From contig MU621099.1 in assembly GCA_025399215.1 (NCBI GenBank), positions 62,001 through 126,000 on the forward strand: a DNA stretch of 64,000 nt. Direction: 5' to 3'. Positions 1 to 64,000 of the stretch are shown piece by piece. Every line of letters begins with the position of its first letter. Position 1 is the stretch's first letter. The notes under the pieces are model-generated. The model did no database searches and was not told the origin of the DNA. It was given only the letters and a program-made list of their open reading frames with translations. This DNA comes from Globomyces pollinis-pini. Taxonomy: Eukaryota > Chytridiomycota > Chytridiomycetes > Rhizophydiales > Globomycetaceae. Made by a program: the position numbers and the translations under genes.

Positions 1-1608
1 GAACTCATGCAAGAATCTAAAAGAATTTCTAAATGGAAGACGTATTTATTATTTCATGTATATCGTACATCATTGATTATTTTGTAATATTCTGACCGCT
101 GATACTCTAGTACGGAGCATATATTTCCTATAATTTGCGAGTATCCCGAGTCAGAACCGGCATTGTCTGACTTGAAAGTACCTATTTTATAACTGACCTT
201 AGATATGTTTGAAGCAGTGTAATGAAACCGATGATTTGATAGTGTCCATTAACAACTCGTAATAATTCCCCAGTTCCTCATTTTGCAGGCTAAAAAGACG
301 CTTGCTAATACCTGATGCCAAAACTAGGGATATCATTGGAGTATATCTTTCCACAAAGAATTGTTTGGATTATTTAGATGTTATTGATACAAAGCAAGCT
401 TTGATTTTAAACCCAATCCGAGATTATTTGACGTATTTTAAAAGCATATCTAATTATAGTACACGAAAAGATGCATTGAGAACAGTCGTTTTACAAATTT
501 TACAAATTGGTGAATCGGAAATGGGAGACACAACAGAAAATGGTAAACGTTTTGGGAATAATTACCAGAGGATATCAAAGTATTGCTGTCTATATTCCCT
601 GCCAAATCTGGGTTTGCAAAAGAATATCAGGTTAGAAATGTTTTTCTTATTTTAGGTGGTATTGTGTGAGGAATTGATGGAACTACAAACGTTTTCATTG
701 GAGGAACAAGTATTATTTTCATTCTTATCGTTTAGGTTCGACATGTTGAAATTTTAAAGGTTCTGTTTGGGGAAACCGAAATGTCAGAAGCATTTGTTAT
801 GTTGAAGGACATGGAAGATTCAAGAAGAATCCACAATCATTTCCGAAGCAGAAACAATACAGTATCTGTCATCTTGTTTATCTATAGGATGAAATCAGCA
901 CTATTGTTCTCTCTAACCTATTTTGGCCAAAGCTGAATACAGGAGAATTTGATGTCCCTAATAGGCTTTTAGAGTATGATATTGATTTAACATGTCAGAC
1001 GCAGAAAATTATTTGTGGAGTCATTTGAGGAGATACAAAGATACCGAAAGTTAGAATGGATGTCAAATTCAGGAACTGTATCAATTGAAGTGTATAGAAG
1101 AAATGGCGAGTCATTTAAACTCAATGTATCACCATTAAATGCCAGTTTGCTATTGCAATTTGAAAGCGAAGGTTAGCAGCGAACCACTGATTAAATAGAT
1201 GTTGTTGAATATGATCATATCCGAAAGATCCTAAATTGTACAGTCGAGCAGCTCAACCATTCAATAAGATTCTGGGCAACACATAAAATTTTGCATTTAT
1301 TTGGTACTCAAATTGTCTCATTGGAGTCAGTGGACTTGACCGTTTTAAATCACATTAAAGGGACTGGAAGTATATCAGAAGTAATAACGAATGATGATAT
1401 TTCGATTGAGATGGCTGACAGTTTGGTAGCGTTAATCCCAGTTATTCGCAACATATTGACAAACTTTGGGGCTCTAAAAGGAAGTGAGATTATTGGAAAA
1501 ATTTCAATGTTTGGTTTTGGAACCCTCGCAATATCTGACCTGGATCTATTAGTTCAAAAGGGGGAATTAGAATACGATATGGATAAATACAAATTGGCGT
1601 CAAAATAA
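1..1608 (+). CDS. APC2: Anaphase-promoting complex subunit 2 (cullin-like), 5' truncated
   Basis: This is the C-terminal part of the APC/C cullin subunit, which with the RING subunit APC11 forms the catalytic module that ubiquitinates cyclins and securin. The reading frame is open from base 1, so the N-terminus lies outside the window. Spliced protein carries the cullin stretch RRLLIPDAKTRDII, a PIR-Y-L element, LKVLFGETEMSEAFVMLKDM followed by DSRRI, a FWP motif (about 930), and a C-terminal winged helix ending at 1608 (SLVALIPVIRNILTNFGAL). I traced nine introns, all 25-30 nt: 84-110, 178-202, 259-288, then near 525, 630, 715, 865, 980 and 1173. Each restores frame and homology. The individual open frames at 302-655 and 1291-1608 are exons of this one gene. 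I first considered MSH4 and rejected it once the cullin motifs appeared after splicing. Confidence is high. Confidence 0.9.
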
Positions 1609-1822
1609 CACTCCAGATTACTAATTCCAATAAAAATATACCTTTACCTTGCTCAAAATTTTAATAGAATTGAAAATAAAACAGTTACAACGTTAGAAGT
1701 ACACTAAATTTCACTATTTGCAGCACCAAATTATGAGGTGTCGCGTTTTCAACAACATTTGAGGCGTGCGGAAAAGCGGAAACTCGTAAGTTCTGATTCA
1801 AAGACTTCACCTCATTTTCACT
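1609..1822. promoter_or_regulatory. Intergenic spacer between APC2 and acyltransferase A
   Basis: This 214-bp stretch is AT-rich and holds no coding frame that I can support. It must contain the APC2 3' end signals and the promoter of acyltransferase A. I see no clear TATA element. Confidence 0.4.
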
Positions 1823-3604
1823 ATGTCCGCAGCAGTCACAAACAACCCCGCAGACAATAAGGAAGAACTAAAGGCAGAGAATAATCCAGGTTCTGAGCAG
1901 CAACCCGATACTCCTGCAAACAAAACTAAAAAACCAAAGAAATTGAACAAGCGAAAGATTAAATGGATTAAAGCAACTGCTGGTGTCAGATCAAAACCTT
2001 CAAAACCAATCTTTCCTGATAATACATTGTCTATTGTAGAGCGTTTCTTTCATCATTCACCACCCAATTCATCTCAAGTATTGTTATTTTGATTAACATA
2101 TTAAGATTGTCATGGCAGTAGCTACTAGAGTTGTTATGCCGCGCTTAGCACGTCATCTATCAGTGAAGCGTTTGATTGAAATCGCCAAATTAACGTCAGC
2201 TGAAATGTATAGAACCTCTTGTATCTTGGATTATGAAACTCATACTCTATCTCCCATGGGTAGCACTGCAGCAGATATACGAGTTAATTACAATTTCACG
2301 GTTTTCGAAAATGACGCGAGTCCGATGCAAGTAGCTCAAAAAGTCTTGAATCATAAATTTGATATGAAAGATACGTCACTTCCATGCTGGAAAATCGATA
2401 TTATTGGTCCTAAAGAAATGGATGGAGACGGTTTTACCTTGGATAAAGATTCAAATGAATTATTACCAAAGTTTTACATGTTCTTTTCATTTCACCATTG
2501 CCTTGGAGATGGCCTTTCTGCATTTTCTTATGCAAGATTATATTTTTCCAAGATGGACGCTTATAGTTTCAATGCAGAGTCTCTTCACTTGGATAAAGTA
2601 CCATTAAGTTCTGCACTTCCTCCACTTCTTGATAATTATATCAATCCAAACTTTTTTGGGGTGGTCCCAGGTAATTTATGTTGTATTCCTAAACTTTAGC
2701 CATAATTGAGCTTTTGGGTCAACAAATCCGTAAAGCCAAACAGAAACCGTATCGTTTGAAGCAATTTGCCATTGAAAATACTGCAAATACTGGGAGTGAA
2801 TCTGAATCAAATGCTGTACATCAGACTGGGATCAGACACGTTATTTTTGATGAACAATTTTCAGCTGATATGCTGCAGAACACAAGACATCACAAAACAA
2901 CACTATCAGGAGTAATTATAGTAGCTGCATTAGCAGCAGTAAGAATCTCATTTACTCCCAGAGTAGAGAAAGCTGGTAAATCACTGCCAAAGTATACATC
3001 GTGGGTATGTACTTCATCAATGCGACACTTACTTCCAAACTCCAAATTGCTAGAAGGTGCCGATAAAGAATCAGACCCTTCAATTATGGAATTTGGCGGT
3101 TATGGAGGATCCATTTCTGATGAACAGTTCAAGTTTAGTGAAAAGTCAGAACTATGGAGCAGATCGAAGGCTGTTAGAAATCAAATTACGGGCCAGTTTT
3201 TCAAGTCCATGCGAAGACTTAAGCTAACAAATTACACATATCGTAAGCAAGCTCTTTGGAAGAAATTGCAAAAACAATTAGATTTGCAAGAGATTACACG
3301 AAGTTATTCTGTGGAAGTTGCTAACATGGGATCGTGGGAATATCCAATATCAAAGAGAGCAACAGGACCTGATGATACTGTCACAATGGATTGGTTTTTT
3401 GGATCTCAAAATAATTCATTTTTGGGAGCAAGAGCATTATTTTCGCTGGCAGTGATATCAATAGGGAATACTCTCAGTATTTTAATATCATATGATATGG
3501 CATCTATAACTGAAGTTGAAGCTGATGCTTTTGTGAAAGCATTTGAACAAACGATGCAGAAGATGAGAACTTGTTCAGATCCAATTTTGCTTCAATCTCT
3601 ATAA
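1823..3604 (+). CDS. HHxxxDG-type acyltransferase, paralog A
   Basis: A member of the condensation/wax-ester-synthase/alcohol acetyltransferase-like superfamily. The catalytic motif FHHCLGDGLS (HHxxxDG) is coded near 2492-2520. The acceptor and acyl donor cannot be told from sequence. Architecture: a short Lys-rich N-terminus with KIKWIKATAGVRSKP (about residues 45-60), an N-lobe ending in FFGVVPA, a short linker of about 25 residues rich in Ser/Glu, then a C-lobe with SSMRHLLPNSKLLEGADKE and VANMGSW. Two introns are visible: 2078-2105 (28 nt, after codons for SSQ) and 2671-2699 (29 nt, inside the codon after VVP). Both positions are shared with paralogs B (23.4-25.4 kb) and C (32.9-36.3 kb). 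No signal peptide is obvious. This is the most compact of the three paralogs. Family assignment is secure at the superfamily level only. Confidence 0.8.
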
Positions 3605-3676
3605 TATATTATGTTCTCTTTATATAGTTTTCTGCCTTAAGCAATAACTTTCTGAAAGAATTCAATAATTTTTATC

Positions 3677-4637
3677 ATGAACAATTCAACAATTACATTG
3701 GAAAAGTTACAGCAATCCCCATCCTTTAAATGCGGATATTCACCAAAGTATGAGAGAAATATAAGAGTATTTGCATGCAATATGATAGAATCAGCTGCGG
3801 TATTGTTAAAGCTGTATAGTATTTTCAAATTAATAGTTAGTCCTCAAGTTGCTGCTGCTACTGCTCAAGTTTTATTACATCGGTTCTATTTTATGGTTTC
3901 AATATCAGAATTTCCTTTGTTTGTAATATTACTGTCAAGGAATTAAAGTTAGGATGTTATTGGTGCATGTCTATATCTTTCATCTAAATTGGAAGAATGT
4001 CCTCGTAGACTTCGAGAATTATTATCAGTATTAGACTATCTTAGAAAGAAGGCAGAGGTAAGTTTAAGGGATGCTAAATGACAGAAATTACCGTTAACAA
4101 AACTTGACATAACGAAAGCAGTATTACGTTGTCTCTCTAATTACAATTCTTTTTAGCTATATTTCGATTATCGAGAAGGATTACTAAAAGCCGAGATCGA
4201 GATTTTGGCTCAACTAGCATTTAATGTACATGGTAAGTGAGCTGTTATTTGATTGGATCAAGTTGAATTACCACACGGATTTATGCTCAACTATTTATCA
4301 TCACTGGAACTTTCAGATCACCCGGAATTACCTCAGATTGCATTAAATTATCTTCATGACAGGTTCCCAACTATTCGCGTTAAATATTAGTCTTCGAACC
4401 ATTTCATGCGTATTATATCAACCTCCAGCAATTGCAACTGCAGTTATATTTTTGGCTGCTAGAGATTGTAAGGTAGCATTACCTGAAAACCCACCTTGGT
4501 ATGGAGTATTTGATGCAGATTATGAAGACATTGAATTGATTTGTACGTTAATACTGGAATTGTATGAATTGAAAGATGGAATTGTAGGATTTCCGGAAAC
4601 AATCAAGCCAGATTTAGCAAAGCCGTTAGTTACTTGA
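3677..4637 (+). CDS. CCNL: Cyclin L (CDK11/CDK12-type cyclin, splicing-associated)
   Basis: Encodes two cyclin boxes of an L-type cyclin, which pairs with CDK11-type kinases in transcription and pre-mRNA splicing. Spliced sequence includes LLKLPQVAAATAQVLLHRFY, ACLYLSSKLEECPRRLREL, YREGLLKAEIEILAQLAFNV, ALNYLHDSLRTISCVLYQPP and IATAVIFLAARDCKVALP, in the order expected for cyclin L. The Arg/Ser-rich tail of animal cyclin L is absent; the protein ends at 4637 soon after the second box. Introns traced: 27 nt near 3814, 30 nt near 3926, 99 nt at 4058-4156, 30 nt near 4213 and 28 nt near 4363. The 99-nt intron is the exception and contains a proximal acceptor that would give a premature stop (see findings). 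Start ATG at 3677 lies 72 bp after the upstream gene. Confidence 0.85.
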
Positions 4638-4752
4638 ACAGAAAATAAAATTTAATGATTATTATAACGATTACCGGTTTAATATATTGGTATGGATTCA
4701 ATGCTACTCTGTTAGTATTCAATCCAATTCGTTTTCTTTTTTTCTTGAATTG

Positions 4753-5740
4753 ATGGAGGACGAGGAACTGGATGAAGATTTGTACGGTGCTGATACCAAA
4801 GCAGAAGGTTTTGACGATCATCTTCACTTACATGTAGATGATGAATCCGATGACGGTGTAGATGAGGATTCGGAGAGTGTTTGAATTTATTCATCTAAAC
4901 ATACAGGATATTGAAATTGTTCTTGATAATGCACCAGCAGCAGAAGACAAGTAATCTGATCCTAATAATTTGATTATTCTTAGGCCAAAAGAGGCAGCGA
5001 AACCGTTGATTGGACTTCCTATTCCAAAGTTGGACAGCACTGGTGTTTCTGCTCCAGTGAAATCTGGAATTGATATAGAAGCGATGGGGCAGTATGAGGG
5101 GGTTGATATTATCAATGTAGACTTGGATGGATTTGAAGATAAACCATGGCGTAAACCTGGTGCAGATATTACGGATTACTTTAACTTTGGATTTAATGAA
5201 CAAAGCTGGAGAGCCTATTGTACAAAACAAAAACTATTTAGGGATGAATTACAAAGTAGAGCGGTGAATAATTCATTCGCTTATGTTTTTAGGCTCGAGA
5301 GCAACCTGATGTTGATTTTGATTATGATTTGCAAACTCATGATCAAACTAGAGAACAAGACTTTGGATCAAGTAAATATCAAAGAAATGCCCCATCAGAT
5401 CGAAGGAAACGTCACCGTGATGGTTCCGTAGATCGTGGAAGGTGATCCCATTTATATTAAGACTGTAGCGAAACATCTAAATCTCATCGAGATGGATCTT
5501 CTAACTTTCATTCGTCACGGTCTGCAAAGATTGGATCTAGGGATCGCTCTAGGGAAAGAGATCGGAGTCGTGATCGGTACTACTTAATTGCCTTTAAACT
5601 TTAGTGGTCGTGATCGTGATAAGAAGAAAGACAGAGATTCCAGGCGTTCTGATAAACGAGACGATGACATTGACGACCGAAGAGACCGCGATCGGGAGAA
5701 GGTATCATCTAGTAGTAGAAGACGGCGTGATCGATCTTGA
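4753..5740 (+). CDS. FIP1: Pre-mRNA 3'-end processing factor FIP1
   Basis: FIP1 tethers poly(A) polymerase to the cleavage and polyadenylation factor. The diagnostic Fip1 motif [19 protein letters not shown] followed by NEQSWRAYC is coded at about 5140-5220. Upstream is an acidic N-terminus ([14 protein letters not shown]) and downstream an Arg/Asp/Ser-rich tail (repeated [22 protein letters not shown]), the layout of FIP1L1-type proteins rather than short yeast Fip1. I chose the ATG at 4753 because the upstream in-frame segment looks like 5' UTR and splices poorly. Introns of 27-33 nt lie at about 4882, 4950, 5261, 5442 and 5579 (last: 28 nt). Two donors start GTTTG or GTGAAT rather than GTAAG. 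The gene ends 70 bp before the ABC transporter. Confidence 0.88.
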
Positions 5741-5810
5741 GAACCAAATATATTTCTATTAACTGGTGTTTTTGATTCCTTTAGTTGAGCGGAGTATTTT
5801 TTTTCATCTT

Positions 5811-8094
5811 ATGGGAACTAAAATCCAACTGCCACCTCGATTGCTCTCTCTGGTTCGGGGATATCTCACCCATAAAGTGAAAATACAAAGAGGGGTATTA
5901 TCATTTGTCTTGATATTCGCTTTCTTGAAAATCAGAGGTGTAATTCGCAACAAAGGAAAATCAAAAGGAGTTACAACTCAAACCCAAACAAGGAAAGGGA
6001 AAAAGGGGAAATCATACGTTGGCGGAGAAGTAGATGCTGTCTTTTTGGAGCGGTTCAAGAGAATTTTAAGCATTATAGTTCCAGGGGTAACTTCAAAGGA
6101 ATTTTGGCTTTTATCGCTCTTCTCTGGTTTTTTGGTGAGTCTTTGATAGAATCTTATATTTAAAGGTTGGAAGAACTGCGCTATCTTTGTATGTTGCTGA
6201 ATTGGATGGTCGAATTGTCTCCTCCTTGGTTTGGTAAACTACATGCCCATTAACGAATTTAGTGGAAACGGGAAGCAATTCTTGTTAAACATTTTGTTCT
6301 GGATGCTGATTGCGATTCCTGCAACTTATACAAATTCTATGTTGACGTTTTTACAAGGGAAACTAGCAATTGGGTTTCGTTCACGACTGACAAATTACTT
6401 GCATACTCGTTATCTCAGAAATATGACCTTTTACAAAGTAGCCAATCTTGATGATCGAATTAAGAATGCTGATCAGTTAATCACAGAGGATGTCTCGAAA
6501 TTCTGTAACAAAGTTGCTGAAGTAACAAAATTCATTGGATTAACATTTTAGCTTTACTCTAACTTGACAAAACCAATCTTGGATACAATTATTTACAATT
6601 GGCAATTAATTTCTAATGTTGGAGGCGACAGTGTGTTCTCTGTCAATGTGTTTGTCCATGCAACTGCATTTTTAATCAGAGTTTTGACACCTCCTTTTGG
6701 AAAGATGGTAGCACAGGAGCAGAAGTTGGAAGGTACTACTCATTCATTTTCATAGATAGGCGAGTTTCGATACATACACACCAGACTAATTGAAAATGCG
6801 GAAGAGATTGCGTTGTATTCAGGAGCAAAATTAGAAAAAGAAAATTTGGATAATTCTTACAGTGCACTTGTCGCCCATGTTAGCAAAATATTTACAACAA
6901 GAATTTGGCATGGAATGATGGAAGATTTTATAATTAAGTATTTATGGGGAAGTGCAGGTTACCTTCTTTGTGCAGTGCCTGTTATTTTTGCTGGTGCCGA
7001 ATCTGCGGGTGGTTCTGAAGAAGTTGGAAGTAGAACACAGCAATACGTAACTAATCGTCGACTCTTGATTGCTGCATCAGATGCCTTTGGTAGAATTATG
7101 TAATTGAAAAGTGTGACTTAACATCTTTAGGTATTCATACAGTGAAGTTTCGGAATTAGCAGGGTATACACAAAGAGTCTCAGAGTTAATATCTGTATTT
7201 GATGATATCGACAACAACAAATATACGAAGCAGTTGGTAGCTAATGCCAACCCTGCGATATTGGGTGAAAGAGGAACCATAAAAGAATCAGATGTTATTG
7301 AATTTGAAAAAGTACCGATTGTGGCTCCAAATGGTGATATTCTTGTAAAGGAGTTGACTTTCCATGTACGACCGGGCATGCATTTATTAATTGTTGGACC
7401 AAATGGTTGTGGAAAATCATCATTGTTTAGAATTTTGGGTGGTCTTTGGCCAGTCTTTGGAGGAGTGGTGTCGAAACCAAATATTAAGAATGTTTTCTAT
7501 ATCCCCCAACGTCCATACCTTACAATGAGTACACTACGTGATCAAGTTATCTACCCAGATAATCATTCAGAGATGAAACAGAAAGGAGTAACAGATCAGG
7601 ATTTGATTGACATCCTTGAAATTGTACAAATTGGTGGTATTGTTGAAAGAGAAGGTGGTTTTGATGTTGAAAAGGACTGGAAAGATGTATTGGCAGGAGG
7701 AGATAAGCAGCGAATCGCCATGGCTCGATTATTCTACCATAAACCCCAATACGCGATTTTGGATGAATGTACCAGCTCAGTAGGTATGGATATTGAAAAG
7801 ATTATGTATACCCATGCGCAAGAGTTGAACATTTCTTTGATTACTGTTTCTCATAGGCCATCTCTTTGGGAATACCACAACTGGATATTACAGGTAAGAT
7901 TAATTATTGTAACCCATTACTAGTATGATGGACAAGGAGGCTATGTATTTACAAGGCTTGATGCTAAGAAACGATTGGCACTTCAAGAAGAGAAGAATGA
8001 TATTGAGCAGAAACTAATTGAAGCACCTAAAATTGAAAAGAGGCTAGCAGAATTGCGTGAACTGCTACAAGAGCAAAAACAACTTCGCGACTGA
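5811..8094 (+). CDS. Peroxisomal ABC half-transporter, subfamily D (ABCD/PXA-like)
   Basis: A half-size ABC transporter of the ABCD family, which carries fatty acyl-CoA or related acids into peroxisomes. Transmembrane domain markers: [66 protein letters not shown] and the EAA-like stretch [13 protein letters not shown]. Nucleotide-binding domain: Walker [10 protein letters not shown] (about 7398), signature [14 protein letters not shown] (usual family form LSGGE) and Walker [11 protein letters not shown], then the switch histidine in [12 protein letters not shown]. The C-terminus is a short coiled coil (about 8000-8090). Introns: about 6136 (31 nt), 6233 (29 nt), 6551 area (30 nt), 6732 (28 nt), 7099 (31 nt) and 7893 (30 nt). 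What first looked like a frameshift at 6230 is resolved by the 29-nt intron. The likely start is the ATG at 5811. Assignment to ABCD1/2 versus ABCD3 is not settled. Confidence 0.9.
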
Positions 8095-8607
8095 TTCAAT
8101 ACAATAAAACTCTGAATACATTTTGAATGATTTATGGCTTTGTTAGTAGCTTGAATATTTCATTGAATTTCAAGACTGAAATCACTACCAACATTGGATG
8201 CTGTATCCATTCCTGTCGGTTGTTTGTCTTCTTTCAGTCCTGCTAACTTCTGTCGTTTGTTGACAATTGGAAAGTAATTGGTGATCATTGACTTGTCCGA
8301 AGTAAAGAATGCTTTGGTTCCATTCCTCGTTTATTCTTAATCCTTCGACTTTTTGTTATACCCTTCGTTATTCTAACATCCCTTTCAAATGATAGAATCA
8401 CTCCTCTTCATTTGACTTTAACTCGGTGAGAAGTGACTTAGCAAACGACCATTCGCATCTTCCATGCTTCCCATTAAGCTTTATTTTCACCCTCCTCCAA
8501 CCTCAACTTTTCGGATCCCTTTTCCTTCGCTTTTCCTTCCTTGAACAACCTTCCAGTCATTTGACAGTTTTCGTTCTTTTTTTAAGATTCCCCCCAAACT
8601 TTCCCAA
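8095..8607. other. Gene-poor, pyrimidine-rich spacer
   Basis: About 510 bp without a gene I can support. The top strand becomes C/T-rich from about 8200 to the ATG at 8608, like a promoter/5' UTR of the fumarylacetoacetase remnant that follows. A short open frame at 8426-8626 has no ATG start and no recognisable protein features. Confidence 0.4.
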
Positions 8608-8758
8608 ATGGCTTTCATCCCCGTAAATCCTGACTCTGATTTTCCATTGAACAATATCCCGTTCGGAATTATTTCTACCGACGCTGATGTATTTGAATTA
8701 TGCTAGTAGTATAGATAAGGCACCGAATGATACCGGTTTTCTTAGTTGATGTTCTCTG
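8608..8758 (+). pseudogene. Decayed 5' end of a fumarylacetoacetase (FAH) gene
   Basis: An ATG at 8608 opens MAFIPVNPDSDFPLNNIPFG followed by IIST, which matches the conserved N-terminus of fumarylacetoacetate hydrolase, the last enzyme of tyrosine catabolism (family form: M-x-FIPV-x2-DSDFP-x2-N-x-P-x-G). After codon 27 a 26-nt mini-intron (8690-8715 region) can be drawn that joins to IRHRM...PVFLVDVLC, resembling the next FAH strand R-x-RIGVAIGDQILDL, and then a stop follows. Nothing of the remaining roughly 380 residues or the catalytic FAH domain is found downstream, where an unrelated small ORF and a transposon remnant lie. I infer a truncated, non-functional copy, possibly broken by the transposon activity next door. 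The N-terminal match is good but short. Confidence 0.55.
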
Positions 8759-8942
8759 CTAAAAGTTAGTCAAAGTGTCCAAAAAATCGATCTGCCTGTG
8801 ACATAAACTTTGGTACAAATCATTAGGGTAGGCATATGAGCAAAGATTAAAGGTGGACAAATGTGCTAGACTAGTACTAAAGACTTGTTTATACCAGATA
8901 TTGTTGTTTAAACGAAGTAAATTTTCTCTATAAAAGTATATA

Positions 8943-9098
8943 ATGAGTTTATTCGAAGCTATCAAAAAGAGTATGTGGATTAAGGCTGAAGATTTCCCCC
9001 CTATTCCTGAATATGCTTGGAGTCCTGGAATCTCAGAACAGCCGAAATTGAGACGTTATTTAGATGCTTGGATTGATTCTGTTAACGATGCTGAATAA
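8943..9098 (+). CDS. Small protein of 51 residues, unrecognised
   Basis: A complete ATG-to-stop frame with protein-like composition: starts MSLFEAIKKSMWIKAEDFPP and continues with IPEYAWSPGISEQPKLRRYL, ending in DAWIDSVNDAE. Proline/aromatic spacing (PPIPEYAW-PG) and even residue use suggest a real short protein rather than chance. There is no transmembrane segment or clear signal sequence; the amphipathic N-terminus could be a mitochondrial presequence. A TATA-like run (TATAAAAGTATATAAT) lies just before the ATG. I do not recognise the family. It may be a small mitochondrial subunit, but that is a guess. It sits between the FAH remnant and the transposase remnant. Confidence 0.5.
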   Translation: MSLFEAIKKSMWIKAEDFPPIPEYAWSPGISEQPKLRRYLDAWIDSVNDAE

Positions 9099-9429
9099 AC
9101 TTTTTAAACTATTATTTCAAGCTAGGTATTATACGATTGTGTAAAGTTTAATATCAATCTTTCTTTTTACTTAACGGTATTCTTTTTCAAAGTCAGAAAT
9201 TGAGACGTAATACTCTCTTTAACGTTTCCTCTCTTTCTCTTATTCTTCTGGTAATAATCCCTATAAGAAAATAATTTCCTGTAAATGTTTTTCTTTTTTT
9301 TATGAAGTGTAAATATTTTTAGACGTTTCTCGGCATTCATTCCATCATACGAATCCATTATTAACATCACCAAGTCACGTGATGGTCCAAAAAGTATTGG
9401 AAGAAAATCAATAAATTTCCAAAAACTTT

Positions 9430-10587
9430 TCCACTTAATTTTAGTTTGTGGGACACCTTTAGCATCTGCATTTACTATGGCAGATAGTGAAAAGAGTTTA
9501 AACAATGTTTTAAATGATGAATTTCCTGATGCTATGAAATTATACTGTTAATTATCTTATTGTAGTACTCGTTAGTTTTAAATAACTTTCTAACTAATTG
9601 CATCAAATGGAAGTAACACATTTGATTGATTTGATGCAATTAGTTAGAAAGTTATTTAAAACTAACCAGTACTACAATAAGATAATTAACTTTATCAAAG
9701 CATGTCATTTTTCACTAGACGATGACGAATATGTAGAAATATGGAATAAATTCATTACCGAATACGATAAAGAAGATCTCCCATTGAATGATCCAGGACG
9801 TTTATTTTGTACATGGATTATAGAGCGGTGTAAACCAGGATCAGAACTAGACAATTGTCGGGCATTTTTAACGCCTTGTGGATTTGCTACAACAAATAAT
9901 CATGTAGAAAGTTACATTGCCACTTTAAAAAGGACTCTAACGGAAAGAAATCTATTCACTATACCAAAGTTGTTTGATAAACTTTTTCGACATATTGTTC
10001 ATGATCTGGCTGATCCATTATCAACGGAATTTAGTTTTAGAACAAACATTCCTTCAACAAGAACAATCAATTCTGCAAAGAAGCAATTAGATGCAAAATT
10101 GATTCAAATATTCGCAAATAACAGACAATTAATGAATGTACAACAAGAGCTTGAAGAACCTGATAGGGTGTGCGATTATTACGATGATAATAATGATGAT
10201 GTTGAAAGGACTCATGTAGACACAATTATTTATCAAAATGCCTATATCGAAAGGAAAGGTCTGCCAGAAACTGGATGGACCGTTAATCTTGACAATGACT
10301 CTTGCGAATGTTTAATCCATATGAAGGATGGAAGCTGTGTACATGTTTGTGCTGCTAAGATGAGGATCGGACAACCTTTTCCAGGATGTAAAAACACTAC
10401 AAGAAGGTCAATGGTCAGTCAAAGAGGACGTCACGGTAATGTACCAATTCCTACAATAATTGGGAAAAAAGGTACAGCCAGAAGTAGAGGAATTGGTATA
10501 CCAATTCGAGGAAGTGGTGCAATTAGGGGAAGGTCGCCTTTGGTAGGTAGAGCATTATCAATAATAAAGGAATTTCAATTTACTTAA
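9430..10587 (+). mobile_element. MULE-type transposase remnant with SWIM zinc finger
   Basis: Remnant of a Mutator-like element transposase. The left part (about 9440-9547) carries two fragments of the MULE catalytic domain run together: PLASAFTMADSEKSL, resembling the plaf-x-lt-x-sE strand, and NDEFPDAMKLYC, resembling the FP-x2-x-LLC strand before the expected WH. The stretch normally between them and the WH are missing. A foldback palindrome follows (9547-9690). From 9598 a 329-residue frame runs to 10587: TTNNHVESYIATLKRTL is the typical C-terminal element (TNN-x-ES) and DSCECLIHMKDGSCVHVCAA is a SWIM zinc finger (CxC...CxH). The catalytic core is broken by deletion and the inverted duplication, so it is unlikely to be autonomous. 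No terminal inverted repeats or target duplications were found by eye. Confidence 0.75.
9547..9690. repeat. Foldback inverted repeat, 62-bp arms
   Basis: Arm 1 (9547-9608) is the reverse complement of arm 2 (9629-9690) with one visible mismatch; the loop is 20 nt (9609-9628). Arm 2 is part of the transposase frame (coding LVRKLFKTNQYYNKIIN), while arm 1 interrupts the frame after the LYC motif. It is therefore an inverted duplication of transposase sequence. Confidence 0.9.
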
Positions 10588-10609
10588 GTGTTTCTATCAT
10601 TCACCAAAA

Positions 10610-10714
10610 CTTTTAGATTAAATGAAAATACTTTTAGAATAAGTTCAAAACGTTTTAGAATAAATGAAAATACTTTTAGAATAAGTGGAAAAGTTTTTAG
10701 AATAAATTGCACTC
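10610..10714 (+). repeat. 21-bp tandem repeat, five units
   Basis: The string (c/g/t)TTTTAGA recurs at 10610, 10631, 10652, 10673 and 10694, an exact 21-bp period; alternate units end in AATGAAAA or AAGTTCAAAA. It starts 22 bp after the transposase stop, where sub-terminal repeats of a transposon would lie. Confidence 0.85.
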
Positions 10715-10807
10715 AAAACTTTTTGTTCTTTTTCAGTCCAACACAATTCTGGTGAATTTATACCAATCGCATTAGATATAAGCAGATCGCATCATCAAGG
10801 AATTCGC

Positions 10808-11880
10808 ATGTCTATCAAATCTATTCGTTCATTTGCTGAACTAGCATATCACCGCACAACTACCCCTTCGTTTACACCTCATTCTGTATCTGGTATTCAT
10901 TCTATTCAGCCTACAGCAAGTAGTATCTCATCGGAGCAGCCATCTTTTGCTGTGGTCAATCAAGGTTCTGGTATTGAATTGTTTGGTTTTTAATGGTAGG
11001 GTCTTTACTTTCTGTCAGATTACACAAAGGATTATCCTTAAGCGCTAGAGTTGGTTCTCTATTAGCTTCCAGTGGAAAAGTATTCAAAAATTTGTATTCA
11101 AATAGTAGATTGACACCCAACTAAAGCGTCATCATTCATTCACCAGAGGTTTGATTCAGAAACTAGCTGGAGGTTCCATATTTGTGGAAGAGGTATAAAT
11201 ATATATTGGTTGATGATATTATTAGGTAATTTATCACAAGATGTTGATCAAGTTAGTACATTACTCAGGAGCATGATTCGGTTGTACTTTTAACTCCAAA
11301 CGTTGAAGGCGATATAGCGGTGATAACTATGGATGGCACAAGGGACATTATTTTTAGATCACCATCTTATCTAGCTTCCACAAACACATTGGATTTTCTT
11401 GTTTCTCCACAAGGTTTTGGATTAAAAGATGGTGGATTCTTCCATACACAAGCACGAGGTCAAGGGATACTTAGTTTGTCATCATATGGTGGAATGACGG
11501 CATTGCAATTAAAACCTGGTGAAGAATGTATTGTTCAACCTCAGTAAGTGATTTCACTTAACATCAGGTATGTTATTGGTTGGGATTCATCAATGAAAAC
11601 GGAGCCTGTTGTTACAGATGCCTTACCTGCCGCACAAAGGGCAGTTAGGAAATCATTAGCATGGCTGTCTAAGTACCGTATTCCAGCATTTCTACAACGC
11701 CAAATTGAATCATTCCTATTTTTCATAGCAAAATATGCAAGATTGACTGTCCATCAATTTAGATACTGGGTATTGGGAGAACGAGGTGTTTACCGTATTA
11801 CCGGTCCAGGTGAAGTGTTTTTAAGTACACGTTTAAAGCCATCGTTATTCCGATCAGTTTTTTCCAGTACTAATAAATAA
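10808..11880 (+). CDS. AIM24: AIM24-family mitochondrial protein
   Basis: AIM24 is an inner-membrane mitochondrial protein that in yeast supports MICOS organisation. Diagnostic strands after splicing: SGSLLSVRLHKGLSLSARVG, RGLIQKLAGGSIFVEE, VLLTPNVEGDIAVITMDG, FGLKDGGFFHTQARGQG, LQLKPGEECIVQPQYVIGWD and a C-terminal VLGERGVYRITGPGEVFLST. The N-terminus from ATG 10808 (MSIKSIRSFAELAYHRTTT) has the composition of a mitochondrial presequence. Introns: 29 nt starting near 10967, 29 nt near 11082, 24 nt near 11543, and a composite region at 11193-11268 that reads as two back-to-back introns of 33 and 43 nt. The promoter side borders the transposon repeat, only about 95 bp away. Confidence 0.82.
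11193..11268 (+). other. Probable tandem intron pair in AIM24 (33 + 43 nt)
   Basis: Between codons for FVEE and EHDSVV the sequence reads GT...AG (11193-11225) directly followed by GT...AG (11226-11268). Removal of both, or of the whole 76 nt, restores phase 0. A single 76-nt intron is also possible. Confidence 0.5.
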
Positions 11881-12091
11881 ATCAGGATCTTTGTCGAAAT
11901 AATCTGTAAATTACATTTGACCTATTGCCAATTGGAATCCAAAAGAATATAAATTCCATAAAGAACTAACAATTCAACCGGAAAACCATACCCGTGAACC
12001 AAAACTGATTTTTGTCAGGGCCTGAGAAAACTTGCGGAATAACATCCACAAGTGAAATTGGTGGTGAACAAATCTTGTCCGAAAATATACA

Positions 12092-12625
12092 ATGTTGTCA
12101 AACCAATCCCAATCTCAATTGTTCGTTAAGAAACTCTCCGAATTCGCTCAACTTCCAGTCAGAGGATCTAAAGGAGCCGCAGGATATGATCTGTTCAGTG
12201 CTCACGATGGGGTAGTTCCTGCAAAAGGAAAGGCCATTATTCCTACCGATTTAAGTATTGCCCTACCGGCTGGGACTTATGGAAGAGTAGCTCCTCGCAG
12301 TGGACTGGCTGTAAAGCATTTCTTGGATGTTGGTGCTGGAGTGGTTGATTGGTATGGTTGTCTCTTCACTCATCATTTAGTGATTATCGTGGTCCATTGG
12401 GAGTTGTATTATTCAACTTTAGTGACGTTGACTATCAAAGTATTTCAACGTACTGATCCTAACCATAGTTAAACGAGGTGATCGTATTGCACAATTAGTT
12501 GTTGAGCAAATCGCGACACCAGATATTGTTGAAGTTCAAGTAAATTTTCACCGCTGGTAAATTGACTGTAGGATTTGGATGACACAGCGCGAGGTGCTGG
12601 TGGATTTGGATCAACTGGTTTCTAG
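12092..12625 (+). CDS. DUT: dUTPase (trimeric dUTP pyrophosphatase)
   Basis: Hydrolyses dUTP to dUMP and pyrophosphate, keeping uracil out of DNA and feeding thymidylate synthesis. All conserved dUTPase motifs are visible: [14 protein letters not shown] (motif 1), [20 protein letters not shown] (motifs 2-3), then [33 protein letters not shown] (motif 4) and the C-terminal arm [12 protein letters not shown] (motif 5) that closes over the active site. Introns are about 12353-12382 (30 nt), about 12441-12469 (29 nt) and about 12541-12572 (32 nt). The length of about 145 residues is normal for the trimeric enzyme. No mitochondrial targeting extension is evident if translation starts at 12092, although an open frame exists upstream from 12012. 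Confidence 0.92.
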
Positions 12626-12807
12626 TGTTTAAATGCAATAAAGCTCATGTTTTGTAATGAAAGAGTATTTTTCAATGCCCCTGTCAATTTATCTTAAGTA
12701 TCAATCAAATAGCACTGTATGATTCTCTGGTCTCTTATGCTACTCAATGGCAGGTCTGTTCTTGGTGCATTGAGTTTGATCTTGGTTTTTTTTTCCACCA
12801 AACTTGA

Positions 12808-14720
12808 ATGTCTTTAGTGAAATCTTCGGTTTCTTCTTCTACCAATGAATGGACTAGACAAGTAACTGGCGATGGGAAGGTTTACTATTTTAATTCGGCT
12901 ACTGGTCAATCTCGCTGGGATAAACCAAACCCAAATAAATCAGTTGCTCAATTAGCGTTGGAAGAATCTCCTTGGAAACAATATGTCGACAAAACCACTG
13001 GAAAAAAGTATTATTATAATACTGATACGAAAGAGAATACTTGGGATATTCCAGCGGATTATCAAGTGTTGCTGGATCGAGTTGCTACTGAACTTAAGTC
13101 AACTCTAATTCAAGAAGAAAAGCCTACCTTTGCTGCACCAATCATGGAGTTCAGAACCAGGGAAGAAGCTGAGGAATGTTTTGTAGATATGCTGGATGAG
13201 TTAGGTTGTCGACCTGATTGGGTATATTTATTCCAACTAACAATTTGCAGGACTGGGAATTATGTGTGAAAAAGGCCCATCAACAGTAACTCTTCTTAAC
13301 TCATTTGTAGCCCAATGTATACAGCTTTGAAATCGGTCAATGAAAGAAAAGCTGTGTTTGAAGAATATTGTAAAAATTTAGCAGCTGAAGAGGCAGTACG
13401 ATATTTTTTCAACTTATTATTATAGGAAAAAAAGCAGAAGAAGTTGGAGGAAGACGAAAAGATTCTGAGGAAATTATTTGCAAATCATCATGAGATTAAT
13501 AGTTCAACTAGATATGATACAGCAGTGACTATATTTCAACGTAATGACGAATTTTTGTCCACTGATCATGAGAATCGAAAGTCTATATTTTTAAAATACA
13601 CTGAAGAGCTACGGACGAGTGAGAAGGAAAAGGCCCGAGATAGTAGACGAGCAAACTTGGACAAGTTTAAGGCTCTGCTAGCACAGTTGCCTATTACGGC
13701 TACTACCACATGGAAGGATTGCCAAAAACTTTATGCACCGGCGTTTGAAAAAGATTCACAATTAGCTCAAATGGACCCTATGGATTGTATTATATCATTT
13801 GAAGATCATGTTATGCTTCTGGACTCCCAATTCAGACAGCAGAGGAATGCAAAGCTAAGAGTGATAAGAAGAGAAGAAAGGCGACAGAGAGAGGGATTTC
13901 GTGAACTATTGAAAGAGTTAAAGGTTAGTGACTTTTCTAATCATTAGTCAACCTCTACCCTTCATATCGATTCCAAATGGAAAGAATTATTCCCAATAAT
14001 TAAAGACGATTCCCGTTTTACAGATTATCTTGGCGCATCAGGTTCCAGTCCATTAGAACTCTTTTGGGATGAATTAATGGAAATGGAAGAAGTTTATCGA
14101 GCTTCTCGAAGATTAATTCTAGACACTATTCGAGTAAGATTGCCATTGTTGATCAATTTTAGACTAGAAATTATGAAATCCATAGTGACACAAAATTTGA
14201 TTCATTCTCAAACTACTTCGTACAAGATTTTATCAAGATTGATCCAGCTTATGTTAAACTTGTTTTTGAGGAGGTATTTACCAATGTGATATTTTTATCT
14301 CTTAGCTACATTATAAACACTTAAACCGTATCAAGGAAGAGAAACGCTACCAAGAAAAGAAACTAAAGAAAAAGTTGGATGCTTTTAAGCAAGTGCTGCG
14401 CTACTTATCGCCCCCTATTTTACCAGATGATCCGTGGGGTGCAGTTAGAGGTCGATGTTTGGGAAAAGAGTTTGAAGCAATAGAAGAATCACAGCGAATA
14501 CAAGTGTTTGAAAAATTCATTCGTCGTCTACAAGTAATAACTGTGCCAAATTAATGGTTAGGAAAAGCGGGATACAAAAGATGATAAACCTCGAAAAAGA
14601 CACAGATCATTATCAGCAGTATCATCACATCACTCTGATGACCATCGTAAACGTAATCGATCTGGATCTATTTGTTCTTCTCATAAACATGAAAGTGAGG
14701 AAGAAGGGGAAATTAAATAA
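12808..14720 (+). CDS. PRP40: Splicing factor PRP40 (WW-FF protein)
   Basis: A U1 snRNP-associated factor that bridges the 5' splice site and branch-point proteins. Two WW domains open the protein: WTRQVTGDGKVYYFN...SRWDKP and WKQYVDKTTGKKYYYN...NTWDIP. FF-domain repeats follow (FVDMLDELGCRPDW, ILRKLFANHHEINSSTRYDTA, FKALLAQLP, KELFPIIKDDSRFTDYLG, FWDELMEMEEVYR), then a basic/acidic tail ending SHKHESEEEGEIK at 14720. At least eight introns of 25-30 nt interrupt it, for example 28 nt after GCRPDW (about 13221) and 29 nt at about 13397. In a genome with extremely short introns, the protein that measures 5' splice-site to branch-point distance is of special interest, but I see no obvious oddity in its domains. 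Confidence 0.9.
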
Positions 14721-14836
14721 AATCATTCCACCATGTTCATTTTAATAGTCATGTAGCAATTTATAACTGGTTTGAAACAGGAAAGTAATTGTTGTGTTTG
14801 ACAGACGCGCTCAGTTTTTCATTATTGTCAAAACCA

Positions 14837-16510
14837 ATGGTATTCTTGAGTAAAATCATGCCTAACAATAGTCAAAACCTGGATCAAAATCGAAATCCGC
14901 ATCCAAATTGAAAAAGGAGAAGAGTACTCCAGTTCTATTACCACAAGATGCAGGTTCAGTGTCTGCAGAAGACTTTAAAAAATTCCAAGAAGAGTTAGCG
15001 ATCGAAAGACAAGAAAGAAATTACTTTCAGCTTGAGAGGGTAATTATTAATGATAGATTGACATTTTAGGATAAAATTAATGTACCAATACTTCAGTGTT
15101 AATTCCTGTAGGAATATTGGGAAATTACCAAAAATGAATTAGGAAATTCCAAAGCGGAAATACTTAACAAAGATCGAGAATTAGAAGAATTAGAGGAAAA
15201 ACATCAAGTGGAAATCAAAGTGTATAAACAAAAAGTCAAGCATTTACTTTACGAATATCAGAACAATGTTGCCCATTTACAAGGTTTATCACTCATGTTA
15301 ACAGCTAGGTTAATAAATTATAATATCTAATTAGAAATAGCTGATTCTGAAAGAGCACTTCAGTTAGATCGAGAACAAAGTCAATTAAAAGAAGCTCATG
15401 CAAAAAAGGACAAACGCGCTTTGAAACTGGAACTAAAAGAATTTGAATTATCTCATGAAGATATTATTAAGAATTTAAAACAAAAAAATGATCAGGAAAT
15501 CACTTTAATGAGAGTCGATTTTGAAAGACAGGCAAAAGAATTACATGTAAAATACGAAAAAAAGATGAGAGTGATTAGAGATGAATTAGAATTAAAAAGA
15601 AAGAATGAAATTCATGAAATTGAAGAGAGAAAGAATGGTCAGATCAATGCATTGATGAAAAATCACGATAAAGCATTTACGGAAATTAAAAACTATTACA
15701 ATGATATTACATTGAACAACTTGGCTTTGATCAATTCACTCAAAGTATTTCTTGATGGTAACTTTAATTGATAGGAACAAGTAGAAGAGATGAAAAAGAA
15801 GGAAGAACGAAATGAAAAACAGATGGCAGATATAACAGCAGAAAACAAGTAATTACCAAATCTCTGTTAATACAACTTAGGCGACTTTCAGAACCACTTC
15901 AGATTGCTCTGGCCGAAGGTGACTCTCTTAAAAGAGAATTAACCCACTATGAAAAGGATAAACTATCCCTTCAAAATGCCAAGGCTAGACTAAAAATTCT
16001 AGAAGAAAAGTATAAACAGTCTACTTGGGAACATGAAGTTTTGGAACAACGCTTTGCGCAGGTCCAAAAGGAGCGTGATGAACTTTATGAACAATTTGTT
16101 GATAGAATTATCAGTGTTCAACAGAAAACAGGTTTCAAGAATTTAGTATATATTATTTTAACGTATTGCTAAATGTTTAGATTCTCGAAAAGAAAGTGGA
16201 AAGCTTAAAAGAAAACCTGGAAAAGCGTGAATTACAAGTCAATGAAATATTGAAGGCAACCAACCTAGATCCAGCTGCCCTTGCAAATTTAACAAGAAGA
16301 TTGGAAGATGTGCTAAACTCAAAGAACGAACAGATTAAGGAACTACAATATGATCTACACAAAGTCACCAAAGCCCATAATGACATGATTCGAGTTTACG
16401 AAGCCAAGTTGACTGAGTTTTCCATTCCAATCGAAGAATTAGGATTCAAGCCATTGGTGGTTGAGATGAAGACCAATGCCAATCCAGCAGGGTTAGTAGT
16501 GTCGCAATGA
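14837..16510 (+). CDS. DRC4: Dynein regulatory complex subunit 4 (DRC4/GAS8), axonemal
   Basis: A coiled-coil subunit of the nexin-dynein regulatory complex, the link between outer doublets in motile cilia. Near-signature stretches: [20 protein letters not shown] (about 15690-15745), [66 protein letters not shown] and [14 protein letters not shown] followed by GFKPL. Nearly the whole protein is predicted coiled coil. Start: ATG 14837-14839 is followed at once by a 32-nt intron (14840-14871), so exon 1 codes only Met, joining to [12 protein letters not shown], a Lys/Ser-rich start typical of the family. Other features: a 12-nt micro-exon at 15070-15081 and a tandem intron pair at 15284-15334. 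Presence of this gene argues for a flagellated life stage. The frame ends at 16510. Confidence 0.92.
15070..15081 (+). other. 12-nt micro-exon in DRC4 (codes DKIN)
   Basis: Intron 15040-15069 (30 nt) and intron 15082-15111 (30 nt) flank exactly four codons, D-K-I-N. Joining gives [18 protein letters not shown], which fits the conserved DRC4 sequence LERDKIN-x-FWEI. Without the micro-exon the conserved block is broken. Confidence 0.85.
15284..15334 (+). other. Tandem intron pair in DRC4 (25 + 26 nt, no exon between)
   Basis: GT...AG at 15284-15308 is followed without any exon base by GT...AG at 15309-15334. The flanking codons join as [15 protein letters not shown], matching the family. Each half alone has normal intron size for this genome. 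Confidence 0.75.
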
Positions 16511-16619
16511 ACAAAATATAAGACACGATAGTCGCGGTTAATATAAATTGTTTTATGAGTATAGTTCCCTGGTTATTGTGATCTGGTCATTCCAACTGAC
16601 GATGCATTGACTCTGATGT

Positions 16620-19600
16620 ATGGTGTCTCATTTTCTTCTTTTTAATATGAAGTCAATCCTGATTTTTATACTGGAACTGGCTACCGTTTGGGCAGCTCCG
16701 AAAGACTTTCCTACTAAATTTAATGATTTACCTTCTTCCTTCTTTTACTTTAAGGACTCTTCAGTAATTATGTTGCAGGATGGGGATGAATTCTGGAGAT
16801 CTTCAGACGAAGGAAAAACTTACACAAAATTGGATCAATTACCAGTTAAGCCTAGCAGACTACTGAATCATCCGTATGATAAAAGTGTGGTATGTGTACT
16901 GGTTCTGACTCCAATTTAGGCTTTTGTTTTTGGTCAAAAAGAGCACATAATCACTTACGATAAAGGAGCTCATTGGGAAAAGTTCACTACACCATACCCT
17001 ATCTCCGATTCATTTTCACTCTCATTTCATGAAAAGGACCCAAAGAGAGTGATCATTCAACTGTCAAACTGTGATTCCACTTGTAGACAAGATGTAATTT
17101 CAGCCATTTCTCTTACGCTAGGCATATTACACTTTAGATTCTTTCAAATCGGTTTCATTGCTATTGCCTTGGACTTCTCAATGTGAATGGGCTCAAAACA
17201 TTGATCCGACTCTAAAATCCATCGATACCAAGGTGTTTTGTACGCAATGGCCAAAAGAAGAACAAAAAGGAGACACCACATATAAAGATCCCAATCTACT
17301 TCAATTGATGGCTAGTTCTGATTTCTTTAAGGACGGCGTTCTGACTTCTGTATCAATTGGTGGGGTTCCAGTGATCGGTATTACAGAAAACTGGCTCGTT
17401 GCGGTTGTCAAACTAACGGATGGATACCATATGAGCATTTGCAAAGACGGTACCAATTTTGTAAAGTCCAAGTTTTCATATTATGAATCAAGCGAATATG
17501 TTTCTCCAATGGTATGTCAATATAATTCTAACTTCAGGGATATTCGATTTTAGAGTCCAGCAAGCAATCATTAGTTGTTGATATAATTACAGCCATTCCT
17601 GGATCACATATTCCGAACCCATTTGGAAACATCTACGTGTCTAATTCAGATGGAACTTACTTTGTAAAATCATTGGAATACGTTAATCGGGATATGGGAA
17701 GTGGACTAATTGATTTTGAACGAATTCAATCCTCAATATATGAAGGTGTACTACTTTCCAATACAGTTCGAAATTGGAAAGATGTTTTGAACCACAACAC
17801 TCTCAATAAAGAACTGCAAACATATATGTCGTTTGACAATGGCAGGCGATGGAACAGAATTTCCCCTCCATCAGTGGATGGAAGCGGAAAAAAGTATAGT
17901 TGTAGTGGTGATGATTGTACACTTCACCTTCATTCTGTTAGTACTTCCAAAAATATCGGTCGGGTCTTTTCAGTTTCTTCAGCTCCAGGAATTATAATCG
18001 GAGTGGGATCCGTCGGTGCTTATCTTTTGCCTTATGCAGAATGTGATACGTTTCTTTCAGATGATTCTGGTATCACCTGGAAAGCCATTCAGCAAGGTCC
18101 TCATAAATATGAAGTTATCAATTTTGGATCAACCCTTGTTTTGATTCCAGACGGCGATCAAGCATATTCCCACATATTATATTCCAAAGATTTAGGCAAA
18201 AACTGGGAGACGATACAATTAAAAATTGAAGGTAAGACTTTCGTCCTAAATTTTAAGGTTCCTCATGGGTACCACTATTTACAACATTGGATGCTGAATC
18301 TTATTCTCAAAATATGATTATCTCGTTGGCTAAAGAAAAAAAGAGTGGGCAAAAGTATTTGGTTCAATTAAATTTTGAAGATATATTTAACCGAAAATGT
18401 TCGACATCGCTATCATCGTCAAACTCTGACTTGGAGCTCTGGAATCCTAAAAGCCCAAATGGTAAATGTGTTCTTGGTGGAACATCTAGCTACTATCGTC
18501 GGAAGCAAAATGCCGATTGTGCAATTGATAAGAAGTTTGCTCAACAAAAACCAATCGAAACTTCTTGTGAATGCTCAGATTTTGATTATGAATGTGATAT
18601 TGGATATAAGCCGGATCTTAAAAAAACTTCTCTGGTATGTACTTTGATAGGGCAAGTTAGAGATCAACCTTTGGATTGTAAGGTTGGTAGTAAGTACCTT
18701 GGATCTTCTGGCTATCGCTTACTGCCAGGTGATAAATGCAAAGGCGGAGATGACAAACGTGCAGAGAAGGTCACAAGGGAGTGTCAGAGGCTTCCTGGTT
18801 CGAATAAACCTGCGGAGGATCCTGTTTCAAGAGCATCTACTTTTCCCAGTCATGTTAGCGAGATTTTGGAGGTCAGATCTACCAACGCTACGATTGTATT
18901 GACAGAAGAAGGTATTGTTTGGGTATCCACCGACCAAGGGGGAAGTTGGAAAAAATTGGGTTTCAATGAACCAGTTCTCAAGATTGTTCCACATGATACA
19001 ATTGATAAACGATTATTCTTATTCACCGATGACAAAATTTTCATATCCAATGATGGATTAATGAAGGGAGCAGATGGTTTGGCAGAGCTGAAGACACCAG
19101 AGCCTTATAATGTGTTAGGCATTCCAGTTATTGATTTTCATCCAACCGAGCCTGAATGGTATACGTTTGTGTCAGGTGGTAGGGATTGTCTTTCAAAGAC
19201 ATGTTTTTCAAAAGCTTTTTTCACTAAGGATGGTGGCAAAGTGTTTAACCAAATTGATACTTGGACCAATAAATGTATTTGGGCTCGAGACGTCGATTTT
19301 CAAGACAAAAGCTTGGCTGTAGATTCCATATTCTGTGCTTCATTCAAGCAAAAAGGGGGCTCTATTGGCCAAGATAGATTGCAGCCAACTGCTGATAATC
19401 CAGTCCACCTAGTATTAATTGAAAACAACGGAAAGAGTGTAAAAACAATCTTGGATCGAAATGTTTTAGATTACTATGTAATTGAAAACATTATGTTGGT
19501 TGCCACCGTATGATAAATTTAAAGTTAATCTTAGAATGATGTGACAAATCCTGTGCTTTATAGCTCTGTGAATGGACAGACGTTTGCAGAAGTGAAATTT

Positions 19601-22600
19601 CCTCCTGCAATATCACTTGAAAAGACTAGCTTTACTGTGCTAGGATCAAATACAAATGGTATTTTCTTGGATATTGCCCAAACAAGTAAGTTCGGTCATG
19701 AGTATGGTATACTATTCAAATCGAACAGCAATGGTGAATTCTTTTCTCGCGTCTTAGATCATACCAATCGTGGAACAAATGGAAAAGTAGATTTTCAAAA
19801 ATTCCCTGGAGTGGATGGTGTTGCCATTGCAAACGTGATTGCTTCAAGTGGCACACAAGAAAAGAAAATTATAACATCAATTATTTCATTCGATGATGGT
19901 TCAATGTGGACGGACTTGAGGGCTCCTGAAGTCGATTCCAATAATGAACCTCTTACCTGTAAAAACAAGGTACGCATATTACGAATTAAATATATATAGC
20001 CTTGCAAACTCCATTTGCATTTTCAGTCCGATGATGATGGAATTCATGGGATGATGCAGCCATATGGAAATGCAGGCACTGCTGGATTGATGATCGGTGT
20101 TGGAAATGTAGGAGAATCATTGCTAGAATATGATTTAGGAGACGTTTTTATCACCAGAGACGCTGGTAAAACTTGGTCAGAAGTTCGTAAAGATGCTCAC
20201 ATATGGACAATTGCTGATTATGGTGGTTTGTTGGTTTTGGTAAATGACGAGAAATCCACTAATGTGTTGACCTATTCTTGGGACTTTGGTTTATCTTGGG
20301 CTGATTACACCTTCACTGAGAAACCTATTCGGGTGGAGTCACTTATGGCACATCAAGATTCAAACAAGGTTCTTATTATGGGGCATCATAAATCTTTCCT
20401 TGGTAGTGAATCAGAAACAGTTTCAATTCAAATTGATTTCAGCTCTTTATTCAAGAGAACTTGTGATCGATCAAAATCAAGCAGCGATTTTGAAGAGTGG
20501 CAGCCGGCTAACCCACTAAAGAAGGATTCCAAGTGCTTTATGGGAGAAACCAAGACATTTTTAAGGCGAAAACCAGATTCAATTTGTACTATTGGTCCAG
20601 GATTCGATCACATAGTCCCAAATTCAACTCCGTGCTCATGTGACGATGAAGACTTTGAATGTGATTACAATTTTTTCCGAGATGATTCGGGTAAATGTGT
20701 GCTCTATGGTGTTGATCCAGAGCAACCTAAAAACTGTATTTCTGGCCAAAAGTATAAAGGATCATCAGGTTATCGCAAAATATCGATATCGAAGTGTACC
20801 GGAGGAAAAGATCTAGCAATTCCAGTTGAACGAGTTTGCGGTGAACAAGGATCTGGTCCAGACCAAGTGAAATTATCAACGTATAAATTTCCTTCCACGA
20901 TTGAGCAATTTTTCTATTTCGAGAATACGGGAAATATTCTTGTAAAAGACTCACAGCATCATGTTTTCTTTTCGAATGATGAAGGAACGGTTTGGAAGCA
21001 AATCTTGAAAGAAGCTGGAGACATCATATTCATTTTGGAGGACTCCATCTTTAAATCTCGGGCATTTTTAATCACGGATAAATTAGTTTGGGTCACAAAT
21101 GATAATGCAAATAGCTTCGAAGCAATATCACCACCCAGCATAGTAGATATGACATTGGCTCCAATTTTTCTCATTCCAAACGAGATTAATAGGAATTGGT
21201 TAATATGGATTGGTGCAGTTAGTTGCTCTGGTGATTACCATACCTGCCATTCCGAAGCGCATGTTAGTTGGGACGGAGGCAAGCATTGGAGCCTTTTGAC
21301 TTCATATGCTCGATCTTGTCAATGGGGCAAAACAAAATTGTTCCAATCCGTAACCGACAAAACTATCTTTTGTTCCGTATTTCAGAAACAGACTGGCAAC
21401 CAAAGGGTCCTTTTGGACATGGAACTGAAGCGTTCAGATAATGGTGATCAAAACTTCCAATCAGTTGTTGAAACGAATGGGTTTGCAATCGAGTATGAGT
21501 ACATGGTAGTTGCCGTTCCTCATAAAATAACTCGAGAAGTTACCCTCCAAGTATCACTGGATGGAGTTCATTTTGCTGTTGCTGATTTCCCATCCTCTTT
21601 TGCTGTTCATGCTGGATATACAGTGCTTGATTCAACTACTGGAAATGCTTTTATTCACATGATTCAGTCTAATGGTTTTGGCGCCGAATATGGGTCGATT
21701 GTGAAGAGTAATTGGAATGGGACGTTCTACCATAAAGTTTTGGACTATGTAAATCAGAACCGGTACGGCTATGTAGATTTTGAGAAAATTGAGGGGTTGA
21801 ATGGTACAATGGTTGTGAATCAAATTGCGAATCCAATTGACTTGTCGAAAGGGGAGTCGAAGAGGTTGATTACAAAAATGTCATATGATGATGGTAATGA
21901 TAATGTATACTTAACATTGTAGGAGAAACTTGGAATAGTCTAAAACCCCCAAGTGTTGACAGTTATCAGCAACCATACCGATGTAAAGGAGATTGCTTTC
22001 TTCATCTACATGCATTTACAGAGAGACATGATAAGCGGGATACATATTCATCTATTGGTGCAATAGGGGTCATGGTAGGTGTTGGTAATGTAGGAGAAAG
22101 TCTCACCGATTTTAATGATGGTGATGTATTTGTTACCACAGACGCTGGTCGTACTTGGAAAGAGGTTCAGAAAGAAGCACATATGATCGAGATTGCAGAT
22201 CACGGAGCAATAATTCTGATGGTAAATGATGAAGAGGCTGTATCCTCAGTAAAGTAAGTTGTCTTTTGTTTAACAGTTGTAGGTATTCGTTGAACTACGG
22301 TGCAACTTTTCGCACCTTGAACATTGAAAAAGATTTGGGTGGTGGTAAAATGCGGATTCAGAACATTATTACTGAACCTAGTGGCTCTACGAGTCACTTT
22401 GTGTTAATCGGAAGACTACATGGTAATGTGCAGGATACATCAGTCGCTATTCATTTGGACTTTACACACGTTTGGCCTCGTGTTTGTACATTCGATGAAG
22501 ATTTGCAGAAAAGTGACTTTGAAGCATGGAGTCCTTCAAATTCAACGGATGCCACTACCTGTACTTTTGGTCAGCGAATTGACTTTTGGCGAAGAAAGCA

Positions 22601-23257
22601 TGATCGAGAATGTACAATTGGTGATACGTATACTCAATTAAAATCGGTGTCTACCCCTTGCTTGTGCACGGCGGCTGATTTTGAATGTGATGAGTTTCAT
22701 AGACGAGATGGAGAGAAATGCGTCCCTATCCCCGGACTAACAATTCCTCAGCCAAGATGTATTAATGGGCAAATGAAAGTCTCAAACGGTTACCACAAGA
22801 AGAAAATATCAAGTTGCCAAGGTGGACTAGTTCTCTCTCCAGCTGTTGAATTATGTGGTAATTAAAAGTTCATTGAAACTTAGGTCACACATCTACATCA
22901 TGGTCAATGTTTTTACTTATAACTTTCCCAATCACTGTTGGAGCATTATATGTTCTGTATCTGTATCAACGTGGTGGAATGGGCAGATATGGACGAATCA
23001 GTCTTCCAATGGAAAATGAATACTCTCTTGGCCATTCAAGGTCCGGGTTTGAAAAATTTGCAACTATTGTAACAAGCATGATTTCATCAGTTTCAACTAC
23101 AGTTTCAACCTTCTTTGGAGAAATGCGAGATTCTATAGCCCAAAGAACAACCCGTGAATCTGGATACACTCCACTTAATACTCATTATTATGATACTGAT
23201 CTACCAACATTTGGAAGAGATGAGCAGTTAGAATTGGCATGGGAAGATGATGAATGA
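16620..23257 (+). CDS. VPS10: VPS10/sortilin-type sorting receptor
   Basis: A type I Golgi-to-endosome receptor that sorts vacuolar hydrolases and misfolded proteins. N-terminal signal peptide: MKSILIFILELATVWAAPKD, with the Met at about 16648 preferred over the in-frame upstream ATG at 16620. The lumen shows repeated BNR/beta-propeller strands with Asp-box-like SSDEGKTYT, SDDSGITWKA, STDQGGSWKK, TRDAGKTWSEV, SNDEGTVWKQ, TTDAGRTWKEV. Two VPS10 modules are each closed by 10CC-like cysteine regions (ECSDFDYECDIGY; CSCDDEDFECDYNF; a further one LCTAADFECDEF near 22660), so the luminal part may hold three repeats of the propeller/10CC unit. A transmembrane segment (FLLITFPITVGALYVLYLYQ) at about 22910-22965 precedes a cytosolic tail of about 95 residues ending LAWEDDE, with acidic-cluster and Tyr motifs. 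Introns are 26-30 nt. Confidence 0.92.
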
Positions 23258-23363
23258 TCATTTCTTAATAGTAGGTGAATGAATATAAATAAATTTGCAA
23301 GTAGTAAATGAAATATACACGAAATTTTAAGTAATGAAAAAGGATTATTGTAAAAAATTTCTA

Positions 23364-25386
23364 TTAAAGGTCAGATACAAATAGCTGGTCGGTAGTTTCT
23401 CTCATTAATTCTAAAACATACTTGAAGTGAGTAAGGAAGAGATCTGCCTCCTTTTCAGTAATTGTATCCATATCATAACTAACGGCAAAGCTAAGAACAT
23501 CGGCGATCGAAATAACTGCAATGGAAAATAACGCTCTTGCTCCAACATAAGAGTTGTTTTGACAACCACAGAACCATTCAATGTCAGCCAAATTTGGTGT
23601 TTCTGGGTTCAAATTGGCACTTTTCCATGAGCCTAAATTGGCGACTTCGACTGAGTAGCTGCGTGTATATTCTTTCAAATCCACAGTTTTTTCCATGGTT
23701 TTCCATAATGTTGGCTTTCTATAAGTGTAATTCAACAATTTCATTCGCCTCATTGATCTCAAGAATTGCCCAGTGATTTGCTTTCGAACTGACTTTGCCC
23801 GATTCCATAACTCAGACTTGGCGTTAAATTTAAACTTTTCATCAGATATGGACCCTCCATAACCTCCAAACTCCATAATGGATGGGTCTGTTTCTTTATC
23901 AGCACCTTCAAGCAATTTTGAATCGGGAATTAAATGTCGCATTGAAGTTGTGCAAACCCATGATTGATATCCAGGCATTGGTTCGTTCATTTTTTCTGCA
24001 CGTGGTAGAAATACTTGACGAACAGCAGATATGGCTGCTACTATAACAACTGCTGATATAGTTGTTTTATGAAATCTTGTGTTTTTTAACATATCTTTTG
24101 AAAAGTTTTCGTCAAAACTAACCCATCGAACACCACTTTTTACAATAGGTTCCTGATCTTGGGTAATATTTGGGAGTTGATGAACCAATCTAATATCCTC
24201 TGGTGAATCACTGGCAGAGTCATTATTAGTAGATGACCGTTCAGAATCTAATGGTGATGCTAATGATGAAGAGCTAGAGATTGGTGATTGCAATTCTAGT
24301 GTTTCAGAATCTGATGGGAATGATAGTAAATCAAAGCTTGGTATATCTTGCGCCAAAGATGAATCTTCTTCAATAACAGGTGCAAGTCTCTTCAATTGTA
24401 ATGATTTTTGTTGCTGTTTTTTCAATTGTTGACCAATCATTTCCAAAGCGGCTAAAATGTTAATCTGAGTAAAATATACCTGGAACAACACCAAAAAAAT
24501 TTGAATAAATGTAATTATCCAGAATAGGAGGAGGTGCTTTTGTAATTGGAATATTTTGCAGATTTAGGGATTCAGCATTGAACGCATCAGAGGTTAATTT
24601 TGAAAAGAACAGTCTGGTAAACGAAAAAACAGAGAGACCATCACCCAAACAGTGGTGAAATGAGAATAGGATATGGAATGTCGGTAATTTTTCCACAGAA
24701 TTTTCTGATAATGTAATCCCATCTCCTCGAATTTCATTTGGGGCTACAATATCAACTTTCCAACACGGATACGTAGGATCTTTCATATTAAACCGATAAT
24801 TGATGGCTTTTTGAGCAACCTGCAATGGAGTTTTATCATCCACAAAAGTGGTAAAACTACTCTTAATCCGTAAATCAGCTGCTGTTTCCCCCATCGGTAC
24901 CAAAGTTTGGGATGCATAATCAACTGTGCAAGCTGTTCGAAACATTTCTGACGATGTCCATTTAACCAAGTCCAACAATCGATTTTCGGATAAATGTTTA
25001 GTGTCCTTGTGCAAAGCAACTTTAATGGCGACCAACAATACCACCTAAACAATTAGTTGTGCAACAAATTAATATGTAATATATCAAGGCTGAACTTAAA
25101 AGAATGCTAAAGGTCAATAAATACTTACTTGAGGAGAGTTTGAAGCGTTTGCATGAAAAAACCGCTCATTAATTGATAGACCATTATCAGGGAAGAGGGG
25201 ATATGGTTTAGAATGGATGCCAGCTACTGATTTGATCCAGTTTATCTTCTTCTTTGAAAGCCGTTTCTCCTTTTGCTTGGACGGCAGTTTAGGACTCCCT
25301 TCAACAGAGTCAGTTAATATATTATCTTCAGCCAATAAAGCATCAGTAGAATTGATCTTTGTATGTTCTTCTGGAACTACTGACAT
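23364..25386 (-). CDS. HHxxxDG-type acyltransferase, paralog B
   Basis: Second copy of the acyltransferase family. Catalytic FHHCLGDGLSVFSFTRLFF lies near 24640. Shared signatures: KKINWIKSVAGIHSKP, LSINERFFHANASNSPQV, SSMRHLIPDSKLLEGADKE, EFGGYGGSISDEKFKF, SYSVEVANLGSW. The linker between the lobes is about 95 residues and very Ser/Asp-rich (SPISSSSSLASPLDSERSS), unlike paralog A. Both family introns are kept at identical positions: the first is 85 nt here (about 25048-25132) instead of 28, the second 28 nt (about 24456-24483). The gene reads toward VPS10 (convergent, 106 bp apart) and its promoter lies in about 108 bp before the AGM1 3' end. Substrate unknown. Confidence 0.8.
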
Positions 25387-25494
25387 TGTTCGAAAAGGAA
25401 AGATGATTAAAACTCACTAAAAACTCATTTTTGCTGAACGTGAAACACATCGAAACAATATCGAGCACTGACTCCCTGAACAATATATTACGCG

Positions 25495-27484
25495 TTAGAG
25501 TAATTCTCCATCTGCTCCGACCTTCTTGAATTTGTCTGGTCGGTCTCCAACTCCGCCATACGAATCAAATACTATTCCACACACAATCTGTGAAAGTAAC
25601 TCTGTTTCTTCGCGTGTCTCGGCTTCGGCATAGACTCGAACTATATCTTCGGTTCCTGATGGTCGAACAAAGCATCTTCCTTTTTGGAATTTTTTGACTT
25701 GTTGAACTATCTTCTCTTGCAAGCCTTTTGGTTCAATCAATTCAGTATCCGCATTGATTGGTACAAATGCATTACGGTTGGCCACCTAAGTATCATTAAT
25801 TGAAACTCATCATACTTTGACTTTCTCTTGTCGACTAGGTAAGTCAGTATAAGCTTTATCCCATTCGGTGAATGATGTCTGAGTGCACATCAAGATCGCT
25901 TCAATCATCAACATATCAGACAATGCATCACCAACTGTTTGGTTGATCAAGTCAGAGAGTCCAACAAGTGTGTCTATGGCCTTTTGCTCTGTTGGATTGG
26001 CTCTAGGACTCAGTCACAAGTCACGTTACCCCTTGGCGGCTTTAAAGGCCGCAACAGCTTTGTCGCTGAAGAGAACAGTACCATGCCCATTAGCTTCGAA
26101 GTAAACCCCAACATCAAAATGGGCAGCTTCGTGATGAAGATGCTTTACTCCAGTAGGTGTGAACACAACAGGAACTTGCTACAAAATTAGCTTCAATCTC
26201 AAAACAAACCAAAATATCTTTAACATAGGAAGTGGAAGAACCATTTGCATAAGCTGTTTGTACTAAACCAACATGTAATGGTGATTTATCCAAATGAGTC
26301 AACTTGGCTTCCTTAATCTTGGCCATAATAAAACTGGCTGCTAAAGTAGCAATTTTGTCACCATCCAACAAACGGAAAACACCACCTGGAGGTATTATTG
26401 AAAGAAAAATACCATCTAAGTTTAATTTTTTCAATAATCAAACCATCAATAAAGTAAAACACAATTCGGTCTGCATCTCCATCCAAAGAACATGCACGCT
26501 CCAATGGTTTTAAAGTGGTGCCTTGTGGTGCAGATTGGTGCATCTTGACATAATCGGCTCCGCACTAAAAGTTTAGCACCCGTTCAAAACAAACATTTGC
26601 ATTTAATACTTTGGAGTTGTTTGTGTCATCATGTGTTATTTTGACATCGATGACACCCTTTCCAAGGGTGGTTAACAATTCACGTAATGCAATGGCACCA
26701 ATTCCATTAGCTGCATCCACAGAAATGGTTGGCAAAACTGCATGACCTCCCTACCAATTTTAATTTACCGTGTTGATTACCACCACAGCTTTGAATGCTT
26801 TTGCTAACTTTTGGTAGTACCCTTGTGCTGTAGGTTCTCCATAAGATTCTGGTGTGCCGGCAGTGTTCAAACAACGTGTGACATAATGGAGTTGGGGTGT
26901 TGTCATCAGCCCAAAATCCGTCAATTTCCCTCCCAACGCTTGGACACCATCAATCAATGAAGCCACTAATCGCACTCCGCTCGGACTGTTGTTTTAATAA
27001 AAGCTATCGTGCATACCGTGTATCACGAGCAACGACCACGTTGGCGGCAGATGAAGCGTCTATATTACACTCCTTGATAATTGTTTCTACAGCACTTTCC
27101 AATGCTTGAGGAGTTTCGCAATTAGCTAGGGTAATAGCATAAGCTTCCCATGATTGCTCCAACATTTCCCCTGTAACTAAGTAATCAAAACCGTACCTAA
27201 TGGTTCAACCAATTTAACACCATTATCCTAAAGTTATAAAAACTAGATAATTACACAATCAGCGTTATGAGAAGCGGTAACCATGACACCAATAACTTTA
27301 CCCTTATGGAATTTCGATCTGAGCACGGCCAATAAACCAACAGAGAACATGATAGAGTCCAACAAATCGGATCTAACAAAAATCAACCATAGGTTCTAAT
27401 ATACTTCATTCTAAATCCAGCAGTTCCATAGGTGAAATGACCAGCAGGTTTTGGATGCTTAACGGCTAGTGATGCGATTGACAT
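25495..27484 (-). CDS. PCM1: Phosphoacetylglucosamine mutase (AGM1/PCM1)
   Basis: Interconverts GlcNAc-6-P and GlcNAc-1-P on the way to UDP-GlcNAc, the donor for chitin, N-glycans and GPI anchors. Visible motifs: N-terminal [12 protein letters not shown]; the phosphoserine loop VMVTASHN (Ser carries the phosphate) at about 27270; the metal-binding loop [13 protein letters not shown] at about 26480; and the C-terminal phosphate-binding loop [20 protein letters not shown] at about 25625-25685. The start codon is at 27484 ([15 protein letters not shown]). The gene is broken by about ten mini-introns, for example 26 nt within LVEPLG-GEML and 27 nt after ASHNADC. It diverges from the dephospho-CoA kinase with only 37 bp between start codons. 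Confidence 0.9.
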
Positions 27485-27521
27485 TTTGATAGAAACTCCG
27501 TTTTGCGTTTTTTACGAAATT
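27485..27521. promoter_or_regulatory. 37-bp divergent intergenic region between AGM1 and CoA kinase
   Basis: The two ATGs (27484 minus, 27522 plus) are separated by 37 bp, so both 5' UTRs and the core promoters must be extremely short or overlap the opposite gene. The spacer contains TTTTGCGTTTTTTACG; no TATA box is seen. Confidence 0.6.
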
Positions 27522-28510
27522 ATGAAAATTGTAGGATTAACGGGAGGTATATCAACTGGAAAATCAACTGTATCGCATTTCTTGAAAACTTCAAAGGTGC
27601 CGTTGTTGGATGCTGACTTGATTGCCAGAGATATTGTTGTTCCAGGTATTTGATTTGTCTTGATGTTAATTATAAGGTTTTTGAACTCTCTTTATCTTAC
27701 TTTTAAAGGTATTCGGCATATCTAGGTTTGATTCAATTAGGTATTGGAGTGAACTCGTTGATTAGTGTTTTTAGGTCAAGCGGCTTATCATTTGATTTTG
27801 GATCATTTTGGACACGATATTTTGGATTCTAGTTCAAATATTGATAGAACAAGACTGGGAAATATTATCTTCAGTAACGCAGAGGAAAGAAGTGTTTTGA
27901 ATGATATCACACATCCAAGAATTCGATTAGAATTACTAAAACAGGTGTTGTTCACCTTCTTGACACTCAATAAAATGGTGGTTTTAGATACCCCACTATT
28001 GTTTGAGGCTGGATTTTATCGTTGGGTACATTCTACAGTGGTTGTCTATTGGTAATCAACATAAAGTTTTATTAATTGTTAATTAGTCCTGCTCCATTAC
28101 AGCAAGAGCGTTTAATGGCTCGAGATGGTATCAGTGCAGAACAAGCTAGAACTAAAATGGATTCACAGATGAATATTGAACAGAAAAAGGTGAGATTAGT
28201 GACTAACAGGTAGAGTTTAGCTCAACACGTAATTGACAATTCCACCTCTATGGCTTCAACTAGACGCCAAACAGATAGTTTAATACTTCAGTTACAGCCT
28301 TCTATGTTAAGCACTGTATTGATGTGGATGGTATTTTTCTGGCCCGCATTATGGTTATATGCGTTTTTGACACTCTACACTAAAATTGACTTCATGCGAC
28401 ATGTGGGAGTCTTTAGTCATCGCCCTATTCCACAGGTTATTCGCACTCGGGAACATGCAGGTATTCCAAATGCTGCTCCTGCAGCAGGACCATTACATGT
28501 GGTTGATTAA
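27522..28510 (+). CDS. CAB5: Dephospho-CoA kinase with C-terminal membrane segment
   Basis: Catalyses the last step of coenzyme A synthesis, ATP-dependent phosphorylation of dephospho-CoA. N-terminal P-loop MKIVGLTGGISTGKST, then LLDADLIARDIVVPG, ITHPRIRLELLKQ, VVLDTPLLFEAGFYRW, VHSTVVVYW, LMARDGISAEQARTKMDSQM and the C-terminal kinase element HVIDNSTSMASTRRQ. A hydrophobic span (VLMWMVFFWPALWLYAFLTL) follows at about 28318-28377 and suggests membrane anchoring, then a tail of about 45 residues ending at 28510. The segment joining VVPG to QAAYHLILDHFG is not one intron but reads as four contiguous mini-introns (27646-27774). Further introns at about 28052 and 28190. Confidence 0.88.
27646..27774 (+). 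other. Array of four head-to-tail mini-introns in the CoA kinase gene
   Basis: Four contiguous GT...AG units: 27646-27676 (31 nt), 27677-27708 (32), 27709-27740 (32) and 27741-27774 (34), with no base between them. The flanking exons join as P-G-Q-A-A-Y in the correct frame (G codon split 1+2). Each unit has the size of a normal single intron in this genome. Confidence 0.75.
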
Positions 28511-28637
28511 TGACTTTTCTACCAGCAATAAATGACCTCATAAGCTTTTCAAATTCAAAAAACTTTTGATTCTTCGTTTCTAATATGGATCTTGATAAGT
28601 ACCTGTGTAAATACATATAATCCTTTATTAAATGACA
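28511..28637. terminator. Convergent 3' region between CoA kinase and NDUFAF3
   Basis: A 127-bp AT-rich spacer between converging stop codons. It contains AATAAA on the top strand (about 28528) that could serve as the polyadenylation signal of the CoA kinase. Confidence 0.4.
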
Positions 28638-29329
28638 TCAATTGCTGGAAGTATATACTTCAACCAGCAGTTTACCAGATCTGGCACTGGTTGGGAAAGG
28701 TGGAAGTAAAGCTAAAGATACGTTTCGACCTTCTTGGGATAATATTTTAAAAGTAGTTGCAGCTTGTTGCTAATAAATAAGTTAAAACAAAGAGATTACT
28801 GAACTATAGATTTCCACCTGAATTCCCAAATTATTCAAGTATTTCATAAGTGTAGGTGGAAACTGAGAGAGTATTGAACCACAACCTAAAACTAATATTT
28901 CAGGTTTTGGTTCAATGATTTCAAACACTTTAAACATTGCTGTTGACCACCCATAAAAAGGAGATTCTGTATCTGTCCAAGCACCTTTATATAAGTGATT
29001 CAAGTTACAGTACCTTTTTCTAAAGGTTCAACATCACCAGTAGGACCACCAACCCCATATTGAGGAACATCCCACAACAAAACGGTAGAATTTAAAACGA
29101 TCAAAGGACCTTTTACTTTCATATCTTCTAATTGAAAACCAGTATCAGAAACCGACATAATTTTTTGAATTCCATCATCTGCCAAGTCGACTGAATTCGT
29201 TTTAAACTTTGGTTTAGAAGTAGAATCTTCTTGAATGTTAGATTTGAGAATGACTGAAGTATTGAAGAGCCTAGGTCTCGAGTATCTCAGAGATTGTGTG
29301 GTTGTTCTAGCGATGGAAATGAAACTCAT
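28638..29329 (-). CDS. NDUFAF3: NDUFAF3-like complex I assembly factor (DUF498 family)
   Basis: Mitochondrial factor needed for assembly of respiratory complex I. Start MSFISIARTTTQSLRYSRPR at 29329 gives a convincing mitochondrial presequence; the frame is open upstream to 29440 but that start looks less natural. Family features: GFQLEDMKVKGPLIVLNSTV and LLWDVP, FEIIEPKPEILVLGCGS, LMKYLNNLGIQVEIYSS, then after a 30-nt intron (about 28762-28791) ATTFKILSQEGRNVSLALLP, ending at 28638. A plus-strand open frame at 28670-28773 is the shadow of this last exon. Its presence suggests the organism keeps complex I, which argues against lineages that lost it. Confidence 0.8.
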
Positions 29330-29689
29330 TGAAAAAAAGGAGAAATTCAAAGGGTTTATAGAGAATGTATTGATAGAGAATGTATTGAGGAATGTAAACA
29401 GAGTTGTAACCTTCCAATGGTTTAATAAATTAATTATCATATCAATTAGTAATACAAGTAGAAATATTCAACCAAACAACACACAATCAAGTAACATTAC
29501 TGCTTCTAGTACTTCATAAAGCACAAGTATCCTTAATCATCCAACGTGACACTCTACAATAACATTTTTTCTATAAGCATCCAGTGGTACCTGGTGGCTG
29601 GTGGGTGGGTGTGTTTGTGCCTCTGCATTGATGAGCCAAAGAGCGTCTCTTGCCTATTTATACCCGTTACTCTAAATCATTATTCTTAT

Positions 29690-31315
29690 ATGGATACTTT
29701 CAAGCTCAAAAAACGCGCTAAACTGTCGATTGTAATTCCCCTACGGCAAGACTCTCCCGCTACTCCCTCTCCTATATCTCCTGCTTCAACTCCCACTTCC
29801 ACATACGCTCTACCTGATTCACCAACTTCCCCATCTCAGTTTTCCCTCTTCTTGAATCGATTCAGGCGTTCTTCTTTCCCCTCAAATCACGACTCTTCTA
29901 ATGGTTCAAGGTTGTGGATGTCATTGTACAACGATCATACTTACTCTATTCCTGTCAAGAAATTCGTCACATCCTTGTGTGATTCATTTGGAAGTAATAT
30001 GAACATTGACCAATATGCTCTCGCTCAATATCTCAATGCAAAAGAAATCACACCTACTATCATCAATCAAACTATCTTCAAATCTTTTATTGATAAAAGG
30101 TCAGAAAAAACGAAGGAAGACAGACTATTGTTTGATTCAGATTATGAATTGTCGAGTTCTGCAATCTGTCATTTGATTGACTTTATGAGTCCATTCGACA
30201 TGTACAAATCAGAAAACAAAGTGACACTTGGTCATATGTATTATACTGGAACAGCAATACCCAAAGATGTAAATAAAGCATTCAAACTATTTCAAGAAGC
30301 GTCCAGAGACACCAATAACACAAAAGCAATTACATACCTTGGTGTATGTCACTTGCATGGCATTGGAACCTTAATTAACGAAAAATTAGCTTTTCAATGT
30401 TTCTATTCAGCAGCTGAAAAAGAATACCCTTTGGCACAACTTTACTTGGCCAGACTTTATCGATATGGTATTGGCACCAAAATTGATTTCAAACTAACCG
30501 TTGAATGGTTAATGAAAGCAGCAGATAGCCATTCTTTAGCACAAGTAGAACTGGCAGATCTATATCGAACTGGACAGTGTAATGTACCAAAAGATCCAGA
30601 ATTGGCCTTCCAATTATACTCAATTGCTGCTTCAGATGGAGTGACTATCGCACAATATAACCTTGGACAATACTATTTCAAAGGAAAAATTGTAAAACGG
30701 AATGATACAATGGCATTCTTATGGTTTGAAAAAGCAGCAAATGACCATTTTGCTGAAGCTCAAGCTAAACTAGGATATATGTACGAATATGGTCTCGGTT
30801 GTGACGTAGATTTGAATGCTGCACGCTTTTATTACCAATCTGCAGCTAACCAAGGTGTTGCCTCTGCCCAAAACAATCTAGGATTTCTCTACCGATATGG
30901 AAAAGGAGTTGATGTAGATTTCCCCAAATCATTCCAACTGTTTAGTCAAGCAGCTAAAAAGGGTGATGTACTAGCACAAAACCATTTAGGACAATGTTAT
31001 GAAAATGGAGTTGGATGTGATGTCAATTTGGAAATCGCTGTTTACTGGTACCACCTAGCATCTGAAAAAGGACTTTCAGCTGCTCAAAATAATCTAGCAC
31101 TATGCAATGAACTCGGTAAAGGAATGGTTGCAAATGAATTGGAAGCTATTCGACTATACACTTTGGCTGCTAATCAAGGAAATGTATCTGCCGCTTTTAA
31201 TCTGGCTGAATATTTTGAAACTAAACGGAAAGATTTGAACTTGGCTAGAGTTTGGTATAGCAGAGCTGCTGAATTGGGTGATCTGGAATCCAAAACTAAA
31301 TTGGACCAAATGTAA
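29690..31315 (+). CDS. Sel1-like repeat protein
   Basis: Single-exon gene, rare in this window. After a Ser/Pro/Thr-rich N-terminus (about residues 15-65: SPATPSPISPASTPTSTYAL) and a non-repeat domain, about ten Sel1-like TPR-type repeats run from about residue 180 to the end, with the typical pattern A-x2-LG-x2-Y-x2-G-x-G (for example AQAKLGYMYEYGLGCDVDLN, AQNNLGFLYRYGKGVDVDFP, AQNHLGQCYENGVGCDVNLE). Such proteins act as scaffolds, for example yeast Skt5/Chs4 that activates chitin synthase III or Hrd3/Sel1 in ERAD; there is no transmembrane segment and no C-terminal prenylation box, so neither can be assigned. The in-frame region upstream of ATG 29690 lacks an ATG. A TATTTATA element sits about 35 bp before the start. 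Confidence 0.85.
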   Translation: MDTFKLKKRAKLSIVIPLRQDSPATPSPISPASTPTSTYALPDSPTSPSQFSLFLNRFRRSSFPSNHDSSNGSRLWMSLYNDHTYSIPVKKFVTSLCDSFGSNMNIDQYALAQYLNAKEITPTIINQTIFKSFIDKRSEKTKEDRLLFDSDYELSSSAICHLIDFMSPFDMYKSENKVTLGHMYYTGTAIPKDVNKAFKLFQEASRDTNNTKAITYLGVCHLHGIGTLINEKLAFQCFYSAAEKEYPLAQLYLARLYRYGIGTKIDFKLTVEWLMKAADSHSLAQVELADLYRTGQCNVPKDPELAFQLYSIAASDGVTIAQYNLGQYYFKGKIVKRNDTMAFLWFEKAANDHFAEAQAKLGYMYEYGLGCDVDLNAARFYYQSAANQGVASAQNNLGFLYRYGKGVDVDFPKSFQLFSQAAKKGDVLAQNHLGQCYENGVGCDVNLEIAVYWYHLASEKGLSAAQNNLALCNELGKGMVANELEAIRLYTLAANQGNVSAAFNLAEYFETKRKDLNLARVWYSRAAELGDLESKTKLDQM

Positions 31316-31335
31316 ATTTAAAACCTCTTGTCGCT

Positions 31336-31375
31336 TTGAACCTCATGTAAAAATATTGAACCTCATGTAAAATTA
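31336..31375 (+). repeat. Two-copy 20-bp direct repeat in 3' spacer
   Basis: The string TTGAACCTCATGTAAAA occurs at 31336 and 31356, a 20-bp period, just after the Sel1 gene stop. It is probably a local slippage duplication in the 3' UTR. Confidence 0.8.
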
Positions 31376-31460
31376 TACAAACTGTAAATAAATATGTGTG
31401 ATTATAATCAGATCTAGTGATTTAATTGTGAATATGTATATTACAAGTATCTATGTTGGC

Positions 31461-32841
31461 TTATTTGGAATAAATCAAAAAATGGTCCCAACCACACGCA
31501 AAAGCATTCAAATTTGGGTAATGTCCAACAAGAACCGCATCAGTACTGGTCATAGTATCAACAAGAGTTCTTGGATCTTGTGAGTCATCCGCTTTGCTCT
31601 CAATGAAAGATTTGTAGAACCAATTGCCAGCAGGTGCAGGTGGAACAGGTGGTATAGCCGTGAATGTGAATATATCATTATTTGAAATTAATATAGCTGA
31701 ATTCCGCCCAAATTTCATTTCTTGTATTGGTCCATCAATCCCTTGTGGTGATTTAAATTGTTCCAATGATGCATTCAACTTTCCCAAGGCGTTAATCGAT
31801 ATTTTACCATCACCTAATAATTATGGTTGATCGGTTTACCATCTAACACCAGCAAATGATTATCACACAGCGCAATTTGTTTCAAATTGGAGTTGTTGGT
31901 ATGATTGTATTGAATAGGTAAATTAAATTCTTCTGTCGTTTTTAATTGTTCGTTGTAATGAGGACAGTATGGATAATAGGCAGGATCATAATCACCCTCC
32001 TCTAATACCATCAAAGTCGGTTGAGTTTGATCAATTGAAATTCCATAGATTGCTATTGAGTTGTTTGCTATATCAATTGATATAATTTCATTCCATTTTA
32101 AAATAGAATTCGACGACTTCAATGGAATCGGTAGTAGAGACTTTTTGTTGGCGAAAAATCCCCAAATTTGGATATGTTTGATTCCATTCTGTTCAATAAT
32201 CGCATAAGATGTATTTCCTTTGGCACCAATATCAATGACTTTATGTTCTTTTAAAGTAGGAATGGGATGTAACTCTGAATCATATAATTCTCCATTGCGG
32301 CCCAACAATCCAGCTCCCCTACATGATATTACTATCATCGATGGTATTACCAGCTATAAACAACTCCATCTTCAGTCAATGCCAGAGTATGAAAATCACC
32401 AGTTGATACTTTAGTGAATGAGACATTTTCCACATTGAATGAGAGTAGTTCTGGGGTTTCATAGAATTCAGAATCATCTTCACCAATACCAAAAACAGTT
32501 AATGCTCCTCCTTTGAGCTCCGGTACATATCCTGATAAGATTAATACTACAGATATCTTCACCAGCCTGACCATAATAATTTGAACCCCAAGACATCAAC
32601 GCTCCTTTCCCTAATCTATCAACCAATGCTACCGAATGCGTCACTCCTGCACTTAATTGTATTACTAACATGAACGTATTTGGTTTGATTCACCTTTTTC
32701 TGATTGTAGTTTCAACACTGGAACTGGTTTTGATAATAGATGTGATGCAGGACCAATACCCATCTGACAATGAAGGTTATTACCCCATGCTAATGTACTA
32801 CCCAGTCGTTTGATCGTTTTTATCGGTCTAATGAATGTCAT
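31461..32841 (-). CDS. RCC1-repeat protein (ATS1/alpha-tubulin suppressor-like)
   Basis: A predicted RCC1-type beta-propeller. Repeat strands include STLAWGNNLHCQMGIGPASH, LSAGVTHSVALVDRLGKGAL, LMSWGSNYYGQAGED, KVSTGDFHTLALTEDGVVYS, SCRGAGLLGRNGELY and the terminal HYPNLNAFACGWDHFLIY. Members range from the Ran GEF RCC1 to mitochondrial RCC1L and yeast Ats1; the divergent middle (about 31810-32340) does not let me choose. Introns of about 25-35 nt are at about 32348, 32545, 32670 and 31800. The start at 32841 (MTFIRPIKTIKRLGSTLAWG) lies only 24 bp after the stop of acyltransferase paralog C on the same strand. Confidence 0.75.
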
Positions 32842-32865
32842 GATTTAAAAAAAAATAAACAAATT

Positions 32866-35800
32866 TTATTGTAAAGATTTGACTAAAATTGGTTGATTCG
32901 AATCCTTCATTTTATCTAGCACAGATTTGAACTGTTGGATAAATAGATCTGCCTCATCTTCTGTGATTGCACTCATATCGTACGACACTGAAAAACTGAG
33001 TACATCAGCAATGGATATCACCGAAACTGAAAATATGGCACGTGCACCCTTGAATGAATTGTTTTGAGTTCCACCAAACCAATCCATTTTGATTTTATCA
33101 TTTGATCGAGTTTGGTTCTCCAATGCTTTCCAAGATCCCAGATTAGCAACTTCTACTGAATAGCTTCTTGTGAGTTCATTTAGATCCACTTTTTGTCTAA
33201 TGGCATTCCATAGTGTTGGTTTCCGGTATGTGTAGTTCAATAGCTTTAATCGTCGCATGGAGCGAAAGAATTGTCCACTGATCTGTTTCCGTACCAATTT
33301 GGCCCTTTCCCATAACTCGGAAAACTCGTTGAATTTCAATTTTTCATTCGAAACTGAACCAGCATAGCACCCAAATTCTCTAATGGATGGATCCGTCTCT
33401 TTATCAGATCCTTCCAGTAACTTTGAGTTTGGAATCAAATGTCGCATTGAAGTTGTACATACCCAAGACTGGTATTCTGGCATTATTAAGTTACGTTTGA
33501 CTGCCCGAGGGATAAATACGCTGCGAACGGCAGAAAGGGCAGCAACGATGATAACTGCTGATAGAGAGGTGTTATGGAAGCGTGTATTTTCCAGCATTTT
33601 GCTGGAAAACGATTGATCCAATTGCAACCACCGAACACCAGTTTTGGGAATCATACTATTCTTCTTTTCGGAAAAAGTCTTTTTGTCTAATGTTAGAGAG
33701 CGATTTTTAGTGTACCGAACTTCTGATGAACATCTTTCTCACTTATAAAACTTACGGGGAAATGTGCAGTTATGTCAATGTTTCTAACATAATCTTGATA
33801 TAGACAAGCGACATTGTTAGCAGTCTTTGGGTGTATGTTGCTTTTATAATCGTGGTCATTAAAAAAGAGATTGGTTGGATAGTGGTTTGAGATGTAAGAA
33901 TGCGAAGTAATTTTACTAAATGCAGTTGCAATTGATTCAAGATTAGTTTGATGATCTATAACAGGTGTGCACAGATTTACAAATTGTTCTAAAATTTAGT
34001 TGAAACGAATTACGATTATATGATCTGGCCATTGAATTGAACGGGAAATGTTCTGATATATCAAAGGAGCAATTGAAGCAGTCCAATTGAATTTCTAAGC
34101 TTGAATCTATTATTGGCAAAGGCTTTCGAGATATTCTCGGTTTACGTATATCTTCAGTCAGAATAACGTTATTTGCGACGTTTTGTTGATCAGATGCAAG
34201 GTTTTGAGTAAATGGAAAGTGAGAAAGCAGGGAATAGTGTGCTTGGCTTTTCAGTTTCAACAAGGGGTCATAATCGCCAAGATACACCAAGTTTTTAAGC
34301 TTACTTTGACACGCTACTCGTTTAAATTGCTGTTCAACTTACCATAGGTGTTATTGAAAGGGAAGTGATCCGAAATATTTGCTCTAGAAAGGCTTCTCAA
34401 TATATACCCACCACCTAACCATTTTGAAATCACGTTGTTGCTTTCGCCAACATCAGTGACACGCTTTATAGGGTCTAATGGAAAGTGTTTTCGGAGTTCA
34501 ATTCTATTTTCTGTTTTTTGGAGATATGCGGGAAGGTCATTGTCTCTACCGATTGAATTCAAATAATCATTGATTCGTGAGAATTGCCTGGTTATTACTT
34601 TTAATTGTGATGATTTTTGTCTATGCCTTCGAAACTGTTGCACGCACATCTCCAATAATGCTATAATCAGTTATATATCATATGTTAATAAATACCTGGC
34701 ATTATTCCTATTAAATTGGTGTAGATATAATTATCCAAAAGAGGTGGTAGTGATTTGGTGATGGGGACTTTATGAAGATCAATTGTTGTACTATTCAAAT
34801 TTTGTGGTGTTAAATTGTTGAAAAATGATTTCGAGAATGAAAAAACCGATAATCCATCTCCCAAGCAATGATGAAATGAGAAAAGTACGTAAAAATTTCG
34901 AAGCGATTCATTTGAGTATTCGGTAAGTGAGACCCCATCACCTTTCATCTCTTTTGGTCCTATTATAGCGACTTTCCAGCAAGGATAAACTTGATCTTTC
35001 ATGTCAAACCGGTGATTTATCGCCTCTTGTGCTGTTTTCAAAGCTGTTTGATCATCCAGATACTCTACAAAATCACATTTAACCCGTATATCACTTGCAA
35101 ATTTCCCCATTGGGATCAAATTCTGTGAGTCGTAGTCAATAATGCATGAAGTGCGATACATTTGAGAAGCGGTCAGTTTAACCAGGTCAATGATCCTATT
35201 CTCAGATATATGGTTGACAGATATTGGTAATGATACTTTCATACCTACAACCATTACGACCTATAAAGTATTAGCTAATGACAGTTACTTGTGATGTATC
35301 TGTTGATTCTCGATGAAAATATCTTTCATTTATAGATAAGCTATTTTCATTAAAAATCGGCTTTGGTTTTGATTTTATCCCAGCAACAGACTTGATCCAA
35401 TTGATTTGCTTTTTGGATATACTCTTTCTAGGCCTCTTTATTTTTTTCGTTGTTGAAAGGACATCTAGCACCTCATCTGCACTTGAAATCAATGTCAAGT
35501 TTTCGTTTATAAACACCTTTTTCAGTCTCCAATTTGAAACCTCATCACTAGAATCTACCAATAAATCGTTGTAAACCAAGGGAATCTTTTGGAGTTGGGG
35601 TGATAACTCTACACAAGAGTCTAGTACGATAAATTCAAACGATTTAGCATCATAAAGATTTTTGGAAATAGCCAAGACTGATTTGTTTCTATTCATTGAG
35701 TAAGTCTCGCACCATTGATTGAAACAATGAAATAAATCAAATTTGAAGTCAGATTCAGTATCATCATTCCAACTATATTGCTTGACGTAAGATTTTCTGT

Positions 35801-36333
35801 TTGATATATTGGAAGAAACTATATCTGTTGTCAAAGAATCATTTGCCTTGTCTCTGACAGCTACATCACCAATCATTTTCGGCATTCCAACACTCCTGCA
35901 CATAAATGGATTGATTCTTACCAATACTGAGTCTTGTAATGATGAATTAATGCTATCGATTGTATTTCATTATTTTTGATCGTTCCGAAAGCTTTTTCAT
36001 CAATTTCAAAAGTGGGAATTGATGGTGAACGTTCCAGGTCAATAGGAATTCCTTCTAGAGTAGGCAGCTTCACTACAATGATTAGTGAAGCTAGAAACCA
36101 TTGAATCTGGACTTTTTTGAATTATACGGTCCCCAAATGAGTAATTGGGATCTGGTAGATTTGTCAATCAACAGCAACGATTCTGAAAACCGTGTTAAAT
36201 TCCCAATTTCTAATTGAATCAGCAAATATTTCATACCTTTAGACATTGTAGCAGGAATGGATTGGACAAGGTTGGGATTCTTTGTACTTGGAAACCATCG
36301 TTGCTTAATTGAATGAATAAATGAGTATTTCAT
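32866..36333 (-). CDS. HHxxxDG-type acyltransferase, paralog C, with long N-terminal extension and HFPF-repeat linker
   Basis: Third family member: SKKQINWIKSVAGIKSKP, LSINERYFHRESTDTSQV, catalytic FHHCLGDGLSVFSFSKSFF (about 34860-34900), SSMRHLIPNSKLLEGSDKE and SYSVEVANLGSW. Family introns are kept (28 nt near 35275; 35 nt near 34660-34695). Two departures. First, the linker between lobes is about 290 residues over several exons and repeats HFPL/HFPF/HFPV five times. Second, coding sequence continues about 290 residues upstream of the usual start through SVGMPKMIGD, a 26-nt intron (about 35898-35923) and exons at 35926-36064 and 36091-36333 (MSKGMKYLLIQLEIGNLTRF). I do not recognise the extension. 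If the 26-nt intron is not used, a TAA ends an upstream protein of about 130 residues and the acyltransferase starts near 35903. The fusion is my preferred reading but not certain. Confidence 0.65.
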
Positions 36334-36483
36334 TTGTTAAAGTTTGAAATCATACACGTTTATTGATAGATCAATAATTTAATGACTTTCAACTTGACTC
36401 GGTCTACACGTGTTGTGAGGTTTTGTGGAAATCTAGAATGAATAGAAAATGATTGAATAAATATATTGAAATGATAATCACAC

Positions 36484-38645
36484 TCAATCTAGATTAGGCT
36501 GCAGACTGGCGGTTTCGGGAACAACGTGAACCAAAATCAAATCCACTAGAACATAAATCAAATGCTTGTTGGTTCGTTGATTCTGAAACACATCGATGAT
36601 GTATTTCACTTTTTCATATGCTTCCTCTTCATCAATAATTGGACAAACAGTGTCTATAGGTTAATGCAATACTATCAATACTGGAAATAAACTTTGTTAA
36701 TGTTTCCTCCAAGTCTTTTCGAGTCTTGATTTTTTCTGATTCGGATTTAATTAGTGCTGCCGGTGCTAATACATCATTTGGCCAAAAAGAATTTCGAAAT
36801 AGGAAAAGATATGTTGTAATGGTATCTTCTGCTATAATAAAATGAATTCCTTTTAATATAACACTAATCTATTAGTTTTAGATGATACCGGTTGATCATT
36901 GGGCCCGCAAATGCCCGAATGGTAGGTTGCACAAAACATCTGAATTGGGTATACAGCCATTGTTGATGAGGGCTAAACTCTAATATTTCGTTAATCAAAT
37001 CCAAGAAAGGTTCTTCCAAGTTGTACCTCTCGTAAACATTTGTATGAATCGGTCCCAATTTCCAGGGTCCTTTTCTAGTTTCTGAATACAAGTTCCAAAG
37101 CATCATAATAACCAGCATTATTGCCTCATACAGGTTTGTCAAATATGCCTTTATGGTATCTACAAAAGGAAATCTTGTCGTTGAGAGTGTGTTACTTTCT
37201 TTTAACTTTGTATGGCTTGCAGAGATAAAACTGGTGGTAGATCCTTGTCGTTTTGGGTGCCCCTTACCCTTATTTGCGGGCTTTTCGGTTTCAATTGACT
37301 CATGTATACTATTCACTTCATCATCATGAGACATTCCAGAAATTTGTTCTGATTGAGGTGAAAATTCTGAGTTGGTAAGAAGTGGATCGGGATATATAAT
37401 GGTCCTGTGGTTGTTTGAGCTCGAATTGGCTTTGGGGGAGTAAATACCTTGTCGGAAGTTTGCAGATGCAATGCTTTCAGTAGCATCAATATCTGCATCA
37501 AAAGATAATTTTGATGCTGGTGTGCTGTCCAAATCGGATCCGAGAAAGTCTCCATTAGGCGACCCCTTGAAATCCTCCAACATTTCATCATTTACATATA
37601 CTTTTGGTTTTCTATGACGTGACTTTTTCTCTGGACTTTTTGCATCATGCTGAAAATCTTTGGTGACAAAGTCTTTAATCTTATCGATTTTACTGGTCAT
37701 TTTACCCAATCCACCAGTAAACTTTTGAGTGAATGAATTCAAGTTTAATGGATTTGCTTGATTTTCATGCTTATTTCTATTCCTGCTCAAAAACGAAGCC
37801 GATTTTCTGACTTTAGCCTTGAATAGATTTGACTCTTCACTGACAATTGTGTGTGAATCTAAAGATCTGTGATTTGTTTGTAGGTCTGAATGAGTTAGGC
37901 TGGGAGATGCCATTGGAGAAAACGAATCGTGTAATTCAGGGGAAATGTTGGGAGAGTCTGATAAATAGTTTGATGCATCAGAATAGTATAAATCGGACTG
38001 ATCTGAAGATTTTGATGAGCAACTTGCCCGTACATCCAATAATTCTGGAGCTAGTGCCTATCATTAATAAATGACATTGTAAAATACCATCAATATTAAT
38101 TCATTTAACATATCAGGTTCTGCCAGCAGATTCAGTAAATTCATCAATACATTGTTACACACAATTTCACGAAACAACAATCTAACGGTATCACTTTGCA
38201 AATCCAATTCTGGTAACATAGCATCTAATAAGATTTGAGATACTCTTCGCATATATTCAGCTTCCGCTTCAGGAGATTGTAATGCGACATGAGGTTGAGC
38301 ACCATAAAATAATTGATCGAATGATTTTCCACCTGAATAAGTAGTTCCAACTTTTGAACAACAATTTCTGTGATCTCTAATATGATTTGATAATACAATA
38401 GGTAAATGATAACCTAATAATTCCACATATTCAACTCTTGATAATTTTCTTTCGATTTGAGTTAATAAAGTAGTAATACTTTTTACTAATACTTTATATA
38501 ATTCTTCATCGGGAGAGATTAAAGAATACCAAGATGCGATATATTCATTTAATAATAAAGCGATGACTTTTGATAGTTCTTCGTTTACTGTATCTGAGCT
38601 TGTTAGTTTATGTTGTTTGACTATATTTAAAATACTTTGTAGCAT
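36484..38645 (-). CDS. PXA/nexin-C domain protein
   Basis: PXA domain near the N-terminus (LSKVIALLLNEYIASWYSLI with SPDEEL, LVELLGYHLP-like VEYVELLGYHLPIVLSNHIR, LLFREIVCNNVLMNLLNLL), then about 300 residues of low-complexity Ser/Asp/Lys sequence, and a nexin-C region (EPFLDLINEILEFSPHQQWL, TITTYLFLFRNSFWP, EKIKTRKDLEETLTKFISSI, KHLIYVLVDLILVHVVPE). Relatives (Mdm1, SNX13/14/25) work at ER-endosome or ER-lipid droplet contacts, but they carry RGS and PX domains that are not seen here, so this resembles the PX-less fungal PXA proteins. A hydrophobic run before nexin-C (LYEAIMLVIMMLWNLY) may bind membrane. Introns: 30 nt near 38035-38064, 25 nt near 36863-36887. The exact start is uncertain; ATG 38645 (MLQSILNIVKQHKL) keeps the PXA frame. 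Confidence 0.7.
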
Positions 38646-38851
38646 CCAAAATATTAAAATATTCAAACAATTCATCACTACCCGCCACAATCATGAACAA
38701 ACACCTCAATAAAAAAAACTATGTTCAATGCCATTGAATTGAATACTCAATGCCATTTAATCGAAAGTATTTCAATGTCATTCACTTTTATTGGTATTAT
38801 CGACGTGTTATTTAATCATAAATGCTGTTTGGTACGTGTCCTTGTTGTTAT

Positions 38852-39711
38852 TCAATAACTCTTCTTATTGGCATGATAACTAATCCAAAACATCATACCA
38901 TGTCGTATCAAACAACTAATAGTCAGGATAAATCCATCCCTGGAAAAAACACACAACCATAGACCTTGCACTTGTATTATTAGCAATTTACGAATCCCTA
39001 CACTCTCTTGAACTCCTGATATCAAACTCCAAACAAACATCGTTCGATTCCATAATCGGTCACTATAACTAGTTTTTTTATCCAGTGATTTCATCAGTTC
39101 ATCTTTGTACACCATATGTCGTTTCATGCATTCATCTCGTATCAAAAGAAACACTTCGTTTGGTAAAGATCCTTGAATACTTTCTTTCAATGATTTCATC
39201 TGTTGTGTAATCATCCAATCACATAATGTATTCAAAAGATACCTCTGCATTTTTCGAATGACCTCCAAATGATGTACTGTTGTATCCACATCTTTAGACA
39301 GAATGGTTTTCAGACTGATGCTGATTACAAAGAATGGCCAAATGAGTGGGGCAATGCAAAATGGTAGTAGAATAAGGCCTGGGAACAATGATGTGAGATA
39401 AATGGTGATTCGTTCAGTTGACAATGCTTCTGAAAGAATTCGTAAATGCAATTGAAATCCAAGGTAGGCTATGGATACCAAAAGTACGAGTTGAATTAAA
39501 CAATAAACAAAGATGATAAATCTAGCGGTCTAAAGAGTCAGATAAATACAAATACTCTATCAGAACTCAAGATATGCTGTACTGTGTCCAATAGAAAGTG
39601 GTCATATATGAATTTAGATTGATGTCTTCTAACTAACGTTGGAGTCTTTAAAGGAGCTTGTTTTGGTCCATCCAATCCCAACTTTAACAATTGAAATGCT
39701 TTAAAAATCAT
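38852..39711 (-). CDS. Multi-pass membrane protein, family member 1, unrecognised
   Basis: About 275 residues, start MIFKAFQLLKLGLDGPKQAP at 39711, one 26-nt intron (about 39527-39552). Predicted membrane spans: FIIFVYCLIQLVLLVSIAYL near residue 55, ITIYLTSLFPGLILLPFCIA then PLIWPFFVISISL (about 95-130), and a C-terminal pair around LWLCVFSRDGFILTISCLI. The middle is a soluble helical stretch (MQRYLLNTLCDWMITQQMKS...LPNEVFLLIRDECMKR). It shares length, order of spans and short matches with the gene at 46174-46914 (LPxEVxLxI/V; WLxVxSxDxF), so I infer a two-member paralog family. I do not know the function. It diverges from TBCCD1 with 111 bp between starts. Confidence 0.6.
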
Positions 39712-39822
39712 TGGTTAGTGAACAAAAATAATGGAATGAATTAAAGGTATCAAATTAGAAGATAAGATTTAGAAGATAACATGTGGTCTTGAATTGGGTT
39801 CAGAAAATGTTTACCGTACGCG

Positions 39823-41389
39823 ATGGCTTTCTACATGAACCCGTCCTTTGTTGATTACGGAACTCTATCAATCCCACCGGTATCTGACTTTAGTTTCAAC
39901 AATCTATTGAAAGTATGTGATTTATTTCATACAAAATCAACGATATCATTTCAAGATTGGCAACAAACATCAATCAATATTTTCAAATTTGATGATATTG
40001 AATCCATTATCATTTACAAGTCTTTTTTAATCTACGAGAATCGATTCAAGAATCAACAGTTAGATATAACGAGTATTGATTGGTATCTTCAATATGAAAT
40101 TAAACTATCAAATCTAATCTTGTATCTATTCAATCAATTATATGTTCTTCAAACCCCAAATAGAACCGATTCTGAATTAAAATCATCTAGTAAACGTCAA
40201 TATCAATTAATCAAGTATAATCTATTTTGGAAATCATTTTCCAAACAATGTATTACCTTGATCTATTCGTGTTGTTTTGGTTACGAAGGTAGAAATTTAA
40301 TGGATCCGATTCCTTTATCCAATCTTCAATCATTAAATTACTTTATTGTTTGGATTCCAAATGAACAACTCAATTCAATTAATCAAACTGATGGGATCGA
40401 TACAAATTCAACAGTGATACCAAAATGGTATGATATAAGAGATTTATTACAATCCTGTCTATCTGAATCACAATTAACTATCAATAACATCCATAATTTC
40501 ATTCAAACACATCTCATCAACACCAAAGAAATTTCCCAAATAGTCATCAATACATTATGTAACCGATTAAACATAACTGGATTAAAATCAAGTGAGATAT
40601 CATTATTAATAGATAGTTGAATTGGTTAAATTAAATGGGAAAACTATTGCATTGACACACGAAAATAGTTTTAAGCAAGATATTAGGTTAAATCGTCTTA
40701 CAAAATGTCAAGTATATATCATTGGGATCATTAAAAGTATAAATATTCAAAATTGTAAGAATTCAAAGATATTTTGTGGGACAGTGTTGAATCAAATTCA
40801 ATTACAATCAAGTATGAGAACGATAATCATTGGGTATTGTTTATCAATCCGAGTCAGGTTGAATGGGGATTTAAAACATGGTTATAATCAAGTATTTGTA
40901 TGTTCAAAAACTCAACCAATGGTTGATGGAAATGGTGGAGGATTGGATATTCCTTGGGTTACATTCTATCCTGCTAATATGTGGTATGTTGGATTGAAAA
41001 AGGATTTGGAAAGTTCTAAATTACTACCCATCACGAATTATTGGAATCAACCAATTATCTCTAACAATATTGTTAATCAAGTCAAGATTGGAACCCCTTT
41101 GGATTTCCATTTCAATCAACTTCCTTTTGATTTCATTAAAACTGATTCGAAATTGGATGTTAATGAATATGAATATCATTATAATTTGTTACCTAAAGCA
41201 TTCCAAAATTGGTTATCTCAGATGAATTTGATTGTAGATGGTACCCGTCAAATATTTGCAAAAGCTGCAGAGTTGAATTCCCATTTGGAAGGGAAAGTTA
41301 CCAAACAATTTCAAAGTTGGTTAGAAGATAGTGGTGGGAATTTAGATATTGCAAGGTTAAATACATGCCAACTTGGATTACCTACCTAG
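39823..41389 (+). CDS. TBCCD1: TBCC domain-containing protein 1 (TBCCD1)
   Basis: Centrosome/basal-body associated relative of tubulin cofactor C and RP2, needed for centriole positioning and cilium orientation in animals and green algae. Sequence features: N-terminal NPSFVDYGTLSIPPVSDFSF (family pattern EPF...GAL-x-VPPP), an alpha-helical middle, then the C-CAP/cofactor C-like beta helix (YIIGIIKSINIQNCKNSKIF, CGTVLNQIQLQSSMRTIIIG, CLSIRVRLNGDLKHGYNQVF), TFYPANMWYVGLKKDLESSK, LPITNYWNQPI and a terminal KQFQSWLEDSGGNLDIARL. The catalytic Arg of TBCC/RP2 is not evident, as usual for TBCCD1. A 25-nt intron near 40593-40617 joins LKS-I-ELVKLNGKTIAL; read without it the two halves look frame-shifted. 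Start at 39823; an alternative ATG in another frame at 39808 is unlikely. Confidence 0.85.
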
Positions 41390-41660
41390 ATCTTTTGAAA
41401 TACTATAGTTGAACTTGTTTTTGACTACTTTAGCTTCTCTTTATAGTGTAAAGGTATCAGTTTCAATATATTAAATACTTGGATGATTTGCTTACATGAT
41501 GTTGAGTCTAACTCACGAGTGACTCATCTGTATATATAGATGTTCTTTGCATTTGTAATATGGGTGAACCACAGACAATCAGCGCATAATAACAGCAGAG
41601 ATAGCTTATCAAGGAAATATATTAAAACAAGCTAGACACAATTCAAGTAAACACAGTACA
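41390..41660. terminator. Convergent 3' spacer between TBCCD1 and PCNA
   Basis: This 271-bp AT-rich stretch holds no coding frame. It contains a small hairpin CATCT...AGATG around TATATAT (about 41526-41543) and AT-rich 3' end sequence. I see nothing else in it. Confidence 0.4.
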
Positions 41661-42754
41661 TTATTCCTCATCATCCATCTTTGGAGCAAGATAATATCTG
41701 GAATAAGTAACTTAAAAACTTACCGGACATGTCCGATTTCACCGATTCGGTATTGAACCAACATTGGAATATCATTAGAAACAGAAAGGCTGACTTGCTT
41801 GGAAAGAGGGGTAGCTTTTGCAAAATTGCAAAGGTATTTAGAAGCTAGAACAACGGAGACAGCCTAGATATAAACCGAGAAGAAATATACTTTGCTGACT
41901 TCAATTTTAGTGGTAGTGTCTTCGTATTCATCTTTTTCATCAATAGAACCACCAGATCCAGCTTTAAGAGTAACAGACCCAGTGCCGATATCTCCGTCCA
42001 CAGAAAATTTAATACCTTCTTTATCAATGGATAAAGTCACTTTTGTTAGAATTGATTGATTACAGTTGTCTGAAATTTCTTTCATGTCTGTACAGATACG
42101 TTTGAATTCAGCCGAGGACATGGTGACAATGGCATCATATTCTGGCTCAGGGACACCCAAATGGTCAGCATCAATATTCATTAATTTCAAGTCATATTCA
42201 CACATGCGATCATTCTCTAGTAACTGTTAGAGAGGATCAAAAAAATGAAAATAGTAATGACAGAGATTTGCGCAAGATAGATAAAACCGATGATGAGTGG
42301 TTTATCACAAGTCTTCAATACGAGAAATATATAATTGGATAGAAAAGGGTAGTATACATACTTCCTTCAAACAAGATGGTCAAATAGTCTGATTTTTCAC
42401 CGGCCTGTAAAGTGAGGATATCATCAGGACCAGCAGCTTTGAGAATCTTTCCCAAGGAAGAGAGGGAGAGACCCAAATTAACGTTTCGATCACAGCGATA
42501 GTGTTCGAAACCAGATTTTCTCAAGAGTAAGATGATAAGGGAGACGTGAGCAGTGTCCATAGCTTGCAGGGAGATACCAGTATCATTGCAGTCAAAGTTT
42601 ACATCATTGATCAGATCCTTTACAGCGTCGAGTAGTTTCTTGAGGATACTAAAAAGATCAGCATAAGAAACAAGAAAGACAATTAGTTAATAGATCAATT
42701 AGTGAATGTGAGGGAGAGAGAGTACCTTGCAGGATTAAGTCTGGCTTCTAACAT
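41661..42754 (-). CDS. PCNA: Proliferating cell nuclear antigen (sliding clamp)
   Basis: Homotrimeric DNA clamp for polymerase delta/epsilon and repair factors. Visible: MLEARLNPA start at 42754, ILKKLLDAVKDLINDVNFDC, LQAMDTAHVSLIILLLRKSG, the basic DNA-facing helix, GFEHYRCDRNVNLGLSLSSL, KAAGPDDILTLQAG, MCEYDLKLMNIDADHLGVPE, YDAIVTMSSAEFKRICTDM and the C-terminus VRYYLAPKMDDEE. It is nearly full length for the family (about 260 residues). Introns differ in size: about 77 nt after codon 10 and about 140 nt near 42220-42363, against 27 nt near 41862-41888 and 26 nt near 41704-41729. The two long introns contain no internal AG|GT junctions, so long undivided introns do exist here. Divergent promoter with MCM8. 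Confidence 0.93.
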
Positions 42755-42936
42755 TAAAAAATATTCAAAAAGAAAAAGGATCAAGGAAGGGTTAAATACA
42801 TGCAGTCGGACTTGGACAAGCAAGGAACTTATTACCGATACTATAATAGTTTAACAAAGAAGTATCCAATTGCTAATTAGGATTTGACCCAGTACTACAA
42901 ATTATAGGAAAAAACTATTCAAATTTAATCCAAGAT
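42755..42936. promoter_or_regulatory. Divergent promoter region PCNA/MCM8
   Basis: 182 bp separate the start codons of PCNA (minus) and MCM8 (plus). No MluI cell-cycle box (ACGCGT) or clear TATA is visible. Shared control of a clamp and a DNA-repair helicase is plausible but inferred from position only. Confidence 0.5.
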
Positions 42937-45797
42937 ATGTCTGATAATCCAGCTTCACTTCCATACTTTACCAAACTACTGGATTTCTTTATAAATTACT
43001 ATTCTACTACTGATAATCACTTTGACTCAGTCATTGCTCTTCCTTGGTCTCTTTTACTAAACTACCCTGCACTGGACTGTCTCTCCCTATTGATTACAGC
43101 TCCTGCTTCTTTCTTACCCGCTCTCGACTTAGCTGCTACTCTTGTATGCTCATTGACTCTCACTCTTAGGCTGCTGAAAAATATTTGGAACGAATTCAAA
43201 TCAATTGGTTAAAGGATGTTCAACTCCCACAGAAATCTGTTCAACTACTACAATACAACTCTATCACTAAACTAAAGGATTTAAAACCTAGCCTTGTCGG
43301 TATCTGGCTTGTTTAACATTAGGGAAATTCGTCTCTGTGAAAGGCACAGTTGTGTCTGTGTCCCTCGTAAAGCCTCTCATATCACAAATGGTTTTCACTT
43401 GCGCTTTATGCAGGAAACCTTATCTAATCAAAGCTGTACTTGGAAAATTTAAACCTTTGTCAAAATGTTCTAAACTTGGTTGTCTATCAAAATCTTTCGT
43501 TCCTGACAGAACTTCAAATGATACTATCGTATCTGATTGCCAATATGTCACGTAAATACTCTTTCTTTATTCTCTCTTTTTGTTTTATCATGAAGTTGAC
43601 AATCTTTATGACCATGTTGATGGACACCAAAGGTGTTTGTGTCCTACTAAAACACATAAGATGATTATATATCCACTTTTTACCAATCGAAAAAGACTAA
43701 TATTTCAAAGCATCCAAGAAAAACTACCACAAGATCACCCTGAATACAAAAAAGTTCCCAAATCTTTACAATGCTATCTCCAAAAGAGTCTAGTAGACAG
43801 CGTTATTCCTGGTAACGTTGTTACATGTTCCGGGATCGTCCAAACACTGTCAACCCAAGATGGTATCGAATATCTTTAACTTCAACAGCAAAAAACAAAT
43901 CAAATACGGCTCATATGTTTTTCATGGTACTACTTAAACTATAACAATAGTATTTACAAGTTAATTCGATTGAAAAGATTGAAGAGGATGATGAGATACG
44001 GAAAGACACTCTTGAATTTTCTGATACTGATTTGCAGGGTATATTAGAAATTTACAACTTTGAAGGTTTAGCTATAGTGCTAATTATCTTAGGTACATTT
44101 TATGTAGTCCTTACGGCTAGGTATCTCTTTTTTCTATTCATTCCCTGCTAGGTATGTTAGTTTTGCTAATGATTAGGTAAATAAGAATCATTATTAAGAT
44201 TAGGTAAACAGTTCATGATTTATTCTAGGTGATTTGTTTAATCTCTTGGTTCATTCATTCTGTCCACCTATATTTGGACATGAAATTATTAAAGGTAGTC
44301 ATAATTTTGTTTAGTTTTCCAGCTGCTCTTTTACTGACTTTGTTTGGCGGCCGGCAACGTTCTCAAAGTCAGTCTACAATTCAACTACGCCCAGATCCAC
44401 ACATATTGGTTGTTGGTGATCCAGGTATTTCAGCTATTTTAATTTTAGGGCTTGGTAAGAGTCAATTGTTATTGGCAGCAGTAAATTTGTCGCCACGAGG
44501 TGTGTATGCAACTGGATCTACATCCACCACAGCCGCCTTTACGGCCAATGTGTCGAAAGATTCTTTTTCGGGAGATACTATCTTAGAGGCTGGTTACTTT
44601 CCATTAGCAGACCAAGGGTTGTGTTGTATTGATGAATTCGACAAATTAAAAGATTATAATCCTATTCTTCAGATTTTGGAAGAACAAGCTATAGCAGTGT
44701 CTAAGAATGGATTTCTATGTTCAATGCCTTGTCGAACAAGTGTTGTTGCCGCTGCTAATCCAACTGGTAATTATGTATATATAACATTAAAGGTGGTCAT
44801 TACGATAAAACAAAAACAATCGTGGAAAACTTGAAGATGAATGAAGTTCTCCTATCGAGGTTTGACTTGATTTTTGTCATGTTGGATAAAGCTGACCAAA
44901 CGATGGATCGATTTCTTTCTGACCATATCATGAAAGTAATCCAAACTTTACTTTTTCTTATATCAGATTCATAGCGGTAAACGGTTAGTCAAACAAGAAT
45001 TTACCAAAAATGGTATTTAATTGGTTGTTCATGATGTAGAGAATGGTGAGGCGACTGTTAACTCGCTATCAGAAAGATTGCATTTTGGAACAATGAATTC
45101 AGATCCAATTCCAACCAACTTATTACGAAAATACATATCGTACGCCAGAACATATTGTCAACCAAAGTAAGGAATATTCTGGTTAAGTTTAGGTTGACGA
45201 ACGAAGCGGCGGTAGCATTACAAGAATGTTATCTGCTTCTGAAAAAGTAATGATTCAAAGTTTAACAACTAGGAGTCGATCAAGGTAATAAAACCAAAAA
45301 GTAAATGAAATTGAAACCAGTGATGGGACTCCTGTACGTTCAATTCACTGATTGTTAGATTACCACTCGATACTTGGAATCAATGCTAAGACTATCAGAA
45401 GCAAGAGCCAGATCCGAATTACGTACGTCAAATTAATCTGAACTTAGGCGACAATATCACTCCTGAAGACGTTTCAGATATATTCGAGATTTTCAAATAC
45501 TCTCTGTAAGTAATCAACTCTTGACGATAGATTTCATCTTAATGACGAAGTTGGACAACTTGTGCAATCCAAACGGAAAGGGGGAGGGTCTAGTAAACAA
45601 GCCGAACTTAAGCTTTTACTGGAAGGATTACGAAAGACTAGTAATCAAACCGGTTCATCTTTCACATATGCACAAATTGTCAACCTTGCCAATCGTAATC
45701 CGATTCCATCTTAACATGGTTAGAATTGATGATTAAGAATGATGTGACAGTGATGTTGGAAACGTTGAATCATCAAGGTGCATTATTGTATTACTAA
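42937..45797 (+). CDS. MCM8: MCM8-type DNA helicase
   Basis: AAA+ helicase of the MCM family acting in homologous recombination and meiosis, usually with MCM9. Order of features: an N-terminal domain, zinc finger CALC-x18-C-x4-C (about 43400-43480), an OB-fold region (VDSVIPGNVVTCSGIVQTL), FCPPIFGHEIIKAALLLTLF followed by GG, Walker A GDPGLGKSQ, GVYATGSTSTTAAFTANVSK, Walker B LCCIDEFDK, sensor AAANP, arginine-finger region VLLSRFDL, then PKLTNEAAVALQ, ITTRYLESMLRLSEARAR and a C-terminal winged helix ending QGALLYY at 45797. The MCM8 identity rests on SPRGVYATG, LADQGLCCIDEFD and GHYDKTKTIVENLKM. About 18 introns of 23-36 nt are present; one of 24 nt splits Walker A (about 44426-44449). It also holds an array of six joined introns and two micro-exons (12 and 13 nt). 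Confidence 0.88.
44066..44228 (+). other. Array of six head-to-tail mini-introns in MCM8
   Basis: Six contiguous GT...AG units with zero-length exons: 44066-44092 (27 nt), 44093-44120 (28), 44121-44151 (31), 44152-44176 (25), 44177-44203 (27) and 44204-44228 (25). Flanking codons join as IYNFEG-DLFNLLVHSFCPP, which matches MCM8 without gap. The units are not copies of each other; they share only the ends and, in several, a CTAAT-like branch site. Confidence 0.8.
45273..45284 (+). other. 12-nt micro-exon in MCM8
   Basis: Flanked by introns 45247-45272 (26 nt) and 45285-45320 (36 nt). Together with the next micro-exon it gives LLLKKSRSSDGTPITTRY, colinear with the MCM8 family segment that precedes the conserved ITTR. 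Confidence 0.7.
45321..45333 (+). other. 13-nt micro-exon in MCM8
   Basis: Lies between introns 45285-45320 (36 nt) and 45334-45358 (25 nt). It codes S/D-G-T-P and restores phase into ITTRYLESMLRL. Confidence 0.7.
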
Positions 45798-46173
45798 TAA
45801 TAGGATTCTTGATTAGTAAAGGCAACCGTGTTTATCAGTTAACAGTATAAACAAAACATATGTATGTATTCATCAAATAAACTTGCATTATACTTATGTT
45901 GTATTTGTAAGATTGTCTACATATATTCACTATTGTCTTGGTAACAATTATACAACATTACCAATCTGACATATTTATTAATCAATTACAATGAATTGGC
46001 TTAATTAATGAGATTGACAAACAAGTAATAACATGTATAAAGACAATGATGATGTAAACGAACACAATGGATCCATTGTTGTTCATATAATAAGACAAGT
46101 GTTGATATTATTCTTCAACTCTTCTCCATCAATCATATTCAATACACTTCACAGTTAACTACTTACCATAAAA
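45798..46173. promoter_or_regulatory. AT-rich spacer between MCM8 and membrane protein 2
   Basis: 376 bp without a supported coding frame. Direct promoter candidates are TATAATAAG at about 46087 and a C/T-rich stretch just before the ATG (46110-46160). I see nothing else in it. Confidence 0.35.
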
Positions 46174-46914
46174 ATGTTTAATTTGGATCGCGTCAGATTG
46201 AAGGGGTTTGATTACGTTGACCGATATCAATTACAAATCATTAAATATTTGGGATCCATGCAAGTAGCTAACATGGTAGCATTTGCCATTGGAATTCTTC
46301 AATTAGTATTGATACTGTATAATATTGGATTGGTTATGACATGGTATCTGAATCAATTACGCGCATTAGCAATGGGGTTGGTGACGATGTGGGCAGTCAT
46401 GTCGGTTATTAGTGGAGTTTTTATGGTTGCATCATTAATGGCATGTATTCTTTGGCCGATTTGTGTTTTTCAAACCACTATAATGCTTGGTTTACAGGAT
46501 TGTCAACATTGGGTTCATATGCCACCTTATTATTCCGAAATATCTTTACTACAATCTTATTTAACTCATACGTTTATTGAATGGATTGACAAAAAACATC
46601 GCGATGTGGTGCACCATTCATTAATTCCTCTATTGCCACCTGAACTGGTGTTACAAGTGAATGAGAGATTGGATAAAATGAAAATCGAATCAATTCAGTC
46701 TGATTTACTTAATAATTCACTTTTGAAATCACCAATGGATCCTAGTGGTTTCTTATTTGGAATTATGGGAATATCTGAAGTGATGGTAGTTGTACACAAG
46801 AATGACGATAATCCAGTTTGGTTGTTAGTTGTTAGTAAGGATTTGTTTATGATGACGGCTTTTATGGTAACAGTTGGGTCGATAAGTAGTGTGATTTGGA
46901 CAGATGTATTGTAA
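46174..46914 (+). CDS. Multi-pass membrane protein, family member 2, unrecognised
   Basis: A 246-residue single-exon protein beginning MFNLDRVRLKGFDYVDRYQL. Membrane spans: MVAFAIGILQLVLILYNIGL (about 32-52), LVTMWAVMSVISGVFMVASL with MACILWPICVF (about 70-100), and a C-terminal hydrophobic pair (WLLVVSKDLFMMTAFMVTVG). The region between is helical and contains FIEWIDKKHRDVVHHSLIPL and LPPELVLQVNERLDKM. The general plan and the motifs LPPEL-x-LQV and WLLVVSKDLF parallel LPNEV-x-LLI and WLCVFSRDGF in the gene at 38852-39711. I infer distant paralogy by eye; a profile comparison would settle it. Function unknown. Confidence 0.65.
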   Translation: MFNLDRVRLKGFDYVDRYQLQIIKYLGSMQVANMVAFAIGILQLVLILYNIGLVMTWYLNQLRALAMGLVTMWAVMSVISGVFMVASLMACILWPICVFQTTIMLGLQDCQHWVHMPPYYSEISLLQSYLTHTFIEWIDKKHRDVVHHSLIPLLPPELVLQVNERLDKMKIESIQSDLLNNSLLKSPMDPSGFLFGIMGISEVMVVVHKNDDNPVWLLVVSKDLFMMTAFMVTVGSISSVIWTDVL

Positions 46915-47057
46915 TATACTATTTACTAAATTGCTTACAAGAATAAGAACACAATTTACGTGTCTTTTAAGTTTATTGTACACGTAGTGGAATGATTCTC
47001 ATTACAGATAATCCAGTCTGCTATGAAGTTGTATGGTGGGGTTGGTTAGGGTTATAA

Positions 47058-47077
47058 TTTTTTTTTATTTTTTTTTT
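47058..47077. repeat. T-rich run before CBF5
   Basis: A nearly pure T tract (20 bases with one A) about 14 bp before the CBF5 ATG; probably a nucleosome-depleting promoter element. Confidence 0.6.
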
Positions 47078-47090
47078 CTCACTTCAATCA

Positions 47091-48664
47091 ATGGGCAAAT
47101 CTAACACTGACTTTGATTCCATTAAACCTTCAAAGCAAGGAGCGTCACTCAACACCGAAGATTGGCCATTGTTGCTTAAGAATTATGACAAGTTGAATAT
47201 CAGAACTGCTCATTATACTCCAATTCCAAATGGTTCTGCTCCTTTAAAAAGAGATATCGATAGTTACGTTAAATATGGTGTCATCAACTTGGATAAACCA
47301 GCTAATCCTTCTTCTCATGAAGTGGTTGCTTGGATTCGTCGTATTTTGCGAGTGGAGAAAACTGGTCATTCAGGAACTTTGGATCCTAAAGTCACTGGTT
47401 GCTTAATTGTTTGCATTGACCGTGCTACTCGTTTGGTCAAGTCTCAACAAGGTGCTGGTAAAGAGTATGTGTGTGTTTTACGTTTACATGATGCCCTTGA
47501 AAATGAAAAGAAAATATCTCAAGGTGATATTGTTTGTCAATTAATGCTTTAGCTATTGAAACACTTACTGGTGCTCTTTTCCAACGTCCACCTTTAATAT
47601 CTGCTGTCAAACGTCAACTTCGTATCAGAACTATTCATGAATCTAAATTAATTGAATTTGATAATGATAGACATTTGGCTGTCTTTTGGGCTAGCTGTGA
47701 AGCTGGTACTTATATGAGAACCCTTTGTGTCCATTTAGGTTTATTGTTAGGCGTTGGTGGACACATGCAAGAATTACGTAGAGTTCGTTCTGGAGCAACT
47801 GGAGAAGATGTAACACAATTAATAATTTTAACATTCAAAGGACACTATGGTTACTATGCATGATGTTATGGATGCTCAATGGTTATTGGACAACACTAAA
47901 GATGAATCATACTTGCGAAGAGTGGTCAGACCATTAGAATCTTTATTGACCGGATTCAAGCGTATTGTTGTGAAGGACAGTGCTGTAAATGCTGTTTGCT
48001 ATGGTGCCAAGTTCATGATTCCTGGATTGTTGAGATACGAATCTGGTATTGATATTCATGAAGAGGTCGTGTTGATGACTACTAAAGGTATTTTTTGAAA
48101 TATTCTCATCTTTGAATAGGTGAAGCTATTGCTTTGGCATATGCTCTGATGTCTACTGCTGAAATGGCTTCATGCGATCATGGAGTCGTTGCTAAAATCA
48201 AGCGTGTTATTATGGAGCGTGATACATATCCACGTCGTTGGGGTCTTGGTCCAAGAGCTTCCGAAAAGAAGAAATTGATTGCTGATGGTAAATTGGACAA
48301 ATATGGTCGTGCCATTGAAGGAACTACTCCACAAAGTTGGACTAAAGGATTTGTAGACTATGCTGCGTAATTTCGCATTTATATTAATGTTAGTGGACAA
48401 TCGGATGCCAAAGCAACAAAGACAGAAGAACCTTCACCATTAATTGAAGATATCTCAGAGCCAGCTTCCAAGAAGAGGAAGGCCGAGTCAGACATTGAGG
48501 AATCACCTGTCAAAGAAAAGAAAGAAAAGAAGGAGAAGAAGGAAAAGAAAGAAAAGAAGGAAAAGAAAGGTAAGAATAACTCAATTAATTTTGTAGAAAA
48601 GAAAGATTCTGAAGATGAATCTAAAACTGAAAAGAAGAAATCTAAGAAGTCAAAGAAGGATTAG
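47091..48664 (+). CDS. CBF5: Dyskerin/CBF5 pseudouridine synthase
   Basis: Catalytic subunit of H/ACA snoRNPs that converts uridine to pseudouridine in rRNA and snRNA. TruB catalytic motif [17 protein letters not shown] with the nucleophile Asp lies at about 47370-47420. Other markers: [71 protein letters not shown], the PUA domain ([52 protein letters not shown]) and a Lys/Glu-rich C-terminal tail (repeats of KEKK). Introns: 29 nt near 47522, 29 nt near 47821, 32 nt near 48088, 27 nt near 48369 and 25 nt near 48570. The KEKK tail is coded by an AAAGAAAAGAAGG-type repeat at about 48510-48568. Confidence 0.93.
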
Positions 48665-48741
48665 TTATTCAGTGTTTTTATAATTGGGTTGAAAAATAAA
48701 TATTGATTTATTTCATAAAGGATGTTGTTTCTTTTACACTA

Positions 48742-50341
48742 TCATTTATTCTTTCTGGGTCTGAATTTATCTGGATTCATTTTCATTGCATATTGCAAGT
48801 GTTTTTGAGCTTTTGTACGTTTCAGTTTTGGTTTTTCATCAAAATCTACATCATTTTCGTCATCTTCTCTTGTAATAAGTTTACTAGATATTTCATGTGG
48901 CCATAAATCCCCCCAAAATGATTTTCGCGCATGTGAGTAAAGGGGATTTGGGTGAGATTTTGATATGGTAGTTCGTTGCCATAATCCTTCTGGGGAACAG
49001 ATATCCAAAACAGCATGTTTTGGTCGCTTTAGAGGAGGTAAAATAAGTCGCGGCCAATGGTACGATCGCTCTTGAAGTTGTAGAATGCTATTCGAAGCCG
49101 TTGAGGGTTCAATCGTTGGTCTTTTTGTTTTTCTCAACACAATAAACGAAAATTTAGAATCTTCATTACAATTTCTAGTTGATTTTGCATTTCTCTAACA
49201 AAATTAAAAAAGATATGAAGGATACCATGACAGTATTTAACGTTATGGATTGAGAAAAATGACACCAATGTCCATGCCGACTAGTAAGCACCGGACACTT
49301 CAATTCATGTGCACACTACTATTAATAACTATAGTCAATCATACTGGAGCTACCACATGCAACTCTTGATTTTCTTTCTTGGCTAAATCAATCAATTGCT
49401 GTCTTGCATTTGCAATGATTTGAAATCCTATCGGTGTTCCACGATCGATCAGTATTAGTGTATCTTTGGTTTGTTTCCATAGTGTTTCAACAGTGAAGGT
49501 ACGGTTGGTATCGTTTGGTAATTCGGATAATGTAAATGCTGATATGACCAAATCTGATTGTTCTTCCTTGTATTGTTAATATTTTGTTTTTACCGTATTA
49601 TACTTGGATTGAATAGGTAAATATCGTTTTAGCTTTAAATCTTTGATTGATAATTCAGGATTTTCTAATATGATTTAGTCGCCATAATTCTTACTTGAAA
49701 AAGATTCAACAATATTTAACATTGATTCTGATACATCGATGGCAGTCATTTGTTTTATGGATGAATTCCAGAATTGTTGAATGGCCCTGATGTTAGTGAT
49801 TTAATTTACCATAATGCTGTTCCAGGACCTGTACCAAAATCGGTTACTGATTCTGGTTTGAAATTAGGAATTCGTTTGTTGATTTGTGATAATACATTGT
49901 AGATTGCTCCATAAGTAGGAATCATACGAGATGCAACATACGCAGCTGATTCATATTTATCGTAACTGAGAGAATGTGGTTGTAAATTAGGTACTGGTAA
50001 GTTATTTTCGATCGCTAGTAGTTGAATCGAATGAATTTGAATGTACCTGTCCTTTCAGCAATAGATTTGAGTAGTGGGCTACCAGTAGACATCAAAGAAG
50101 TTTGAATTCGTTGTGTACATTCTTTAATAGTTAAACGATGAAATGGTTGCATCCATATTTTCATTTCATGCTCTAATGGTTTAGGAATGGATACCAATCC
50201 AATTCTACTGGTTGCCATTGATTTCATATCATCAAAGAGTGCTGTTGAATCTGACTCTGTTGTATAGAGTTTTGCAATACTTTTTAGCCTTGATTTTGAA
50301 TTTCGAATTCCACCTCCAGTCCAGTGTAATCTGGTGAACAT
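48742..50341 (-). CDS. RSM22: RSM22/METTL17-type mitochondrial ribosome assembly factor
   Basis: Mitochondrial small-subunit assembly factor with a methyltransferase-like fold and an iron-sulfur site. Features: N-terminal MFTRLHWTGGGIRNSKSRLK (presequence-like), SYDKYESAAYVASRMIPTYG, the SAM-type glycine loop TDFGTGPGTALW, DVSESML, VISAFTLSELPNDTNR, LILIDRGTPIGFQII, then CAHELKCPVL and HWCHFSQ with cysteines in the family Fe-S spacing, and a C-terminal SFWGDLWPHEISSKL followed by a basic tail. Introns of 25-35 nt are at about 50035, 49820, 49700, 49570, 49320-49349 (30 nt) and 49145-49200. The separate C-terminal frame at 48742-49140 belongs to this gene. Converges with CBF5 (77 bp). Confidence 0.85.
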
Positions 50342-50588
50342 TTTTTGTTAAAGGTTATTTTGCTTTTTTTTTTACAACTTACAGTGAAATCTATTGAATT
50401 TTTATGGATACTGGAACGCAATTCCAATGGATACCGAAACCCGTAAATTTGATATTGAACAGGTTTTTAAATTACCGAGTAATATTCACAATGCAAAAGG
50501 ATGGAATCGATTTAGAACAGACGCGTTAACTTGTATTTATTTGGTTATGTAGACAAAAGTTCTTGTATTATACTGAAGTATGATATAA

Positions 50589-51988
50589 TTGTTCAAATAT
50601 TGTAGACGTTCACAATTTGATAGTTTAGAAAAGTGTGGAGTTTCATCTCATTCTTCAACTTTCCCAATTATGAATCCAACAACAATTGCAATTCATAAAA
50701 ACGTTACCCCAAATTGGAACTCCAAAGCAGTTACTTCAGATGCGAAATTATATCCAAGTTACAAGGCAGCTTGGTTAACAGATGTACAATTTGGAAAAAA
50801 CCAAATATTTCGAATTCAATTGGATTCAGGTTCAAGCGATACTTGGGTAAGAGGGCCAGATTGCTTAAATCCTACAAATGATGGTAGTTGTGATGGTTCT
50901 AAACTGGATTTATCCGATAATTCCATCGTTTCCTTTCAATCTCCACCGCTTAATTACACTGCCGAATATGCAGATGGGAACTTTACCGCCGATGTTTATA
51001 CTTGTCCAGTTCAGATTGGTACATTAAAGGCAACGATCCCAATTGGTGTTGCACGCGTTATGGACAATGATTATTATTTAGATGGTTTGCTGGGTTTCGG
51101 ATTTGTAGGATTGTCTAGTATATCGAGAAAGACAAAAAAGAACTCTGTGTACTTTGATAATCTTGGGTTTACGAAATTGCAGGAAATAATTGGGTTTTAT
51201 ATTTCAAACTTTACGGAACCTACCCCAGGTCAGATTACATTTGGAGGGATAGATTCCAAGCGTTTTTATCCTCCAATTCATTACATGCCAGTTATTAAAG
51301 AGAATGGGTTGTACCAGCACTGGGCATTTTCTTTAGTGAATTTTACTGTAACTATCCCCGGAGTCAATTCCATTAAAAACGTTTCACTTATGACTGTAAA
51401 TACATCAAATGCGATTATCGATACGGGGACAACCCAAATAAAGCTCGACAAAGATATCGTGCATAGGATCAACGTGGATGCGTTAGGGGCGAAATATAAT
51501 GGGTTGAATTATCAATTCGATTGTGATGTACCATTACCAGATATAATATTTAATGATGGTGATTTTGAATTTATCCTTCCTTCTTTGATCTATCGGCGCA
51601 AGATTGATATTGACATATGTTTTTCAGTTATTGTTCCAACTACTGACGAAACTGCAGTATTTGGTGACTACTTTTTATCACAGTACTATTCTATATTTGA
51701 TAAATCAACGGGTATGTCAGGTAGTGTCACTGATTATTTGTAGAGCCACCCCGAATAGGACTTGCCAAAGCCAATCATCAGTTGATCGTTAGCAATATCA
51801 CGCAGCTAAATAGCAGTTTTTTTGTATTCATGGGGATCGGACTAGGTGTACTTGTGGTTGCCCTCTTGATTTGTGTGTGGTTTTTGATCCGAAAGGCAGT
51901 GAGACGTCAATACACTGCTTTAGAGAGAAGGCCTGAGATGTACATGGAACCAGTAATTGTTCAAGTAGGAGAACACAGAGAAGAGTGA
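50589..51988 (+). CDS. Pepsin-like aspartyl protease with C-terminal membrane anchor
   Basis: A1-family aspartic peptidase. First catalytic motif LDSGSSDTW (Asp at about 50823), flap region YTAEYADGNFTADVY (flap Tyr seen), second catalytic motif IIDTGTTQIKLDK (about 51415-51440), and cysteine pairs. A 23-nt intron near 51720-51742 joins to PPRIGLAKANHQ and a transmembrane helix FFVFMGIGLGVLVVALLICV (about 51820-51880) with a basic stop-transfer and cytosolic tail ending GEHREE at 51988, so it is a membrane-anchored yapsin/BACE-like layout. The N-terminus is unresolved: exons probably lie between about 50400 and 50589, but I could not assemble a convincing signal peptide there. Coordinates give the part I can support. 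Confidence 0.85.
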
Positions 51989-52226
51989 AATACTCACATA
52001 TCGTTCTTGTGTATCTTTGGATGTATCTGGTATTTCTTTTGAATAGTCTATCTGATTACAATAAAACACAAATATGTATTACAATTTGTAGCTCAAATTA
52101 GTATTATTTTCCGGTTATACAAAACCATCCAAGATGTGTACACGCCAAGTTATACTATTACACGAAAATTAAATAGTATTTCAATGGAGAATACTAATTT
52201 CTATTAAAAATAGTTATTATTGTTAG
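51989..52226. other. AT-rich spacer between aspartyl protease and septin
   Basis: 238 bp with no coding frame of note; it may contain a 5' exon of the septin gene that I could not assign. Confidence 0.35.
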
Positions 52227-52322
52227 CATTACGAAATCACCACACCAACAATTACTACCACCAACACCACTAATACTACTACCATCACAACAACTATTAC
52301 TATCAATACTATTCCTATAACT
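52227..52322 (+). repeat. Imperfect ACN/ATT trinucleotide repeat
   Basis: About 30 triplets of ACC/ACA/ACT/ATT/AAT form. Read in the frame that joins the septin exon it would code a Thr/Asn/Ile-rich run (TTTNTTNTTTITTT). The frame is open to the exon at 52398, so it may be coding, 5' UTR or promoter. Confidence 0.7.
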
Positions 52323-52397
52323 AATACTGAACTAATTTCACGTTGGCGTAAAAAAGCCCAGTCTATTTCACCTTCGTTTGTGCCACTCTTTTCTTTA

Positions 52398-53892
52398 ATG
52401 CCTTTGGTAAACATCAAAAATTAACATCAGGAATATGCCCTTCAATTTCGTAATAAAAATCCAGATCCAGGTCCTTGGAAGCTACCTCGTTCAGTTTCTA
52501 TGAGACCTTCAGCTTCTATTGGAATTGACGATTTACCAAATCAACAAGCTAAACGTTCAAAAAGAAGGCCTTACTCTTTTAATATTATGGTTGCTGGGGA
52601 ATCTGGTTTGGGTAAAACTACCTTCTTAAACACTTTGTTTAATGCCCCATTGACTGAACAAATCGTCCCTCAACATTTACTCTCCTCAAAAACTGTCGAT
52701 ATTGTCCCTACTACCTTTGGTTTGTTATCATTTTAATTGATTTTTTATTTAGACTTGAACGAAGAGGGTGTTTCATTACAATTGACTGTTATTGACACTC
52801 CTGGTATTTCTTTATTCTTTTTGACTTTACAGGATTTGGGGATCAACTAAATCGTGAAACAAAGTATGAAATATCTTATTTAATATTTCTAGTTTCGAAC
52901 CTATTATCAATTACATCGAAAAACAACACGATAAATATTTTGAAGCTGAAAAAGCTGTTCAAATTAGAGGAACGATCCCAGATACACGAGTGCATTGTTT
53001 ACTATATTTTCTTCCTCCCTATGGAAATCAAAGGTTTTCATTCTTGATTAACAATCAGAGTAAAGGATTTAGATGCTGAGTTCTTACAAAGAATCTGCTC
53101 AAAAGTAAATGTTGTGCCGGTCATTGCAAAAGCTGATTCTCTTTCTCCTGAGGAAATTAGCATTTACAAACGAGCTGTAATTTGATTATTATCTTATTCA
53201 TCCCATAGATTCTCAGAGACCTGGAACAGCATGATATTCGGTGTTATCCAACCTATCACTCAGAAGATCGTGAAATGATTGCTCAATTGGAACAATATAT
53301 TCCATTTTCAGTTATTGGAAGCGATAAATTAATCAACGTGGGAGGCAAGATGGTGCGTGGTAGAACTTATCGCTGGGGTTCATGTGAAGGTATAGCATTG
53401 TACCAGAATAACTTTTTTAGTGGAAAATCCGCTTCATTGTGATTTTGTCCATCTGCGGGAAATGCTAATTAGGTATATTCACCAGGGTTTTTATTCATTA
53501 TTAGTACAAATATGCAAGATTTAATCGACACCACTCATTCTACGCATTATGCAGCCTATCGAGGTGTGAAAATAAGAGGCAAAGGACGACCAGAATCATT
53601 TTTGGCATGTGATGAATTTTATGAATCCAGGATTGAAAATGCCAAACGATCGTTGGCTGAAGAAATGCAAAAGAAGGAAGAAGCTATGAGACAAAGATTT
53701 GTGGGTAAAGTGCGAGAAAAGGAACAAACCTTACGGTATTATTCTTTGTTTTGATTTTTTCTCAGAGAACGTGAAGAAGCATTGAATAGCACACGTCAAA
53801 AAATGCTTGAAGAGCTGGAAGCATTACGAAAAACGGTGGAAGCGGAAGAAGTTTCTTACAATGAGTTAGTGATTGCAAAGGGAAAGAAGTAG
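52398..53892 (+). CDS. Septin GTPase
   Basis: Filament-forming GTPase of the cell cortex, septum and polarity sites. G1 motif GESGLGKTTFLNTL (about 52595), polybasic segment KRSKRRPYSF just before it (lipid binding), G3 DTPG (about 52797), the septin block FEPIINYIEKQHDKYFEAEK, CLLYFLPPYGNQ, VKDLDAEFLQRI, G4 AKADSLSPEEI, SVIGSD, the septin unique element region GRTYRWGSCEVENPLHCDFV with LREMLI, and a C-terminal coiled coil (about 53620-53890) ending IAKGKK. The most conservative start is ATG 52398, joined by a 24-nt intron to EYALQFRNKNPDPGPWKLPR; a longer Thr/Asn-rich N-terminus is possible. The coiled coil suggests a CDC3/CDC11/CDC12-type rather than a CDC10-type septin. Confidence 0.9.
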
Positions 53893-53927
53893 TAATGTGG
53901 CGTTGGAAATCTGGATTTCATTCAAAT

Positions 53928-53955
53928 AAAAAAAAAATTAAAAAAAAAAAAAAAA
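53928..53955. repeat. Poly-A run in septin-NOC4 spacer
   Basis: Twenty-eight bases, all A but two T, in the 67-bp gap between the septin stop and the NOC4 ATG. It may combine the septin 3' end signal and the NOC4 promoter. Confidence 0.7.
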
Positions 53956-53959
53956 GTTT

Positions 53960-55607
53960 ATGAAACGAAAACAGAATCAAGAGAAGGAATTGAAGATGAC
54001 AGTTGAATCCGTGAGGAAATTAGCAAAGGATATTCTAGCAGACACTGCAAACTTGAATAATATATCCACCCTATTGGATTCTGCTAAAGTAATTTAAAGT
54101 CATGCTTAGACATAGAATCATAATCTAAATCCAAACGAATTACACGCTATTTTTACTTCATTAACCTACGTATTTATCAAACTATCGGAAAACTCTTTAC
54201 TGGACAAACCAGCCAAAAAATCAGACGACCCAAAATCAAAAGTATCTAAATGGCTGCGGGAAAACCGATTGGTATTCCTTCAAATAATGGCATCTAATAT
54301 TTCACATTGGGACACCAGAATTCAAGTAATGAACCAAATATAGTTAATGTCAGATCACCAGTTTTGAAAAATCATTGGAATTGGTACGAGAAGCATCCGA
54401 ACGTACCAATGAATTCCAAAACAGTTTCTATTACCTTATTGTAGAAGCCATTCTAAACTTGGAATCTGTAAACGAAATCCTACACAGTAGAATTATCAGT
54501 ACATTAAATGAATATGATGATTTACGATATTTCTTTTTTAAGGATTCAAAGTAAGAACTTGAAATTTGATTTTGTAGTAAATGCATGGAATCCATATTAG
54601 ATCAAGGCAAACAAACCCAAAAACAATCTCAAATCATATTTGAAATTCTATTGAAATTAAACCCGGCTCAAACTGATCAAGATTCCATCCAGATGTATTG
54701 TAATGCTACATTTACTGGTAAAGATGAATCAAAAACAAATCAAATCTTGGTTCCAAATTCATATCAACGTCAATTTAGTGATTGTTGGATTACCTTTTTA
54801 CGATTTCCAATGAATTCGGTCACTTATAAAGGTATTTTGGAAACCATGCATCAAAGCATCATCCCATTTTTATCGCAACCGACTTCATTAATGGATTTCT
54901 TGGTGGATGCTTATAATTCGGGTGGTTTTATCAGTATCCTAGCATTAAATGGTGTTTTCACGTTGATTCATAAACATAATTTGGATTATCCACATTTCTA
55001 TCCAAAACTGTATGCATTATTTGATAAAAATGTGTTACATACCAAATATCGATCCAGATTTTTTCGAATGGCCTCCTTATTTTTATCGTCCACTTACATT
55101 CCTACTTACCTCGTGGCATCTTTTATTAAAAGAATGTGTCGTATAGCTTTATTCGCACCACCATCCTCTATTATCATGATATTACCTTTCATTTATAACC
55201 TTCTTCGATTACACCCTTCATGTATTTCGTTAATTCATCGTACAGATGTGTCCATGGATGAAATGAATGGTATGAATATTTTTCTAAATTGTAGATCCAT
55301 ATTTATTTGATAAACTTGATCCTAATGAATCGAATGCAGTTGACAGTTGTTTATGGGAATTAGAATCACTTAAACGGCATTATTGTCCCACTGTTTCGAA
55401 ATTGGCATTGATTTTTGAAGATTCATTGGCTAAACCATCCTATGATCTTGAAGATTTCTTTGATCATTCGTATAAAACCGTAATTTTTATTATATTTATT
55501 TTTAGTTGATTGATGCTGAAGTTCATAGTAAAAAGATAAATTCTGAAGATATTCCTCCTTTGGCCACCAAAAGTGAAAGTGAATGGAGTGAATTGTGGGT
55601 ATTTTAA
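53960..55607 (+). CDS. NOC4: NOC4 ribosome biogenesis factor (CBF/Mak21 family)
   Basis: Partner of Nop14 in maturation of the small ribosomal subunit. The conserved CBF domain is clear: NGVFTLIHKHNLDYPHFYPK, LYALFDKNVLHTKYRSRFFR, LFLSSTYIPTYLVASFIKRM, IIMILPFIYNLLRLHPSCIS, LWELESLKRHYCPTVSKLAL and SYDLEDFFDHSY. The start ATG at 53960 gives MKRKQNQEKELKMTVESVRK. Introns: 27 nt near 54088, others near 54327 and 54551, 25 nt near 55270-55294 (joining MN-DPYLFDKLD) and about 32 nt near 55478. It converges with RIX1, another ribosome-assembly factor, across 75 bp. Confidence 0.88.
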
Positions 55608-55682
55608 TATAATTGACAGTACTATTTTACATATTAATTTGAAACTGGATTTGAAAATCATATGATTAAATCTTGAGTTTAT

Positions 55683-58105
55683 TTAATTTATATCTTCACT
55701 ATCACTGTCTGGACCTCCAAAGTCACTATTATAATTAATATCTGGCATCTCTATATCTTCATCATCCGCATCATTGTCATTGAGAACAGCAAGTACTTCT
55801 GTTGTTTTCTCCTTTAATTCGGTGTTTTTTGTTGATAAAGCATGAACTGGAAATGCCGTTACTGGCAAATGTACAGGACTGGACGTTTTCTTTGGGCTAA
55901 CTAAACCGTCTTTTAGTGGAAGCTTAGCTTCCTCAGTACTTGTCAACAAAGTTTGATCTTGGATAGACATTGACCAAACAGGAGGTACTATTGCTGGTAC
56001 AGATATAGGTTTCTTTTCATGAACAGTTTCTGTAACAACCGTTTCTGGTAATTCTACCACCATAGGTTTTGATTCAACGACAGGTTTAACTGTATGGCGA
56101 ATAATACTGACAGGATGATGGTCGGGATTATGGCTATTTTCAAATGGTAGAGGAACCATAAGATTTGTGCTCTGTTCGTTTTTCTGAATTGGCACTTGTG
56201 GTGGTAGCTTTGGATGAATTACCAATTCCATTTGCATCAATGCTTCCTTAGATATTAACCGAATCTAATTGTTCAACATCAGTAAATAATTATACCTTTT
56301 GATCACTATGGAATAAACCTTTACAAAATATTTTCGATATGATTGGAAACAAAGACTTATCGATGATAGATGAACTATGAAAGAGAATCTTTGATAGAGT
56401 GGTGAATAATTCAGGGAGTATAAATGCAGAAAAAACCATTGATGAGGAGTTTGGTTGAATAACTTGATGTACTTGCATTCCAGACTTAAGAATTAGGTGT
56501 AAAATAATTTGGAATGATTCCAATTGAGTTTTTTTATCCAAAAATGGAACACAATTTTCAAAAGCTAATTCATGATCAGAATGTCAATTAGTTACCAATC
56601 AATGATTTGTTGAAAATTATTAGATTTTCTGGATTATCAATCTTAAATTCAACTTCTGCAGAATCAAGTAATTCATGTTTTCGTTTTTTAGTTGTCTGAT
56701 ACGATTAGAAACTTTAGAAACTCACAAACACAGGTAATAAATAGGCTTCAGATTGTCGTAAGTCTTCCATAATAAACTGTACAACACTTTGATACTCTGG
56801 TCCCTTCATTCCATTTTTCAAACACTCTATTAGTAAATCATACATTGAGCATCGATATTTTCTAAATATTAAATGGAATCAACCATACCCTTTCCTATCC
56901 CACATTGATTTCATTATAAGTTGACGTATGTTGTATGAAAAGTTGTTGATTTTGTGATTACCACTATTGACATTACTACCAAAATAAATAAATACCACAC
57001 AATAAGCTGCTTTAGGGTTTGATCTGCCAATAGTTGTAATTCTCTCACAATACTTTGTAACAACAATGAATTTTTAATATTCTGAAATGTTACTTAAATG
57101 TGTTCGTTACCTTTCGAGTGAAATCTAACGTGTAGACAACTTCAATCCATTGAATTATTGTCGTTGGGTTAAACTCTAACTCTGTGGAATGATGCAAAAT
57201 AGACATTGTTAATGTAGTATACTTGCGAAATTCTTCTAACAACATAAAAGGTTGAGAGCTCTTTGAAAGAGAAAATCGGTTTGATATTGCATTTCCTTTC
57301 TCTAGTGAATGGGTAAACACTTAGTCTGAGACTTACTTTCTTCTGGTGAGAATAGCTGATCCAATATATGATTCAATGTGTTTGATGTGGTTAAAAGTAA
57401 TTCTTGAACATTATACTCAGTATTAATATCCTTAGATTTGTTCACAGTAATGGTGCAAATTGATATTATGAATTCATATATCTCCAATTCTTCCGATACT
57501 TGTTCAGATATCTGTTTTTTTAAAGATTCAATTAATTGGATCTTAAATGGTTTGACACTATTTGGATATGCCATCAATAACAGTTGTAAATTGCTGACCT
57601 AAAATGAACCAGTGCATTAATTACTTTTAAGGGCTGGCTATTCTCCAACATTTTAACCACAGTTGTCCAGACCTTTGGTATCCATAAGGATGTCAATTGT
57701 TTTTGTACACCACTGATAAATGTGCTTTTTGATATAAGACGGACAAGCGTATTAATTAATGCATCCTTCAATTCCAGATGGTGATCCAATTTCTATTTTT
57801 GAGATACAAAGTTATACGTTTAATGAAGCCAAAAGAGTCTGAAATACAGATGGTAAATTGGTCTCAAATAGTGGTAAAAATCCATAACTTGCAATTTTTT
57901 GAAGCAAAGAGAATGCGAATAACTTCTCTTCATCAGAAGAAGAATTAATGAATGAATTGATTTTGTTGGTCAAAGCAGTGATTGAGAATTGATTAGTTTC
58001 CTCCTCTAACGATTTCATCACTACAGTTTGCAGTAGGTCTAGAAATTGCTTTAGCTCATTTGGTGAGATTGAAGAAATCAACGTGATGGTCTTCTCCAAT
58101 GACAT
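55683..58105 (-). CDS. RIX1: RIX1/PELP1-like pre-60S factor
   Basis: Component of the Rix1-Ipi1-Ipi3 complex, which works with Rea1 on pre-60S particles. The N-terminal RIX1-type helical repeat shows LPSVFQTLLASLN, INTLVRLISKSTFISGVQKQ, LTSLWIPKVWTTVVKMLE and AYPNSVKPFKIQLIESLKKQ (family pattern FP-x3-RPFK). The C-terminus is acidic, EDIEMPDINYNSDFGGPDSD, as in PELP1/Rix1. Between them is a divergent helical region over several small exons and a Pro/Val/Glu-rich linker (about 55800-56240). Start MSLEKTITLISSISPNELKQ at 58105. Introns are 25-30 nt except for less certain ones in 56540-57090. Identification rests on a few motifs plus the acidic tail, so moderate confidence. Confidence 0.68.
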
Positions 58106-58178
58106 CCAAAAATTCAAACAAAAAAAAATATAAAAAAAAATTATAAAATTGATGAATCGATGTATTTCTTGTTGGTTT

Positions 58179-60003
58179 TTAGACATAAACTTCGTTAATC
58201 CATTCCTGTAATGGTGGCATCTTCGGTACTGCTATGCGTATCCCATTATCGTTCAACACATCATCATACTTTAATGGAATTTTTTTCCGTTCACTAGATT
58301 CAATTGGACCCGTTGGCCTTCTTAGTATTTTCAGAGCCTTTAATTGTGGTTTTACAGGTATTTTAATCGGGTTTCGCGGTTTGGCAGACGCTTGAAGTTC
58401 TTTATACTTGGTGAGATTTAGTTTAGTGACTACTGTCAGTTTTTTAGAAGTATTTGTCGCATTCTCAATATTTGGGACTGGCTGGGGACTTTTTGGTGTC
58501 ATTGGTGTTTTAATGGTCACTACATTACTGCTGTTCACAATTGTATTATCAGGTACAACCTTATTTACTACCGGTTCATCAACTATTAAATTAATACAAC
58601 AGCAAATAAATACAGTAGTCTACAGAGCCTTCTTGCTCATCTTCCGGTAAGTCTTGTAGGCTTCCCGAACTATCCCGTCTCGCCGTTGTTCGATTAAGCT
58701 TCAATGTTCTCAAAGAAGATTCTCGTTTTGCTTGATGTGGTTTTCGTGAGCTCTTGTAGATAATATTGGTCAGTTTATCCAAATCGCCGGTTTCTAACCG
58801 CTTCCTCTCATTCACTAGTGACACACCCGGCGTTGGTACATCTAGCATATCATGCTTTGACTCTAAATCACTCTCAGATATGGTTGATGGGACAGATGTG
58901 TCACTGAAATTAATTGTTTCAGTAAGTGTATCTTCTGGTTAATAAGTAAACGCATACCACAGCCTTCCGAGAGCTTTTGAACGAATGGACTAGACAATCC
59001 TTTGTATTTAACTACTGTTTGCTTCATTAAGATTATATCTTTGCTTTTAGCTATTAGTTTCTCTTGCTATACCATATCAATAGAAATGCTTAATACCGTG
59101 TGATGACTGGATCGCTGCCAAAGATTATTCGCGTCTTCCTCTAGCGGATGGTCTATAGACAATTCACGTAACTCTGGTAGTACAATTTCATTGCTAACTA
59201 ACGGTTTCTAAATTATTCAGTTAAAGTTGCATAGTCGATTACACGTCTAGTAGTGCTCAAATACATCCTGCCTGGAGTATTGCTTTGGGAAAGCTCTGGA
59301 AGATCTTTGAAATAATCCATGTGATGATCTTCATTTGCGGTTTGAATATCAACGGGCAAGTCTTTGGATACAATTTTGTACCATTTCGAATCTTTCCATT
59401 TCTCTGGTATTTTGATCCATGTTGAATTTGGTGGATTTCGAGGTGGTTTTGGTTGATTGTTTTCCTTTAATTTCTTCAATTCCAGCTCTTTTTTCAACAA
59501 CATTTGTTTCTCAAACTGCAATATCTTTAGCTTTGATTTTTTTCCATGCTCTTTAATTATGTTTTCTAATTCTTTGTGATATGCTAATCGTTTTTCTTCC
59601 AACAAATCATTGATAAAATCCCATTTCTATAATAAATATGTGAGACCCAACCGCTTACCTTTTCTTTCTCTTCTAATCGACGCTTTACCGTTGTATCTTC
59701 TTTTTTCACCCTTTAAATTATTATTTGGTAAGTTTGTGTTACTTTTGAGGTTTTTTCGGGTTATCCTTGGACTTTTTCCCCAGATCTTTAATAAATATCG
59801 ATTTCCTTTGATCTGAAGAAACGTCAAATTCAGGATGTTCCATTATGCTCTGTAGTTTGACTCCTTTTGATCAGACATTTAAACTACATACCAGGTGAAA
59901 GTGTGGATATCATCTTGAAAGTTTCCAAATCTAACTCTAGCTTATACCGTTCTACATAATCATCATCAATTGCCGTCTGCTCGGAATCATTGGCAGATAG
60001 CAT
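58179..60003 (-). CDS. Coiled-coil/basic protein, unrecognised
   Basis: Start MLSANDSEQTAIDDDYVERY at 60003. Exons of 25-35-nt intron spacing give: an acidic N-terminus, a Lys-rich segment (KSIFIKDLGKKSKDNPKKPQ), a coiled coil (KRRLEEKEKKWDFINDLLEE, KLKILQFEKQMLLKKELELK), a Trp-rich block STWIKIPEKWKDSKWYKIV, then KDIILMKQTVVKYKGLSSPF near 59010, a Ser/Arg/Lys-rich middle and a basic, Pro-rich C-terminal region with a terminal block IAVPKMPPLQEWINEVYV at 58179. Exon joins in 58640-59210 are uncertain. I do not recognise the family. The coiled coil plus Trp-rich block would suit a cytoskeletal or axonemal linker, but that is a guess. Confidence 0.55.
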
Positions 60004-60101
60004 TCTATTTTGTAAAGAATGACATCATTCATTTGGATTCCATTTTGTACCCAAACCACATCACTTAAAAACTAGTTATAGTAATTTATTTTAAAAAATC
60101 A

Positions 60102-62888
60102 TCAACGAATACCCATATTAGCAATATCGTTCGCCACTTTATCAACAGAGTCTTCGATGACTTCCAATTGAGTAATGAACCTGATATAAGTAAAGCACAA
60201 ATCGTACCTTTCTAATGCCCTAACAGATACTATATCACCTTTACATACATCCAACAGCAATGAGGCCGAATTGATGATAAATTCAATTTTTTCAGATTCT
60301 TTTGGAATGTACAACTTTGGCAATACATGACAAACAGCTCGTCGGAACGATGACCCTTCATTGACAGCCAACTGAAAGCCCTCAATGATTAAATTCACAT
60401 GAGGTGATTCACATTCCACTACAACTGAATCCAGAAGATTTCTAGGATCTGTCCATTCAACCATCTGTAGTAAAATCTTTGAAGGGGTTAATCCATTGCC
60501 TTCACTCCCTTCCAAATTTAACATAGCTTTGAAGGAAACCTAGATATGAATTACGATAACGTTACCCGTTGAAGAAAATCTTGATTGGCAGTGGAGCATT
60601 TACTAAATGCATCAAAAAAGAAACTTAAACATTGACGAATCGATAAGACGTTTACAGTGTCGGGATGAAAATAGAACAAAACTAGGGGAAGCAGCATCTA
60701 ACGTAAATGTGACTCCAACACAAACCGCTTCCTTGTCCAAATGGCAACCAAACATCAAGCACTTACAGACCCCCTCAACAACAACACTAATACGTTTAAG
60801 TATATTCCTAAATACCTTAGCACTTCCTCATTCACGGATTCTAAACCATCTAATAGGGCTCTTAGGATACTGGATTTCTTAAAAATTATCTAAGATACAC
60901 ATTTACCACCTCTGGGGTTAAGTCTCCCATACCATAGGTAAGTATCCAATCGAAAATAAACTAGAATGAAAAATGAAGCAATTACCTGATAAGCCATCTT
61001 CGCGACTGAAGCATTCTTTGTACTTGAGATAAACATGGGCAAGTTCTCTTCTCCAAATTCCTAACAGTTAGATTGGCATTGCCCATACTTGGTCATTCAA
61101 ACAACACAATGCAATGCATCTTAGACACAGAGAACGAACCGGGGTACGTTCGGAATTCACCAATGGGAACACATAAATTTCCATTAACTGCATAGCAGAA
61201 TAGTTCTGTGCAGTCTAAAGATATTAATTTATGAATTAGTGTTTTTACATTCTGATTTATCTCCATTAAAATTGAAATAATCTCTAGACATTTGAATTGG
61301 CAAATCAAAAGTGCATCAGCATTGTTTTGCTTTAAGTTAGACAATCTGAATGCCTTACTTCTGCTGAGTTCAATACACATTCCAAAATGACGCAAATTTG
61401 ACTGATGTTTAGCAGACGAATATTACTTGATAAACTTGTCTGAATCTACCATCAAGTTTTGCATGAGCAGAAAAGAAACTTTTAATTGTTCCATTGAAGC
61501 ATCAGTTTCAACAGGTAACTTGCAAAGAAACTCAATAAAAGTCCTTCTACCTGCTTCATCTGAAAAATCGAGATAATTTGCCACTTGTAACAGATGTAAA
61601 ATGATATACTCCACCTCATTCTCACTTTCTTCGTCTTGTCCCAACAAAATGTAATGCTGAAGCAAATTGACCCAGTCACCCACATTTGGAATCAATAGTT
61701 CAATTCGTTCTTCATTCTACTTATGAGTAAAAATCACAAACCTGTTTTTTAAAGTAATGTTCACAATAGGCATCAATAATTAGTGCTGCACCTTTAGTTA
61801 ACTCGGACCATTCAATATCTTTTTTGTTAGTTAGATTGCAAACCATCATGGCCAAATTTTGTTTTTGGGTTTACGGCAAAATATTCACATAACATGGATT
61901 TAATGAATGCATCGTTATCTAGATTTGGATCAATATCCACCAAATCCTGTATAAATTTGAATAATTGCTGGTCATCAGACATCCATACTTTGAAAGCCAT
62001 CTTAGTACAAGATTTTCGAACTGATTCTTCTCTATCAAGGAGTTAAACTATTATCATACATAGATACCTATCCAAGAATCCTGTTTTGAGTAAATCTAAA
62101 ATAGATTGAAAATCAACAATATCTTCAAGATATTCATCCACAGCACTGTAGTCTTCTGCTAATTTTTCATAGACTGCCTTTCGTACGTTGGTATCAATAT
62201 CTTTTGCTCGTTTAAATACATATTCAATAGATTGTGGTGTGATATCGATATTAGCTAAAACGTGCTTTCTCATGTCACTAGAATAAAAATTGGATATGCC
62301 AAACCTTGATTCATTTTGTAACAGAGTAAGTAATAGATTAAGTATTTCACTGTTTTCTTCATCAGTTCCACAATCTTGAAATCGACAAAGAATGGTAACT
62401 GCATGATTTCGTACAGAAGGATCTTTATCTTTAATTCTTTCCAAGACGGATTCCTTGATATTCAAGTACAATTCTTCTCTACCCATAAATTGAATAATAA
62501 ATCATACCCAATTTCATTGACGTTATTCACATATGCCGATAATATCTGACAAGAACGTAATCTAACTGTTTTATTTGAAACTTTTAATCCTTTAAGGAGA
62601 TAAGGAATGAGAGAATTTTGTAATGATTCATGGATTGCAGTTTCTAAAAAAGGTTAATATTTCAAATTAACCTTTCAAAGACAAATCATTGAAGAAGTAA
62701 CCCAAGAATTTAACAAAAGTATCAACATGACCAATATGTTTAGTAGTTTTCAAAACATGGAAAATACATTGAAAGAACTCTGATTCGAAATCCTTGGATT
62801 TGACTAATTTGCAAAGAGTATTGGAATTCTTTGGGTGAGTGGAAGATCGATGAGAAGCATCTTGAAGAACAGCACGAACTGATGACAT
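60102..62888 (-). CDS. YCG1: Condensin complex subunit CAP-G (YCG1/NCAPG-like)
   Basis: HEAT-repeat, non-SMC subunit of condensin that binds DNA and drives mitotic chromosome compaction. Start MSSVRAVLQDASHRSSTHPK at 62888. HEAT units: FVKFLGYFFNDLSLKG, LIPYLLKGLKVSNKTVRLRS, SVLERIKDKDPSVRNHAVTI with LCRFQD, DMRKHVLANIDITPQSIEYV, RAKDIDTNVRKAVYEKLAED, the family's RDxDxxVRxxVY pattern, FLDRYLCM, and downstream WTDPRNLL (about 60440) ending KVANDIANMGIR at 60102. About 13 introns of 25-35 nt. A plus-strand open frame at 60607-60882 is a shadow. Cnd3-type signatures are good; the distinction from condensin II CAP-G2 favours CAP-G. Confidence 0.8.
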
Positions 62889-63169
62889 GTCCGAAAGAAT
62901 AAAAGAAGAAAGAATAAGAAATCAATTTCATGAATAGCCATGATTATGAACATTTTACATGCAATTATAATCAAATCGAGAGGGAAATCACCAAGGTACC
63001 AAATCACTGTTCTAGACTTGATCTTATTCGCGTGTAATCTTAATGGTAGGTATTATGGTATGATCTTAGCATATTAATCATCCAAGTAACAACCAATATA
63101 AAAGTACCAATGAACAGAGGTCCAAGGAACCATTGTGGCAACGATTTGACTTGACATACTTTCAAGAAA
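62889..63169. promoter_or_regulatory. Divergent promoter region CAP-G/Nudix
   Basis: 281 bp between the two start codons, AT-rich, no supported coding frame; short open frames here are overlaps of the first CAP-G exon region. Confidence 0.35.
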
Positions 63170-63905
63170 ATGTCCAATCAATTTACAATCCATGACGAAC
63201 AATTAGCATATAAGAGGTATTTACAAATACATCAGAGAAAAGTTGATTTCCCAAATGGAAAAGTATTTGATTGGGACGTGGTAGGATCCATTACACCAGG
63301 TTTGACTGATGATTTAATTACAAAGGCCCTCATTTTTGTGTGGTTTTTCCTTACAATACTCAAACGAAGACGGTTAGAATATTGAAGGAATATGCGCAAG
63401 GTTAAATAGTCAATTGTTTTATTATTAGGTCCAAATACCATGATTTACACGCTGGTTGCTGGTGGTTTTGATACCAAAAAACATAAAAGTATATTAGAAA
63501 CTGCAGAACAAGAATTATCTGAGGAAGCTCAGTTGACCGGTGGTACCTTTGTTAATTTACTTCAAGAGCACCATTTGAACTATAAAAGTGGGATTTCCGA
63601 GGTATTTTCATTCTGATATGACTCTTTAGATAAAATGGGGAACTCATCGATTCATCCCATATTTATGTTTGGATCCAATCATCGACAGCATGCCAAGGAA
63701 TCGCGATGAAGAAGGTAATTCTTGCATTTATCTGATAGAAAGAATTGATTGAAATATATGATATGTCTCTTGATGAAGTTCACTCACTTATAATGCAAGG
63801 TATATAAAAAACGATCAGGGATTAACCCAAGGCGAAATCATGTTACCATCTGTCCAAACAATATACATGGCGATAGATTGGATCAAGAAAAACATTAAAG
63901 AATAA
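63170..63905 (+). CDS. Nudix hydrolase (ADP-ribose/NDP-sugar pyrophosphatase-like)
   Basis: Hydrolyses nucleoside diphosphates linked to another moiety; substrate not predictable here. Start MSNQFTIHDEQLAYKRYLQI. Characteristic order: VDFPNGKVFDWDVVG, ILKEYAQGPNTMIYTLVAGG, then the Nudix box GGFDTKKHKSILETAEQELS followed by EEAQLTGG. The metal-binding ELSEE core is intact, while the usual upstream Glu and the Arg of REUxEE are replaced; this variant is known in a plant/fungal/bacterial Nudix subfamily, so I do not call it broken. After that: WGTHRFIPYLCLDPI, MSLDEVHSLIMQG, SVQTIYMAIDWIKKN and stop at 63905. Introns of 27-45 nt at about 63333, 63387, 63600, 63713 and 63800. Confidence 0.8.
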
Positions 63906-63944
63906 AAACTATTCAAAAAGAAACAACAAATAATTGAATTGGAT

Positions 63945-64000
63945 TTATTGCTGAAACTTTATCCCTTCAAGATAAAGCCAGCCATTGAAGCTTGTTACAA
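63945..64000 (-). CDS. Possible 3' end of a minus-strand gene (partial)
   Basis: From the window edge the minus strand is open and reads VTSFNGWLYLEGIKFQQ then stop at 63945. The composition is protein-like and the position (convergent to the Nudix gene, 39 bp away) suits the compact layout, but the fragment is too short to identify. Confidence 0.25.
   Translation of the reverse strand, partial: VTSFNGWLYLEGIKFQQ

Follow-up and report, generated by a model that had tools for sequence, protein, structure and literature searches.

Putative mini-introns joined end to end with zero-length exons in MCM8 and other genes of the chytrid Globomyces pollinis-pini

The MCM8 gene and its 163-nt interval

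The window analysed here is a stretch of 64,000 nucleotides (contig C10, positions 62001-126000) from the 18.5-Mb genome, in 459 contigs, of Globomyces pollinis-pini, a member of the Globomycetaceae (Rhizophydiales). Unless a contig is named, coordinates refer to this window. It contains an MCM8 gene. The best match to its spliced protein is the MCM8 from Globomyces sp. JEL0801 (E=0); the top local alignment covers 64% of the query at 92% identity, and a further alignment gives 98% identity. The coding sequence is interrupted by an interval that can be read as a series of very short introns:

42937..45797, + strand: MCM8 gene, gene-model span; identified by protein alignments
44066..44228, + strand: array of six predicted mini-introns in MCM8, separated by zero-length exons; phase 1; 163 nt; unique GT..AG tiling, and removal restores the protein alignment
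44066..44092, + strand: unit 1, 27 nt; donor weak, branch motif good; in frame without stop
44093..44120, + strand: unit 2, 28 nt
44121..44151, + strand: unit 3, 31 nt
44152..44176, + strand: unit 4, 25 nt; top branch motif among the six
44177..44203, + strand: unit 5, 27 nt; weak branch motif, -0.63 bit
44204..44228, + strand: unit 6, 25 nt

The original prediction described six GT..AG units of 27, 28, 31, 25, 27 and 25 nt with five inner AG|GT junctions, and the interval has exactly this composition. With units of 21-38 nt there is a single possible tiling, and among 50,000 dinucleotide-shuffled versions of the interval, 5 tile fully. Because the outer borders (AAG|GT and TAG|GT) are AG|GT as well, seven AGGT words follow each other in a row. 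The units also have the ordinary intron size of this genome, as had been claimed. A small gene finder was trained on 264 kb, made up of the window and a 200-kb portion of contig C1 (the C1 sequence was picked irrespective of arrays, and the window itself was selected for the finding). Run with intron lengths limited to 44 nt, it modelled 726 introns of 20-38 nt with a mode of 29 nt, compared with 25-31 nt for the MCM8 units. In this model the donors are mostly GTA and the acceptors mostly TAG, and a branch motif resembling YTRAY is found in a 7-mer that mostly starts 11-16 nt upstream of the 3' end. A first gene model, in which long introns were unrestricted, fused genes and mis-parsed the MCM8 array; it was superseded by a chain model, in which zero-length exons are permitted, together with conserved proteins.

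Removal of the whole interval leaves the coding sequence GAA G^GT GAT. The resulting junction, ILEIYNFEG^DLFNLLVHSFCPPIFGHE, aligns gap-free to MCM8 of Boothiomyces macroporosus, and in the alignment to the solved MCM8 chain 7wi7_A a gap of a single residue immediately precedes it; the query protein in these alignments carried five intron-derived residues (LIFQS) from an upstream intron, which leaves the six-unit interval unaffected. Retention of any single unit introduces a stop or a frame shift, except for unit 1, which adds nine residues. The donor of this unit is weak (2.06 bits), and none of the gene models predicted the unit as an intron unaided. Unit 1 could thus be retained as nine residues, but the homologues speak against this. 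The deposited MCM8 of JEL0801 does keep unit 1 as an exon, with one residue different, and then lacks the conserved stretch DLFNLLVHSFCPPIFGHEIIK. The simplest reading of this deposited protein is that JEL0801 has the same array and that the gene is mis-annotated. The protein keeps another short intron (GISAILIL) as well, and its mis-splicing at the array suggests that loci of this kind defeat automatic annotation.

Several simpler identities of the interval were considered and rejected. A genome search with the 163 nt returned only the interval itself at E<=10, which leaves a mobile copy as its source without support. No simple tandem repeat was detected between 43000 and 46000, and no Rfam model matched at gathering score in the window. 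As originally noted, the six units are mutually dissimilar beyond their splice signals (best pair p=0.08).

Further arrays, chance and splice signals

Arrays of this kind exist beyond MCM8, in other genes and with up to ten units. Among 619 internal exons of the chain model in the 264 kb, 20 have zero length, compared with a total of 16 for all lengths from 1 to 20 nt. The same sequence holds ten arrays of at least two units, six of which have at least three; on C1 (200 kb), the respective numbers are six and four. Extrapolated from this small sample, the genome probably contains several hundred arrays. The window contributes one further long array and two short tilings:

27646..27774, + strand: second window array, four units (31, 32, 32 and 34 nt) in the dephospho-CoA kinase gene; chain model and protein alignment
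11193..11256, + strand: two-unit tiling (33 and 31 nt); 6% of shuffles tile too
15284..15334, + strand: two-unit tiling (25 and 26 nt); 13% of shuffles tile too

Arrays were excised in silico, and the resulting proteins were aligned or searched against Pfam. Arrays of 10, 10, 6, 5 and 4 units are anchored by solved relatives, the six units being those of MCM8. For the others, the alignments are gap-free across the ten-unit arrays of a PHYHD1-like dioxygenase (junction IFK^QPDIGGEV) and of CHMP3/Vps24 (LAKE^VVNSKKA), the five-unit array of a CLK-like kinase (VAFLHDL^GLIHTDLKPEN), and the four-unit array of dephospho-CoA kinase (IVVP^GQAAYHLI). Pfam domains extend across the three-unit arrays of a Gpi1 protein and a ubiquitin-conjugating-like protein and across an array of eight units in a GDSL protein. 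The last-named junction is the least certain one, as its phase hangs on the gene model. A histidine-phosphatase-like protein with a three-unit array gave no Pfam match at 0.001. A single WD40 gene (C2:133327-136390, strand -) holds two separate four-unit arrays.

Long introns could hold suitably spaced AG|GT words by chance, and the proportion of shuffles that yield two-unit tilings (6-13%) shows how easily the shortest cases arise. As a general explanation, however, chance is contradicted by several controls. In addition to the rarity of the MCM8 tiling among its shuffles, 78 long introns of the gene model include 6 that tile, where 0.48 are expected. Chains of AG|GT junctions with at least four complete units number six in the 264 kb, compared with one in total over all controls in which spacers of 1-30 nt separate AG from GT; this chain count may include overlapping starts, and the six include at least one GC-rich repeat. 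That chain, at C1:106125-106342 (strand -), is a tandem repeat that tiles as GT..AG units but is probably coding and hence a false positive of the count. With at least two units, nine AG|GT chains compare with a spacer mean of 2.6, and with at least one unit, 87 compare with 28-79 in the spacer controls.

The original prediction had proposed a genome scan of AG|GT spacing, and the outcome lies far from the spacer controls. The pattern TTAGGT-TAGGT-TAGGT with 18-28 free bases in between has 100 matches at 75 places genome-wide; with one, two or three spacer bases per junction there are 37, 9 and 2 matches at 19, 4 and 2 places, respectively, and 34 of the 37 one-base-spacer matches are TTAGGGT. 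Read backwards, the pattern without spacer gives 23 matches, and those with one, two and three spacer bases give 1, 28 and 13, respectively; the looser TAGGT pattern has 176 matches compared with 88 reversed. As the reversed-letter control is not small, some of the three-junction matches are due to chance. The 34 chains of TTAGGGT words spaced 18-28 nt apart (for example C19:112547, C20:70190, C183:3412 and C233:8133) are perhaps telomere-like repeats inside contigs.

Independent evidence comes from the branch motif, whose letters played no part in array finding and whose model was trained on single introns. The unit sample comprised 16 arrays, six from the 264 kb and ten from pattern-chosen loci, with two-unit arrays excluded. 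Inner array units carry splice signals about as often as single introns do. The pass mark of 1 bit is exceeded by 69% of the 48 inner units and 72% of the 696 single introns, whereas shuffled introns reach 20% and a set of 1114 GT..AG pieces from coding sequence 9%. By origin, 52% of 25 units from the six 264-kb arrays and 75% of 55 from the ten pattern-chosen arrays pass; by position, 94% of 16 first units but 38% of 16 last units. Among units defined by AG|GT spacing alone, 66% of 162 distinct units pass, compared with 14% of their own shuffles; these units come from 100 listed matches of the 176 counted for the TAGGT pattern. In MCM8, units 1, 2 and 4 pass, whereas units 3, 5 and 6 score 0.21, -0.63 and 0.63 bit. 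Single two-unit cases aside, chance is refuted as a general explanation, and we regard it as extremely improbable for the arrays as a class.

Stepwise or one-step removal

According to the original prediction, a long intron of this kind might be removable only in steps, because the splicing machinery favours units of about 27 nt. A hard size limit of this sort is ruled out by longer introns of the same neighbourhood that are not tiled:

42649..42725, - strand: untiled 77-nt PCNA intron without inner AG; protein support
42217..42361, - strand: untiled 145-nt PCNA intron; protein support
43552..43710, + strand: untiled MCM8 intron of about 159 nt; acceptor set by protein alignment; ACTAAT in the last 16 nt

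Both PCNA introns sit within well-aligned PCNA sequence. A model that permits introns of up to 250 nt finds 22 of at least 40 nt in the 264 kb, at least three of which are mis-parsed or doubtful (27646-27725, 43552-43632 and 9547-9718). The last of these, modelled as 172 nt long, consists of a long imperfect inverted repeat and lies next to an ORF that we take to resemble a transposase; it is more likely a hairpin or the end of a mobile element than an intron. Thus, the part of the prediction in which the machinery removes only units of about 27 nt is not supported. Recursive, stepwise removal as such retains its place as a natural reading of the AG|GT spacing and of the donor, branch and acceptor signals.

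How stepwise removal would proceed can be outlined. Any donor paired with any later acceptor of the same array would leave either an AG|GT junction or the finished exon junction, and intron-definition complexes could cut out the units of about 27 nt singly and in any order. Since every inner exon has zero length, all splicing orders would yield the same mRNA.

Alternatively, an array may be a tandemly repeated long intron that is removed in a single splice between its first donor and its last acceptor, with the inner AG|GT words as relics of duplication. One-step removal is possible because long untiled introns exist and are spliced in this genome (the three listed above), and a fission-yeast gene is described with an intron that extends across four 24-bp copies of an AGGT repeat (PMC4974935). 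On the other side, inner units hold branch motifs at a near-normal rate, while the last units, whose motif would be needed most, pass in only 6 of 16 cases, and the junctions are intact also where the units of an array have no detectable similarity left. One-step removal therefore appears rather improbable. Since inner branch motifs have been kept while other letters diverged, stepwise removal is preferred, and we consider it likely.

Origin of the arrays and relation to known introns

Neighbouring units are related in a fraction of the arrays. Among 100 adjacent unit pairs, 16 are more similar than the 99th percentile of random unit pairs and seven exceed the 99.9th percentile, although the pairs are not independent, as several share one array. 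Similarity within arrays is also evident from permutations in which units were redistributed among the arrays: with the clearest array omitted, the observed mean of 15 arrays was reached in 18 of 5000. The array on C12 contains two identical 28-nt units plus relatives, and those on C68 and C60 consist of closely similar units. These 16 pairs indicate that some arrays were made by tandem duplication. The original observation that the MCM8 units do not resemble each other holds, but these other arrays are plainly tandem duplications. The C12 array (start at locus position 1391) has ten units in all, with further similar neighbours; its units 1 and 8 are alike, which suggests that more than one unit was duplicated at once.

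The flanking exons bear on the same question. At the ten arrays of the 264 kb, eight flanking exons end in AG and five begin with GT, compared with 31% AG ends and 12% GT starts at 696 single introns (p 0.002 and 0.004). This enrichment fits duplication through AG|G(T) microhomology and also insertion at AG|GT. We propose that arrays grow through tandem duplication of whole introns, aided by AG|G(T) microhomology at the intron borders, and that insertion of introns at existing junctions perhaps adds to their growth. An extra intron copy would be tolerated because each inner exon has length zero. The MCM8 array may then be an old, diverged duplication.

The converse weighting, which corresponds to the second idea of the original prediction and in which unrelated introns were serially inserted into existing AG|GT junctions in an introner-like manner or by reverse splicing and duplication was minor, would account for the dissimilar MCM8 units, for the 84 of 100 neighbouring pairs without clear similarity, and for the enriched AG|GT flanks. 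It is at odds with the clear tandem copies and with the lack of a second genomic copy of the MCM8 interval at E<=10. Furthermore, no array unit closely resembles any of the 696 single introns, apart from one perfect match that is itself an array unit mislisted as a single intron, although a 264-kb sample is too small to exclude such sources; transposition of introns from elsewhere is unsupported in these 264 kb. Serial insertion as the main process is thus conceivable but unlikely. Growth by duplication combined with stepwise removal explains the data best. We consider this explanation as a whole fairly probable, with the MCM8 interval composed of six mini-introns that have only zero-length exons between them and belonging to a class that probably numbers several hundred arrays in the genome. 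Points against this reading are that three of the six MCM8 units pass the branch-motif mark, that last units do so less often, and that unit 1 was never modelled as an intron.

Features of these arrays recur in several known systems. At the recursive splice sites of Drosophila (RP-sites), a juxtaposed AG|GT divides an intron by a zero-nucleotide exon and the intron is removed stepwise; such ratchet points are described in long introns (two in the approximately 50-kb kuz intron) and need a cryptic exon for exon definition (PMC8605326, PMC2773006). The direct joining of an acceptor to a donor is shared by the five inner AG|GT of MCM8 and by the other arrays. In the chytrid, however, up to ten units of about 25-34 nt abut, which leaves no room for an RS-exon and involves no very long intron. 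Stwintrons are complex fungal introns composed of several canonical introns, removed consecutively under intron definition (PMC7138796, PMC12403724, PMC8469720, PMC5639578). The composition is comparable, but in stwintrons one intron is nested in a splice signal of another, whereas here whole introns abut and none splits the signal of its neighbour. In a systematic search of side-by-side parses, the MCM8 interval gave a unique tiling.

Intron gain by tandem duplication is likewise based on AGGT-bounded tandem units that supply splice sites; in the cases described, duplication of an exonic segment gives rise to one intron (PMC4974935), whereas the chytrid arrays repeat whole introns, branch motifs included, at many loci. 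Human UBC contains tandem dual-specific splice sites, regularly spaced AGGT words that can serve as donor or acceptor, for which a DSS expansion model has been put forward (PMC10809524). The regular AGGT spacing is similar, but the UBC units encode ubiquitin monomers and remain, in variable number, part of the mRNA, whereas the chytrid units are intronic: apart from unit 1, the MCM8 units cause stops or frame shifts if retained, and homologues have no extra residues. Introners, too, cause mass intron gain, mostly in aquatic lineages (PMC9860276), but no dispersed sequence family was found here, with the MCM8 interval searched genome-wide and the units compared with the single introns of 264 kb, a small part of the genome. 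In the literature searched, which did not extend to subscription papers and preprints, we found no dense zero-exon array of abutting complete nuclear mini-introns with up to ten units. The MCM8-type arrays thus appear to be a new variant of recursive splicing and of intron gain by tandem duplication.

A more far-reaching interpretation, about which we are slightly more doubtful than confident, is that these arrays form a genome-wide class of path-independent polyintrons. Inside conserved genes, whole copies would expand and contract at AG|GT in a satellite-like manner, and particles of about 27 nt would be excised by intron definition in any order, releasing up to ten mini-lariats per position. 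Polyintrons would then represent a third architecture beside nested stwintrons and the ratchets of long introns. Intron multiplication is usually inferred from single cases; if the proposed reading is true, one genome displays many of its stages in conserved genes, with identical, similar and diverged units. End-to-end arrays could reveal the way in which introns multiply and whether excision proceeds one by one. They would also test, in a natural setting, how small a spliceosome working by intron definition on consecutive substrates can be and whether the order of removal matters. The five-unit array of the CLK/LAMMER-like kinase, at C1:20692-20829 (strand -), lies in the region that codes for the catalytic loop. 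Kinases of the CLK/LAMMER family act on splicing factors, and so it could be asked whether this kinase gene regulates itself by retention.
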